From Dicyema japonicum (Eukaryota; Dicyemida; Rhombozoa; Dicyemidae), in contig RDEW01000009.1 of assembly GCA_011109175.1 (NCBI GenBank), positions 239,158-303,157 on the forward strand: a DNA stretch of 64,000 bases. Direction: 5' to 3'. Positions 1 through 64,000 of the stretch are shown here, in pieces. A model generated the notes under the pieces. The model was not told where the DNA came from. It did not search any database and was given only the letters and a program-made list of their open reading frames with translations. Made by a program: the position numbers and the translations under genes. Position 1 is the stretch's first letter; every line of letters begins with the position of its first letter.

Positions 1-175
1 AAGGGGGATCTGTTCTCATGTTGAAATATCGTTTGCAAGGGAATCTATATCTATACGCAGAACGTGCCCAAAGAGTCTCCCTCTCGATTCATGGACTGAT
101 AGTCTTTCATTCGAAATTTTCTTTGATTACTCCGAACTTGATAATTTTCGTAAATGTGGAAGGTATCCATCTTTT
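1..175 (-). mobile_element. LINE A fragment, C-terminal region
   Basis: Read on the minus strand with a frame change, this encodes the LINE A signature GRLFGHVLRI preceded by KKISNERL. That block matches the RWRLFGHVLRI region of the long copy at 62.5-64 kb. Stops and frameshifts show that it is dead. The longer minus reading frame over 51-269 is a shifted frame of this relic and not a gene. Confidence 0.6.
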
Positions 176-383
176 GGAGCTTCACCTCGTGAAAGTTCTT
201 AACTATTGATTTCCTCCTCGGCATATAATCAATTAGTAAATTAGTTAGCTCATTCTTACCAATTTGCATAACTTGTGTTTATTGAAATAAAAACTAATTA
301 ATCGTAATTAAAAATCCATAGAGATGTGGTTTAGAAACGTTACTGTAATTCATATAATTATTATTTATTTGATTTAGGGGTAA

Positions 384-740
384 ATGGAATACAGAAAGAA
401 CTCTTATTGCAAAATGCCATTAGAAGCACGGTATAGTAAAATGCATGATATTAGACTAAATATTATCCGTAATAAGCAAATGGAAAATCTAACCATTAAC
501 AATAACTCGCCTCTGACCTGTCAAATTAATCGCAGATTATCTTTACAGATTTCTCAATTAAATAGGGGAAAAAATAATTTTTTGAAAAACTATGAGCAGA
601 GAAAGATATCATCTCAATCACAAGCGGTAGAGAAAATTCAGAGTGCGAGCAAAGATAAAATAAATGAAAAGAAAATTGCTAAAGAACGTAAGAAAAGTAG
701 CATAATAACTGTAAAGGTGTTAGATTTTTTGAAAAAATAA
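384..740 (+). CDS. hypothetical basic protein, unrecognised
   Basis: This is an open frame of 118 codons from an ATG, rich in Lys, Arg, Gln and Asn, ending KVLDFLKK. A pyrimidine-rich stretch with an acceptor-like TTTGATTTAG lies just upstream at 365-376, so it could be the last exon of a gene with tiny introns like others in the window. I see no domain, signal peptide or membrane segment, and the low-complexity basic composition means it could be chance. It lies between a LINE A relic and a gene-free stretch. Confidence 0.3.
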   Translation: MEYRKNSYCKMPLEARYSKMHDIRLNIIRNKQMENLTINNNSPLTCQINRRLSLQISQLNRGKNNFLKNYEQRKISSQSQAVEKIQSASKDKINEKKIAKERKKSSIITVKVLDFLKK

Positions 741-1240
741 AGATTTTTTTTAATTTTGTAAATTGAATAAGTTGAATTGACGCAGTGTTGTTTCTCTCGT
801 AGCAATAGACGTAAACTATAGGAACCACTGGGTTGTTTTAAATTTTTTACTTATATTACTAATCATCAAATTATGCTTTTAATAAAAATCTTGTATCATC
901 ACAATAATTAGTACAAACTATGAAATCTCTGAGTGCTAATAAGTGCACAATGATCACTAGGGCATTTTTTTATAAATTTAAAATTTAAAATATAGCACTT
1001 AAAAAACAACATTATAGCATTTGTAAACCGCAAAATAACTATACCACTATAAAATTTTTTTCATTATTATATTATTAAAACAAAAATGTCAACTATTTGA
1101 TATATCTCATAATCACATGCAACATTATACATCACAAAATTGTAAAGTCGCTGAGTATCGACTATTTATTGCATAAGGAACAAAAAAGTCATCATTCAGA
1201 ATTTCGAATTCGTCTTTGAATCTTAGAGTATACATCTTAT
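741..1240. other. AT-rich stretch, nothing recognised
   Basis: I find no convincing reading frame, repeat or transposon end here. Composition is strongly AT-rich with homopolymer runs. Confidence 0.5.
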
Positions 1241-1244
1241 TAAT

Positions 1245-1880
1245 ATTATTACCCCCAGGATCACTGAGTCAAAAAGAAAGAAATAAAAGTTCTCATCTAA
1301 CTAAGTAATTCCAGACCGACAAAGGAGAGGACGAGTCCGGCGGGATCGAGAATCCTGAACAGCTCTTCTCAGTGGACATGACATCGACTCAAAATTCCTG
1401 TATGATTGTAGATATTTCGATTAAGAAATTTTTAATGGGCTGGATTTTGTGTTCTGGTGCAATTAACCTTATTGCAGTCTCCTCGATTGTGAATAGTTTC
1501 AATGAGGAGAATCGTGAAATCTGCATTCCAATGAAGGACTTGCATACGTCATCGTTGGTCGGATAAATTGTTTATAAATCGTGGCAAGGAAACCAGTTTG
1601 GTCTCTAAGTGTTTTTGAGAGCATGTTTAAAATTCTCATGTTCTTCAGAGCAGAAGTTACTTTGTTTTTAACATGTCGGATAAAGGTGAATCCCTGATCA
1701 AAGGTTACTCCCAGAATCTTCGGTGTTTTGTTAATAGGAATAGCTTCGTTCTTCATAAAGATTTTTGGTTCGATACAGAGCTGTCTTTTGTAAGTGGTAA
1801 ACAGCGTGACAGAGGACTTTGTTGTTAATGTGTCGAGTCTTCGCTTCGAGAGCCATAGTTCCAGCTTGTCAAGCATTTGT
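1245..1880 (-). mobile_element. LINE B, 5'-truncated copy (RT thumb to 3' tail)
   Basis: On the minus strand, 1876-1499 encodes the segment after the polymerase active site in LINE B. Motifs are KILGVTFDQGFTFIRHVKNK and then FIRPTMTYASPSLE, matching ILGVTFDPLMSFSQHVKNV and LKPTIEYACASW in the long copy at 52.5-55.5 kb. The end near 1245-1320 carries the family tail (ACTTAGTTAGATG..., then CAGTGATCCTGGGGGTAATAAT). The 5' part, including the RT core, is missing. Confidence 0.7.
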
Positions 1881-1898
1881 TGAACGGACCAAGGGATA

Positions 1899-2197
1899 AT
1901 ATGTCACATGGGCCAAGCGATACCTATGGGCTGCCTGTTACATTAACCTTGAACCAAGATTAACTTCAATTAATTTTATAAATGATTTATTAACCACAAA
2001 AAATTAAATTTAAGTAACTTTTTTTAGTCTACTCATTAATACAGTCGATATTTCTCCTTTCGAATTTTTTATCTATCAAATTAAACTATTTAAAACTACC
2101 TCCACGCGATTATTCGATAAAATATTAATTATTTCTGCAACTGGATAATACTGAGACTCAAACTTATCCACCGTTACGCGCCGCCCATGTGACATAT
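1899..2197. mobile_element. MITE-like element with 15-bp TIRs and TA duplication
   Basis: A 299-bp AT-rich segment begins with ATATGTCACATGGGC and ends with its perfect reverse complement, GCCCATGTGACATAT. It is flanked on both sides by TA (1897-1898 and 2198-2199). TA duplications with short inverted termini are typical of Tc1/mariner-type non-autonomous elements. It has no coding capacity and I noticed no second copy in the window. Confidence 0.6.
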
Positions 2198-2204
2198 TAC
2201 GCCA

Positions 2205-2570
2205 TGTTCTCTCAAGAGGCGAGTCCATTGTTGATGGAAATCCGACGATCGATTAAGACTGTTCGGTCACATTTGAGGATGGACTTGAGTTTATCAGCAA
2301 ATCGTTAATGGAGGAATAGTTCATGGAACAAGTAGATTATTGTAAGGAAGGCCCAGGAGAACTCTACTTTCTGTGTTAAATGAAGAGTTAAAAGGCGTCA
2401 GTAAAAAACTAAAAACGGACGACGATCTCGATGAATTAAGAGAACATGCAAAGAAGAGGGGACTGGATGAGACTGATGCTAAGGGTGGTTGGCACGGCAC
2501 ATCGGAACCTTAATTGACTTGTTTTAATTTTTTAATTTTTATGTATTGGCAGCGGTGCCGATAATAATAA
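2205..2570 (+). mobile_element. LINE A, 3' end fragment
   Basis: In shifted frames it encodes remnants of the C-terminal LINE A block (TDDDLDELREHAKKR, then GGWHGTSEP). It ends in an untranslated tail closing with ATAATAATAA, the AAT-type microsatellite tail of this family. It is 5'-truncated and directly abuts the MITE. Confidence 0.55.
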
Positions 2571-2639
2571 TGTATGTTGCAATTTTTAGACACTTTCTCT
2601 AATGGGATTTTGATTAAGTCATCGTTGACCGCGGATTCT

Positions 2640-2912
2640 CAGCCAGCATTGATAAATATATTAAAAGAAGGAAGTACCACGGCATCATGGACCGGTTCGT
2701 TTTCCAGCTAATCTCCGTTGAGAAGTCTGGTGTTCTTGGCCTGAGAACGTCTGATTTTATCAGGTTAATCAGAAGCGGAAGGATGAATATGAACAACGCA
2801 ATGACTTTTCATAACATTGGGCTCGCGATTATGAGAGGTACCCCATTGCGTGCTCAATGCCTGCAGGCCATAATGGAGACCTGTCATAACAACTTTTATT
2901 ATTATTAATAAC
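2640..2912 (+). mobile_element. family C 3' end (RLE protein C-terminus)
   Basis: The conceptual protein contains FVFQLISVEKSG, TSDFIRLI and IGLAIMRG, the degraded C-terminus of family C (compare FVPLAMETSG, FLGRLGNRI and ISLAILRGN at 17.3-18.1 kb). The stretch ending CCATAATGGAGACC-TGTCATAACAAC recurs near 14.7 kb, 51.1 kb and, inverted, 60.9 kb. Confidence 0.55.
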
Positions 2913-3006
2913 AATGTTTGCAGAACCAAAAAAGTTAATTAATTTGAGATTCCACTTTTGCCATGCATCTCAGAATAATTTAAATTTAAAATTTTGTGAG
3001 CCGCGT

Positions 3007-3325
3007 GACGCCATGTGGTGCTTCGTGGCTAATTGGTTGAAGTTTCTGTTTGTTCGTCTATTCCTCCTTTCTTCCTATTAGAGTGGCGTCATGTGATCCA
3101 CCTGTCTAGGTGGCGCCCAGTGCCAGGCCGGCACGAAAAAGGATCATTTGCTCTCCCCACTCTACTGGAAGGGTTTCCACTACTGCAAGTATGGACGTCT
3201 TTTACCCTTTATGTTGATTACGGATGGACACTGTAGAAGTGGAAACTGGATACACTTAATTAGTTGTTTACTTTAACTTCTTTCTCGGTGTATCCGGGGT
3301 TAATAAATAAATAATCTCAGAATAC
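3007..3325 (+). mobile_element. short LINE B derivative: 5' end joined to 3' tail
   Basis: The first 200 bp match the start of the long LINE B copy at 52.53 kb (GTGGCGTCATGTG, GGTGGCGCCCAGTG, then ATCATTTGCTCT..CCC). The last 90 bp match its 3' tail (CACTTAATTAGTTG, CTTTCTCGGTG, TCCGGGGTTAATAAATAAAT). The 2A, endonuclease and RT regions between are absent. A similarly built copy lies at 27.48-27.75 kb, so this may be a non-autonomous family rather than a random deletion. Confidence 0.5.
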
Positions 3326-3830
3326 GCACTGTAAGTCGTTTCCACCCTCCCCTGTTTCTTGCAACTTTTCTCAGATTATGTGAAGTCGTTTCCACCCTCC
3401 CTCAGATCATTCAGATCCTTTCCCGATTTCAGCTTCCTTCCAATGCGCATGAGTTCTTTGTTGACCTCGATACGGTGTTTTATTTAATATAGAGAAGTAT
3501 GATTCCATGACCTGATTGGTCGTTGCCATTTCCGAAGCTCTTAGGACATGTCCAAAGAGCTGCCATTTTGCCGAAGTCATTTTATTCCCAATTTATAATT
3601 TTTGAGTGATTTTGTAGTCGTTATTAATCCGTTTTGGCCAGTAGATGCCCAGGAGAAGTCGTAGTTGTTTTCTGTGGAGACTTGAGCTTCTTTAGTTTTT
3701 TGGTGGTTAAGTCCCAGGTCTCCGCGTTGTGAAGTAGAATTGTTCGATAAAGGAGTTGTACAACCGAATTCGAAGGCTAGTGCCTATGTACTTTCGCCGC
3801 ATCCAGATCGCCCACATTTTTTGAAAGAAG
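3326..3830 (-). mobile_element. LINE A fragment with internal tandem duplication
   Basis: Minus-strand translation gives RIRLYNSFIEQF, HRKQLRLLLGIYWP, AKWQLFGHVLRA and ARNRGGWKRLTVRIL, all from the C-terminal half of LINE A. The GGTGGAAACGACTT coding block occurs twice about 55 bp apart (3329-3350 and 3381-3400), a duplication absent from the other copies. Several stops make it non-functional. Confidence 0.65.
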
Positions 3831-4278
3831 CAACCGTTTTTGCTAAAAAATTAGATTATATAATTTTTGAAAACTTGTATTTTTGTGAAATTAAAGAGTT
3901 AAAAGAATAACGCCTAAAATTTATATTTTAGGACAAAAGAATTTGAAATTATTGATATTTAAATGATGTGAATTAATTTCAGACCATAAATAATTATAGA
4001 TATGAACAAAAACAAAAAAGAGACAAAATTTATTAAAATCACTGACAAAATATTTTACTGACAACCTTAGGCTATATTCAAACACAAACCTTAACAGTAT
4101 ACGAACAAGAATCCACCTCATTAACTAAAAGGCTGTAATCCTCTTCTTTCCCACCTTCCTCACATCTGCAATAACCAAACAAAACAAAACATCATATAAA
4201 CTGTCGACGATCTGGGCTGCTTCGAGTCACCGCATTCACTCCCATTCGTGTATTCTTGGATCAAAACTCTACCAATAA
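3831..4278. other. intergenic, 3' flank of the ER lectin gene
   Basis: AT-rich sequence downstream of the minus-strand lectin gene. I see no domain-bearing reading frame. The ATG frame at 3921-4121 (-) is low-complexity Phe/Asn-rich and not supported. Confidence 0.4.
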
Positions 4279-5489
4279 TCAATCAACAAACTCGTCATTA
4301 TCAGTCCTCGTCAATTCAGGGTCAAATACTCCCATATTCTGTGTTACAGTGTTCCTGTCATTGTCCTAAAAGTAATCCAACTAGGAATACCAAGTAAGAT
4401 TGGCTTAGAGACTTGGAGTAACAGAAAACAAAAGTCCAATAAGAGTTAATCTACGATTAGTAAGCACCGAACCCCATTCATGCATAGGGACCCAGAAAAA
4501 AATCGCTCCTTTACGTTCTCACCCTCGAAAGTGTCATTGGACTCAAGAAGAACACCCTATGTCGATGAAAAAAACAGAAAACAGTCAGGTTTAGAGACTT
4601 TTCAACCACTTTGAGTAAATCCATCAAATTTATATTTTCTTCAGCCGAGAAGTCAAACACTTTTTTTGTAACCACATCAAGATAACACTTAAGGGGGTTA
4701 GCTTGGAATGTCTTCCTGAAATAAAAAAAACCGATAACCTGGCAGCAATCTCGTGATCGCATAGCTCCTTAAGTCCGACAACAAATCTATAGGCGCACGT
4801 GTTAATTTCTCGCACGGATAAGATGGTGGGCTCATCGGATTGTAGACAAATATAGTACACAGTGGCGTAGCGAGGAATGTTGTTTGTGTGACATACCTCT
4901 CCATCGGTATAGTTCACAAGGACAAACACGTGGGGAATCGTATGTATACCTTCGAACTGTTTGAGTGTTAGAATATCCTCTTGGCTAACTACTGGGACTG
5001 AAGACTTGAGAATCTCGTCAGAGACATAACCGATGTAGTTATGCTTTTCATGTTTAAGTTTCTACGAGTAATGAAAATAGTTTTGCCTTTTCACCAAGAT
5101 GGTACTGGCGAACTCGCTTTCCATGACAAATCTCGTAAACCCAGTAGCCAAAGTTCTAAATTAAGACAAAAACATACAATGGTAGTACATTCGTGGCGAC
5201 CGAGGACATTTTCGATGAGGACGGGACTAAGCCTAGTGTGTTTATTCGTCATATGATTCTGTAAATTTAGATTTGGGGGTTACTATCGATTCAGGCAAAA
5301 TACACCACAATTTATTGTTGAAATTTATAATGTTAGGACTGGTGAGGTCTTTTAACTACGATTAAGAAAATCTCTTACGTAAAGTGTTGAGCTGTTAAAT
5401 TCGATGTGCTCAATTTTATACTGAATTTCGTCATCATAGTGTATATTTGTGCCGAAAATAAAAGCACTGAATATGAGAAAGATTAACAT
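4279..5489 (-). CDS. ERLEC1: ERLEC1/OS-9-type ER lectin (MRH domain)
   Basis: Exons, in transcript order: 5489-5379, 5355-5284, 5258-5178, 5155-5087, 5061-4739, 4715-4583, 4556-4473, 4450-4391, 4365-4279. They give about 338 aa with exact phase closure. Introns are 22-26 nt, and the fourth appears to be GC-AG. Family members recognise trimmed N-glycans on misfolded ER glycoproteins and hand them to the HRD1 ubiquitin ligase. The sequence has an N-terminal signal peptide (MLIFLIFSAFIFG), then GYWVYEICHGKRVRQYH, the hallmark of the OS-9/ERLEC1 mannose-6-phosphate-receptor-homology fold, then SVREINTCAYRFVVG..LC closing that fold. The C-terminus is short and acidic (TDNDEFVD). The last two exons are less certain: without them the frame would stop at 4446. 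It is shorter than vertebrate ERLEC1 and I see only one MRH domain, so OS-9 is the alternative name. Confidence 0.85.
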
Positions 5490-5549
5490 TAATTTAAATA
5501 CGTGTTTAAATTTGTTTTTAATTAATATAATTAAATTTACTTAAATTAT

Positions 5550-6395
5550 TTTACTTTTATTAACATTTACGCGGATGATGTCGATTTTGTCGCGGAAGAT
5601 AGGGAATTTATAGGCGTTATTATGGAGAAAGCGAAGACAATTTTAAGTAAATGGTCTCTCAAAGTTAATGAAGATAAAACTGAAATAACCAATATTGAAA
5701 GAACGCCAACCCGCGTTGAGGAGAAGTGGAGGAACATCCGAAAACTCGGATCTTTATTGGTGATTCAGAAGATATCACACGACGAAAGATACTGGCCACA
5801 ATAGCACCTAAAACTACAATCCATTCTGATGAGAAAGAATCAAATTCCTGCTAAGATGCGATTACCCTTATATAATGGATTTTTCTGACCAGTCCTCACG
5901 TACAACTCAGATACTTGGGAAACATCAAAAAAAGATATGGAACAATTCGACTCATTTCACAGAGGCCAACTAAAAAAACTCCTTGGATATTCTTGACCCA
6001 AAAAAAATCTCAAACAATAAATTATACAGACTGACTGATTTTGGACCAATAAGCCTGAACGTACTTGAAGTCCGTTGCCGCTTTTTTGGACATATTCTAC
6101 GGATGGGTGAAGAAACACCCTGCAATGCCGCCATGGAAGAATTTTTCGGCCAAATTGAATTTTCTAAATTCAGAAGACATCCAAGAGGCTGTCTTCCCAG
6201 GACACTTGCAGAAAATTATGCTGTGATCGGGGGGCGACTGATGAATACAGATGATGTGGACGAGATCAGGAGGCGAGCAAGACGACGAAAGGGATGGAGA
6301 AAGCTAACAGCAAGAGTAGTCGAAAACATGGCTCAAAAAAAACTATAAACACTTTTTATTGGCAACGCGGACGTGCATTAACTAACTAAACCGAT
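5550..6395 (+). mobile_element. LINE A, 5'-truncated copy with AACT tail
   Basis: It starts inside the RT at IYADDVDFVAED and continues through KWSLKVNEDKTEI, GSLL, RPVLTYNS-like and DSFHRGQLKK. It ends with a long open C-terminal block (5983-6348) containing RFFGHILRMGEETPCNAAM. Two frameshifts and several stops separate these pieces. The 3' end after AACGCGGACGTGC is TTAACTAACTAA, the AACT-type microsatellite tail. Confidence 0.75.
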
Positions 6396-6464
6396 TTCTT
6401 AGTTAATTTTGTTAAATTTACTGATTATGAAACTAAAAGTTTCATTGTTACTACGTAGAACACT

Positions 6465-6640
6465 AAACGTCCCTCAAATCATGGAATACTTTACGGAACG
6501 CCACTGAGACTTCCTCGAGATGTCAAAGTCTCCTGACCATCCCCTTGAGTCTGACATCAAGCTATATCTGGATGCCTGCCCTAGATACGATAAGAAACCT
6601 TTCCCTTTGTGGAGATTAATCCATGACTCCAAAACTAACC
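6465..6640 (+). pseudogene. possible transposase relic (hAT-like C-terminus)
   Basis: A stretch translates to SDIKLYLDACPRYDK followed by PFPLWRL. This vaguely resembles the dimerisation motif of hAT transposases (short acidic lead, LYL, then a P-L-x-W block). No other transposase motif is visible, so this is only a suggestion. It runs directly into a LINE B 3' tail. Confidence 0.2.
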
Positions 6641-6649
6641 ATGGGAGAA

Positions 6650-6724
6650 AGCCTGATATGGACACCGGGATCACTTAACTTAGACGATAATTCTTGTCCT
6701 CTTTCTTGTAATTCCGGGGTTTAT
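6650..6724 (+). mobile_element. LINE B 3' tail (interrupted by SINE and LINE A3)
   Basis: CCGGGATCACTTAACTTAG..CTTTCTTG..TTCCGGGGTT is the characteristic LINE B 3' end. The tail resumes at 9322 after two nested insertions, as shown by three copies of ATTCCGGGGTT at 6711, 6947 and 9322. Confidence 0.6.
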
Positions 6725-6946
6725 AATAATAATATTCGCACTTTCCGAGGAGCCAAATCAGTTATAGCTACCCACAGGCAGAACACACACTTTATTTTAA
6801 GCAAAGAACAGTTATAATAGCTAATGGAGAGAGGATCATGGAATGCTCTTCACTTCTTTGTTTTCTTTTTCTTGGGTGTATGTCCTATTATAGACAATCC
6901 GGTTCCGCAGTGAAGTTCACTGATGACGGCGTCACTCGTCAAACCA
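6722..6946 (-). mobile_element. tRNA-type SINE, 5'-truncated copy
   Basis: On the minus strand it matches the body of the fuller SINE at 31.4-31.7 kb (CGCCGTCATCAGTGAACTTC.., AAAGAAGTGAAG..). It ends GGCTCCTCGGAAAGTGC followed by ATT repeats. The tRNA-like head is missing. It is flanked by AATTCCGGGGTTTAT (6710-6724) and AATTCCGGGGTTATT (6946-6960), a near-perfect target-site duplication. Its last bases resemble the LINE A 3' end. Confidence 0.65.
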
Positions 6947-6958
6947 ATTCCGGGGTTA

Positions 6959-9321
6959 TTATTATTAATAGCACTTTCGAAGAACCAAAAATGTAATTTA
7001 TTTAATTAAGGTTCCGCTTGTGCCGTATTTTTTTCAGGTTATTTTTTCTCCCACAATTTTTTTAACTAACTTCCTCCATGCTCCACTGTTTTTTTTACAT
7101 AATTAATTTCATATTTGAAAAAAAATAGAAGTCAGGTAGTTGCCGCCCTCACTCCACTGTTACTGGCAAATTATTCTGAGCGTATCCAGATCATCTCCTG
7201 TTTTCAGCTTTGTCTTACATTGGTCAGGTCCTTGTGTAGAACCTTTGGCAAAGTTATGCGAGGTCTTCCACGGAACGAGGTATTCACTTCTGGGCAGAAA
7301 TAATTCTCCATTGCTATTTTAGCAGGCGTCATCTGGCTCATCGAAGGATGTGACCAAACAGACGCCATCTTGATTAAGGATATCCAGACTCAATGGTCTT
7401 GTATTACATACTTTGTGTAGATTCTTGTTTGTAATTTTTTTGGCCAGTTGATGCCAAGCAATAGTCGGAGTTGTTTACGATGGAAGGCATCTAGTTTGTT
7501 CATTACTGCTTGTGAGACCCCAGGTTGCAGCGTTGTACATTATAGTCTTACATGTAGTTATGTGCTAATTGTTTACGATGATTCTAGACTACTCCCATTT
7601 TTCTAAAGGCCACGACGGCCAATATCTTCCTGTTAGTGATATCCTCAGCGTCTCCGAGCAACGACCCCAATTTTTTACAGTATCTCCATTTTTCATCAGT
7701 TCGGGTTAATTCACGGCGTATGGTAGTTGTCTCCGTCTTTTCCGTATTGATTTTGATGAACCATTTTTTTAGCACATCTGGCATCCTTGTCCGTATATAA
7801 TTTAATGTTTTCTCATCGCTGGATATATAGTCGATATCATCTGCATAAATCACTTCAGTTTGAGATAAATCGCCAATTAGTAGTCTGAAGTCTCTGAGTG
7901 CCGTCTCCAGATATGTCACAAAAAGTACCGGTGACAAGGAATCTCCTTGCGATACCCTGAACATTGTCTTGAATGGGACAGACTCTAAATTTCCAAAACG
8001 TACACTTAGCTGCGTTGTTCCAAGTAATAGACGGATCATTCTGACACTGTCCTTGTCAACCAACTTTTCCAAGATATCCAAAAGTCTCCCTCTGTGTATA
8101 GAGTCAAAGGCTTTTTCATGTCCATGCCAAGGATGCCAGTAGCCTGCTTGTGCTTTTGATGTGTTGCACAAAGCCATCGATGTCCCCAGACCAAATCAGC
8201 TGTAGATCTCCCTGACATGAATCCGCTTTGACCGTGAGAGAGAAATTTCTCGATGTCAGGTCCAATCCTGTTCAGCACTATAAGTGATAGTGTCTTGCGT
8301 AGAGTCGTCAATCGTACGATGGGACTTAAATTCGTTAAGGGGCCTTTAGCTTTGTTCGGTTTTTGTAGTGCAATTAGTGTGCCATTACCCAGATCCAGGG
8401 TGAGTTGTATTTGAATGTTTTGTTGTATATCTCAGTTAATAGCTCAGAGATCTCGGTCGGTGCATATTTGAAAAGTTCTGCATTTATGTTGGCAGGGCCA
8501 GCAGCTCTATTGTTGTTCAGTTTGTCCAGGGCTTTTTTTGTTTCCAGAATCGTTATCGAAAAATTTAGTTCTCGTGCTTCGCCACGAATTGTTTGATTTT
8601 TCCCCGTGGTGCTTTCAGGCACTAGAATACATTATCTGCAAACAAGCCTACAAGGCACTGTTAACAGATTCAGTGGAACACTAGTAGATAGTGATCACAG
8701 ATTGGTTGTGGCACGTTTCCTTTTCAAGCGATATTTTGGGGCTTCCAAAGCGGCTGGCATGAGGATATCTGAGAAAGGTTCGCAGTAGAGCAACTCTGCA
8801 TGGTGGGACCGACTCGGGAGAGCTATCAAAATACATTGAGAGAAAAGATCAGACAGTGGAATAAAGAAAAAATGCCTGGGGAGCTGTGGCAAGACACCAT
8901 CGATGCCAATAAAGTGCGCGGCCCATTTAACAGTTGAAATAAAACCGAAGCATTTCAACGGACACTATGACCACGAGCTTGAAGAACTATCCAAATTGCA
9001 GAGGAACCTACGTTTACAGCTCAAAACCTGTCAGGACCTGGCAAAGGAACAGACTCTAAGAGTCATGCGGAACCAAACCCTGTATAAAATAAAGAAAAGA
9101 ACGAGGGAAATAAAGGAAAATAAACTTGTTGGAATGGCTAAAGAAGTAGAAAGGCTAAAAAACGGAGCGCAGATATTCAAGGCTGTTCACCTACTACATA
9201 GAGACACGCAGTCATCAAAAATCACAATACATGATCAGTTTGGAAAGACTGTTAAACAAAATTGAAATTTTATCGGCCATATCCAGCCATTATCAGCAGG
9301 CCTTCAATCAAAACCACGGGG
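6959..9321 (-). mobile_element. LINE A copy with 5' inversion (twin priming)
   Basis: The 3' segment (8602 down to 6959) is on the minus strand: YKIR-type linker, RT with QSGFMSGRSTADLVW, YADDIDYIS and GSLLGDAEDI, and the 3' tail ending in TTAATAATAATAA. The 5' segment (8606-9321) lies on the plus strand: endonuclease end LVDSDHRLVVARF, coiled linker, NQNHG. Both segments meet the breakpoint sequence ACCACGGGGA. The order (inverted 5' part outside, 3' part in sense) is that expected from twin-primed reverse transcription. Target duplications of ATTCCGGGGTTA lie at 6947-6958 and 9322-9333. About 100 bp are also missing inside the inverted part near 8620. Frameshifts make it inactive. Confidence 0.85.
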
Positions 9322-9417
9322 ATTCCGGGGTTAATAAACTTAAAATTAAATTAAAATTTCGTGTTACAGGATTTAATTTTTTTGGTGCTCCCTTTTTCGG
9401 AGTTAAAATTAAATTAA
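9322..9417 (+). mobile_element. LINE B tail remainder and adjoining tail-like repeat
   Basis: ATTCCGGGGTTAATAAAC continues the tail interrupted at 6724. It is followed by a second LINE B-like tail (TTTGGTGCTCCC..TTTCGGAGTTAAAATTAAAT). It then meets a LINE B copy of opposite orientation. Confidence 0.45.
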
Positions 9418-10725
9418 ATTAAAATTAATTCCAAAGACCACTGTTAAAACGAATAAACTAACTAAGTGATCCCGACGAATTGGATCAAGGCTCTCATTTT
9501 TGCTCGGTGTGGATCCCTTGAGCCTACACAAGTTTGATGCGGGCGAGCACTTCCTTTTTTGGCATTGGTGTCCATTTTTTTCGATTAGTGTTTCCATGGG
9601 CTTCGGTGATTTGATGTTTTCCCTTTATACCATCTCTCAGTTATTTTGAAGGCTCTTTTCTGGGTTGCGGAGATTATCGGATGTTCGTATAAAGGTGGTC
9701 CCCATGAAGTACACTCATATGAAATGCATGGTTCGATGTACTGTGAGTAGAGCGTTTTAAGTATAGGATGATGTCGAAATTTCCATAGACATGTTAGGCA
9801 TTTCAGAAGGTTGATTTTCTTCTCACATTTGTTTAGCACGTTAGTGACGCGTCTCGAAAAGTTCATGTGCGCATCGAAAGTCAGACCCAATATTTTTGCC
9901 ATTTGCTGAACTTCCCTCCGCAGTAACTTCTATTGTCCTGTTCGACAATCTTTTGTCCGAGGTATAGTAGTCGATCCATGTGGTGTTGTATTTTTCCTGT
10001 CGCTATTTGGATGTTTTGATCCCGTGAGACTAAGACGATATCGCCTGCATAAGCCAGAAGCAGGTCGTCTTCTCCATTCGGCGTCGGAATGACAGCCGTA
10101 ATAAGTTGAATAGAATGGTGATAGCGGCGAACCCTGGGGTACTCCATTTGGGAATAAACGGGAGACAGAATAAATGTTTCAATGTACACTCAACCTCTCC
10201 GTCCGTTAAGAAAGTTAGTCATCCTGCGTTTGAGGTTTTCAGGGATATCTGATTGGTAGATTTTCCATGTTAGATTCTTCCTCGGCACAGAGTCGAAAGC
10301 TTTGTGGACGACTAGTGAGCATAACACAGTTTTCTGGAGTCTTGGGTTACACAGATATCCAGAGCGAATAAAGTTAGTCAGGGATGTGAGGAAGCTTGTT
10401 GTGGACCGATACTTTTTTAAACCATGCTGGAATGGTTTATCAGGAGTTTTTTCAGTGATTTTTGCGATTATGAGCTTCTCCAGAATTTTTGACATGGAGC
10501 ATAAGAAAGAAATAAGCCTGAAGGAAGCTGGGTCTTATTTCCGTTTTCCTGGATTCAATACTGGGCGAATGTTTGCAAGTTTCCATATCGTTGGGATTGA
10601 GTTATAATTAATCGACCAGTTGCAGATTTTGGTCAGGGTACCGATTCCCTCATTGCCTAGGTTTTTCAGGAGGATAATAGGAATTCCGTCTGGACCATGA
10701 GAATGTGTTACTTTTGTTTGGCGTG
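9418..10725 (-). mobile_element. LINE B, 5'-truncated copy (RT to tail)
   Basis: Minus-strand translation in shifting frames gives HSHGPDGIPIILLKNLGN, ANIRPVLNPGK, SKILEKLI, KPFQHGLKKYRSTTSF, KAFDSVPR and a corrupted active site (LLAYAGDIVLVS where YADD is expected). It continues with AKILGLTFDAHMNFSRRV, YIEPCISYECTSWG and the 3' tail with CGGGATCACTTAGTTAGTTT. The Asp-to-Gly change in the catalytic YADD-type motif and several frameshifts show it is dead. Confidence 0.8.
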
Positions 10726-10929
10726 GCGGGGTTAAATAATAATAACGTGGGCGATATACAATGAGACTCTAAACCCGTTATAGAAAGCGGTTCAAGATCC
10801 CCATCTCTCTAGTTTTTGTCCCCATGACGGTCTGGAATCGCTTATTTAGTTGGGACATTCTTTCTTTTTAGCTAAGTGGTCATATGGCAATAATAAGTGT
10901 AATATAGCTTGCCACTATGATAGCATTTA

Positions 10930-11250
10930 GAAAAAGAGTTACTTTTTCCCACATCCTCATTACGGGATGGACCAACAAGGGCGGTCTATGTCGATGCAAT
11001 GATGTCGAAGCAAATCCCGGTCATATAAGAAACGTTTAACTGAACATAAACAAAATGAAGAACAACGTTTTTTAACTTAGGAACTTAACGAAGAACTAAT
11101 GAATGATGTTCTCTCGTTACAGTCCAAACTCCGGAGCGGTAACGCAACAACAAGGTTCCCTGGATATTTGGTAATCAGTCGTGGTAGAAAAACTTTGCTG
11201 AAGCGTTCTAGCTATAATACTAAATGGGAATTCCTACAAGGCATCATCAC
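10930..11250 (+). mobile_element. LINE B 5' fragment with 2A-like motif and endonuclease start
   Basis: The frame from 10960 reads HILITGWTNKGG..NDVEANPGH and then, after a stop, LNINKMKNNV, the start of the endonuclease. After a frame change it gives LQSKLRSGNATTRFPGYLV, equivalent to IQESKLSTKSQPHFF in the long copy. The motif DVEANPGH at 11001-11024 is a degraded 2A-like sequence (final Pro replaced by His). Confidence 0.65.
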
Positions 11251-11289
11251 CTATGCTTACAACCAGATCCCAGATTTTGTGCAGTCAAA

Positions 11290-11460
11290 ATTTTAACTCG
11301 AAATCCGTTTTCCTCTACTCCTCTTCACAATTATCAACATATATCTCTTCTTATTTCGTTTTTGATCAATTATTTGTCGTTGTAAACCGTTCTAATCTGA
11401 AACCATGTTGGAACCTACTCAAAATACGGAGTAGAATCATTCCATAAATCCCTTCGAGTG
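11290..11460 (-). mobile_element. probable LINE B RT fragment
   Basis: Minus-strand frame FQHGFRLERFTTTNN resembles FQHGFKCERSTTTHL from the long LINE B copy. The rest is full of stops. It lies tail-to-tail with the plus-strand LINE B fragment just before it. Confidence 0.4.
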
Positions 11461-12264
11461 AGTGGTTGAGCTAAGAAAGAGATAATATCTTCAAGAAAAG
11501 AGATAGCTAGGTAAAAATAAGTGTTCTTCCAAGAGTCCGAGTTAGTTCACGATTTAAAAAAAACCTGGAGAAAATCTAATTTAATCACTTATGTGTACTT
11601 GAATCGTCTCTACTCTAGGAATATACAATTTTAATAACATCTACTAAAAATGTTTTCCACCTACGTGGTACTCATTAATTAAAAAGGCATACAAAACTAT
11701 ATTTAACAATTATCCTACGTTTACTTAGCCATTGACAGTTTGAATTATATCTTAATAACTCAATAGTCTCGCAAATTATCAACTATTATAATCAGCCATA
11801 TATAACCAATTTTTTAGTTTGGTCTAAACATGGCATAATCTCTTAAATCTTTCATATTCTCATAATAAGATGAATCATCTCCAAAAACGTCTTTTGGCAT
11901 TGATGGACATTGAAAAATCTTTTCTACAGTTCCATCCTGCTTGTGGCTCGCGACAAAATAATATTAAAATACAACGCATCCTCATTTTCACCATCGGTCA
12001 GATTGTGCTCAAGCGATGCTACTCTGGACAATTAAGTTTACTAAGATTTAATTTTAGAGGTTTTTTTATAACTTAAAGTCCTTCAAAAACAATTTCTTTT
12101 TTAATTTGACTCCTATCTTTTTAGATGAAGAAATTGGTAGCTAACATAAGTGAGGCCGAAATCAGATGGTTCTAGTTTGCCAGATCTATTACTTCCTCAT
12201 TTTTAATTTGAAATATTTTAATTTTATAATTGACTGGTTTAAAAATGAAATATCAATTTTCAGA
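11461..12264. other. AT-rich stretch, no supported gene
   Basis: A 68-codon frame at 11870-12076 (+) shows no recognisable motif. I see no repeat edges. Confidence 0.4.
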
Positions 12265-12375
12265 TTCATTAACACGAGGGAGGAGCACCTGGAAAGGATG
12301 AGGATTTTGGTGGAACGCATCGGGATCACGTGATAGCTAGTTTGGTTTTACCGTAGTCTTGGATGTTAAATAAAT
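12265..12375 (+). mobile_element. LINE B 3' end fragment
   Basis: It encodes the last codons REEHLERMRILVERIGIT followed by stop, matching LEEHRKNLSILLRRTGIT in the long copy. The family tail follows (TAGCTAGTTTGGTTTTACCG..TTAAATAAATAAG). Confidence 0.6.
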
Positions 12376-12953
12376 AAGATTCATTAACACAAAATTAAAA
12401 GAACTTTGAAGATCACTATTAAAAGTTGTACGCATAGAACACATTTAATCTGCTTTTATGTTACCAATAATAATTCGTTACAAAATTTCGTCAAACCAGT
12501 CCAGTAGTAACCGGTTTTCTTAAAGGATATATATAAATAGAACATGAAAATTATTGAATCTAATAAATTATGTTTTTAATAATCCCGGATATGTCTGAAA
12601 CAGTGTTAATCAAGTATATCCAGATCAGAGGTGGGACTCATCCTTTCCAGCATCAGTCCATCTATATCTGTCATTGTAGGTAACCCTCTATTGGAATAAG
12701 AAAGAGAGGGATCCTTTGTGGGTGCTTGTCAGGCACTGGATGTTAACGGACAACCATTGTCATCATCAAATTTTTACCAATCAAATCTGTTAGAAAATGA
12801 CAATTTAATATAATTTTATATTATATTATATTATTATATTATTATAAAATTAATTTCTATAATTATCGTGAAGTACATTAAATAACAATAAAATATTTTT
12901 TAATTTTAAATTAAATTAATTATTATTATTAAATGGTTTGTTTGTTGTGATTG
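12376..12953. other. AT-rich intergenic, upstream of ELL
   Basis: It contains a run of TTATA-type simple sequence around 12805-12850 and no supported reading frame. It must hold the ELL promoter, but I cannot point to specific elements. Confidence 0.4.
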
Positions 12954-13519
12954 ATGTCAAATAACTTTAAAATTGAAAGATTGGATTCCTATCAAAATAC
13001 AGTTTACTGCAAACTTACAGATTCTCTCAGCAGATCATTCGAAACCTTCATATCCTCTAACATTTCTGAGCCTCCCAGACTTACGATCAAAGATGGAAAA
13101 GGAACTATTCAAATTCCCCAAAATAAATCATATTCTTTCTCAGTGGAACCAATGGCAGACAACGGAATCACAACCTGTCTCTCCACCCACAACAAGTTTT
13201 TACTACTAACCAATAAGATTTTTTCTGACTGGAAGAATATCATGCAAACTGAACGTGGAGGCCACTGCTGACTCTATCGCTAAGACGATGAAGAGGATCG
13301 AAGAAGTCCAGGGTGAAGTGAAGCAGAATTGGTATCGTTTTTAAATATTCCAGTATCAAGGAACTCAAAAGACCCCTAATCAAACAATCAAAAATACCCA
13401 CCAGGAGACAATCCCCTAAGACAGTGGTTCTTCCTTCCAAAGTGAATGAATCGCCAAAAATCAAGGGAATAATCATTGAAGATCTCCCTTCATACAAAAC
13501 CAACATAAATAAAGTTTAA
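12954..13519 (+). CDS. ELL: ELL-type RNA polymerase II elongation factor, N-terminal domain
   Basis: Exons 12954-13195, 13218-13331 and 13354-13519 are joined by two 22-nt introns, giving 173 aa. ELL proteins suppress transient pausing by RNA polymerase II as part of the super elongation complex. The N-terminal ELL domain is recognisable from TVYCKLTDSLSRSFETF (family: KLTDSALRAFESY), then KGTIQIPQ, then after the first splice FFLTGRISCKLNVEATADS, matching the family's GSIQDKITVCATDDS, then KTMKRIEEVQGEVKQN. The C-terminal occludin-homology domain of animal ELLs is absent and the frame stops after a short basic tail. The start is the ATG at 12954, since the in-frame triplet before it is TTG. 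The function without the C-terminal domain is uncertain. Confidence 0.8.
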
Positions 13520-13626
13520 AGTACAACTATCATAATTTCAGGGATTGTCTGAAGGTTTGTCTGAAGTCCTGTCATTCTCGCAACGAAATATACAGTTATA
13601 TTAGGGGTAGATTATATTGTTATTTA

Positions 13627-14094
13627 GTGAACACAAAAATTGACGTTAAAAAAAACAAACGACTAATTGATAGACTTTTGGCTAAGGCTGATAAGAAGAA
13701 GGCTAAAAGTGATAAATTTGTGAAATATCGGTTTATATTGGGCTTATTTGTAGAAATGTTAAATTTTTGGAGACGGAGCAGGAGTATCTTGCTTGTGGGC
13801 GGTTTTATAAAGAAAATTATGAGACATATAGGAAAAGTCTGAGCGATTTAAAGAAAGTGAAGGAAAAATATGTTAAATGGATGGAGAGTTGAAGGCGTTT
13901 GATGAATGGACGGAGGAAGCACAGGTATTTTTGGTGAAAAATTCCAGATAATGGTGGATAAGTTTATTACTTCATTTGGGAATGAGATTAATGAACAGTT
14001 TTATGAAAGGGTAAGACAGGTTGATAAATTGCACGAGAATATGGCACATATTTGGCAGCTTCTTAATGATTTTGAGAAAAAATATTGTGATTAG
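13627..14094 (+). CDS. coiled-coil protein, possibly BAR-type; partial model
   Basis: Two 23-nt introns are visible (13731-13753 and 13925-13947), with coding exons 13627-13730, 13754-13924 and 13948-14094. The protein is Lys/Glu-rich and helical: LIDRLLAKADKKKAKSDKF, ETEQEYLACGRFYKENYETY, FDEWTEEAQIMVDKF, EQFYERVRQVDKLHENMAH. The KADK..SDKF block and spaced aromatics resemble N-BAR proteins of the amphiphysin/BIN type, which bind curved membranes, but the match is weak. Between 13860 and 13890 the frame shifts by one base, through either an intron with an unusual donor (13855-13886) or an indel. No clear initiator is seen, so an upstream exon is probably missing. Confidence 0.4.
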
Positions 14095-14629
14095 TTGGTT
14101 TTTAGTTCAGAAATATTTTAATGGACATTTTTATCTAAAGAACTTGAGTTGTAAGCAACAAGCCAGCGCCTTTTATCAATTTAACACCTGTTTACACTCA
14201 GAACCCAAGACATTGAAATTCATTGGCTCTTTCAGTTAATTTCTGTTGCTTTTGGAAAGGAAAAACTTCATTTATCTGTGTTGTTCAATAGTTAAGTTTT
14301 CACGCATCTAATTTGCTAAATTCCTTGTCTAGTGGCGCCGTCATCGGTGATATTTCACTGCGGGACCGGATTCTCTATGGGTACAAAAAGGTTAAGGCCT
14401 CCTTCCAACGATTAGTTAGCTTCCTTACTTTCATTGGTCCTGACTTCGATGTGTACGTTGCAAAATATTGCGACATTAAAATATTTTTTTCCTAATCTCT
14501 TGAAACTCGTCGAAAACTTTTGGATGTTCAAAGTATTACTTTCTGTAGGTGACTTTATTGAGCCACTTTCTATAGATTCTTTTGAAATAAATTTTGTTAA
14601 CTTGGCTCTATCACGTCAAAGTTTATCAG
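14095..14629. other. no supported gene
   Basis: Two overlapping plus-strand frames (14313-14495 and 14434-14634) have no motif that I recognise. The stretch leads into a family C 3' end and may be its eroded body. Confidence 0.35.
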
Positions 14630-14765
14630 GTTAATTGGGCGTCTTGCAGGACTGCGGAAGGGAGAGTCTAGAATGACACGATGGCTCTTACAGAAAATTG
14701 AACTCGCGATTATGATGGGTAACTCCCATTGCGTGCTCAAAGCCTGCAAGCCATAATGGGGAATT
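14630..14765 (+). mobile_element. family C 3' end
   Basis: The frame RLIGRLAGLRKGESRMTRW then LLQKIELAIMMGNSHCVL ends at a stop within CAAGCCATAATGGG. This is the C-terminus of the C protein (compare ISLAILRGNSHAVRA) and the best preserved member of this sub-family in the window. Confidence 0.6.
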
Positions 14766-14945
14766 TTGACTTGAATCCACTAGAGAAAAAACTCTGAGAA
14801 CAAAACAGTTAAAAACAAGACATTGATGAGCCACGTGAATTAGCAATGAAAGGGGAAAAAGAAGAGTCTCACTATCCAGATATTGTGGAACATGCCTTAT
14901 TATGACGAGGATAGTGTGAAAGTATTTAATCCTGATAATAAAGAT

Positions 14946-15005
14946 GGAACTTATTTATTTAACAACCCAAGACCACGGTAAAACCAACCTAGTTATCATT
15001 TTCAC
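14946..15005 (-). mobile_element. LINE B 3' tail
   Basis: On the minus strand, ATAACTAGGTTGGTTTTACC followed by GTGGTCTTGGGTTGTTAAATAAATA matches the tails at 12.3 and 16.6 kb. It lies just downstream of the TBP-like gene. Confidence 0.5.
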
Positions 15006-15174
15006 TGCGTACAGTTTCTTTGCGCATTTCAATAGATTGTAGATCCTCCTATCAACAAAACATAAATTTTGTAAGTTCTTACGTCATGAACCATTGAAAT
15101 ACGATCTTAAGATCATTTTTACTATTATATAAAAGTAATTAAAATTAAAAAATATTAAATCAAAATACAAAAAT

Positions 15175-16216
15175 TCAATCATCAAGTTCCTCCTCAGTAG
15201 TTGAATACTCAGAATCAAATGATTCATCCTCTGACGAAGACTGGAGGTATTTTGAGATAAATTTGAGTTTCTTGTCCTTTCCATTATACACCTTTTTAGG
15301 TCTCTTCGGTCTATCAGTGGCGAACTCCATCAAATAAGGGTAGATTCTATCCATGTCAGCCTCAATAGTTTCCATGGAAGACCCGGTCACAGTAATGCTT
15401 CCAGTACCGAATATTATGAAAGATGTCGAACTACCGATGAATGAATAATTGGCCCCAGCATGCAGTTCACTCTCAAATTCTCTCCTATCACTACAAAATG
15501 ATCCAACATATTACAAAATCGAGTCATCATTGACATGACGGCTATGGAACGAGAAGAGATCAACTCCAAAGGACAGGTATGCTGAGGCGAATATATTTAC
15601 CACTTTGTATCGAAAGAACCTCACAGGAAAGCCCATTCTGAACAGAGACCGCCCAATTCGCCGAGCAGCAGTATAAGAGTTGGCCAAACTAAATGTAAGG
15701 ACAAAAAAATAGTATATTAAAATCAAAACCAACCTCGTTGCGCCCACAATCGTAATCTTGCCAGTGGAGGACACGTTCGCAGTGCAAACTGGATCACGGA
15801 GTTTTTTGTGACAAATCTAAAGTCACGTTAAAATTGAGGCACCGATGAACCCAACTTAAGCTCCACGTGGCGACCATATCTTGCTAATCGTCTCAAATCA
15901 ATTCCACAACGAGTATGGAAAGTACAAATCACATTGCTAACTACCAATTCCGGAGGCTTTGAGCTGAAAGACGTTGAACTTCGGCCAATAGCACGTTTTA
16001 CAGATTTTGCTACTGTTTCATGCTGAATTGTAGATGGAATTATCCCGTTTGAGGAAGAGCCTTAACATTTAAAAGTCGGACTGAAGATGGTTCTGCCACT
16101 GCCATTTTATCGGTAATTGAGACAGATCTTCTAGGAATAATTCTTATTATTCGTCCATCAGTGCTTTTGAGTATATTATGTCTTGCGTTATTTTTTGATT
16201 GGTCCTGGTTAGACAT
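15175..16216 (-). CDS. TBPL1: TBP-like factor TBPL1/TRF2
   Basis: Exons 16216-16067, 16022-15843, 15816-15734, 15688-15515 and 15490-15175 give 300 aa. Introns are 44, 26, 45 and 24 nt. TBP-like factors replace TBP at TATA-less promoters. Repeat 1 shows VVSNVICTFHTRCGIDLRRLA and STGKITIVGAT. Repeat 2 shows MGFPVRFFRYKVVNIFASAY, FESELHAGANY and FGTGSITVTGS. The phenylalanines that TBP wedges into the TATA box are replaced, as in TRF2, and the FHTRC and GSITVTG blocks match TRF2 rather than TBP. Extra features are a basic, Ser-rich N-terminal extension of about 85 residues and an acidic Ser/Glu tail (SSSEDESFDSEYSTTEEELD). Confidence 0.88.
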
Positions 16217-16394
16217 ACTAAATTGACTAAAAGATAATCAATTTCAATATTATTAGTAAATTTACAATTACTGATTACACTTACAACGACACACAAGGAA
16301 TATATTAAACTAAAGTGTTAAATTATTTTATTTGCTAATTTAAATACAAATATTAATTAAAAATATAATTAAATTAATAAAATTGTATTAAATC

Positions 16395-16617
16395 GCATTT
16401 TTGGAGATCACCTGAACCGGATCGACGCCTCTTGAGATCCTTATGAGACTAGACTCCAGAATGCTGGAATGCGGTCTTGTAAAACCAGTCAGCCGTCTTG
16501 TATGATTATGCACGGGCACGAGAGAACACTGAGCAAAGATGAGGTCTCTGTTGGATTGCATCGTGATCACATGATAACTAGTTTGGTTTTACTGTGGTTT
16601 TGGGTTCTTAATAAATA
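16395..16617 (+). mobile_element. LINE B 3' end fragment
   Basis: It ends with CATCGTGATCACATGATAAC and TAGTTTGGTTTTACTGTGG..TTCTTAATAAATAAA, the family tail. The 200 bases before it are probably the preceding coding or untranslated region but are too decayed to align by eye. Confidence 0.5.
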
Positions 16618-17264
16618 AAATAATAATATCGACGATTTACCATTTTGTCCCTCATCCTACAAATTGACCAATTTGCGAAAATTCACTGTATTATCAAATG
16701 ATTTTTGGATTTAAATCTGCGACGTTGAATGTCTCAAGTTTCTTCCATATATATTCAAAAAATGAAGATAAACACTGGCGAAATGTTTTTACATTATTCA
16801 ACCACTCAGAGAGAAAATCTGACGAGACTTTAAGATTTATAATTGCGGAATATGGGGCTTGCCAAAACAAGTTATGGATATAAGTGATAGTTTCACAGCG
16901 TCCTACTCTGGAAGACTTTCAATATAAACTACACTATGAAAATGACTACCGCAAAGTTATAAAAATTAAATAACACCGAATCCGACGATCTAACTAGAGT
17001 CTGTCCATTTTGGAATGGATCATCCGACACAAAATATCTATTATAAATATGATGGAAATGGCGGAGAAGTTATGATAGACCGATTATGGTGTTAAGTAAA
17101 GTCAGGCTGGGCCGCTGTATTAATTTTTTATTTTATTACGTATTAATAATAAAGATAATAAAAATCACTGACCCTGTTAAACAGAATCGGATCGCTCATT
17201 GCGAAGATGAAAAATGAAAGAAGAGAAAGGAAATGGCTAATTGAGCGCATTTCCTTGCAATTTG
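16618..17264. other. no supported gene; lead-in to family C element
   Basis: An open frame at 16698-16883 (+) has no recognisable motif. The last part (from about 17190) resembles a family C 3' end again (GAAAGGAAATGGCTAATTGAGCGCATTTCC, equivalent to the WLFERIS codons), suggesting two C copies head to tail. Confidence 0.35.
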
Positions 17265-18143
17265 TAGATCAGGAGGATTCTACACTCCCCACCTGAATTC
17301 TCAACTGACCAAGAGATAATCCACGCACGAGAAGCCTGGAATGCCACCAACCTCCCCCTGCCTCCTTCCCAAGATCGCCAGCGAAACCTGGACAACTTAT
17401 TATGCTGGAAATCATTTGGACTCCTACTGGAATCTGCCAATCAGCACCGACGCGCTTGTTTGCTCTCGGGGGCTTCCCCTGAGAGCGGAGCTTGGCTAAA
17501 CGCAATCCCCAATGGAGCTTTGGGCACTTTTCTGACTGATGAATGCGTTAGAACTGGTATCTCTCTGCGGCTGGGACTAAAAGTATGTGTACCTCACCCG
17601 TGCCGATGTGGCATCCTGATAGACTGCTATGGCCTGCACCCTCTCGCCTGCAGAAGGAGCGCTGGCAGATCCCCAAGGCACAAGGCTCTGAATGAAATTG
17701 TCAGGCGAGTTATGGATGCTGCTGGATACTCGGCCATTCTTGAACCGGTCGGGTTATGCAGAAGTGACGGGAAACGACCGGACGGGATGACCATATTTCC
17801 ATTTGAGGCCGGGAAACCACTGGTTTGGGATGTGACATGTACAGACACGTTCGCCCAGAAAAATCTTCACGAGAGTGCTACAAGGGCCTGTTCAGCATTC
17901 GTAAAGGCGGAGAAGGCCAAACTCGTTAAATACGTCGACCTTCCCGATGATGTCAAATTTGTTCCCCTTGCTATGGAGACTTCCGGATCCTACTCCCCCT
18001 CTACACTCGAGTTTCTCGGACGTCTTGGAAACCGGATCACCTCGTGCACTGGAGATCTCCGTGAACGCCGCTGGCTATTTGAGCGAATTTCGCTCGCAAT
18101 TTTGAGAGGGAACAGCCACGCAGTGAGGGCGGCAACTACCTGA
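17265..18143 (+). CDS. family C retroelement protein: zinc knuckle plus restriction-like endonuclease
   Basis: An uninterrupted frame of about 292 codons, open from just after a TAG at 17262, with no initiator needed because it is the 3' part of a larger element. It contains SGAWLNAIPN..LGTFLTDE and a Cys-His cluster (CRCG..DCYGLHPLACR..RHKALNEIV). Then come [23 protein letters not shown], which fits a PD-(D/E)XK-type nuclease core, and ISLAILRGN near the end. Such a Zn knuckle followed by a restriction-like endonuclease is the C-terminal arrangement of R2/R4-type non-LTR elements. The RT is not present upstream. Absence of stops suggests a young copy or one under constraint. The assignment to an R2/R4-like clade is inferred. 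Confidence 0.65.
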
Positions 18144-18284
18144 CTTCTATTGTTTAAAAAGTGTCGATTAATAAAAAAAAAATTTGAAGAGGATAGCAGG
18201 ATAACAAAGAATCTAACTGTCAAAAAATATTTCTAAAATTTTTATACTAAAAGTATATAAATGATTCATGTGGGCAGCATCATG

Positions 18285-19215
18285 ATCTAGGTCTCTATAA
18301 ATGCTGTTTTCTCCGACACTGGGTCATAACAAGTATTCTCCGCGATGACATCATCGCCCACTTCAAATATCTTGTTAAGTTTTGTCTCAAAAACTAGAGG
18401 TATTTCTTCTTCAGCATAGTAGGAGTCTTGAGCACAATCTAGCTTGCGATTGACTCTGGGTTCCTCACTCTTCGGTATACCTTCCAGAAAGAAGGAACAT
18501 CCTATAGTGATGCAAGTTAAGATTCTTCGTATCGTAACCGATAAAGACTCCAGATTCATTAATCATTTTAATATCCAAAAAAGTAATTGGTACGTCGGCA
18601 TATTCTGAAATAACATGGGAAATCAAGAAGACACCAAGCTTAGGGAGAGAAGTGATTATCCTTTTTCAATAGAAGGAATTTTACCCCTAGGCCATCGGAT
18701 AGGTTCTTCAGGAGCTTGGCATCCATGTTGTCCTTCTTAAAACCGAAGGACGTGCTCTTGGAGTTGAGATCACCTCCTAGAATAGCCATCGGGTTTTCAC
18801 AGAAGAACTCATAGATATCTCCAGTACATTCTCACAAAGATTTTGAATACAGACCGCCAATTGCGACCAAACTGTCGACACAACAAACATCAATGGCGAC
18901 AAACTCACAAAAACTGATGCGACAATTCTCGGATTCCTAGTATTTAGATAACACTGATAAAAAATTGTTGTCCCAGTCCCCGGTATATCCCCTTCCTTCC
19001 AATGTAAAGATGTAGATTCAAAACCCAGGAGTACCGTAGTCTCATCTGACTTTATCTTCGTTTCGTTGACAATTATGTGCCTCCTCGGCCTTCGACAGGG
19101 AAGCTAGCTCGTGAGGCCTCCTCATGATTGATCGGGCATTCATGAGCATGATTCTTATGTTTCGGATCACAGATCTTGGCGGCCTGATCTCTTCAGGAGT
19201 AGAGCCACTACGTTC
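18285..19215 (-). mobile_element. LINE E fragment (CR1-like APE endonuclease)
   Basis: The minus strand in shifting frames gives IMLMNARSIMRRPHELASLS, IIVNETKIKSDETTVLLGFE, MAILGGDLNSKSTSFGFK and SGVFIGYDTKN. NARSI, NETK and GGDLNSK are the N-terminal, Glu-containing and GDxN motifs of APE-type endonucleases. This sequence is distinct from LINE A and LINE B. Frameshifts are numerous, and no RT follows. Confidence 0.55.
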
Positions 19216-19254
19216 AGTAATTCCAAATTCACTTTACCATAAACTTCATTCAAG

Positions 19255-19390
19255 CGATTAAATACCATTTTTCTTAAAAACCTAAATACCATTTTTTTAA
19301 TGTTCTAAATACCATTTTTCCTAAATACCATTTTTTTAATGTTCTAAATACCTTTAATGTTCTAAATACCATTTTTCTTAAAAACCTCTC
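19255..19390. repeat. short tandem repeat array (TAAATACCATTTTT units)
   Basis: Units of about 24-25 bp alternate between TAAATACCATTTTTCTTAAA and TAAATACCATTTTTTTAATG-TTC variants, roughly six times. Variation between units suggests old amplification. Confidence 0.75.
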
Positions 19391-20063
19391 CAGAAGCTGC
19401 CGTTTTTATTTTGTAATCCTCTTTGTAGGAGCTTTCTTTAACAACAGGCATAACCACACCTCAACCACGTTTTTTTCACTCCTCTATGGATTAGTAGGAT
19501 AGTATTACACAAGGAGCGTTTTATCTTACTTCTTGCAAAATCGAGGAGAGCAGGAATCAATATTGCCCAGCAAAATACTCGACAAGAAGTTAGATGAAGA
19601 TTTGTTAGTAATGTCGATCAGAGATGCAGCAGAGAAAAAATGGCAAAATTCCTACAAAGGTATGCCATCATTGATTCGTAAGCCGCAGCACAGAATAAAC
19701 CATAAGAGGGTCTGAGAACGCAGACTAAAGTACAAGGTATTGCAGGATTTGTAATGAGAAGCCAATTAATACCCTCTTTACTTTCCTTTGTTAATAAAGT
19801 TTGTTAAGTTAAAGCATTATTATCCTGCTTCTCGAACTGCTCAAAATAAATAAATATCGTCTTTTGACGAATAATTTGTTCTTACAGTCTACAAATCCAA
19901 GACTTCATGGCAGGGAAAATGCGAAAAAAGTGAACCTATTTCTCCACCGTATTGGTTTCAAGGGAGAACTTTATCTATACTGGGTGAATATCATGATTGA
20001 TTCATCTATTATTAACAAAAAGTTGTTATTAAAGAAGTCATCTTATAAAATATTTATAAAACA
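19391..20063. other. no supported gene; 3' flank of UTP25
   Basis: A 60-codon charged frame at 19533-19715 (+) has no recognisable domain and lacks an ATG start. Confidence 0.35.
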
Positions 20064-22102
20064 TCAATTAATTGCGGTCTCCATTACAAAAATAGAATCC
20101 GCGGATTGGAGTAATTTTGTAGACATATCACTCCCACATATTGAAGACAATTTCATGACATCAAATCGATCAAACAATGATATAATAGTTGTTTTATCAT
20201 TCTCATCTTCCTTACTACGGCACATATCACAAAATTCTCCATAGAATTGAGGATATGTCGGAAGTGAGTAGAACACCACTGAATCCGCACCACGAAGTTT
20301 GTACCGATGATAAAAATGAAATCGTTCGGTCACAACAAGAAATTGAACTTTTCGGTTGAAAAACATGTCCCTAGACTTGTGGACTCGTTCCTGGGACGAA
20401 TATCTTAAAGTCTCATTAATGAATAATACTCTGAAATAAAACTGAAGCTGATTTCCTCCTTCTTGCAGTAATTACGCACACGTGTGTAGTCAAAATAAGA
20501 GGATATATAAACGATGAATTGTTTTCCTCCTTTTCCTAGCTCAGGAAATGTCTATCATTTTGATATTGCGAAACCTTTTCAATGAAAAAGGTGAATCTAT
20601 TTGTCGGTGAATCATGTAGAGGACCAATTTTCATCCTCTGGAATACGTGCTGTACAGACGATGACGTCGTATGTAAGATCCCACTTTTTATAGGCATGCA
20701 AAATGCCAGACTCCCAGAATAATCTACAAAAAAATAAAAGCCAGTACTTTTTGAAAACTCATTAAAGAATGCTGTAAGTTCTAAAAACGGATGAGCAGAA
20801 AAAACCAAAAGTTGACGATAATAACAACCTCTAAAAATAAGATAAAAAAGTAAATAATAATTTAAAAAATAAAAAATACAATTCGTTTAGTTGCCATTCG
20901 TGAATTCTCATAATATCGACGTCGTGGAGTTCTTCCACCTTAGAATTCGTTCTCCGTAAAATATCCTGCATTAAATTTATATTAAGCGAACCAAAATATG
21001 CATCCAATTCTGCATATAGAGAACATCAGCCTGATCGATTACTATAATTTCTAGTGAAGACAGAAAGTCACAGGAGCCCTTACGACTGCTCATCACTTTA
21101 AAATAAACCCTTCAGCGATTAAAGTTTTGAGACCCAAAGGAGAGGCAATCACCAAATCCGCAGAATTGAACTCAACATACAAATTCATCTTATTTTTTCC
21201 CACTCGGACGCCAATTCTGAAGTGATCGTCGCAGTTTCCACTAAAAATAGCTCGAAAGTCGGCTATTTATCAGACAAACAATAAAACCTGGTTTCTTAGA
21301 TTTTTCAACGAAATTTTCCGAACCAAACTCGGAATCTACCCGATCTTTTCCAATTTTATACCCCTTTAATGATTCTTATGAATCCTACCTTATTAGAAGG
21401 TGCCACCAAAAGCTCGAGAATATCAATTATCCGTAAGGCTGAACTTCTGAATGGAACCAAAATGAGGACTCGAGCTCTCGTGAACCCTTGATCTTTTCTA
21501 TCACTTTCTAAATCAAGGTCATTTACTGCCATCATGTTATGAGCTCTAAATAATTGCATTTTAAGGTATACTTTGTTATGTGGTTTATCACGTGCATGCA
21601 ATAAGACAACTGAATCAAAGAATTGTTAGAAGGGTTACGTTAAAATACAAAAAATCCTAAAATTAAACGATAAAAAACCAAATAATTCTCAAGAATTGAT
21701 AACAAATTTCTAATGTAGGGAGGAAAATCTCCATTTTCTACGAAATCAGTAAAACATAAACCCAACTCAAGGGAACACAACACAGGAAGGATTTTTGATA
21801 AAATAGGTATCATTTCCTCAGTGATCTAACAATAATAAACTATAAAACCTTTAAATTTGTGTTTAATATAATATTTTCAAAGTTTGCATTATTTGTGGAA
21901 GAGATGAAAGAACCAATGTTATCGATTTCAACCTTTTTTGTTACTTTTGATGACTCAATCTCATTTGAAGTCATAAAATGGTAAGAATATGTTAGATCAT
22001 CCCCGTAAAGTGCTCTACGTTGAACTGAATGTTCAAGTTGACTCATTTTTCTCTTACTAATATTAATTAAAAAGTTGCTTACATTTGCTTGAGTTCTTCC
22101 AT
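20064..22102 (-). CDS. UTP25: UTP25 (DIEXF/Def), SSU processome protein
   Basis: Fourteen exons: 22102-22083, 22056-21849, 21825-21679, 21656-21639, 21609-21572, 21545-21389, 21363-21288, 21262-21109, 21085-20992, 20965-20880, 20830-20748, 20723-20575, 20551-20430, 20403-20064. They give 563 aa with every phase closing. Twelve introns are 22-29 nt and one is 49 nt. UTP25 is a helicase-like but ATPase-dead factor for 18S rRNA maturation in the nucleolus. Diagnostic blocks are [55 protein letters not shown] (in place of a DEAD box), [23 protein letters not shown] and [18 protein letters not shown]. The acidic N-terminal region of animal homologues is almost absent. The first 20-nt exon is plausible but least certain. 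Confidence 0.9.
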
Positions 22103-22639
22103 TTCTTAATTATAAAGCACAAAAAACATATCACGTGAGTATTTAATTTTAATATTAAATTTAAATAAATAAAAAATTATTATTTATTAATAATTTATTT
22201 AAAAAAGGCCACTTAGTTCTCCCGTTTATGTTGGCGAACAATACTAAACTGTCTTGCCAGAACCATATTCTTCTCCATACAACCAACTATTGGGTAATTT
22301 TACGCATGAAACTTATTGAATTTACGCTTCTGTGATGTTAAAATCCATCTCATCTCTACAGCTTAACTTTAACATTATTAAATCGAGTTCTTGGAGATGT
22401 GGACATCCTATCGAAGCATGATGTTTACGCGTCAGTTATCCGAGAGAGTAAACTTAATTTGTCATCTTCAACATCGTGCTGAGAAATGGTTGTTTTGGTA
22501 GTGGTGATCTCCTGAAGATTATCAGAAATTTACTACTATACACATATCCTATTGGAATAAGACAGGTCAACAGACTCTGCTTTTGCGAAATAGCTTATAC
22601 TTTTTAAATATTATAAACCTGTATTTTCCTGCCCGAGTT
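22103..22639. other. AT-rich intergenic
   Basis: No supported feature. It presumably contains the UTP25 promoter near 22.1 kb. Confidence 0.4.
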
Positions 22640-22800
22640 GTTTCCCTTCCAGACTAAACAGATTCGACCTCCTCATAAATGTAATTATCTGCGGTGTTTA
22701 ATTTACAAACATCCAAAATGGCAAGACTCTGATACGAGAAGAAGCCTAATTAATGAACTTAAAAATTATTTGTTGACTAGAATTTCATTTAATTTATCGA
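22640..22800 (+). mobile_element. LINE B endonuclease fragment
   Basis: Frames give VIICG and then, shifted by an indel, KHPKWQDSDTRRSLINELKN. These match VLLCGDFNAKHPQW..KRGSLIIDSLEK in the long LINE B copy. Confidence 0.5.
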
Positions 22801-24159
22801 CGCAGCTGTGGATTATTTTTCATTATCGACTCGGCTTGTGGCTCTGGGGACCTATAAGTTATAAAACTCGGTCATTGACTCAGAAACCAATTTCCTCATA
22901 GAAAAAACTCATTTACGTAAAGCCTACATTATTCTGATTGTTTCTAGCGAACATCTGTCTGCTTAAAAGACAAATTAAAATATTGAGAATAACATTTACT
23001 ATAATCGTTCTCCCATCTGTTAGGAAGGTTTCGATTAGCGGGCTTCGCAATTACACAAAAGTGTTGTAGCTTTTTTGATGTCCTCTAAATTAATCTAATA
23101 AAGATGAAGGCATTCTGGAAATTAGTTTAGTTTTGCCAACGTTAAGGATAATGATTAAATAAAGATATATTTGAAACAATAGCAAATTTTTATTGAACTT
23201 TAAAAATAATAGGAAAAGTAAAAACAGCGGACTATCATTTCTTAGATCCTGCATCGTCGTTTGTATTCTTGACAAAATTCGCATTTTTTCTCATTCTTTT
23301 TAAAATACGAGTCGATTTTTTAAATGAAATTTGTACTGCATCGCGACATCCAATCAATTTTAATTGCTGCCTTTCTGATTTTTAAAAACTGAGATGATGT
23401 GTTTTCTGTACATTAATCGTTCTTCTGGTCAATGCCATTGTAGTCAATGGTCATTTCTCATTTGTCAAAGTCAAGCAAAAGGAGAGGATAAATTAATAGA
23501 GTATTTCTGTAAAACTAAACATGGAACAAATAAATATGTGGTAAATAAGATATCTTTCATAGCAGCTAAATGGCTATGAGTGAAGCGAATTACACTGCTA
23601 GTTTTAAATAAAATTCCAAGATTTGACCGATAATTGTGATCAAACATATAATTTTGACTACGTCACGTTGGCATGGCAATTAAAATAAGTTTCCTAAAAC
23701 TATTTTAAAAAATTTCAGATTGTCGTTATTATGAAATATTAGTACTATTACATTTTAAGGGCTTTTGACCAGTTAACCTACTAGTCAATTGATCGAAAGG
23801 TTGGGCTGGCGACGTAGCTCAGGTGAACTATGGCATAGCTTCGAAAAATTAATGTCTTATCTTCTCAAAATTGATATATCCCCTCCCCACTTTATAATGG
23901 ACTCAGGATATATAGGAAACTAGAAGTTGTAAAATAAAGAAGCATCTGATATACTAATCTCTGTTTTCGAATCATCTCTGTACCAAATTTCCAAACAACC
24001 TTCTCTGCAAAATCCTTCTCGGATACCTTGAAAATCTCCAAAATATGAGGTTACATCATAGTACAAGATGCCCGTCATTGGAGGTATTGGCCTCTACTTT
24101 GTCGGTCTAAAATCACTTAGTTATTTGAAGAATTTTTTTAACCCAACAATTCTTGATAA
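22801..24159. other. no supported gene
   Basis: Open frames at 23090-23284 (-, hydrophobic) and 23394-23579 (+, Cys/Lys-rich) carry no motif that I can name. Either could be an isolated exon, but no phase-consistent short introns were found. Confidence 0.35.
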
Positions 24160-24230
24160 TTAAATTATTCTAAAGATCAAGGGTAACCAAACTAACTAAT
24201 TCCTTGATCTTGACGCATTCCAGCAGAGAC
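24160..24230 (-). mobile_element. LINE B 3' tail
   Basis: On the minus strand, GGAATTAGTTAGTTTGGTTA followed by CCCTTGATCTT matches the tail of the short element at 27.7 kb (GAGTTAGTTAGTTTGGTTAC). Confidence 0.5.
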
Positions 24231-24499
24231 CTCACCCAAGCACAGTGATCCAGAGGCTTGGGAGAAAAACTGCAGACTTCTCATTTCCAAATGGTATTCA
24301 TTTGGGAGATCTTTGATTCACAATGTAGATGATCAATAGGGGTTGAAGCCTCGATCTTCAAGACATTTGTCCAAAAATTCAATGTTACAATCGATGGACG
24401 ATAAGAATTATTTTTTCATTAATAAATTTATAAATTAATAAGAATTTTATCAAAATAAATGTAGATTTTAAGCAAATAAATTATTCGTTACTTAGCAAA

Positions 24500-26593
24500 A
24501 TGTGCGATGGTTTACCAATGATTCCAGGTTTTAGAACAACTAACTTGACGGTTTATTAAAAACTTATTGCAGAAAAACAATTTCCCTAAAAGTCAAAGTT
24601 TGGATATGTCCAATGGATACTCAGTACCGCGAAATATATTGGACGGAATAAATACGAATGAATTCGCCAAATTATCAAATTATATGCCTACACTTACTTA
24701 CGGACCAAGTAAACAAGTTCCCGACCAAGAATTCACTCCAAACTTCGTTTCACTTGATAAAAAGGTGAACGTTTCATTCTATGTTAGGTCCTCAAATTTT
24801 ATGGGTATTTCAAACAATCTGTATATGAATCATCAAATGAATATTACAGAGTTAGACCAATCCAAGTTTTTTATTTTATCGAGGACGACACGATTTCCGT
24901 GTACGAACCAGAAGTTAAGAACAGTGGACTTTTACAGGGTGTCCTTTTTATATACTGTTAGGAAAACTCATTAAACGACAGAGGATTCCAAAAAACAATT
25001 TTGGTGACACGTACAATTGGAAAGACCTCAACAACCAAATGAACATTACTTTTTATGGACGAACATTTAGATTGACCGATTGCGATCAATGGACCAAAGT
25101 TTTATTATGTTTTGAATAAATTAAGGAGTTTTTAACCAGTCAGGGGATTGACGTTAACGATCCTGAGGATATTCCCGATGATCCTTACACATGTCAAAGG
25201 CAAATAAACGAACAAAGCAAGGAATCGGTGACTCCTTCAGATTTCGATAAACTCAAACAATTTCTCGAACTAGATCGCAAAGTTCTCCGTTTTTACGTCG
25301 TGTGGGATGACAGGGAGTCCGTCTCGGGAGATCTTCGTCCATTCATAATTCACGTAATTTTGTAGAGCTATAATTAGTATTACTTGGTGGACGATACCAT
25401 TGAAGTAAGGGAAATAAGGACAAATAATGATGGATATGATCCATACCCAATTCTTATCAATCGTCATAAAATTCCTAAAAATCGTCAGGACGTCAAACCT
25501 ACATTTCCAAGTGTATATCTTGAATTGACTGAACGTGAAATACCAGAATATTTTTCTCCTGAGGATTTTCTGATAGGTCAGACTGTAGTCATATATAACC
25601 GACGATTTATTGTGTACGACGTGGACAATTTCACTAAAGCTTATTATTGGAAAAGATTCGGAATCTCAGAGTTTACAGCACTCAATGTTTCTACCCCTAC
25701 TCCCGAATTACCGAAAATGGTAGTTAATGATATAATTTAAGGAAATTCCACCATATAACGGATTCGGATCAATTGATGACTCACTTCAATCTTGTCTTTC
25801 TTTGATACCAACGCCAGAGAAGAAGGACTATATAAGGATGCTGGAAAATGATGGAATAATTTTGCGATTCAAGGCAAAACTAGTTATTTAAATTAAATAT
25901 TTTAGGAAAATAACCGTGATATTGACAGGAACCGAGATTTCATCATTTCTTACTATGTGGCTGACAATGCAATCGAAATTTACGAGACTACTAAAAAGAA
26001 CCTCTGGATTTTCCGCAGGAAAATTCTTAGAGAAACGACGAGTAATGAAACCAAACACAAAACCAGAGTCTCCCGAGTATTTTGGACCAGAAGACTTTAA
26101 AATTGGTAATATGGTGATCATATATTCCTACAAATTCCGGATTGAGGATGCTGATGACTTTGTTTTAGCTATGTGAAGGATAATTTGAATAAATTTAGCG
26201 GTTCTGTTGTTTTTATTAAATTTTAGATGAATTTAAGTTAAATCTCAAAACTCACTTTGAAAGTAAAATATCTGACAGACGATGTTCTCAAACAGATCGT
26301 ACGTGTTAAATAATTATTTAAATAGGCGGGAGGAACTGGAGACTGTAACTCAGGAAGTGTGCCAACAGTTAAAAAAACTTTCAATAATTGACAAATCTAC
26401 AATTTATGAAATGTTCCGTAAATATAAAAAGAACCACTCACAATATTTGACAAAGGAAAATATTAGGACTATTCTCAAAAATGGATACTTTCCAGCTGAC
26501 AATCAACTAGTGGATAGCATCTACACTCAATTTGGACCATCATTGGAAGATGGAATATCACTAGAAGAATTTAGGAGATTCATGGAATCTTAG
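24500..26593 (+). CDS. EFHC1: EFHC1-like ciliary microtubule inner protein (frameshifted)
   Basis: Exons 24500-24550, 24573-24764, 24788-24938, 24962-25098, 25126-25353, 25378-25719, 25742-25882, 25906-26200, 26227-26302 and 26326-26593; introns 22-27 nt; about 625 aa. EFHC1 is a conserved protein of ciliary doublet microtubules with three DM10 domains and a C-terminal EF-hand-like region. Seen here: LTYGPSK and FDKK-type lead, DM10-1 with [20 protein letters not shown]10-2 with [18 protein letters not shown]10-3 with [13 protein letters not shown], and a C-terminal pair of helix-loop-helix units ending [10 protein letters not shown]. Exon 8 has an extra base near 25996 and lacks one near 26166. 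Between them the conserved [10 protein letters not shown] sits in another frame, so as given the protein would stop early. Flanking exons are perfect, which favours sequence error over decay. Confidence 0.88.
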
Positions 26594-26920
26594 TATAAAA
26601 AGACTAACGGCTCACAATAACATCAACTAATTTATTTTAATGGCTTTTATGCATTAATGACAAAAATGAGCATCTAAAATCGACAAGTTTATTTAAATCA
26701 AAAAATTTATTATTCTAACTATTGAATCCCACTGATTTCCTCTCTGCTTTTTCTTTCTTCAATTTCTAGAAGCGTCATTGAATTCACCTAACTCAGTAGA
26801 CACCAGATGTCTGGCAGTTATCCAAAAATCACTCTCTAAGGAAAAGACGTGATGCTAGGAAAGGACCAGGGAACTGGATAAAACCTATTTCAGGGCTATC
26901 AGAGATTAGGGACAACTCGC
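26594..26920. other. intergenic, no feature
   Basis: AT-rich 3' flank of EFHC1 with nothing recognised. Confidence 0.4.
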
Positions 26921-27217
26921 CTAGAATCTGAGTAGAACCTTAATAACCTCCATCTTGTCTCCAGGATCTCGCACGAAATCGCTTCTCCTCGTTTTCTTAT
27001 AAAGAATGTCAGATGGCAATCTGGAGCGGTTCCAGGAGGAAATTGTATTCGAAGTTGATCTCTGTGAAAGGAGTTTAGCTTTCAAAGCTCCTGTCTTATG
27101 CAAGCGTTCTACAATAGTATGGGTTTCACAACTCCGTTGTACAGGCGATCCGAGAAGGGAGTCCAGCTTTTTGGGTTTGCGTCGGGAATACGATTGTTTT
27201 TTATTTTTGATGACCAC
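26921..27217 (-). CDS. unrecognised basic open frame
   Basis: A 98-codon frame from an ATG, rich in Lys, Arg and Ser, with no domain or signal and no splice-linked neighbour. It may be an exon of an unknown gene or part of an element's first protein. Kept only because of its length and start codon. Confidence 0.2.
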   Translation of the reverse strand: MVIKNKKQSYSRRKPKKLDSLLGSPVQRSCETHTIVERLHKTGALKAKLLSQRSTSNTISSWNRSRLPSDILYKKTRRSDFVRDPGDKMEVIKVLLRF

Positions 27218-27482
27218 TAGTTATTTCGTTAATTTCCAACGTTTTTAGTTTTATTGCCAGGAGAGACGTGAAAACCTGTTATAGAGGCGGATTATTCCTC
27301 TTACATTATAAACTATTTATATGAATATATCTGATGCGGATGAGGACATTTTCAGCTACCAGAAATAGAAGAGGATAATGTCCCTCTTGATTTTCAATGA
27401 AATAAGGACGAAAGGAGTATAAGTTTCAATTTGAGCTTTATGAAACCTTTAATGCTGATGGAAATATATTGCAAATTATCGC

Positions 27483-27745
27483 ATGGAGCCATGTGGTGCT
27501 ACGTGGATAGTTTGTCATTGGAGCTACGTGGGTAGTTGTATTTTCCTTCCTTCCAATTGCGTCACTGGATCCACCTTACTGAGGAGGCGCCCAATGCCTG
27601 GCCGGCATCAAGAGGGTCCAACAATTCTTCCCCGGGGACAAAGTCGTTACCTGGTGACAAGTTCTGGAATGCTGGAACAAGTCAGGATCGAGGAGTTAGT
27701 TAGTTTGGTTACCCTTGGTGTTTGGAAATAATTTTAATTTAAAGG
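27483..27745 (+). mobile_element. short LINE B derivative, second copy
   Basis: The 5' part (ATGTGGTGCTACGTGG.., GCGTCACTGGATCCACC, GAGGCGCCCAATGCCTGGCC) matches the 5' part of the element at 3.0 kb. The 3' part (AGTTAGTTAGTTTGGTTACC) is a LINE B tail. No endonuclease or RT sequence lies between. Confidence 0.5.
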
Positions 27746-28559
27746 AATTTGGATTATATGAAGTATTAGAAAAATTTTTCCGGGATGTTGAGATGCATTG
27801 TCGTATTGACGAGGCGTGTGATAGTGTTTTAAGATTCCGTCGTATCTTTAAGATTAAAATTTCAAAATAAACACTGGTTATTATGTCGTTCAAATTGCCT
27901 TTACATGTGTTGGAATAATAAATGAACAGATCCGACGTGTGCGACTAAAGCTGGAACATTTCGAATAACAAAATAATTAGTTCAAACAAGTAAACTTTTT
28001 ATAGAAAAGACGTGATTCAGATGTTTAAAGAATACCAAATTGTAGTGTTGAGAATCAAAAAGCTTTTTTCTTATAAGATTCTCTACGACAAGGTTTTAAT
28101 ATCAGAGTTCTTCACATTGCAGAACGTAAGCTTTCAGTTTATCGTAGTTGGAGAATCAGTACAAGTGGTTAAGGGATTCTTAAAGTATCTTTAACAAGAT
28201 CTTCTTGACTGACCAGATTTTTCGACACCTGAAAAATCTTCAGAACACAACAAATACGTTTAAACTAAAATTGACGAACTTAGTAAGACCCTTTAGTTTT
28301 CATGTGTGTTGGAGGATCAGATACATGTGGATTAAATGAGTTTACTCGAATCATGGCTATTAAAAGAATTAGCGATCTCGAACAAGTCAGTGGAGAGGAA
28401 CTTAAGCAGTTAATTTTTGTTCCAAAATTTCTGCTGTAAAAAATGCCACTAGGGACATGAAACTTTGATTGGAAGAAGCCTATGGGAAAATCATTGTTTG
28501 CGCAAAATCAGCTTAGAAGACAGAGAGTAAATATTGTTGAAGAATTAACCAAAGTCTTT
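27746..28559. other. no supported gene
   Basis: A short plus-strand frame (27736-27867) encoding EVLEKFFRDVEMHCRID and another at 28012-28194 look compositionally protein-like. They share no family that I know and no consistent splice sites. Confidence 0.3.
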
Positions 28560-28850
28560 TGTTTGTTTTCTCAGAAGCAGATCAAGCTGGGAAGGTAGCC
28601 TCGTAGAGGCTTGTTCTTGGGGGAGGGAATGTATATATTAATTACAATGAAAACCAATTCAACGTTGGGAAAGTAAGGAATGTGTAGTATTCGAGGTATC
28701 GGTGAAAGGAATTTTGAGATGAACGAATATAATAATTCCTCCACCAGTGGATCCACTGAGAAGATTAATACGAATACATGAATAATTATGAAAAGAAGGG
28801 ATTTATCTAGAAAGCAATTCAGGCTTCTTCTTTTAGAGAAAACCATGCTT
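28560..28850 (-). mobile_element. LINE B endonuclease fragment
   Basis: Minus-strand frames give GGGIIIFVHLKIPF and FIVINIYIPSP, equivalent to GGGLLTII.. and LILINIYIPPP in the long copy. Frameshifted and isolated. Confidence 0.5.
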
Positions 28851-29035
28851 TATGGGAGGGCAAGAACAATTACAATTTCTCCAATTTGGAAATGATATTT
28901 TTGGTATTTAGCTGAAGAATTTTAAGGTTATCAGAAAGGGCAAAGGATTTACGGGAGTAACTTAACATCTGTCGGACGATATTCACTGGCGGAAAACCTA
29001 ATGAGAATAGGGGATATGGTCTTATATAAATCATT

Positions 29036-29690
29036 AGTTAGTTAAATCACATCCGCGTTACTAGTAAACACTGTTTATGGTTTCGCTTGTGCCATGTTTT
29101 TCGACTATCCTATCCGTTAGTCTTCTCGATCCTTTTCGTTGTCGTGCTAGTCTCCTGATTTCGTTAGATCGTCTGCATCCATCAGTTGGCCACAGATCAC
29201 TGCATAATCCTCCGCAAGTGTCCTCGGAAGACAATTTCTTGGACGTTTTCTGAATGCAAAAAATTCGGTATGGTCGAAAAATTCTTCCATGGCGGCATTG
29301 CATGGTGTTTGTTCATCCGTAGAATGTCCAAATAGGCGCCTGCTGGCTTCAAGTACGTTCAGACTTATTGGTCCACAATCAGTCAGTTTGTATAATTTAT
29401 TGTTGAGATTTTCTTTGGCCAAGTTGAGATCCAAAAAGTTGTCTATAATTTATTGTTTGAGATCCAAGGAGTTGTCTTAGTTGGTCTCTGTGAAACGAAT
29501 CGAGTTGTTCCACATCTTTCTTTGATGTTCCCCAAGTACCTACGTTGTACATGAGGACTGATCGGACAAATCTATTATATATGCGTAATCGCATCTTAGT
29601 ATGAATTTGATTCTTTCTCATCAGAATGGATTGTAATTTTTAAGTGCTATTATGGCCAATATCTTTCGTCTTGTGATATCTCTGAATTGT
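29036..29690 (-). mobile_element. LINE A, 5'-truncated copy
   Basis: Minus-strand pieces: RKILAIIAL, RIYNRFVRSVLMYNVGTWG, DSFHRDQLRQLLG, LYKLTDCGPISLNVLEASRR, TPCNAAMEEFF and RQRKGSRRLTDRIVEK. The closest relative is the copy at 5.5-6.4 kb. The tail is AACGCGGATGTGATTTAACTAACTAA. Two frameshifts. Confidence 0.75.
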
Positions 29691-29694
29691 AAAT

Positions 29695-31170
29695 GATAAC
29701 TCAGCTCATTTCCTAGAAGAGATGACACACATTGAGAAACAACTCGCATTATAACTAGAATAATTTTTGTCAATAAAGTCAAAAATTCATATGTTCTTTA
29801 AACTTGTTTAAAACTTATAAAAATGTAATTTTTAATCAAAAATATTATATAAATCAAAAAGTTATAAAGTCAAAAAGTCAAAAATTTAATGTCAAAATTT
29901 AATTTTTAAGTCAATAAAGTCAAATTTTTAATGATTTTTATTAATTTTTTCAGTTTTTGAATAAAATACTAATGTGTCGTCAACTACTATGCCTCGTTCA
30001 ATCAGGAAGGTCGTTGAAAAGTTTAAGACCGTTATTAGAATATTGCTCAATTTTCTATAACTCACGTATTTTCTAAAAAACAGCTTTTTGTTGAATCTTT
30101 CATCAATAAAACATTTCAAACTAACAGTTCTATCATTTTATTACTATTTCACAGTTGGTACTTTAAAATATCTAATTTTCTCATTCCATCTACTCTAGGC
30201 TCAATAAGGTCACTAATGCTTACTCGGATGTGATTTTCTTTGACAAGTTGAGCATTAAAGTTTACAAAACTTGTTTGAGGAATTGGATATAGTTTTAATT
30301 CCTTCTATGCATAGTGTAGAATATTTACGGGGATCTACCAAAATAACTCTCAGAATGGGGAGTTGTCTTGAAGTTGTTGAACATTATTGTAAATCTTTAT
30401 TAAAGTAAAAAATAACTATAAATTTTTTATAAAAATATAATTTTAATCAAAATGATGTAGTATCTATTAGAATCAAATACGGAGCAATTTATCTGCTATA
30501 TTATGTAATATTGGTTTATAAATTTATAAGGATGACAAGAAAAACTTACTTCACATTAGAAGACGCAGTTAGAATATACAAAAATTGTATTTTAGTAACG
30601 ATTTATGCGGAATAAAAGTATCTGGAATCTATGTTTCTGTTAATAAGTTTTTTTCTATTACGAAAATGGAACAACATACTTCTCAATGCATATACGACTA
30701 TTTAAAAAAAATCTCCTTCCACATCATTATTGTTCAGTAAAGATTTTTATTATTGTAAAATTATTATCTAAATACCGAAATTTTTAACCTGAAAACGTTT
30801 TGAATTACATTATTCTGTATTTTAATAAAGTTTTCGATTAGTTTTTTCATATTTAAGAAAAAATTTTTTATAGATAAATTTCATAAAGTCAAAAATGGTC
30901 AAAATTTGAAATTTTAAAGTCAATAAAGTCAATTTTTAGGTCAAAAGTTCGAATTTATAAAGTCAAAAAATTGCCCTAAACTCGATATGAAGATCATAAA
31001 GTTTATGAATATTTTTTTCGGAGTGCTGTAATAGACGGTGCATGATAGTTTAGTTTAAGGAATAGCTTTTTTAAATAACTATTCCCTAATTTGTGAAGTG
31101 GAATATCAGCATTTAAAAATGCTTTAGCCAAAAAATATCCATTTTACTTTTTTTCTTCAGAAAGATAAGG
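29695..31170. other. AT-rich region with ATAAAGTCAAAAA repeats
   Basis: Motifs such as TCAATAAAGTCAAA and TTATAAAGTCAAAAA cluster at 29770-29930 and again at 30880-30990, bracketing about 1 kb. Two minus-strand frames with a protein-like look (29928-30119; around 30190-30330 with PQTSFVNFNAQLVK and SISDLIEPRVDG) lie between. This could be a decayed DNA transposon with repetitive ends, but no transposase motif is identifiable. Confidence 0.3.
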
Positions 31171-31413
31171 TTAAGTGGTCTCTATACTTTTTTGACATTC
31201 TGTCTGATGTCTTTTTACATTGTTGATCGATGTAGTATTGTTTAGGTGATTTTCTATCTTAGAGCATATTTGGCAAAATATATCTCTTTTTGGTGTTCTT
31301 GTAAATATGTATGAGTTTTTGGAAATTGCTTTTGAAATTCGTTCCTTATTTTTTCCTCTGAGTTCTAATAGTTTTAATAATTGAGAAAATAAAAACCTGC
31401 CATTGAATGCCAA
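31171..31413 (-). pseudogene. possible BED/C2H-type zinc finger of a transposase
   Basis: An 80-codon frame contains DIFCQICSKIENHLNN followed by NVKRHQTEC, a C-x2-C...H-x4-C spacing reminiscent of BED fingers in hAT transposases. The frame ends soon after, and no catalytic domain follows in an obvious frame. Confidence 0.25.
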
Positions 31414-31730
31414 TAATAATAATAATAGCCTTTTTCACGGAGCGTGGTATTAGCTCCTCATAGGCAGGACACGAACTTTATTTAAGTAAAGAACAGTTAA
31501 TTTTAACTAATCGTAGAACCAAGGAATGATCTTGACTTCTATTGTGTTTTTCTTGTGTGTGGGTCCTTTTTTGACAATTCAGTTCCGCAGTGAGAGTCCA
31601 CTGAAGACGGCGTCACTCGTCAAGCCTTTTTGTAGATGCGTGGAACCTTCCATTATGGGAACAGCAGCGAGAATCGAACCCGTAACCTAAGTCACTTTAG
31701 CCCCACACCTAACCACTATGCCAGCCGGCC
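31412..31730 (-). mobile_element. tRNA-derived SINE, near full length
   Basis: On the minus strand the head reads GGCCGGCTGGCATAGTGGTT..., with an A-box-like TGGCATAGTGG (31713-31723) and a B box GGTTCGATTCT (31670-31680) at tRNA-like spacing, which is an internal Pol III promoter. The body matches the truncated copy at 6.7 kb (CGCCGTCTTCAGTGGACTCT). The element ends in GGCTATTATTATTATTATTG. The 3' end GCTCCGTGAAAAAGGC is related to the LINE A terminus. Confidence 0.75.
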
Positions 31731-32108
31731 TGTATACAACAAAAAACAATTTATAACATGTAATTTAAAATGAAAAAATCCTAGCAAAATTAAAAAAAAT
31801 AATTATATCCTATTTTAGGAAAATTTTACCTGTGAAATGGGACAATTTCCGCCCTAGTGATTATCTATGTTACAGGAATATAATTGGTGATTATCTTTGT
31901 TATCTAAGTTTTTATCATTAGTTTAAAAATAACAAAAATGATAGCCAGGTCCAGTTGTTTCTAGCACAAATCTAGCTTATATAATCTTAACTTGTGTCTC
32001 ATAAATTTTCTTCAATGTTAGCTCAAGTATGAGAAACAACTTATTTAAGTTACCAATGACAGTTATTGAAAAACTCATGAATAAATTAGTTGAAAAAGGA
32101 GATAAATT
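31731..32108. other. 3' flank of glycogen synthase, nothing recognised
   Basis: AT-rich spacer between the SINE and the glycogen synthase stop codon. Confidence 0.4.
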
Positions 32109-34465
32109 CTAATACGAAATTCCTAGTTGATCAAGTTCATACTGATCGTCATCCTCATCATTAGATTGAATTGGAGTAGTGGGACGGGTTGAAGCTGGAC
32201 TTAGCACTCCAACTGAGGAAGCTTCATAAAAATCACACATCTGTCCAGTTTGCCTCTGAATAGAAAGATTCCGGGCTGTTTTGTAATACTAGTGTTATTA
32301 AATTCAGCAAAAACACGACTCATAGACTTCCAGTCAATAATATCCCCTAATCTTTCAGTACGATTTCTTAGAATTGACCTCTGTCTTCTGTTTTTGAGCG
32401 TGTAATCGTACATTACCTAGAAAAAAAGGTCATAAATTGTGACTTACGTCAGTCAGTTGCTGAACAGTCTCTTCCAAAGAAACATATCTTCTTTTAATTA
32501 TGTATACTCCATAGTCATCAGGCCTCGCAACTTTGCGATTTATGTAGTTCCCAAATCCTGAAAGATCGGTCGTTATGTTAGGGACCCCACTCACTACGCA
32601 CTCAGCTAAAGTATAATAATAACATAAAACCGGGAGTATATCCCATGGCTCATAATAAGACGGAAAAACTCCCAAGTGACATCCTCGGATGAACTCCAAA
32701 TATTCCATGGGCAACAAAGGATTGAATGTATTGAGAAATTCTGGATGAAAAACAATCTAAAAGTTAAATGACATTCAACCTTGACTCTGTCTTCCTTATT
32801 GTTGAACAGCTGGCATCGCCGAATGTCCATCAATACTGGGTCAGTTGAATCATTCACCATGTTATGCGTGCAGACTGGAGGCAATGTACTCCTCTGAGCA
32901 CTTTGGATGCACTTTTTGAGCTTCATCTGGTCGTCGTGAGAAATAATGTTCTCCCCGGTAGCCAACACTCCTCTAAACCATAAAGTTGGTTCCTTACCGC
33001 GATGTATGGTCTAGGATTTTGCTTCTTATATGATCCATAATTTCTTCAACCGTGTCCAACTGTTGCTTCCCAATAGCGGATCCACGTAGAGTCTCAACAT
33101 TAAAATTATTGACAGCGGCCGGGAAAATAATGAAAACTACAACAGTCATTTCACTGCCTGCTTCCTAAAATAAATAAATGGGAGGGACAATTAGCCGCTT
33201 ATTTAGTCTCGATAAGGCTTCGATGAAGACGTCTCCTCCTTTATTTCGATATTCATACCTCCCAGCTGTGAAATAGTAAAGGGTTTTATCGAGGTCAAAA
33301 TTCATACATCTAATGTACATTTTAATACAAAAATGGGATAGTATGAAGAATTATAATGCTTTTTTTAACCCGTGGAAATGTCCTCTCACAAATGACTCGA
33401 TTTTTTCCTTGTATTTTGCATGGAGATTCTGAAAGTCGTGAAGAGTCGCAAACTGGAAGATATTCAGTCCATTAGGGGTGACCACATCTTGGAATCAGTT
33501 TTAAGGAAAACCGGGTTGTCTGCCCAAAAGATGCAAAGACTCATAACCAGTGATTTCAGAAACTGTCGTAAACACGTGGGCGCAATGAGTGGCTGCCTTT
33601 TCTGTGCAATAACGTGAATAGATATTCCTCTTTCCGGCTTCATAGTCGCAGGAAATCTGAAATTCTTCCCATGAAAGAGACCTGTTCCATATGGGTATAC
33701 AGATCAAAGTTTGATGCTGCTAAATAGCGTCCAAGGAGAGTTGCATGAGTCGTAAATATCAGAGCACAGTCTGTTAGAGCGATTCTAAGCAATATGACAG
33801 CCATTCCCACTTGCCATTCATGGCAATGAAGAACCACATGGGCTGAAGGACCAATATTAGTTGAAAACTGACATGAAATGTTGAATTACCTCGGCTACAT
33901 AGAGTTTTATCAAATTGGATAAAACTAGGCAGTTGTTGCATTCTGTGTCATTCTTATCAAAACCAATATTGGCTGTATTCCAGAATTCTTCTTCCATTTT
34001 TCCAAGTTATGCCAGGAACTACCCAGATCGAATAAAACCACATATGGAGACCCGCCTATAAGCCACCGACCACAGAATATCTAAAATTACCACAAGAATT
34101 TACCTGAATTCCCATATTCCTCAAAGTCGCAGCTGTCCTTCTGTGATACTGATTATTGAATTCACAAATCTCTATTTTCGAAAGACTATCCATTCCAAGA
34201 TATGGCCCAAACATGCAATAATTATCTCCATATTCAGCAGTTGAACATTCAGCTTTTGTGCTCAGAACAGTGTGTAGCCCACCAACTTTGCTTATGTCTA
34301 GAATTACAAGATACCTTTATTAGTGACTTCCCAAGAGGCCTCAAAGAGCCAAATGTTAGCAGCAGCTACAGCCTCTCCGCCATCAAATGTAATTGGTTCA
34401 GGATAGTTCTCTTCAGTTTCGGGATTCAGGTTAGCTGCACTAATTCGTCTGCTAAAACTGTTCAT
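32109..34465 (-). CDS. GYS1: glycogen synthase, GT3 family (two single-base frameshifts)
   Basis: Exons 34465-34315, 34285-34104, 34080-33890, 33867-33682, 33656-33512, 33487-33370, 33309-33189, 33164-32998, 32972-32780, 32756-32631, 32605-32448, 32416-32315, 32288-32109; introns 22-31 nt plus one of 60 nt. It elongates glycogen from UDP-glucose in the cytosol. Motifs in order: [132 protein letters not shown]. The tail keeps a [10 protein letters not shown] cluster resembling the regulatory phosphosites. One base is missing near 33990 (WK-EFW) and one near 32643 (PW-GYTP). The total is 2020 nt, two short of 674 codons, so both fit sequence errors or recent decay. Confidence 0.9.
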
Positions 34466-34954
34466 TTAATTTAAACTTATTAGATTTTATTATTAAATTA
34501 AATTTCCAAATTAAATAAACAATTAATAATATTTTTAACATTAATGTTTAATTTAAAAAATATTAAACTGTCATTAAAAGTATATTATTTAATGCGTCTG
34601 GTTTTTTTTACTCCCTAATTTCTATGAAAATGTATTTCATGCTTTTTCATGTTATAAATTATTTAAAAATTAAATATAAGTGTTTAATAATTAAAATTCA
34701 ATATTGATTGAAAATATCACTACTACTTAATTCATATTGATAGATTAAATATCTAATTCTTGAATAATCTAGTTTCATACTTTACAGTACAATCATTTTT
34801 GGATTGTCTACTCTAGTTTCTTCATGCTCATTTAAATCAATTATTCATATATATAAATTAATTTTTCTCATGACAGTATAAATCCAAAGTTCCTTTTAAA
34901 TTTAATATAATTGATTTAATCAATTTTGGCTGATAATTTTTTTATTTGTTCCAC
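34466..34954. other. AT-rich intergenic
   Basis: Upstream flank of glycogen synthase; no gene or repeat identified. Confidence 0.4.
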
Positions 34955-35160
34955 TTGGCGTTGAGACGTCTGGTTCCTTTCCGCCTGCGACGCTGTAATT
35001 CTTGAGTCGTCTAGGGAATCGGATCGCTACACGAACAGGAGACCTTCGTGAGCACTGCTGGTTATTTGAGCGAATCTCGCTCGCTATCCTGAGATGGAAT
35101 AGCCACGCATTCAGGGCAGCCGCTATTTAACCGTTTACTCTCTTTTCTTTAATTTTAAAA
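34955..35160 (+). mobile_element. family C 3' end
   Basis: It encodes GVETSGSFPPATL, FLSRLGNRIATRTGDLREH and WLFERISLAILRWNSH, closely matching the end of the open frame at 17.3-18.1 kb. One stop replaces a codon. Confidence 0.65.
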
Positions 35161-35164
35161 AATT

Positions 35165-35587
35165 TTCGAAAGTAACGATGGGAAATCCGGGAAATGGGGA
35201 ACCAACATATTCAACTGACCACCTTCTCTTTATGGACGATATAAAGTTGTTTTCGAGCCAAAGTCACTCAATGGAAATAATATTGGAGGAAGTTGAATCG
35301 TTTTTTTGATGCAGCCGGGATGGAGAAAAACTTTGACAAATTTGCAACACATGTGAAGTCTTTGTCTGAGAAGGCTTGTTTCCTCGATGGATTGGATGGA
35401 TACCGATATCTATGAGTTCTTGAAAATAAGAACAGTAATGTTCTTAAAAGGGAAATTATGGATAAAATCTACAAAGAAGCATCTAAGCGGATCAAAAACT
35501 TTACTAAGACAGATTTAAGCTCAGAAACCAGTTTAAGGGGATGAACGAGTATTCACTCTCATTCTATAACTATTACATTTGATTGAT
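35165..35587 (+). mobile_element. LINE D (R2/R4-like), RT palm to thumb; 5' half of split element
   Basis: It encodes DHLLFMDDIKLFSSQSHSME (F-x-DD active site), then GMEKNFDKFATH, GYRYL-like and KREIMDKIYKEASKR, ending with RGMNEYSLSFYNYYI. This order and wording are typical of RTs of R2/R4-type elements. The protein continues in the same frame at 41099 after removal of the LINE A insertion. Several stops show it was already decaying. Confidence 0.65.
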
Positions 35588-37755
35588 GGAAGGCATCTAG
35601 TTTGTCCATTACCGCTTCTGAGACACCCCAGGTTGCAGCGTTGTACATTAAAACTGGTTTCACGAAGGCATTGTATAGTCTCACACGTAATTGTATGCTA
35701 ATTTGTTCACGATGATTCCAGACTACTCCCATTTTTCTAAAGGCCGCGACGGCCAACATCTTCCTGTTAGTGATATCCTCAGCGTCTCCGAGCAACGACC
35801 CCAATTTTTTACAGTATCTCTATTTTTCATCAGTTCGGGTTAGTTCACGGCGTATGGTAGTTGTCTCCGTTTTTTCCGTAGTCGATATCATTGCATAAAT
35901 CACTTCAGTTTGAGGTAGATCGCCAATTAATAGTCTGAAGTCTCTGAGTGCCGCCTCCAGATATGTCACAAAAAGTACCGGTGACAAGGAATCTCCCTGC
36001 GGTACCCCGAACGTTGTCTCGAATGGAACAGACTCCAAATTTCCAAAACGTACACTTAGCTGCGTTGTTCCAAGTAATAGGCGGATCATTCTGACACTGT
36101 CCTTGTCAACCAATTCCAAGATATCCAAAAGTCTCCCTCTGTGTATAGAGTCAAAGGCTTTGGACATGTCCATGCCAAGGATGCTAATAGCCCCCTTGTA
36201 CTTTTGATGTGTTGCACAAAACCATCGATGTCCCAGACCAAATCAGCTGTAGATCTCCCTTACCTGAATCCGCTTTGACCGTGAGAGAGAAAGTTCTCGA
36301 TGTCAGATCCAATCCTGTTCAGCACTATAAGTGATAGTGTCTTGCGTAGAGTTGTCAATAGTACGATGGGTCTTAAATTCGTTAAGGGGCCTTTGCTTTG
36401 CTTGGTTTTTGTATTGCACTTAGTGTGCCATTACCCACATCCAGTGGTGAGTTGTATTTGAATGTTTTGTTGTATATCTCAGTTAATAGTTCAGAGATCT
36501 CGGTCGGTGCATATTTGAGAAGTTCTGCATTTATGTTGTCAGGGCCAGCAGCTCTATTGTTGTTCAGTTTGTCCAGGGCTTTTTTTGTTTCCAGAATCGT
36601 TATCGGAATATTTAGTTCTCGTGCTTCACCATCGAATTGTTTGATTTTTTCCCCGTGGTTTTGATTGAAGGCCTGCTGATAATGGCTGGATATGGCCGAT
36701 AGAATTTCATTTTTGTTTAACATAGTCTTTCCAAACTGATCATGTATTGTGATTTTTGATGACTGCGTGTCTCTATGTAGTAGGTGAACAGCCTTGAACA
36801 TCTGCGCTCCGTTTTTGAGTCTTTCTACTTCTTTAGCCATTCCAACAAGTTTATTTTCCTTTATTTCCCTCGTTCTTTTCTTTATTTTATACAGGGTTTG
36901 GTTCCGCATGACTCTTAGAGTGTGTTCCTTTGCCTGGTCCTGACAGGTTTCGACCTGTAAACGTAGGTTCCTCTGCAATTTGGATAGTTCTTCAAGCTCG
37001 TGGTCATAGTGCCCGTTGAAATGCTTCGGTTTTACTCCAACTGTTGAATGGGCCGCGCACTTTATTGCATCGATGGTGTCTTGCCACAGCTCCCCAGGCA
37101 TTTTTTCTTTATTCCACTGTCTGATCTTTTCTCTCAATGTATTTTGATAGCTTTCCCGAGTCGGTCCCACCATGCAGAGTTGCTCTACTGCGAACCTCCC
37201 CTCAGATATCCTCATGCCAGCCGCTTTGGAAACCCCAAAATATCGTTTGAAAAGGAAACGTGCCACAACCAATCTGTGATCACTATCTACTAGTGTCCCA
37301 CTGTAGCTCCGAGAATCTGTTAGCAGTGCCTTGTAGGCTTGTTTGCAGATAATGTAATCTATTTGGTTATATATAGGCTTGATAGTCCCAGATTTGTCCT
37401 TTCGGTAGCAGCTCCATGTCGTCTTATGTCTTGCTGAGTGCCTGAAAGCAGTATATAATAGTTTGAATGTATTGCAAAATTCGATAAGCGATTCTCCTGA
37501 ATGGTTCCTGATCCCCCTTCCATGGCTTCCCATGAATTCTTCGTGACTACTCCACGTCCTGCCTTTGCGTTCCAATCTCCGGCGATGTATGTCATGAACG
37601 ATGTTTCCAAAGATGCATATAGTTGCGACAGGGAGGAATAGAAGTCGTCTAGTTTCTCCATTGATTGATACTCTCACCGAAGTTGGTGCATATACATTAA
37701 TAATGGAGATTATGGGATTGTTCGTTTCACCGTATTTTAATTGTAAAACGGTTCC

Positions 37756-40296
37756 CATTCAAAATGGCCTCCGATCCATTCAAATTTTTTTCTCAGGTTT
37801 TGGATAAGTTCATCAATAGACATCACGAGATATTTTAGCAAAGTCCTCGACTTCTTTAGGTAAAAAAGTCATCTTTTTTAAATCTTATAAAAATTGATTT
37901 TAAGGGATCCTATGGGTAAGTGGAACATTTTAGCAAGGTCCTCGACTTCTTTAGGTAAAAAAGTCATCTTTTTTAATATTTTTATAAAAGTTTAAAATGA
38001 AATATTTATTTTCAATAGAAAAAAAGGAAAATGATTATAAATGTTAATAGAACACAAATTCTACTAAATTGAATATATATACTGTCGGATCCATATTAAA
38101 TAATATTTGTTCATGAACAAATCTCAATGTATTCTCAGATAAAGCGATATATTTTGTTTTTCTAAGAATTTTTTCTTCATTTTGTAATCTTAAGAAGTTA
38201 ATCATTATGCCTTCTTCTTCTATTACCAATTTCTTTACAAAATTTCTTGGCGTCTTCTTTAGTGTCCCAAATGTATTTCTAAAAACGTTGTGCCAGCCTT
38301 CAATTGAGTTATTTGTCCGAGGTAAGTCCTCATATATATTATCCAGATTATTCCAATAATTAATTGGAAATCTTGGAATAAATGCATTTTCTTGATTTCC
38401 ATATAATTGATCGAAAATATTGATATAATGGATTTAGAATCAGGAAAATCTGATCTCGACACTATACAATCAAAAGTGTTCTTCACAGAATGTGTAGGAA
38501 TAAAGGAGAGGCATTTCAACATTTTTACAAATCTATCGTTAATTTTAAATCACATTTAACATATTTATATCTTCATTATTAATGTCGTTAAAAATTCTAG
38601 TTGCAATATTTTTTTATTAATATTTTGTCCTAGATGGAACATTCAACAATTTATCCGTGCGTTTGGAAATGATTTTTGAAAAGAGTTTATTGCTCCTTTT
38701 TCAAAATCTGAGCCAATAACTCTTGGTTCTAAATCCGGAATGAGACGTTTGATTATTTGAAGCATTGTGTCATATTTATTTTCAGTTTTTGATGTTAAAA
38801 GACAGAATATTATTGGGATTACATTGTGATTAAATATTACATATATTATGAATAATTGCTTCCAAGGAAGAGGTGCAGACAGAAAAAGTCTCATCAATAG
38901 ACCATATTTTATGATTTTTTAATGGTGTCGTCATTTCAGAATTAAAAAAAAACCATATTTGTCTCAACATCTGATAAGTTAATCATTAATATACCAATAT
39001 TTCTGCGAAAACTGTGTCCAAACTGATAGAATCTATGTCCTCGTAAAGTATACATTAAATTCTCCTCAATATTAGAACTGAATCATACTTTCGTGTGGGA
39101 TACTTTTTCTTGTTCTATTAATCAGTTGTTCCAGAGAAGAATGAGTCCCTGTCAAAGCAATAGTTGTCAAATTTTGTCCAAGCAGAGAATTATTAATATC
39201 TGTCTAGGACCCATATCACATAAGAGTGATTTCTACCTTATGTCCTCCCGTATTAAGGCTCTCTTGACAAATTCACTCCTTGGAAGATGATTATGTTGCT
39301 TCAGACTCCAAACTTCATTACAGGATTGAATAGTTTTTACAGATCCAGGACAAGTACGATCTGAGCACCTCCAATATGTGATATGTCCCTTCCTGTATTT
39401 TAAATGATAAAGATTTCCATCATGTTCTAAACTTCTATTTCCCTTTTGGTTAACATAAACGGCATGCAATAGTGAATCAATTAATTAATTAAATTATTCA
39501 AAAGTTTTATTATAATAAAAGAAATTAAAAGAGACAATAACTTATTAAATTTAGTTTTAATAAAAATAATTAATTTTTATTCCAAAGTCAATTAGTATCT
39601 TAAAATCATAGGGTTTGGAGGACTTTGGTAAAATGTTCCGCTCACCCATAGGATCCCTTAAAATCAATTTTTATAAGATTTAAAAAAGATGACTTTTTTA
39701 CCTAAAGATGTCGAGGACCTTGGTAAAATGTTCCGCTCACCCATAGGACCTTAAAATCAATTTTTATAAGATTTAAAAAAGATGACTTTTTTACCTAAAG
39801 ATGTCGAGGACCTTGGTAAAATGTTCCACTTACCCATAGGACCTGTTAAAATCAATTTTTATAAGATTTAAAAAAGATGACTTTTTTACCTAAAGATGTC
39901 GAGGACCTTGGTAAAATGTTCCACTTACCCATAGGACCTCTTAAAATCAATTTTTATAAGATTTAAAAAAGATGACTTTTTTACCTAAAGATGTCGAGGA
40001 CCTTGGTAAAATGTTCCACTTACCCATAGGACCTGTTAAAATCAATTTTTATAAGATTTAAAAAAAGATGACTTTTTTACCTAAAGATGTCGAGGACCTT
40101 AGCAAAATGTTCCACTTACCCATAGGACTTCTTAAAATCAATTTTTATAAGATTTAAAAAAGATGACTTTTTTACCTAAAGATGTCGTTTCGCTAAAATC
40201 TCGTGATGTTTATTGATGAACTTACCCAAAACCTGAAAAAATTAATTGGAGGCCATTTTGAATGGAGGCCGTTTTGAAAGAGGCCATTTTGAATGG
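37756..40296 (-). mobile_element. MULE DNA transposon with FLYWCH finger and tandem-repeat inverted ends
   Basis: Minus-strand coding pieces in order: a FLYWCH-type finger (39469-39233: YRKGHITYWRCSDRTCPG, HNHLP), a MULE transposase core (38897-38643: APLPWKQLFIIYV, LLTSKTENKYDTM, IGSDFEKGAINSF) and the C-terminal hallmark RTNNSIEGWHN..RNTFG (about 38350-38260). Termini are inverted repeats beginning CATTCAAAATGGCCTC and CAGGTTTTGG. Subterminal units of about 97 bp occur nearly twice on the left and about six times on the right in opposite orientation. The frames are broken by stops. The target duplication cannot be resolved because the target CCATTTTGAATGG is near-palindromic. Confidence 0.8.
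39610..40190. repeat. six tandem ~97-bp subterminal repeats of the MULE
   Basis: Each unit reads CGAGGACCTTGGTAAAATGT..ACCCATAGGACC..AAAATCAATTTTTATAAG..GATGACTTTTTTACCTAAAGATGT. Units differ at only a few positions. The reverse-complement counterpart at 37810-37990 has less than two units, so the array expanded on one side. Confidence 0.85.
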
Positions 40297-41098
40297 ACAC
40301 GTGTAAAACACATATTCTATCGCTCACCCTCCACGTCTTGTGGATTCGATTGTTCAGTTTTTTTTGTATTGCAAATCCCATGCCGTAGTGTGGGCAATTC
40401 GAAGGGTGCAGAATCAGGCGGAAATCATTGTTGATTTCATCTAGTCCGCCTTTTACTTTCGTTTCCTGTAAGCACGCCACGGTTACCTTGTACGATCCAA
40501 GATCCACTCATAAATTTCTTCTTTTAGTATCCGACTTTAATCCTCTTACATTGAACGAGCTAATAGTGAAAGATCCCGAAGAAAAGCACGAAAAAGACAT
40601 GTGTGCAATAGAGCCACGTCACCAGCTCAACCAAAAAGCTCAATCATAAGCAACTCCGACTGTTGCTTGGCATCAACTGGCCAAAAAAATTACAAACAAG
40701 AATCTATACAAAGTATGTAATACAAGACCATTGAGTCTGGATATCTTGGAATTAAGATGGCGTCTGTTTGGTCACATCCTTCGAATGAGCCAGATGACGC
40801 CTGCTAAAATAGCAATGGATAACTATTTCTGCCCAGAAGTGAATACCTCGTTCTGTGGAAGACCTCGCATAACTTTGCCAGAGGTTCTACACAAGGACCT
40901 GACCAATGTAGGACGAATGCTGAAAACTGGAGATGATCTGGATACGCTAGGAATAACTGCCTGTAACCGCGGAGCATGGAGGAAGTTAGTCAAGATAATT
41001 GTGGAAGAAAAATAACCTGAAGAAAAATACGGCACAAGCGGAAACTTAATTAAATAAATTACATTTTTGGTTCTTCGAAAGTGCTATTAATAATAATA

Positions 41099-41640
41099 AT
41101 TGGATTGATTGATATCGAGCCGCCAGAATTTAAACAGATCGATAAGAATATCCGCAGAATTCTTATGGATAGTCACATCCACTTGCAACCGGCAAAGAAA
41201 GACTTTATCTACCAAAAAATAAATTTGGAAGAAACCTTTGAGTGTCAGTAGCAAAGGAGAACGAATGCTCCTCTGATTTTATGGTGAGTTGGAACATAAG
41301 GCAAATTACTGCATAAGAAAAGCGGAAATTCTGCGATATGGAATAAGAAAAACTAAGAAACTGGGGACCCATTCAGTACAATCTGTTGTCGCAAATGAAT
41401 TTGTGGAGATTCGTGTTTCGACGATCAGTACGGATACAGCTGTAATGATAACATACCCGACATTTTCGTTTATGATAAGACAAAAAATACGATTACTCTT
41501 GTTGAAATTGGGATCACGTCGCAAAACTGCCTTAAGTAGGTCGAGGTAGTAAAGTTCCACAAGTATGGCCCTATACAGGCACTAGAGGTTGGCCCCAAGA
41601 AGAGAAGATTGAGTTAGACGGGCGTTATAAAATAATTATT
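41099..41640 (+). mobile_element. LINE D, 3' part with endonuclease-like domain
   Basis: It continues the interrupted protein: IGLIDIEPPEFKQIDKNIRR, ILMDSHIHLQPAKKDFIYQ and later PDIFVYDKTKNTITLVEIG followed by CLK..EVVKFHKYGPIQALE. The last block fits the PD..(D/E)-x-K-like nuclease seen at the end of many RLE-bearing LINEs. Two internal frameshifts. Confidence 0.6.
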
Positions 41641-42080
41641 TTTACTTAAAAATTAAATAAATTCCAAAAATGTCAGCTATGGTTTCTCAAATGACCATAT
41701 CCCATTATTTTACGGTTCCAAAAGTCAGATTAGCGCGGACTGTGAAACTGTGAAATTCAAAAATTTCAACAAAAGCAAACTGGGCGGACTTCACTAAGTA
41801 CTTGACTTCCAGCTTTCTGGGATGTGGGTGACGGATATCCAAAGCAGCGATTTTGTTTATCAGTATCATTTTCCAAACGATAAAACAATTCACTTTCTAT
41901 CCTATTACAATGGCTTCAATCCCAGACTGTTTCCACACGCTCGCTTTCACAATAAAAAAGAATGTGCTAAAACGATCACGGACGCATGATGCAAATACAC
42001 TTGACTCTGAAAACAGGGATCACATTCGCCAGGATCACTTAGTTTGTTTTTTCGGCTTAACGGTGGTCTTAGAATAAAAT
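41641..42080 (+). mobile_element. spacer ending in LINE B 3' tail
   Basis: The last 60 bases (CAGGATCACTTAGTTTG..TTAACGGTGGTCTTAGAATAAAATTTAAT) are a LINE B tail. The preceding frame (41853-42077) probably derives from LINE B but is too eroded to align. A minus-strand frame at 41705-41893 has no known motif. Confidence 0.4.
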
Positions 42081-42934
42081 TTAATTTAATAAATTTTCCA
42101 CGCTTGTGGATAATGAATTTGACTCGAGAATAACATCAAAAAAGACATAATTTATTATATTTGTCAGTCTGATAAATCGTCATTTGTCACAAACCTAATT
42201 AAAAGTTATTAATAATAATTAAACCCATTGAAGTGTAAAAATCATTAATTTTTAATAAAAAATGGGATCCGGATTTCTAAATAATAAATAAATCCGGATT
42301 TCTAAATAAAATAAAAATAAATAAATCCGGATTTTTATGCGTCTGTGAGAAGATAAAAACCAGCTTCGTCTGTAAAAGAATACGTCAGTGATCCTTGGTC
42401 CACAAGAAGAAGATCTAGTCCGTCAGATGGGCTCAATTATCCAAAGGGTCACCAAGAATCCATGTGAGATTAGGTGACTTGAGAGAGTATCTAGATAGCT
42501 ATTGTCAAAGGAAACATCATGTTCATTTAAGCTCCTTAAATTAAGTGCTCTTTTAACTGTTTAATTTTCATTTTTTATAAAAAATTATTAAATTCTAATT
42601 TTTTATCCAAGCTTTTCGTCTAGTATAGGCTCGTGTCGGCTAGAGGATAAACACCTGGAAAAGTGAGGGCGCTACTTAAACGAGTTTGGATCGTGTGCTT
42701 TGTAGTCCAATTTTTACTGTGGTTTTTCGATTTTTTTCATTTCATTTCATTTTCGCACTTAATCGACGAGAGGTTGTCTCACTATAGCTATTGAGATCAA
42801 CTAAAGGAACCACTAGGTGTCGTAGACGTCATGGCTTCTGATTGTGGTCAGAAGTCTTATGTTCTTGAGTAAAGACCAATTGTCTTAACAGCAATCCCAC
42901 AGAAAGTAAACCAGCCGAGAAGCCCTTGGTAATT
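42081..42934. other. no supported gene; small tandem repeat at 42285-42345
   Basis: ATAAATCCGGATTTCTAAAT is repeated about three times near 42285-42345. The remainder holds only short matches to other repeat debris in the window (for example TCTTGAGTAAAGACC versus 44.5 kb). Confidence 0.5.
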
Positions 42935-44350
42935 TTAACCTCCCCTTTTTTCTGGGGCGGATAGTGCCATTACCCCATTTCCGATTATGTTAATAAGAAA
43001 TAGAGTCGACACATGTGACATTCCATAATAGTAGTTTCCTCTCCCGAATGGAAAGATTGTAATTCCATCTAATTTTTTTCCTTCTTGATGGTCCCGTAGG
43101 AGAGAATATGCTACCGTCCGTATGTGTTCATTCCCTTTGTATTTCCTAGCAACCAGACAGGTGCATAGGTATTGATTCATATTTTCCAGTTCCCTCTCAG
43201 GATTGCGAGCGAGATTTGTTCAAACAACCAGCAGCGCTCATGGGGAAATCCGATTCCCTAGAGACTCCAGAATTCCAGCGTCGCATGCGCAAGGGAACCA
43301 GACGTCTCAATGGCGAGTGGCACAAACGAAAATTCCTTGGGTAGAACCAAGTACTTTTCCAGTTTCAACCTCTCGGTCTTTTCAGCATCGAACAGGACCC
43401 AGAGACACTCTGGAGTAGGTTGAAAGGGGCAAAAGTGTCGGTGCAAAAGGTTTTCTNATAATAATAGAAGTGACTGTGAAGCTCTATATTGATAGCCATC
43501 CGAAACAAATTTTCTCACTAAAACCTTATGTGATCGACTGGAAAGTGGTCGTGGTAGATCTGTCTGCTTTAAAGTCATACTTGAAGGACATTCAATCTGG
43601 TCTCCGCATCGGCACAGATGTGGCACACAAACTTTTAATTTCAGTCGTAATGAGATCCCAATACAAACGCATTCATCATCCAGAAAAGTACTTTAACTCT
43701 TGTAGCAACCAGACAGGTGCATAGGTATTGATTCATATTTTCCAGTTCCCTCTCAGGATAGCGAGCGAGATTTGTTCAAATAACCAGCAGCGCTCATGGG
43801 GAAATCCGATTCCCTAGAGACTCCAGAATTCCAGCGTCGCATGCGCAAGGGAACCAGACGTCTCAATGGCGAGTGGCACAAACGAAAATTCCTTGGGTAG
43901 AACCAAGTACTTTTCCAGTTTCAACCTCTCGGTCTTTTCAGCATCGAACAGGACCCAGAGACACTCTGGAGTAGGTTGAAAGGGGCAAAAGTGTCGGTGC
44001 AAAAGGTTTTCTTCCTGTATCCTGGCTTCAAAGGGTAGATGGTAATTCCATCTGTTCGTTTTCCGCCACGCCTGCAAAGACAGACTGGCTAGAATGGAAG
44101 GCTCCTCTAACGAGTTCGTTCAAAGCGATGTGTCTGGGAGATCTGCCCGCAATCTTTCTGGAGGAAAAAGTGTGTAAGCTAAAACAGTCGATCTGGTCTC
44201 GGCATCGGCACAAATGCGGCACACAAACTTTTAATCTCAGTCGTAATGAGATTCCAATACGGACGCATTCATCATCCAGAAAGGTACACAAAACTACATC
44301 AGGAATGGCGTTGAGTCAGGAACCGCTTTTGGAAGACTTCCCCGACTACA
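42935..44350 (-). mobile_element. family C: three partial copies in a row
   Basis: Minus strand, from 44350 downwards. First come FLDDECVRIGISLRLRLKVC, a Cys-His knuckle (CRCRDQIDC..RHIALNELV) and KYLVLPKEFSFVPLAIETSG. A second copy covers 43640-43190 with its N-terminal knuckle damaged. A third piece at 43160-42960 has GKKLDGITIFPFGRG (family: [12 protein letters not shown]). All have stops or frameshifts. The first and second copies contain a 310-bp near-identical block. Confidence 0.65.
43147..44012. repeat. 310-bp near-identical direct repeat around an ambiguous base
   Basis: 43147-43456 and 43703-44012 are the same sequence apart from two substitutions (offset 556 bp). The only N in the window (43457) sits exactly at the end of the first copy. 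This is either a very recent duplication or an assembly join. Confidence 0.9.
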
Positions 44351-44514
44351 AACAGGCTCGATGATGTTGGTTAGATGACACTAGCAGATTCAAAAGACTT
44401 CCGGGATACATAATCATCAATACCCCGCTGAACGAACATGGAAGGTGGGAAAACTGATAGGTACGGCTCCACGCCTCACGAGCATGACCGTCGTCTTGGT
44501 CAGTAAAGACCTAT

Positions 44515-44600
44515 TATCATTACCCCAGGATCACTGGGTTAAAAGGAAAGTTCCTAACTAACTAGGTGATCCAGACCGACATGGGATACGAGAATCCTGA
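44515..44600 (-). mobile_element. LINE B 3' tail
   Basis: On the minus strand, GTCTGGATCACCTAGTTAGT followed by TAGGAAC..TTTTAACCCAGTGATCCTGGGGTAATGATAAT is the same tail as at 1.25 kb. Confidence 0.6.
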
Positions 44601-45431
44601 ATGGCTCTGGACTTTAAATAAAATAATCTCATTGTTGAATTTAAATCAATATTAGAATTAATTAGGCATTAAAGTGGATAATGCTCTCTCAAATGTCTGC
44701 TTGGCAATTAGAGAATTCCTTTGTTTTTGTTTGTTGCTAAAGGAAACCAATTTGACAGAAAAACGTTAAGAAAATTATTTGTACTCAATACTAATTAGTT
44801 CAGAACAAGCAATAACTTCAAAATAAAATGGTAATTTGCTTCATGCTTAGTTTTAACATATCTTAGAGAAAAATTAAACACTATCTTAGAGAATATAATG
44901 AAAATATTGAATTTTCAATCATTAATTCCTAAAAAACACAACTTAAAAAATTGAATTTTCACTTCATTAGGAGACCCAAATCGCTTTTTTTCTTATCAGG
45001 TCTTTGATTAAAAAAAACACCCGAGAAGACGAGTTGCCGGTAGAACGCTCAAACATATAGTTGATTATTTATTTATAATATTTTTCTGTTTAAAAAACAC
45101 AACTGACTTTGAAGTGATGTAAATCTTAACAAATTTTAATTTTAACATTGATTATAAAAATAGGATTATAAAACCAATAGAATGGATTAAAATTGCAATT
45201 ATTTACAAAGAAAATTACAGATTTCGTCAATATTTTCTAAAAAGCTGCTTAAATCTACAGAAGCTAAAGTTAGGCAAATTTTTATGAAATTTCGTGTCAT
45301 TATCTAAAACGACTCATCAAATCATCATTCATTGATTATTTCATTGTTTTTGACTAATTGTCGTTATATTTTCATTAATATGATAAGTTACGTGTACTTA
45401 AATAACTTGACTACGGGGATTACTTAGTCTA
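44601..45431. other. AT-rich intergenic, upstream of cadherin
   Basis: No coding or repeat signal recognised. It should include the cadherin promoter. Confidence 0.4.
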
Positions 45432-47321
45432 ATGTATTTTCTATCTGTTTTGATGATGTGGACAAATTTTGGATTTAATATGCTATTTCTCTTGAATTTT
45501 ATGATACAAACTAAAAGTCAAGAATGCAAATTTTCGATTGGAGAAAAATTGGCGAAGGCGGGAGAAACTATTGGGAATGCATACGACTACATATCTGAGT
45601 CGAATTCTGGGGATAAAATTTTTTTCCAGTGGAAGGAGTCATGCAATGTATGTCTGTATTTCGACATCACGTCAAATGGAACAATTAAAACGACAAAAGA
45701 TTTGGACAGGAAAGATGGAATTTTACACAATTACTGCAAAAATGCAGAAATTTGCAGATTAAATTTATATTTTATTGCCGTTGTTTATAATGGAAACGTT
45801 ATGGAAAAAATAAATGTTGATATGTGCTTGTATTTAATTGATTCGAACGACAATCCACCTGTTATAGAATGGAATGGATTAGAAAAATATTTGAAACTAA
45901 GGGAAAACGACATCCCGAAAGATTCTTTAGGATATTTCATGGTGACTGATGCGGACGCCGGTAGAAACGCTGAAATTAGCTGTAAATCTAATACAAAGGA
46001 TTTTGTCATTGAAAGAAAAATTGCAAATGGACCTTTCATTCCTCAACAAATGTTTGATCTGTTTTATGTTGGTACTCATCCATTTGACTATGAGAAAATT
46101 CAAAGTGTCGAGGTTCACTACGAATGCACAGATAATGGCTTAAAACCTCTGAAGACTTCTGGGTTTGTGACCATTCATATCGAAGATGAAAACGACTGTT
46201 CCCCAAAATTTGAGAAAACTCATTATAGTTTATATATCCACGAAAACACCATTGTTAATATTAAAAACGCCGTTAAAGCGGTTGATTGCGATAAGACATT
46301 TCCTAATAATTATGTATCCTACCACGTGGACAAGTATTCAGATCTATTCCAAGTTAATGATGATGGAACGTTTGTTGTACTTCGAGAGTTGGATTTTGAA
46401 TATCATAAAAAATATGAATTTAAAATTTTTGCCTTTGACGGGGGTGTAATTCCAGATCGATTCTCAACCTCTGTAGTTTGTACAGTCTTTGTTATCGACG
46501 AAAATGACAACTGTCCTCGCTTTTTAAAAGGCCAATATTATTTCAAGATCAAAGAAAATCTTGCTAAATTGTCCACAGTCGGAAAAATAATGGCAATTGA
46601 CGTTGATTCGGGAATTAACGGAGAAATTTCTTATTTTATTGGAAAAACGCAATGTCCCAGTCATTTTTGGATTAATAGCCGTGATGGAACTCTGATCTTG
46701 AATAAGAACATTAATGCAAAGGATTTCCTTCGATGTTCCCTCACAGTTATTGCTCGTGATAAAGGGAAATCAAAAAAGTTGGAGACCTCAGTCGAAGTCA
46801 TCATTGATATTGAAGATGTCAATGATCATAAGCCAATAATTATTTCTCCGGTTGAAACTACATTTTTTATTCTGAATTTCACGCAAAATCAAATTATCAC
46901 TAAAATTCTGGCGGTCGATGGAGATGTGGGCCTGAATGCATTTTTGAGTTATGAATTAGTCGAAGGAGAGTACCTTGACTACTTTAAGATTAATAACCTA
47001 TCAGGTGACCTCATTCTTAATAGCTCGGTTATTCCTGGCAGAAATTCATTTTTAAAGATACAAGTGAAGGATAATGGCATTGAATCACAGCAAGAGACCT
47101 TCATCGTCCTAAACATGATCGTGAATGATGTAGAAAATTTAAGTTCAAGATCATCCATGAATAAAATCATTATCTTGGCGATGATACCGATTTTCCTACT
47201 TTGCTTGCTAATATTTTTCTGGATTCGAAAAAAATATAATAAAAATAGATTTTTTAAAAATTATGAAAATCAAATTTTATATTATCAAAATGGATTCACT
47301 AATAATAAATCCTCAGTATAA
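45432..47321 (+). CDS. cadherin-repeat membrane protein (protocadherin-like), intronless
   Basis: A single uninterrupted frame of 629 aa. Cadherin repeats mediate Ca2+-dependent homophilic adhesion at the cell surface. There is an N-terminal hydrophobic signal (about 1-30), then five repeats. Linker calcium motifs are DSNDNPP near residue 138, DENDCSPKF near 252, DENDNCPRF near 356 and DVNDHKP near 461. Internal DxD motifs are DADAG (172), DVDSG (389) and DGDVG (495). A transmembrane segment (IPIFLLCLLIFFWI, about 577-597) is followed by only about 32 cytoplasmic residues (Lys/Asn/Tyr-rich). There is no catenin-binding region, laminin-G or EGF module, so it is not a classical cadherin. The absence of introns contrasts with every other gene model in the window and could reflect an old retrocopy or ancestral protocadherin-style single exon. 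Confidence 0.9.
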   Translation: MYFLSVLMMWTNFGFNMLFLLNFMIQTKSQECKFSIGEKLAKAGETIGNAYDYISESNSGDKIFFQWKESCNVCLYFDITSNGTIKTTKDLDRKDGILHNYCKNAEICRLNLYFIAVVYNGNVMEKINVDMCLYLIDSNDNPPVIEWNGLEKYLKLRENDIPKDSLGYFMVTDADAGRNAEISCKSNTKDFVIERKIANGPFIPQQMFDLFYVGTHPFDYEKIQSVEVHYECTDNGLKPLKTSGFVTIHIEDENDCSPKFEKTHYSLYIHENTIVNIKNAVKAVDCDKTFPNNYVSYHVDKYSDLFQVNDDGTFVVLRELDFEYHKKYEFKIFAFDGGVIPDRFSTSVVCTVFVIDENDNCPRFLKGQYYFKIKENLAKLSTVGKIMAIDVDSGINGEISYFIGKTQCPSHFWINSRDGTLILNKNINAKDFLRCSLTVIARDKGKSKKLETSVEVIIDIEDVNDHKPIIISPVETTFFILNFTQNQIITKILAVDGDVGLNAFLSYELVEGEYLDYFKINNLSGDLILNSSVIPGRNSFLKIQVKDNGIESQQETFIVLNMIVNDVENLSSRSSMNKIIILAMIPIFLLCLLIFFWIRKKYNKNRFFKNYENQILYYQNGFTNNKSSV

Positions 47322-47649
47322 TAATTTTTAAGTCTTAGGAAGTGAAAATAAAGGACCAATCGAGAGATAAAGTCCAGAAAATTACTTCCATTTCTGAATT
47401 GTTGTTACATTCAGACTATAGAAAGAATACTTGGCAAAGTCTCTAAATAATTAATTTTAGATTCTTACTCGGTAATTCTTCCTCAAAGAGTTAATAAAAA
47501 TCATTTAAAGCAATTAAATAATTTTAATTCAAATAGAGCAAATATTATCAAACTCGAAAATAATGAAAAATTTAAATAAAATTAATAGTTATATTCAATT
47601 TAATTAATAAAAATAAAATTTAAACGTTTTTTTTCAAATAAATAATAAT
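47322..47649. other. 3' flank of cadherin
   Basis: AT-rich, no feature recognised. Confidence 0.4.
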
Positions 47650-48095
47650 AAATTTTACGACCTCCCAATAACGTGGCGCTTGGGAGAGCGTATGGCATAG
47701 GACGAAAAACGAACTTATTGCGGGAGGACTTGAAATCGGTACACATCCTGTGCAACTTGAACGTCTTGGACTTCTCTGCAAGAACGAAAGGCCTGACGGG
47801 ATAACTTTTTTCCCATAGAAGGGTGGGAAATACCTGTCTTGATACAACACTTGTATCGATGGCTTCTTCTCCGACCTTGGTCCGACATCTCATTCAGACT
47901 CTTTAAAATGCGAGATCTTTGGAAGACAGTCCTTCTTCAAGGTTTTAGCAGTCGAAAAATCGAGAATTCTCGTATCCAAATGCTATCCTTCTTAAAAAGA
48001 GAACTGATAGTCGAGAAGAGGGATGGCTGAATGAGTCTATTTTCATGCAAATCGTAGAAGGAAATTTGCTCTCAACGATGCTACCGGGTAATAAT
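47650..48095 (+). mobile_element. family C, degraded endonuclease and C-terminus
   Basis: Plus-strand frames give ERLGLLCKNERPDGITFFP, then after a stop GGKYL and NTCIDGF (family: KPLVWDVTCTDTF), and near the end EEGWLNESIFMQIVEGN (family: WLFERISLAILRGN). Multiple stops. Confidence 0.55.
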
Positions 48096-48169
48096 AGTTT
48101 TTTGTCATTGCCTTAATAAATTGTTATCAATACGGAAAAAAAATAAATTACCACTGCTGGCCAACTTAT

Positions 48170-48665
48170 CTGTATTTCAGATTCTTTATGGGAAAGGTTT
48201 CTTATACTCCCACTTACGCCACTTAAATGTTTGTGGTCACTGGGAAATATCACTCTACCGTAAGACCTCGAGTCTCGGAAAATAGACTTGATTATGTCAC
48301 ATATTTATATTACATATTTATCGATTCGATTATAAATCTATCAAAGTTCCAGTAGTCTTAGGTCGGTAGCAAGTCCAAATTGTTTAGTTATGTTCAGAAA
48401 ATTGGAATACAATCCTGCAGATCAAATCCACTGTCGCATTTAGACTTTGGCATTCCAATTACCCGCGAAAAGGGATTAATCCGTAGTCTCCATGACACTC
48501 ATCAGGTCCTCTTTGACTTTTATCCCTTTAAGGCAACAGATTGATCCTCCATATTTTGCCAGGTCCTAAATAGTAGGTGCCTCTTTGACCACTCGCTTAG
48601 GCCTCTGGCATTGAAATTATTAGTTCATTCAAACCTGATATAAGTGCTATAGAGGACGTCACCAC
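48170..48665 (-). mobile_element. LINE A endonuclease fragment
   Basis: Minus-strand pieces NNFNARGLSEWSKRHL, AGNWNAKV-like, FRDSRSYGRVIFPSDHKHL correspond to SFNVRGLKSDTKRRNL, AGDWNAKAGRG and LTDSRSYSGTLVDSDHRLV in the copy at 35.6-41.1 kb. Frameshifted and isolated. Confidence 0.55.
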
Positions 48666-48800
48666 TTAAAACCAAAAATACTTAATGCAATTTATTGACG
48701 TAAAACATTAAAATATCAAAAAATGATAACTTAAAGTCAATTTTAAAAATAAACATTTAGTAAATAATATTAAATTATATTTCAAATAAATAATAGTAGA

Positions 48801-50354
48801 ATGTCATCTGAGGACAAATTTTCTCTAAAATATATACTTTCCAAGTTGAACATAATCAGCCATTATTACTCTATCAGGAACAAATTTAGAATTGACAAGT
48901 ACTATTTATGATTACTAAGAATCCACGAATTGGAAAAAATTAGCATTACAGGACTTCAATCAGTTGGACTTAATCGCTCAACTGCTAAAATGCTGCTTAA
49001 AACCGCAAAAAACATAACTTCCTTTGTTTTGTATTTTACATTACTATGAGAACCAAATCCCAAACGGAGTACTCTGTATAAACCACGAAGACCTTGAATA
49101 TGGCCAAATTGTTGGGAGAGGAAGATTTGGCATCGTTTTTGAAGGGATCCTGCATTCCGTGAGCCACAAACAATTAATCTAGGTAAAAGTAGTCGTCAAG
49201 TCTTTTCGTTCCAAAGTAATCAAAGTGACGAGGAAAATGTACATTTCCTTGGATCACCCAAATTTGGTCAAATTCATAGGTCTCACCTTGGAGAGTCCTT
49301 TCCTTATAGTATTGAAAATCATCACATCTAGATAACCAGTTTTGTGAACGGCCCAACCCTTCGAGTCTATTTGGATAGTCGGGACAGTTTGCCAACAATA
49401 AGGACTCTGATCGATTTTTGTATCCAAATATGTGACGGACTGTTGTTCCTTCACATGAATGGCATCATCCATGGGTCACTCTGTGCGCAACAAGTTATCA
49501 TCCATAATAAACAGGTTTTACTCCGTTTTTATATTATAGTTGAAAATATCGGACTACAATATACCACTTTTGGAGGACAGCGAGACTCTTTGCAGGCCAG
49601 GATGGTTGTCTCTCTGATTAACTAATAGGGCCGACCCGGAACTGCTGGAATCCAAGGATCCCACGCTTTCTTCTGATGTTTGGGCATATGCAGTCACACT
49701 TTGGGAGATTTTTGCCCTCAACAAACTCCCCTGGGATGGACTTACTGTTAAAGAGGTTCTGAAGCCTTTTCATTATAGCTGATTGAAGCTCATCGGAGGG
49801 AAATTCTCCCAAGGAATCTATCATGTCCGGTGTCTCTTGAGGTAATTCTGAAGAGAATTTGGATGTCCACAGCTAGTAATCGACCTTCCTGTACTTCAGT
49901 GAGACTAGATCTGAATAGTGTTTTTGTTGATTTTACTTTAGGTATTAATTCCGACGTTTCAGGTGGTTAGTGACATTGAATGGACGATTAATCTCGTTAA
50001 AGATGACTACATAACTGTGGTTGATCGGAGGTTATGGAGTTATGTAATTGAAGAGATCAAGATGTTTGGATAGGGCAGAATCATCGTACTTTGGAGATTG
50101 TCGAATTCCCAGTGAATGTGTAAAATCTGTTCCATACCCCCTTCTGAAAGTATGAATGATTTTTCGATAGTAGTGGTGGTTATTGGAACATCGTCCCTGG
50201 CAGTTTAAAGCATATTGTCCACAGAGAACCTGATGGGACTGGCTGGGGCCACTTATCAGATCGTACATTGTCCTATAACTATGATTTATATTCTGACTCC
50301 AAATCCTATGACTATTCTAATGATATGTTGATATCATTTGATGATATTATTTGA
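48801..50354 (+). CDS. TNK2: ACK/TNK-type tyrosine kinase homologue, predicted pseudokinase
   Basis: Exons 48801-48898, 48920-49025, 49051-49158, 49183-49308, 49332-49514, 49540-49604, 49629-49755, 49779-49919, 49942-50030, 50054-50119, 50171-50354 give 430 aa. Introns are 21-25 nt plus one of 51 nt, and all phases close. ACK kinases are cytosolic effectors downstream of Cdc42 and receptors. Order: SAM-like helix region (1-70), glycine loop GRGRFGIVF (90-98), Lys110 in VVVKSF, LDHPNLVKFIG, then the SH3 (about 319-370: DDYITVVDRRDQDVWIGQNH, RTLEIVEFP) and a post-SH3 HREPDGTGWGHLSDRT box typical of ACK. The catalytic loop reads HGSLCAQQV instead of HRDLAARN, DFG is DYN, and APE is DPE. Loss of the catalytic Asp predicts no phosphotransfer; ATP binding may persist. 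Confidence 0.85.
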
Positions 50355-50984
50355 CAATTTTTGATATTGTTTTAACGCTTATTTATAATTACTTTTAATT
50401 GATTAATTGATCAGAAGGACGATCTGATAACGTGACATCAAATTAGTTATACAGTAAGACTCCTCCTAACCGCCAATTTTGGAATTCAAAAAAAACTTGC
50501 GGTTAAGATAATTTGGCGGTTGAGAGGAATAATAAAGGAAATTTTATTTTCGATAAACCAATTATCAAGTTTATTGCAACACTTTTGAAATTTCATTTAA
50601 CCTTTCCTTTCATTTAAATTAAACAAAAAATAATTTTTCAATACTTGAAGAATCGAATAACATTATTTTTTAGTTACCACCTTAATACCGTCTCTTCAAC
50701 CTCGCCTATAAATTTTAAAGAATTATCAAGTATTTAAGGGCACATATTAAATTCATTGTTTTTGTCAATTCAGTCGTTTCTATTTCATTTTTTTCTAAAA
50801 GAATATTTGGGCAGATTTTTTCCAAGCAAAGCTCAAATATGTCATCACGTATTTAATGTTAGATTTTTGTATGTTTCTATTTATTCAATTAAATCATTAA
50901 GTTTTATGCCAGTAAACTGTGTTCTAACCAATTAATTATTCCTTTGGCAATCGGTTGCAATAAAATTGTTACATTTGGTGGTCA
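50355..50984. mobile_element. possible pogo/Tigger-like element end at 50452
   Basis: TACAGTAAGACTCCTCCTAA followed by CCGCCAATTTTGG and, about 40 bp on, GGCGGTTGAGAGG resembles the termini of pogo/Tigger elements (TA target, CAGT start). A minus-strand stretch near 50870-50700 encodes IFELCLEKICPNI and ETTELTKTMNLICALKYL, which might be the transposase end. I cannot find the second terminus. Confidence 0.3.
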
Positions 50985-51125
50985 ATCGGACGCCTCGCAA
51001 GACAGCGGAATGGTGAATCTTGATTGACGCGACTGCTCTTCCAGAATATTGTGCTCGTGACTATGAGAAGTAACTACTATTGCGTACTCAATGCCTGAAG
51101 GCCATAATGGAGACCTTGTCATAAC
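50985..51125 (+). mobile_element. family C 3' end
   Basis: Frames give RLARQRNGES, LLFQNIVLVTMRSNYYCVL and the conserved end GGCCATAATGGAGACCTTGT-CATAACAAC, as at 2.9 kb. Confidence 0.55.
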
Positions 51126-51202
51126 AACTAACTTTATTTTTATTTTAATAAATTTGCTTTAATTTTTTTTAAATAAAAAAATTGGAAAAAATTAGGAAAT
51201 AA

Positions 51203-52157
51203 TTAGGACGACAGAATGGCGAAGGCGTTACCTCTGATAATCGCCATTTCGAGCCTCTGTTTCAACCAGAGTCCCTCCGTGGTCCTCACCTTTTTGAAGC
51301 TTCCAATGCTGTGGAGAATGGCTTCCGTCTTCGCGCCTAAAGTTCCAGTTGTCTCCACAGCAATGGGGGCAAAATGGTAATGGTCTCCGAGGGATTCGTA
51401 CTTATGGATCTTCTTGACCTCCGCCTGGTCGGCTGCGTCTCTAGGAGAGTGCGTCGCCGTCAGCAATCTGGCTCTTTAGAAGGTGTCCACACACGTTGCG
51501 TCCCAGACAAGTGATTTTCCGTGGGAGTATGGGAATAACGTCATTCCATCCGGCCTCTTCCCGTCGCCTCTGTCTAAGCCCAATGGTTCCAATTGGGCCG
51601 GAAATCCCGCAGCCTTGAGGGCTCGAAAGATGATGTCATTGAGGGCTGCGTGGCGCGGGGCTCGAACAGCACTTTGTCGGTAAGAGAGTGGATGTAATCC
51701 TTTCGTATCAACGTCTCCGCCGCAACGGCATTTGTGTCTCTGGCATATGTCCAGTTCTAGGCGCAGTGCCACCCGATCCTCAGGCTGTTTTTGTCAAGGA
51801 GGGTCCCAGATGTGGGCACGATAGAACCTCGAGCCAGACTCCATTTCCGCGATGTGCGGCCGACTTAATGCTTGCTAGTCGGTGTTGGTTGGCGCTTTTC
51901 TTCGCGGCCTCCAGAGTGCTCATACATGCGATTGAGTCCCAACTCTTCTGGCAAGCAAAGTTTGACGGGAATTCCAAGTCCTCTCCCCACACTTGCAAAC
52001 TCTGTTCAAGCTCCGAGTCCAAGGTATGTCCGGTTGCGTTACGTAGGACTGCTTGGGCCAAGCAACTACAGCTCGCAAGGGATGAAAAGTAGGCAGGCAG
52101 GGCGGCTTCAAGGGGGGATCTCAACCCAATGCCCCATTTCTCGCAGGTTGTTTTCAC
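51203..52157 (-). mobile_element. family C, nearly complete 3' domain
   Basis: Minus strand, from 52157: LASCSCLAQAVLRNATGH, AKKSANQHRLASIKSAA; then after a frameshift [67 protein letters not shown]; then after one stop HFAPIAVETTGTLGAK and RLEMAIIRGNAFA. It is the second-best preserved copy after the one at 17.3 kb and a different sub-family. Confidence 0.7.
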
Positions 52158-52194
52158 ATAGTCAAGCCCAGATCATCAAATTTGACATTCAGTA

Positions 52195-52520
52195 TTGACT
52201 CCGCCGATCGTCTCAGAGTCCCATCAGCCGACAATAGTGCATTCCGGTGTTCAAAACATGGTGAACATCTCAAGATGTACATCATCTTCGACAATTGAAA
52301 AAATTAGACTCCTAATCCTCACTGGGGATGTTGAACAGAACCCCAGGCCCCCAAAAAGAGGAAATTCCTCAATGTAATTCAATTCAACATAAACAGCCTT
52401 GCACACAAACCCACTGAATTTTTTGCCTTTCTCACCATTCATAAAATCGATTCCCTCCAACAAGAAACCAAACTATCCAGAAATCAATTCCTCTTTACTT
52501 CAAAGATTATTCAATCACTA
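52195..52520 (+). mobile_element. LINE B 5' end with 2A-like motif (truncated copy)
   Basis: A frame from the ATG at 52258 reads ..KIRLLILTGDVEQNPRPPKR and stops. In a shifted frame the endonuclease start NVIQFNINSLAHKPTEF and HKIDSLQQETKLSRN follows. The 2A-like motif DVEQNPRP (52327-52350) differs from the canonical NPGP by Gly to Arg, which should abolish recoding. The copy ends where the next LINE B begins. Confidence 0.65.
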
Positions 52521-52526
52521 ATTCTC

Positions 52527-55480
52527 GTGGCGTCATGTGGTTCACCTTTTGTGGTGGCGCTCAGTGTAATAATACACCAAAAAGAACCATTTGCTCTTCC
52601 CCATCCAGACTCTTTATGCCTGGATGGTATACCTCAACTGGAAACTCGAGATGTTGTTTGTTCCCCTGGATTCTATTGCTTTCTGGAGATATTGAACAAA
52701 ACCCCGGACCAAAACCCCTTGTTATTATGCAACTCAATGCTAACGGAATAAAAACAAAGATTCTGGAGTTACGATCTTTATTAACGAAGCACAAGATTGA
52801 CATCTGCCTTATCCAGGAGTCAAAACTTTCTACAAAGAGTCAACCCCACTTTTTCCTGGATACATCTCTATCAGAAAAGACCGCATTGGACGTGGTGGCG
52901 GCTTACTCACAATTATCAGAAACGGTCTATCCTTCCACGATGTAAGCTTGCAAGTGGATGATTTAATTCTACACGACAAGACCGCGGAACAAATTTCTAT
53001 TGATCTTATTAATGGGTCAGAACATCTTATTCTAATCAACATTTACATTCCACCGCCGGGATCCTGTCCTAATAACTATGTTCCGAAGCTCGACAAACTA
53101 CAAGAAATTCGAAATGTGTTACTATGTGGGGATTTCAACGCCAAACATCCGCAATGGCTTAGTACCCAGTCGGCAGACAAGAGGGGGAGTCTAATTATCG
53201 ACTCTCTCGAAAAAATGGTGATTCTGAATCACCCGAATGTGTTCACAAGGACACCTATCCGAAGAAATGACAACCCAACCTCCCCCGACATATCCATTGC
53301 TTCCTCTAGGATTGCCCCGAAGATTTCATGGAACGTCTCCTACGATTTTCATAGTGATCATAATCCGATTATATTAAAACTGAGCCGATTCAATAACTCG
53401 CGTAGAATTAAAGCAACCTTCAAGGTCTACAAGAAAGCTGACTGGTCGAATTTCAAGCTCTTCATTGACAATAACCTAATACACTTTGATCCCACCTCAT
53501 TTTGCTCCATCGACAAAGCAGTGGACCATCTAAACCATGTAATCCTTCAAGCTGAAAAGTTGTTTGTACCACGTGCAGTTTAAATCCTACAAGCCTACTC
53601 TGGACTCGGAGACTCGTCTCCTCATCAAACAAAGAAACTCCCTGAAGATGAATCATCTGCAAACCTCTTCTGATTTGCAAAATATAAAATGCTTAAATCA
53701 GAGAATTACAAAGCTCATCAGAGAAAAGAAAGATAGGGCGTGGAAGCGCCTATTATCATCTATTGGACATATGAAATCCACGAGTCTTTTATGGAAAACT
53801 ATTCGTCGAATCAAGCTAAACTTATCAGATGAATCAGAATCTTTTTCTGCTCCAAATACTGTGCAAGCTAACAACCTAATGAAATATTACGCATCCATAA
53901 GCCACAAGGACTTCTCGAAATCCCATTCTTGTCACTTTCGGAATTTAGTGCCTAAACCAACTTCATGGATCAATCTGTTTACGCATGCCGAGGTCACACA
54001 GGCTATAAGATCGATGAAGAGATCTTTTACGTGTGGACCTGACGGCATCCGGGAATTTTGTTAAAACACCTTGGTAATGCTGCAATCAATTCAATTACGT
54101 CAATTTTTAATTTGTCTTCTAACATGAACGTCATCCCATGCAAATGGAAAAACTCACTTATAATACCGATCCTTAAACCAGGAAAACCGAAAACCTTACC
54201 TTCTTCCTACCGTCCAATTTCATTAACGTGCGCATTATCGCGCCTAATGGAGAAACTCGTACTCTGGAAAATTAAACCCCATTTGCCCGACTGCCACTTT
54301 CAACATGGTTTCAAATGTGAGCGTTCAACTACGACACATTTGACTTCACTGTCTCAATTTATATCAGAAGGGTTCAACGTACCGAAACGCCATCTACGGA
54401 CAATAATGGTTTCCCTGGATATCCAGAAGGCGTTCGATTCTGTCTCGAGAATATTACTCACGAAGAAGGTTTTTGACACCACCATTCAGACGGATTTGAA
54501 AAGATGGATAGCCAATTTTCTCTCCGGAAGAAGAGGACGTGTCTGTATAGGCCACGCAAGATCGAGGTCCCGTCTCCTACCAAATGGCGTCCCTCAAGGA
54601 TCGCCCCTCTCTCCGGCATTATTCAACTTGTTCCTCAACGATTTACCCTGCCCTGGAGGACCAGATTCAATGCTTCTCACTTATGCTGACGACCTAATCA
54701 TCGCTAGCAGGAACAAATACGTGGGTACAGCAAAATCAGAGCTTCAGTCACATATTGACGACCTGGGAGCCTGGTTGAAGTTGAATCGTCTCTCCGTATC
54801 CAGGGACAAATCAACATATACAATTTCACCACGGACAGAAAAGAAAAACATACACTGATTTGAACATTTTTGGAGACTCCTTACCACTACAGACTCGTCC
54901 AACTATCCTGGGAGTGACATTTGACCCTTTGATGTCATTTTCTCAACATGTGAAGAACGTTATGACAAAGGGTCTCAGGAAACTTAATATATCAAACCGC
55001 TCTTGAAGTCCAAACCTTCACAGGAATGCGCCCTCGTCGTGTTCAATCAACTCCTAAAACCGACGATTGAGTACGCCTGTGCCTCATGGGCCTATGGAGC
55101 TTCGATATCAAATTCACTCAAGATCAATACCCTAATTGGAAAACTAGCACGTCAAAAATCTACCCCCGATCTTTTCCCTCCAATGCTTGACCACGCCGCA
55201 ATCAAAAATAATGGCTCCGGCTTCATCTGTCTGTGTGGCCAAGAAACAAGTCGTTTCTTCCATTCAAGGCTGAAGGCTTCAAATACACGAAATTTGGGGA
55301 AAAACCCCACTCCTCTTCAAACCTAATGAAAGATGATCGTCGTTTATTCAGGAAAGCCGTGGGTACTCTGGAGGAACACAGGAAAAACCTCTCGATCCTG
55401 TTGAGGCGTACCGGGATCACTTAATTAGTTGGATTACTCCTTCTTTCTTGGTGTTCCCTTTTCGGGGTTATTAAATAAAT
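52527..55480 (+). mobile_element. LINE B, longest copy: 2A-like leader, APE endonuclease, RT
   Basis: The first frame (ATG 52535) has a 50-residue leader rich in Cys and hydrophobics, then SGDIEQNPGP fused to the endonuclease start VIMQLNANGIKTKI..DICLIQESKL. After a frameshift near 52940: LILINIYIPPPGS, LLCGDFNAKHPQW, DFHSDHNPIIL. Further frames hold a linker, GPDGIRE, SYRPISLTCALSRLMEKLV, FQHGFKCERSTTTHL, VSLDIQKAFDSVSR, GVPQGSPLSPALFNLFLNDL, LTYADDLIIAS and ILGVTFDPLMSFSQHV. The tail is CGGGATCACTTAATTAGTTG..CTTGGTGTTCCCTTTTCGGGG-TTATTAAATAAATAAAT. It is jockey/CR1-like. At least four frameshifts inactivate it, but the catalytic YADD is intact. Confidence 0.85.
52688..52711 (+). other. 2A-like ribosome-skipping motif (DIEQNPGP)
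   Basis: DIEQNPGP matches the D-x-E-x-N-P-G-P consensus of 2A and 2A-like peptides, which make the ribosome skip the last Gly-Pro bond. It is in frame between a hydrophobic leader of about 50 residues and the endonuclease of LINE B. Degraded versions in the same position occur at 11001-11024 and 52327-52350. Similar motifs are known from other APE-type LINEs. Activity here is inferred. Confidence 0.8.
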
Positions 55481-55489
55481 AAATAATAA

Positions 55490-56170
55490 ATAAATAAAAA
55501 TTATTCAATTTCCCACCATAACCTATCTAATTCAAACATGAGAAACGCTATACTCATCCTTATACATAAGACTATTCCTTTTTGTGATACTTCTAATCGG
55601 ACACAAGCTCTCATTGAAAGTGACAATAACATTAAACTTACTTCCATCCTTGTCAATCACACCACTTGGTCCCTGTATGAAAAAATATTCCTCAAACTGA
55701 CTGAATTAAACAAAATTCAAAATGTCATAATCTGCGGAGACCTAAACTCCAAAAATCCACTTTGGCTAACCAGAAGATCCTATCTCAACTTGAAAAACTA
55801 GTCATCCTCAATGACAAAAATTCCCACATTCGAAAACTCAAGTACTTCTCCAGACCTCTTTTTATGTTCTCCGTCGCTATCTTTTGCGATATCCTGAAAA
55901 GTTATATTTGACCTCTATTCTGACCATAACCCGATTCTTTTTCAATCGGGATACTCTCGCCTATTATTAGTCATCGGAAAACCATAATAAATTACAAACT
56001 TGCAAAAAAATCGCTTTCCGATTTTCCGCTGAAAATTTCAAATCGTTTGATACCGCATTGAAATTTTTAATGAGGTTATCCTCAATGCCGACAAGAAACA
56101 TAGTCCAAGAGGAATCATTGCAAACTATAATCCAAATTTATCTAAGGAAATTATAGAAAAGATTTATAAA
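55490..56170 (+). mobile_element. LINE B-like endonuclease fragment
   Basis: The frame at 55538-55801 gives MRNAILILIHKTIPF and NVIICGDLNSKNPLW. A shifted frame gives LEKLVILNDKNSH and DLYSDHNPILF, the last endonuclease motif (SDH). It is divergent from the copy just upstream and so a separate, older insertion. Confidence 0.6.
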
Positions 56171-56444
56171 GCGCCGACTCAAAAAATCTAGAATCTTTAA
56201 TGCTTATGTTTTCAATTGTTTAACAACGATAGCGTGGGACGTGAACCGGTCCTGGAGCCCCTCGTATTTCTTATATTTACCCTTCTCTTTATTATCATTT
56301 TTAGCTGTAGACGAATACGATAAAGAAAATAAAAAAGTACTCTCACAGGACGATTACTAACAATTTAGTGATTATTATTTAAGTAACACACGTAAAACCA
56401 TAATAGATAGTTTAACATGTGCGACGAATTCCAAAAAAACTAAG
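56171..56444. other. AT-rich, nothing recognised
   Basis: Spacer between two retrotransposon relics. Confidence 0.4.
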
Positions 56445-56680
56445 CGGTTTCACTTACCACTGTAATGTGCAATTTCTCTTAGATTGTTAAGATGATGTCC
56501 ACATCTCATTTCATTTTTTTTGACGTATTTGAGGTCAGAGTCAACTATCCCAGGAAGTTTGACTCTTAGATGTTCACAGAAACATGCCCCACTCTTAGCA
56601 AAGTATTCTTCCATCGCAATGTTAACCGGTGTATCCATTTTCATTCTCAATATATTTCCCAAGAGCTTCTATAACAAATT
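56445..56680 (-). mobile_element. LINE A C-terminal fragment
   Basis: Minus strand: LLGNILRMKMDTPVNIAMEE, YFAKSGACFCEHLRVKLPGI and HHLNNLREIAHYSGK, equivalent to LFGHILRM..TPAKIAMDNYF and DDLDTLGI in the 41-kb copy. Confidence 0.6.
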
Positions 56681-57760
56681 AGTGATCTCGTTACACACAC
56701 ATTATATGCAGTAGTACATCTCTACGAACTGCATTGAAAGCCACCAAAAAGTTCAAGGATTGTAGTTGTATTTTGGTATCTTTGGTTTACAGCGAAAAAT
56801 CATTTGTGACTCCAAACAATATGTCGTTGATCTCCTATTCCTGAGTCTACTATAACTTGGTGCCAGATAGTTATCCACTTTATTCTTGATGCGATTCAAT
56901 GTAACTAACTACAGTAGAGTACTAAGCATGATTAGGTGGTGTAGGTTTTCCATTGAACCAACTGCCTTGTTAAGGTTTCTGAATATGTATTAAGTTAAAG
57001 GAATGGGTATTCCTTTTGGCAAACATAGCATCTAAAAATATTGTAATTTTATCAATGAGGGAAATTGGTAATTTAATCTGAGACACTCAGATTTGCATAA
57101 GATTAGTTTTCAGACCTATGAAGTGATGAGAATTTCTTCAAAATGAGAATATTAAATTTATTTATGTCATTTTTAAGGAAATTTAAGAAATATATGTTTA
57201 TGTAATCAGAAATTGATTTTTTACTATGACGCAAAAAGTCAAAGCGCTAAAATCAGGCTCCAGCTACCTTGAGATAGCGGGCATTGCCACGGATGATAAC
57301 AATTCCCAGGAACTGTGAAAACTAGCAAAATTTGTTCAAGAGAGAAGTTTGATCAAAGAGAGTGCCCAAATTAACATCAGACGACAACATGAATAACCCA
57401 ATTTTCAGGGAAACTAGGACTTGCTAAATAGCTCTCTCTAATCCTACGGTTTTAAATTTATATACAGTATCTCCTTAATACCTTATTTTAGCACATTTTG
57501 GTTACTGATTTTTTTCAAGGAGAGTTATTAGTTTAGTTGTAAGATTATATGTTAAGATTAGACAGCTGTTAAATTGACAAATTTTATCAATCCAATTTAG
57601 ATGGACTCACTAAAAATTTTGTAAATTCGTAAAATCAAAAACCAAAAGATTAAATTCCATATAATGATCACTTATGACGTAAAGTAGAATATTATTACTT
57701 GTTAGATTACACTAAATAGGATTATTAACATTTAAAAGCAGACAGAATTAGTAATTATAA
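56681..57760. other. intergenic, upstream of tetraspanin
   Basis: About 1 kb of AT-rich sequence without supported genes or repeats. Confidence 0.4.
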
Positions 57761-58544
57761 ATGAACTATCGGAATTTGTTGATATATTTTAATATTTTCA
57801 TAACTGGAGTAAGTTTCGTTATTAAGCTAACAGATCCTCGTCATACTATCATTCTATTCCGGTGGAATGATAATAACATATTACGGAAAATTAATGATCA
57901 CTGATTACCTTGAAAGTGCCGGAGCTACTCTTATTGTATTAGGCTTTTGGGGGTCACTCACAATTAGTTTAGCTATAAGAATGGTTATGAGAAACCGAAA
58001 TGTGAAATTATTTGTAAAATTTATATTTACAGCCAGTTTACGATTACCATGTCAGTGTTCATCTTTACAGTAATAATTGCATCAGTCCACATCAGTCGCC
58101 GCATATCGGTATTTGAGAAAATATGATTTATTAGGTAATCCACTCATTGGATCTAAAATTCAAAAAAGCAGTCAGCAAATATAATTCGAATCAAAAGGAA
58201 GTTGATTTTTGGCAAAAATCCTTGAAATGTTGTGGGTCGATCTCCTATATTGAATACGGCTCACATATCCCCGATAGTTGTTTAGAAGGTAGAAAAATAT
58301 ACGGACAGGTAATTTCCGATCATTAATAAAGGGTTGTGTTATAAAATTTAGCGGTTTTGCTGAAAAATACGCAAATTTGTTTGTCGTTACCTCAGTGATT
58401 GGCCTAGTCACATGGGTTAGAGTAATTTTTATCATTTAGATCCCGATGATAATCCTGCATTACAGACCAATCAAAATCACACAGAAACAGCCACGATATT
58501 CTAAATTTGATTTAACCCAGCATAATTTATTAGTTAATCAATAA
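57761..58544 (+). CDS. tetraspanin
   Basis: Exons 57761-57808, 57834-58013, 58037-58108, 58135-58308, 58332-58415, 58440-58544 give 220 aa. Introns are 25, 23, 26, 23 and 24 nt with all phases closing. Tetraspanins organise membrane protein microdomains. Four membrane segments are visible: one after MNYRNLLIYFNIFITG, then ATLIVLGFWGSLTISLA, then FTITMSVFIFTVIIASVHIS, then NLFVVTSVIGLVTWIPMIIL. The large extracellular loop between the third and fourth carries the diagnostic LKCCGS (CCG about residues 132-134), a PDSC and a GC pair. This large loop is short (about 75 residues). The cytoplasmic tail is basic and ends HNLLVNQ. I cannot assign a vertebrate subfamily. Confidence 0.88.
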
Positions 58545-59100
58545 AATTTGACCTCTAAAAACTGCACCATGACTTAATAATTTTCGGAAAAACTCAAAAT
58601 TTACGTTATTTTGACATCTTTCCTTATTTTCGCATTTTCTATAAGGTCAACAAAAAATAAGATTTATTAAACTTTTAAAGTTTTATAAACTTGTATACAG
58701 ATCTTTTACATTCCCTTTCACGATTTATAAGAAAATGTCCTTAATCAGTCATCTCTCTTCTCGACTCTCTCTCCTCTTTAAAATTTTCATAGCGTATATA
58801 AACCATCATGTCGCTTCCTTTGTGTGATTTAAAAAATGACTCAAAAGAATCCAATATACAGTTTCTAAACTAAAGAAGCTTCAGATAGTCAGTGTTCCAA
58901 GTACGAATTTCACCTGACCAAAAATTGGTGAAAATTGATTATCTTTTACTTTGAGGAGAAAAAAGAGAGATGTTATTAATTCTGTAATGTTCTCTTAATG
59001 ATCGAAAGTGTTAACTGTAAGTAGTCATTTTATACACACGTGTCAGTCACTCACAATTTTATAAATATTAAGAATTATAAATATTAATAATTAATTTGAA
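58545..59100. other. AT-rich intergenic
   Basis: Short spacer between tetraspanin and MRPS10; nothing recognised. Confidence 0.4.
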
Positions 59101-59686
59101 ATGAGGTGGTTGTCATTGCTCGATTTTGGGATTATCTCCAATATTCGTTCTATTGGAATATTCAACGTACGGAAAGACTTGGCCCACCCAATCCTCGGTG
59201 GAGTTAAGGTGAAGTAGCATTAATAATTGTAGTCGATAAATAAGGAGACTGATGATCTATACAGAAGAATCGAAATAGAACTTCAAGCACATGACAAGGC
59301 AGTTCTTAAAAGTTATCTTGTTTTTGTCTCGATTTCTGCCTCATACCTTGAAATCCCTGTTCAAATGTGAACTATGTTGTTATCTCAGGTTTTCAACCCA
59401 CCGAAAGATAAGAAAATGGTCAGTTTTGAAGGCACCAACTGGTAAGGCCAAGCATTTGGTTCAATACGAAACCCGTACTCTCTACAGACACATTAATGTA
59501 TTCCCATTCGTAAATTCAGTTATTTAACCTTACCGGCTCAACTGCTGACACTTTTTTGGCCTACCTTCAGCTACAGCTTCCAGAGGGAGTGGGAATGACA
59601 GTAGAATGGGTATTCAGTATTTTGATCAAAACTAGCATCGAATGGACAGACTTCCACATGTTATTAACGAAATTGTTAATAAATGA
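59101..59686 (+). CDS. MRPS10: mitochondrial ribosomal protein S10 (one frameshift)
   Basis: Exons 59101-59208, 59233-59358, 59389-59497, 59520-59609, 59636-59686; introns 24, 30, 22 and 26 nt; about 160 aa. It is a component (uS10m) of the small mitoribosomal subunit. Diagnostic: DDLYRRIEIELQAHDKAVLK, HLVQYETRTLYRHI, LTGSTADTFLAYLQLQLPEG and VEWHRMDRLPHVINEI, all matching animal MRPS10 (for example the HDKAVLKSY and RTLYRCLEL.LTGSTADVYLEY blocks). Exon 3 has one extra A in a run of four at about 59412-59415. Removing it restores KKWSVLKAP, and the exon is otherwise one base too long. The N-terminus looks like a mitochondrial presequence (MRWLSLLDFG..IRSIGIF). Confidence 0.85.
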
Positions 59687-59697
59687 ACTATTAGTCG

Positions 59698-60678
59698 TTA
59701 ATTATTGTTAATGATCTCATATTGTGCTCTCAGTTCACAGAATGAGAGAGTTGCTCCCTCTATGTAACTCGCAAACATTATTTTTTTAGTCAATATTGGC
59801 TTGACACAAGTGAACACGTTCTCATAGTTGGGAGGAAGTTTTCTATCAGTTACCTTTCCGCAGCTGACTTGGTCGTCTTCTGGAGTTATGGCGAAAATTT
59901 CAAAGTATCGAGGTCTCTCTATCAATCATATTGACTGTCTACCCAAGGTGACAATTCCTGTGTGGATTATTATCTTACTCAACATAACTGGCCTGCTAAA
60001 GGAGTAGTTAAGGCCAGCCAAAAAGTTCCCTTTTGATATGGCACACGTTTTGACATTTTTGTCTATTGCTAACAAAGTGGGATTGCTGTCAAAAGTAGTC
60101 GTCATTTTTAAGTCAATCTTGATTTCATTTGTATGACGTTCTAGATCTATCGCATAACACGTGGTATAACTTTGTTCATCAATCTTTTGGGGATATTGAC
60201 ATATGAATGGCAGTAAAGCGAAACAGATATAGTCAAACCATTTCCCAGTTTCAATATCCATACCAACACAATCCTCAAGGATGTTTGTGGCACTTGGCTC
60301 TGTTTTGTACCAATTTGAGTACCCCTTTCCATTAAAATAATTTTACCATCGAGTTTCCTATTTTGTCCACAAAATTTCCTTCTTTTTTAATATCTGTGTA
60401 TCCTAGCCACAGTGCAATGGATCCCATTCTAATCTCTTTAAGGAACTCTGCCATTTATTGTCTATACTACCCATAATTGTATTCAATTCTTCTTCGTTTT
60501 GTATTGTGAGCAAATGTCTTCCGGATTCATCACACAGTTTGTTAGAATCAGTGAATGAGAGTAATGTTTGGGGGTAGACAGCGTAACACTTACCTTTACT
60601 ACAGAAATCTAACTCTCCATTTGCTGCGTTTGCATGTAAATTATGAAGTAATAATGATAAATAAAACAAAATCAGCAT
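59698..60678 (-). CDS. secreted protein: C-type lectin domain plus F5/8C-like domain
   Basis: Exons 60678-60471, 60447-60347, 60324-59943, 59918-59698 give 303 aa; introns 23, 22 and 24 nt. A signal peptide (LILFYLSLLLHNLHANA) is followed by a C-type lectin fold: CYAVYPQTLLSFTDSNKLC, GRHLLTIQNEEELNTIM, IALWLGYTDIKKEGNFVD, GYSNWYKTEPSATNILEDCV and WFDYICFALLPFICQY. The Ca2+/sugar position reads EPS rather than EPN or QPD, so binding specificity is unclear. The second half (ATFDS-like, LLAIDKNVKTCAIS, SFSRPVMLSKIIIHTG, YFEIFAI) resembles an F5/8 type C or fucolectin-like beta-sandwich. That assignment is weaker. Probably an extracellular glycan-binding or matrix protein. Confidence 0.75.
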
Positions 60679-60889
60679 TCTACCGCAACTCTGCTGAGAA
60701 AAGCGAATTTATTCTTCAATAGATGACATATTTGCGGACATCTGTTGTATCGACTTGTTGAGTTTTTTGTCTCTCAAGATTTTTTTATTGATGACAATAA
60801 AATTAACGTTTTTTATCGATTTATTAACTCCATGAATTTATTTATTAAAACAATTTATTAAGATAAAGTAAAACTGTTATGCCAGGTCT
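60679..60889. other. spacer
   Basis: AT-rich 5' flank of the lectin gene. Confidence 0.4.
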
Positions 60890-61100
60890 TCATTATGGCC
60901 TGCAGACGTAACGGGATTGAGCAGCAATGGGTGTTACGTCTCATAATAGCTTGCCCAATGTTCTAGAAAAGCTATCACGTCATTCTAGGTTCACCCTTCC
61001 GCTTCCCTGCAAGGCGTCCGATTAATCTGACGTGCTCGGCCCAATAACGCAAAACATCTCAAAAAAGATCGGCTGGAAAACGAACATGTTAACTCCATGA
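60890..61100 (-). mobile_element. family C 3' end
   Basis: Minus strand: FVFQPIFFEMFCV, VRLIGRLAGKRKGEPRMT, IGQAIMRRNTHC, then GGCCATAATGAAGACCTGGC-ATAAC. Same sub-family as at 2.7 and 14.7 kb. Confidence 0.6.
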
Positions 61101-61994
61101 ATTATTAACATAAAAAATTCATAATAGCATTAACGATAATATTTTTGGTTTTTTGATTCTTTTGGCGTGATCTGTTTTTATTTCTATTTTTGATGTTTAA
61201 GATAGGTACTAAAACAAATTTTTAAATTTATATTGAATACAAGCACCATAGGTCGCCTCCCTCAAAGCCTAATCAAGCATACATATTGATTTAGTTTGTA
61301 AGTACAGTACAATCCCGGCTTGGAGTACCCTCTGTATTAGGGATACCCTCTATATCTGGGGAACCTTTTTATAATTTTTTTTATAATAAGTATCACAACC
61401 TCTTTCCTGAAGGAAATTGAGGGGGGAAATTGGCTCATCGTAAGAAAGACGTGTGGGAAGCGGTCTGGCTAATAGTCCCTCTTTAGGACCGATCTATGTT
61501 CCTCTGTACGAGTAATCGCATCACCAAATGAGTTTCTTGTTTCTTTGCAAAAACACATGAATCCTCGACCGTGGTTTGTCATGGACTCTTCTGAAAAAAG
61601 AGTGAGAAGGGGGATGCAATAATGTATGATGCAAACGTGTATTTCTTTGCCTGATTAAATTTAGTTTATTGAGTTTGGAGGAGGATATCACAAATCTCCA
61701 TACAGGACAGGCATATTGGAACGATGACCTGATTTTAAAATCTGGATATTCAGTTCACAGGAAAGAAAGGGTACTTCTTTAAAACTACCTTCAATAAATT
61801 AAGCTTTCGCAGTCCCATGTTTATGACTTTTTCTGGTCATTAAGAAGTGGTAAGTAACCCCGAGAATCATCTGTTTCTATGATATTGGAATAGGGGTGTT
61901 CCCAATGTACACTGTGGTTTCACATTTGGACTAAGAGAATTAATAGCGAGCAAATCATGTACCCTGAACCATCTCCACAACTACGGGAGGAGAT
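61101..61994. other. no supported gene; pogo-like terminus near 61309
   Basis: TACAGTACAATCCCGGCTTG followed by GAGTACCCTCTGTATTAGGG resembles a TA-CAGT transposon end, but no partner end is visible. The remainder has no recognisable frame. Confidence 0.3.
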
Positions 61995-62185
61995 CTATTC
62001 CTTGCGGCAATAATTAGGTCGTCCAAGTAAGATAAAAACATTGTGTCCTGATTTTGATAATTGGCAAGTCGTGTAGAAATAAGTTAGACAGAAGAGGAGA
62101 TATAAAGGAACCAATTGAACCCCATTTGGGAGTAGTCTTGATTTTGAAGTAGTTTTACCGATTCGGAATTTTCCACAGATAATAT
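61995..62185 (-). mobile_element. LINE B RT fragment
   Basis: Minus strand: KSRLLPNGV and, shifted, SFISPLLSNLFLHDLP, equivalent to SRLLPNGVPQ and SPLSPALFNLFLNDLP in the long copy. The YADD equivalent is corrupted. Confidence 0.55.
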
Positions 62186-62189
62186 TGTG

Positions 62190-62482
62190 CTCTATGTTAA
62201 AAGTTAAAAAATCTATTGAAATACTTGGAATTGATATGTCCTGTGCATTCGATTCGGTACACCGGGGAAAACTTATCTGAAGAGTTTTCTTCACCCCGAC
62301 GACGTTAAATAATACGCCTGTTTATGCAGAATACTCATCTTTCTGTCAAAAGTGGCAAATGTACCTCCAACTTTTTTCCGACTTCATATGGAGTTCCATA
62401 TGGGGACTCGCTATCCCTGGCCCTCTTCATTGTTTACCTTGAAGCTGCACCAAGAGAGTTCAGGGCCCTGAATGGAAACAAG
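62190..62482 (+). mobile_element. LINE A RT fragment, opposite orientation to its neighbour
   Basis: Plus strand in shifting frames: ILGIDMSCAFDSVHRGKLI, LSVKSGKCTSNFF and YGVPYGDSL..ALFIVYLEAA, matching the RT block ILGVGLSKPFDFVCRDKLL..GTPQGNSLFPVLFAIYLEAA at 63.4 kb. It ends at the AACT repeat tail of the next copy. Confidence 0.55.
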
Positions 62483-62494
62483 TTAGTTAGTTAG

Positions 62495-64000
62495 TTAATA
62501 GCACTTCCGCGTTGCCATAAGCACGTAAAATGCCTAGGGGCTCGCTCGTGCCGTACACTCGACTATCCTCCCAGTCAACCCTCTCCATCTAGCTCTGTTT
62601 CTCTCGCGTTTACAAATATCCTCAAGATCGTCTCCAGTTTGAGTTGACCGCCAATTTGTGCGTAATCGTTGTTAAGGCAGAGGGGAAGCGTACATCTTGG
62701 CCGACCCCGAAATCCAATTCCATGATTTGAATAGTAATCTTTTATGATTTGATTGCAAGGAATCACTTCGTCTATTCTCAGAACATGTCCGAAAAGTCGC
62801 CAGCGTGAGGTAATTACTTCTCTGCTCATTAGTTTGCATTTACATAATTTGTAGAGAGTGTCGTTTTTGATAATCTGGCCATTTGATTCCCGCAATTTTT
62901 CTCAATTGATATCCATGAAATGTGTCTAGTCTGTCAAGGTCAGTTTTTGAAGTTCCCCATGTTCCCGAGTTATATAATAGGACTGGTTGTATGAACGCGT
63001 TATATAAGCGCATCCGAAGATTTAAGGAGATAAGTTTTCTGCGAGTCCAAATACTCAACATCTTTTTCAGTGCACACGATGCCAACATCTTTCTACGAGC
63101 AATGTCTTCAGCATCACCCAAAAACGAGCCGAGCCTTTTAGTAAACGTCCATTTCTCATCAATCCGTGTCGATAACCGCTGAATCGAAGTTAACTCTGTT
63201 TTTTCTGAATTGATCTTTAAAGACCATTTCTCCAGAACCGTTGTGGCTTTATCTACTGCAGTTCTTAGTACCTCCACATCCTCAGACACAAAATCGATGT
63301 CATCAGCATATATTAATTCCACAAAATGATTATTTAAGTGACCCAATTCTTTTCTAACGTCCCTCAACGCAGCTTCCAAATAGATTGCAAAGAGAACTGG
63401 AAAAAGCGAGTTCCCTTGAGGAGTACCAATCCCAGTCGTGAATTTTTCCGAATAGCCCTTCCCCACTTTTACTATGAGGCTCGTGTAAGCCAGCAAAAAA
63501 CGCACAATCCTCAAACAGTCCTCATCAATTATGTCATTGAGTAGTTGCAGTAGTTTATCTCGGCAGACAAAGTCGAATGGTTTCGATAAGCCGACTCCCA
63601 GAATATACATTGTTTTTCTGTACTTCTGACATATTGCCGTAAGCCACCGATGACTCCATACTATATCAGCGGTCGATCTTCCTGGTCCGAATCCGCTTTG
63701 ACTTAGTGAAAAGTATTGGTCAACTGAATTTGATATTCGATTCAATGTTGTAATCGACAATGTTTTTCGCAAAGTGGTCAAAATCACGATCGGCCTAAGA
63801 TTTTCAATCGGACCTGCAGTTTTGCCATGTTTTTGTAAAAGAAGTAGAACTCCCATCGCGATGTCAATTGAACAATGAGTCCTGAATATCTCGTTGAATA
63901 TAAAAGTCATCTTTTCTGCTAGCTGGGTTGGTGCGTATTTTAACAACTCTACACAAATATTTTCATAGTCAGCTGTCGTTGTTATTCCGGCGAATGAGTG
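62495..64000 (-). mobile_element. LINE A, long copy with intact RT, runs off the window
   Basis: The minus frame 63946-62840 (368 codons) is open across the RT: IENLRPIVILTTLRKTLS, QSGFGPGRSTADIVWSHRWL, GIGTPQGNSLFPVLFAIYLE, LIYADDIDFVSED, KLEKWSLKINSEKTELTSI-type block, GSFLGDAEDIARRKMLA and LLYNSGTWGTSKTDLDRLD. A frameshift near 62880 separates the C-terminal part (SRWRLFGHVLRIDEVIPCN). The 3' end is AACGCGGAAGTGCTATTAAC followed by AACT repeats. The frame is still open at the window edge. GLSKPFD replaces the usual D-x-S-KAFD catalytic Asp, so this copy is probably inactive. Confidence 0.85.

What the first reader, a model, noticed from the sequence alone, without database searches (positions are those of the whole stretch)
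52258..52711. 2A-like ribosome-skipping peptides at the start of LINE B
Three copies have D-V/I-E-x-N-P-(G/R)-(P/H) at the same place, directly before the endonuclease: DIEQNPGP (52688), DVEQNPRP (52327) and DVEANPGH (11001). The best copy fits the active consensus and follows a hydrophobic Cys-rich leader of about 50 residues, so translation could release a small leader peptide and a separate polyprotein. 2A-like motifs are known in some APE-type LINEs. A leader of this kind could act as a targeting signal, as proposed for some animal 2A sequences.
Basis: partly seen in the sequence, partly recalled or inferred. Interest (0 to 1): 0.75.

Follow-up and report, generated by a model that had tools for sequence, protein, structure and literature searches.

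The report
Ribozyme-encoded leader with 2A in LINEs
A jumping gene in what is probably the genome of a tiny octopus parasite starts with an RNA that looks like a self-cutting ribozyme; its protein appears to begin inside that RNA, and a known ribosome-skipping signal may then separate the odd leader from the enzyme part.

Summary
The 2A-like motif is real. WILLLSGDIEQNPGP (52667-52711) sits in frame just before the APE-type endonuclease of a LINE (LINE B, insert 52516-55499). 19 of 28 LINE B loci that hold the region keep DIEQNPGP, including the window copy and its nine best matches. Six related LINE families in the same genome have it at the same place. That part is known biology (2A in APE-type LINEs).

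Two corrections. The 52327 motif belongs to another, E-like LINE that LINE B jumped into; 11001 is an old relic. And the leader does not look like a targeting signal: its first ~18 codons are also the RNA of a conserved HDV-ribozyme-like pseudoknot fold at the element's 5' end, with the start codon in its J1/2 linker. P1 and P4 change sequence between families but stay paired.

Best reading: translation starts inside the ribozyme-like RNA, and 2A frees the endonuclease-RT polyprotein from a leader shaped by RNA folding. Skipping and RNA cleavage are untested, and Rfam has no above-threshold match. One nested family (K) has apparently lost 2A, so 2A is not indispensable.

The parts
52516..55499 (+). 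LINE B insertion: 5' RNA fold, leader, 2A, endonuclease, RT, (TAAA)n-type tail; reading frame broken in this copy
   Evidence: target-site duplication and 3' tail read from sequence; Pfam; homologous copies
52506..52515 (+). 5' target-site duplication ATTATTCAAT
55500..55509 (+). 3' target-site duplication ATTATTCAAT
52529..52534 (+). P1 5' strand GGCGUC (predicted cleavage 5' of 52529); pairs with 52556-52561
52535..52537 (+). AUG in the J1/2 linker: predicted start codon of the leader-2A-EN-RT frame
   Evidence: only Met of the open leader in families C, D, H
52538..52543 (+). P2 5' strand UGGUUC; pairs with 52584-52589
   Evidence: change on both sides in F (UGGCUC/GAGCCA) and in one D copy (UGGUCC/GGACC)
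52544..52555 (+). P3 ACC/GGU with L3 UUUUGU
52556..52561 (+). P1 3' strand GGCGCU
52564..52577 (+). P4 hairpin GUGUA/UACAC
   Evidence: LINE B: 0.5% of shuffles do as well
52578..52583 (+). J4/2 CAAAAA; C at 52578 takes the place of the catalytic C (CNRA)
   Evidence: weak on its own,
52584..52589 (+). P2 3' strand GAACCA; read across by the leader codons K-R-T
52535..52687 (+). leader, 51 codons; the first ~18 overlap the RNA fold
52670..52711 (+). 2A core ILLLSGDIEQNPGP (preceded by W); predicted skip between G (ends 52708) and P (52709-52711)
52727..53583 (+). APE-type endonuclease (Exo_endo_phos_2), in two frames in this copy; start approximate
54043..54858 (+). reverse transcriptase fragment (RVT_1, 4.4e-33)
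52327..52350 (+). decayed 2A (DVEQNPRP) of a different, E-like LINE that hosts the LINE B insertion
55496..55857 (+). continuation of that E-like LINE's endonuclease after the insertion (match ends as reported by tblastn)
11001..11024 (+). relic 2A (DVEANPGH) of an old member of the same LINE clade

Best explanation
LINE B is an APE-type non-LTR retrotransposon, read here as having a single ORF. Its RNA begins with a compact HDV-ribozyme-like nested pseudoknot. The start codon of the ORF is the J1/2 linker of that fold, so the first ~18 residues of the protein (MWFT...KRT) are constrained by RNA pairing. About 50 codons on, a canonical 2A (ILLLSGDIEQNPG|P) makes the ribosome skip the Gly-Pro bond, releasing a 58-residue leader and a separate Pro-initiated endonuclease-RT protein. 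Shown by sequence: motif, position, retention in close copies, several families, paired and covarying RNA fold, open frame from AUG to 2A in at least one copy of each of seven families. Inferred: use of that AUG, skipping, RNA self-cleavage, and that the 2A serves to strip off the RNA-constrained leader.
For: 2A: strict D(V/I)ExNPGP with a hydrophobic tract before it, as described in PMC4981915; 74 genome matches against 0 for the reversed pattern; LINE B 19 of 28 intact, among them the window copy and its nine best matches, the nine losses mostly differing from copy to copy (two share an I-to-N change); same position in families C, D, E, F, G, H. Of 65 protein relatives, 12 have D(V/I)E.NPG (7) or G(V/I)E.NPGP (5) within their first 105 residues. 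RT-core tree: 13 rows, 11 of them with 2A or the G-form, group apart from four without (95/96, midpoint root). RNA fold: pattern AUGUGGUUCACC..AGAACCA 128 matches, reversed control 0; own-family P1 arms pair better than exchanged ones (49 of 100000 permutations reach the sum for 12 families; 40 of 40320 for 8); 54 of 66 copies have at least 5 of 6 P1 pairs, against 0, 1, 0, 0 when slid by -1, +1, +2, +3 (but 14 and 34 at -2 and -3); P4 hairpins of 11 families together beat all of 2000 shuffles; one sub-threshold Rfam match (HDV-F-prausnitzii, 20.4 bits, cut-off 44, E 1.1) in the register drawn by hand. Start: J1/2 AUG to 2A in frame and open in 21 of 37 copies, at least one in each of 7 families.
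Against: No assay of skipping or cleavage. Rfam gave no HDV match in window 52000-53000, in the other 7 loci, or in 10 more loci, 7 of them family E. The nested-only fold of the 5' end is no better than shuffles (z 0.25). Copies of B, C, D, F, I, J, K and L share several nt upstream of P1, so their templates were not made by a cut exactly at P1; only E, G and H lack such a shared stretch (beyond A or AA in E). The J4/2 CNRA is in 61 of 66 copies, but shuffled A-rich 9-mers show it 41% of the time, so it is modest support; all 5 G copies lack it. P4 alone is not significant in D, E, G and L. P1 is poor in J, in 4 of 5 I copies, and in M. P2 was part of the pattern that picked the copies, so its pairing is not independent evidence, and 3 of 5 G copies break one P2 pair. 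L3 is unlike the matched model in C, F, G and K. Families K and L keep fold and AUG but show no 2A. In F the AUG is out of frame with 2A in 2 of 3 copies; in E only 1 of 6 copies is in frame and open.
Confidence: 0.66

Rival explanations
1. The leader is a targeting (signal) sequence and 2A partitions the polyprotein between compartments, as for sea-urchin NLR 2A peptides.
For: PMC4981915 shows that an N-terminal 2A can do this. If translation began at the second in-frame Met of LINE B (residue 28), CCLFPWILLL would lie in a short N-terminal peptide. The one open F leader has a hydrophobic run at residues 25-35 (KD 2.2).
Against: From the conserved AUG there is no N-terminal hydrophobic core in B, C, D, E, H; C has no hydrophobic run at all (max KD11 0.75) and no second Met; leaders are basic and unlike each other apart from a shared stretch in E and G. 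Hydropathy only; no signal-peptide predictor was available.
Confidence: 0.07
2. The 5' fold is an RNA element but not a self-cleaving ribozyme: an internal promoter, translation enhancer or RT/template recognition structure that shares the pseudoknot topology. 2A works as above.
For: Inherited nucleotides upstream of P1 in B, C, D, F, I, J, K, L; no match above Rfam's cut-off; CNRA only modestly above chance and absent in G. L1Tc's 5' end is both promoter and ribozyme (PMC4748587 passages).
Against: E, G and H start at or next to P1; the sub-threshold Rfam match on E is in register; R2 ribozymes also cut away from the element's end (PMC3774820 passages).
Confidence: 0.32
3. The 2A is a vestige: no skipping, and leader and endonuclease stay fused.
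For: K has no motif and still spread; one F copy with a 1037-residue open frame reads NTGP.
Against: Motif kept in the window copy and its nine best matches and in seven families; three other F copies read NPGP.
Confidence: 0.1
4. The motif is a chance peptide in decayed repeats.
For: The window copies are broken; two of three have a spoiled motif.
Against: 0 in 100 Markov windows; 74 against 0 in the genome.
Confidence: 0.01

Closest known systems
2A-like (StopGo) sequences of APE-type non-LTR retrotransposons (Odon et al. 2013; seen only as an entry in a reference list; paper not held)
   Same: D(V/I)ExNPGP after a hydrophobic tract in an APE-type LINE
   Different: here the endonuclease follows 2A directly, whereas relatives P0001-P0006 have a Cys-rich, zinc-finger-like stretch (by eye) after it; the leader is encoded across a 5' RNA fold
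L1Tc of Trypanosoma cruzi (HDV-like ribozyme in the first 77 nt plus active 2A; PMC4748587 passages)
   Same: both modules in one LINE; short relatives share the 5' fold
   Different: probably an animal LINE clade; the predicted AUG sits inside the fold, whereas a passage of PMC4035085 speaks of L1Tc's fold as 5' UTR; several sequence-divergent families in one genome
R2 HDV-like ribozymes (PMC3774820 passages)
   Same: HDV-like fold at a LINE 5' end, ~7-nt P1, variable cleavage position
   Different: APE-type LINE, not rDNA-specific; no above-threshold Rfam match; overlap with coding sequence
Sea-urchin NLR 2A signal sequences (PMC4981915; abstract, introduction and first part of results read)
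   Same: N-terminal 2A
   Different: leader is not signal-like in five of seven families tested; downstream protein is an endonuclease-RT

Membership tests
2A / StopGo peptides | C-terminal D(V/I)ExNPGP | tested here: met
2A / StopGo peptides | suitable upstream hydrophobic context, in frame | tested here: met
   WILLLSG in frame with the leader
2A / StopGo peptides | measured Gly-Pro skipping | not testable with these tools
   needs a translation assay
APE-type non-LTR retrotransposon | APE-like endonuclease plus RT, 3' tail, target-site duplication | tested here: met
   Exo_endo_phos_2 and RVT_1; duplication and tail
HDV-like ribozyme | order P1-J1/2-P2-P3-P1'-P4-J4/2-P2' with helices paired | tested here: met
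   54 of 66 copies with at least 5 of 6 P1 pairs (J and most I copies poor); P4 of 11 families together 0 of 2000 shuffles
HDV-like ribozyme | J4/2 C-N-R-A with catalytic C (motif recalled) | tested here: inconclusive
   61 of 66, none of 5 in G; 41% in shuffled 9-mers
HDV-like ribozyme | match to a curated covariance model | tested here: not met
   none above cut-off; one sub-threshold hit on E in the right register
HDV-like ribozyme | P1.1 and L3 core | tested here: inconclusive
   by eye, L3 of E and H (UUCACGU, UUCUCGU) resembles the matched Rfam model; C, F, G, K deviate; P1.1 not tested
HDV-like ribozyme | self-cleavage 5' of P1 | not testable with these tools
   5' termini fit in E, G, H and not in B, C, D, F, I, J, K, L
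2A signal sequences (SpNLR2A type) | N-terminal hydrophobic signal-like region | tested here: not met
   hydropathy from the conserved AUG in B (and C, D, E, H); F is an exception

The most novel reading that the evidence does not exclude
A dual-code arrangement in animal LINEs: an HDV-like ribozyme doubles as the start of the ORF (AUG in J1/2), and a 2A placed just downstream removes the ribozyme-constrained leader from the enzyme, so that RNA-fold evolution and protein evolution are uncoupled. The family without 2A (K) is a natural test of what the 2A is for.
Probability: 0.4. Interest if true: 0.78.

Novelty: new variant of a known kind. Interest (0 to 1): 0.6.

Why it matters
Why LINEs carry 2A near their N-terminus is, as far as I know, unexplained. 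If translation starts inside a folded ribozyme, the leader is an unavoidable by-product and 2A a neat way to shed it: a concrete, testable reason. The genome offers seven 2A-bearing families, relatives with the fold but no 2A, and short relatives with the fold only, which allows comparative and reporter tests. The only precedent met here with both modules is L1Tc of trypanosomes.

Tried and rejected
Signal-peptide reading: dropped after hydropathy across families, with F as an exception. 'Three copies of LINE B': dropped. Nested minimum-free-energy fold of the 5' end: no signal, as could be expected of a pseudoknot. Rfam on a window stretch, 8 loci and 10 loci: no ribozyme match above cut-off; the single sub-threshold HDV match was not repeated in 7 other family E loci. 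Endonuclease tree: unresolved; an RT-core tree was used instead (D, E and L have no row there, P0011 dropped for lack of the anchor). Host by 18S rRNA: the search did not complete. A MAFFT call with one wrongly oriented row was useless. The first look at LINE B 5' ends left minus-strand loci unturned and seemed to show copies without the motif; redone.

Selection to tell: one search was given 70 hand-chosen loci with a recognisable 5' end out of 104 loci held then; 5'-truncated, decayed and some redundant copies were left out. 67 gave a fold, three did not match the pattern (L027, L045, L055); one search left out M (L102), hence 66. The pattern itself demands listed P2 forms, and L072-L104 were found by a P2 pattern. 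L3 length was set per family by eye; one search does not depend on that choice, though its one copy per family was chosen by me. L069 and L070 have near-identical flanks and may be one insertion duplicated. One search used all 30 LINE B loci; one search scored 40 of 165 candidates and gave loci for 30.

Full report
WHAT WAS CHECKED. One hundred order-2 Markov versions of the window contain none, relaxed or strict. The genome that holds the window (64.67 Mb, 191 contigs; window = contig C181) has 74 matches to a DNA pattern for GD(x)EQNPGP and none to the same pattern read backwards.

WHAT IT IS. LINE B is an insertion from 52516 to 55499 with a 10-bp target-site duplication (52506-52515, 55500-55509), an APE-type endonuclease and an RT, and a (TAAA)-type tail. 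It sits inside another LINE, an E-like one, whose own decayed 2A is the 52327 motif; family E endonuclease matches lie at 52413-52493 and 55496-55857, on either side of the insertion. The 11001 motif is an old relic of the clade (tblastn 2e-5 in a 1.6-kb stretch). The window copy of LINE B is broken; its endonuclease changes frame.

2A IN LINE B AND ITS RELATIVES. Of the 30 LINE B loci fetched (which scored 40 of 165 candidates), 28 hold the 2A region and 19 of those keep DIEQNPGP. The window copy and the nine loci that match it best (L009-L018) all keep it; the nine losses mostly differ from copy to copy, two sharing an I-to-N change. Six further families in the same genome have 2A at the same place: C (GDVEQNPGP; open frames of 1030 and 931 residues), D, E, F (DVETNPGP in three copies; one copy, L041, with a 1037-residue open frame, reads NTGP), G (GDIELNPGP) and H. 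A search with a family C protein gave 65 relatives; 12 have, within their first 105 residues, D(V/I)E.NPG (7) or G(V/I)E.NPGP (5). The abstract start of PMC6249498 in a search listing reports skipping by a GxExNPGP motif, so the G-form need not be dead. In an RT-core tree 13 rows group apart from four relatives without 2A (95/96, midpoint root); 11 of the 13 have 2A or the G-form, the other two being K and P0007, whose N-terminus looks cut. So 2A is probably old in this clade, and LINE B is a new member of a known kind in that respect.

THE LEADER IS RIBOZYME-LIKE RNA. The 5' ends of these families share an arrangement: P1 - AUG - P2 - P3 - L3 - P3' - P1' - P4 hairpin - J4/2 - P2'. In LINE B this runs from 52529 to 52589. 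A pattern for P2/P3 and P2' has 128 matches in the genome and none for the reversed control. P1 differs between families yet pairs in the best copies: GGCGUC/GGCGCU (B), GGCGUC/GGCGCC (one D copy), AUUUUC/GAAAAU (E), AUCGUC/GACGAU (H), GGCGUU/AACGCC (three of six K copies), AAUGAC/GUCAUU (one G copy; the other four have 5 of 6 pairs), GGUGUC/GUCACC with one mismatch (F); C has 4-5 of 6, I 3-6, J 4. Own-family P1 arms pair better than arms exchanged between families: 49 of 100000 permutations reach the observed sum for 12 families, 40 of 40320 for the 8 LINE families. In 66 copies of 11 families, 54 have at least 5 of 6 P1 pairs; sliding the 3' strand gives 0, 1, 0 and 0 of 66 at -1, +1, +2, +3, but 14 and 34 at -2 and -3, probably because of the GGTGGCGC repeat. 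P4 hairpins, one copy from each of 11 families, together beat all of 2000 shuffles; singly D, E, G and L do not reach 5%. P2 changes on both sides in F (UGGCUC/GAGCCA), but P2 was part of the selection pattern and 3 of 5 G copies break one pair. J4/2 has C-N-R-A in 61 of 66 copies, all but the five of G; shuffled A-rich 9-mers have it in 41%, so this is modest support. Rfam's only HDV match, sub-threshold (20.4 bits, cut-off 44, E 1.1), falls on a family E copy in the register drawn by hand; it was not seen in seven other E loci or in window 52000-53000. J1/2 is 3-4 nt; passages of PMC4908430 report no activity without a spacer there and place cleavage at the first nucleotide of P1.

HOW THE TWO FIT. 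The AUG of J1/2 is in frame with the 2A, with no stop between, in 21 of 37 copies that have both, at least one in each of seven families (B 6 of 11, C 5 of 7, D 2 of 3, E 1 of 6, F 1 of 3, G 5 of 5 with the AUG at the start of P1, H 1 of 2). In the open leaders of C, D and H it is the only Met (one C copy, L040, has a second Met just before the 2A motif). The recurring ends MWFT and KRT of the leader's first third come from the two strands of P2. The rest of the leader differs between families, except for a shared IERARSF stretch in E and G; one leader per family was scored: all are basic (+3 to +7); B, C, D, E and H have no N-terminal hydrophobic core, G a weak one, F one at residues 25-35. 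The simplest reading is that translation starts inside the fold and that 2A separates a leader constrained by RNA structure from the enzyme. A passage read here says HDV-like ribozymes may help translation of LINE mRNAs (citing Ruminski et al. 2011, not read).

RESULTS AGAINST. Families K and L have fold, AUG and an endonuclease frame but no 2A in the copies read; K nests with B, F and C in the RT tree (98/94), so it most likely lost 2A. Copies of B, C, D, F, I, J, K and L share nucleotides upstream of P1, which a template cut at P1 would lack; E, G and H begin at or next to P1. Passages of PMC3774820 show that R2 ribozymes can cut away from the element's end, but that does not by itself explain inherited upstream bases. 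L3 departs from the matched model in C, F, G and K. No activity has been measured.

HOST. The cadherin-like ORF at 45411-47321 matches one protein far better than the other 119 listed (of 453): a 'CELSR1-like' entry of Octopus sinensis (45% identity, 589 bits; next 259). Dicyema japonicum was collected from Octopus sinensis and has a genome of 65-67.5 Mb with 36.7% G+C (PMC6736024 passages); the window averages about 36.4%. I infer a dicyemid, the octopus entry being parasite DNA; this is not proven.

LITERATURE. 2A in non-LTR retrotransposons is known (PMC4981915 introduction; Odon et al. 2013 not held). L1Tc carries both an HDV-like ribozyme and an active 2A (PMC4748587 passages). A search of the held library for papers with both 'HDV-like ribozyme' and '2A-like' found none; it missed L1Tc, which is worded otherwise, and covers open-licence papers only, so it says little about novelty.

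VERDICT. Motif confirmed; ordinary by itself. The overlap of a probable HDV-like fold, start codon and 2A-terminated leader, spread over several LINE families, is the part worth pursuing.

Noticed in passing
L072-L080 and L081-L082 (about 300 bp each): Two sets of short stretches (I, J) carry the same 5' fold but no endonuclease frame in the ~200 bp read after it; they look like internally deleted, non-autonomous relatives, comparable to SIDE/SIDER elements.
   Followed up: partly
L043, L047 and L096, just upstream of the E-type 5' end: Three family E copies carry a second ribozyme-like 5' fragment (..GATTCACCATCTC) directly upstream of their own 5' end, as if the RT had jumped between templates or one such chimera had spread.
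   Followed up: no
L001/L021, upstream of the LINE B 5' end: The flank reads as the reverse complement of the LINE B 3' end, so two LINE B pieces lie head to head.
   Followed up: no
window 45411-47321 +: Cadherin-like ORF whose best relative by far is an Octopus sinensis entry; points to a dicyemid host and to parasite DNA in an octopus assembly.
   Followed up: partly
window 62840-64000 -: RT-bearing ORF of another LINE (RVT_1 2.4e-23); no 2A motif was found near it in the window.
   Followed up: no
L041 about 1272: A family F copy with a 1037-residue open frame reads DVETNTGP where three other copies read DVETNPGP; its sequence upstream of the fold's 3' half differs from theirs.
   Followed up: partly
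window 36382-37758 -: 458-residue open frame without a Pfam match that reads, by eye, like a LINE endonuclease-to-RT stretch.
   Followed up: no
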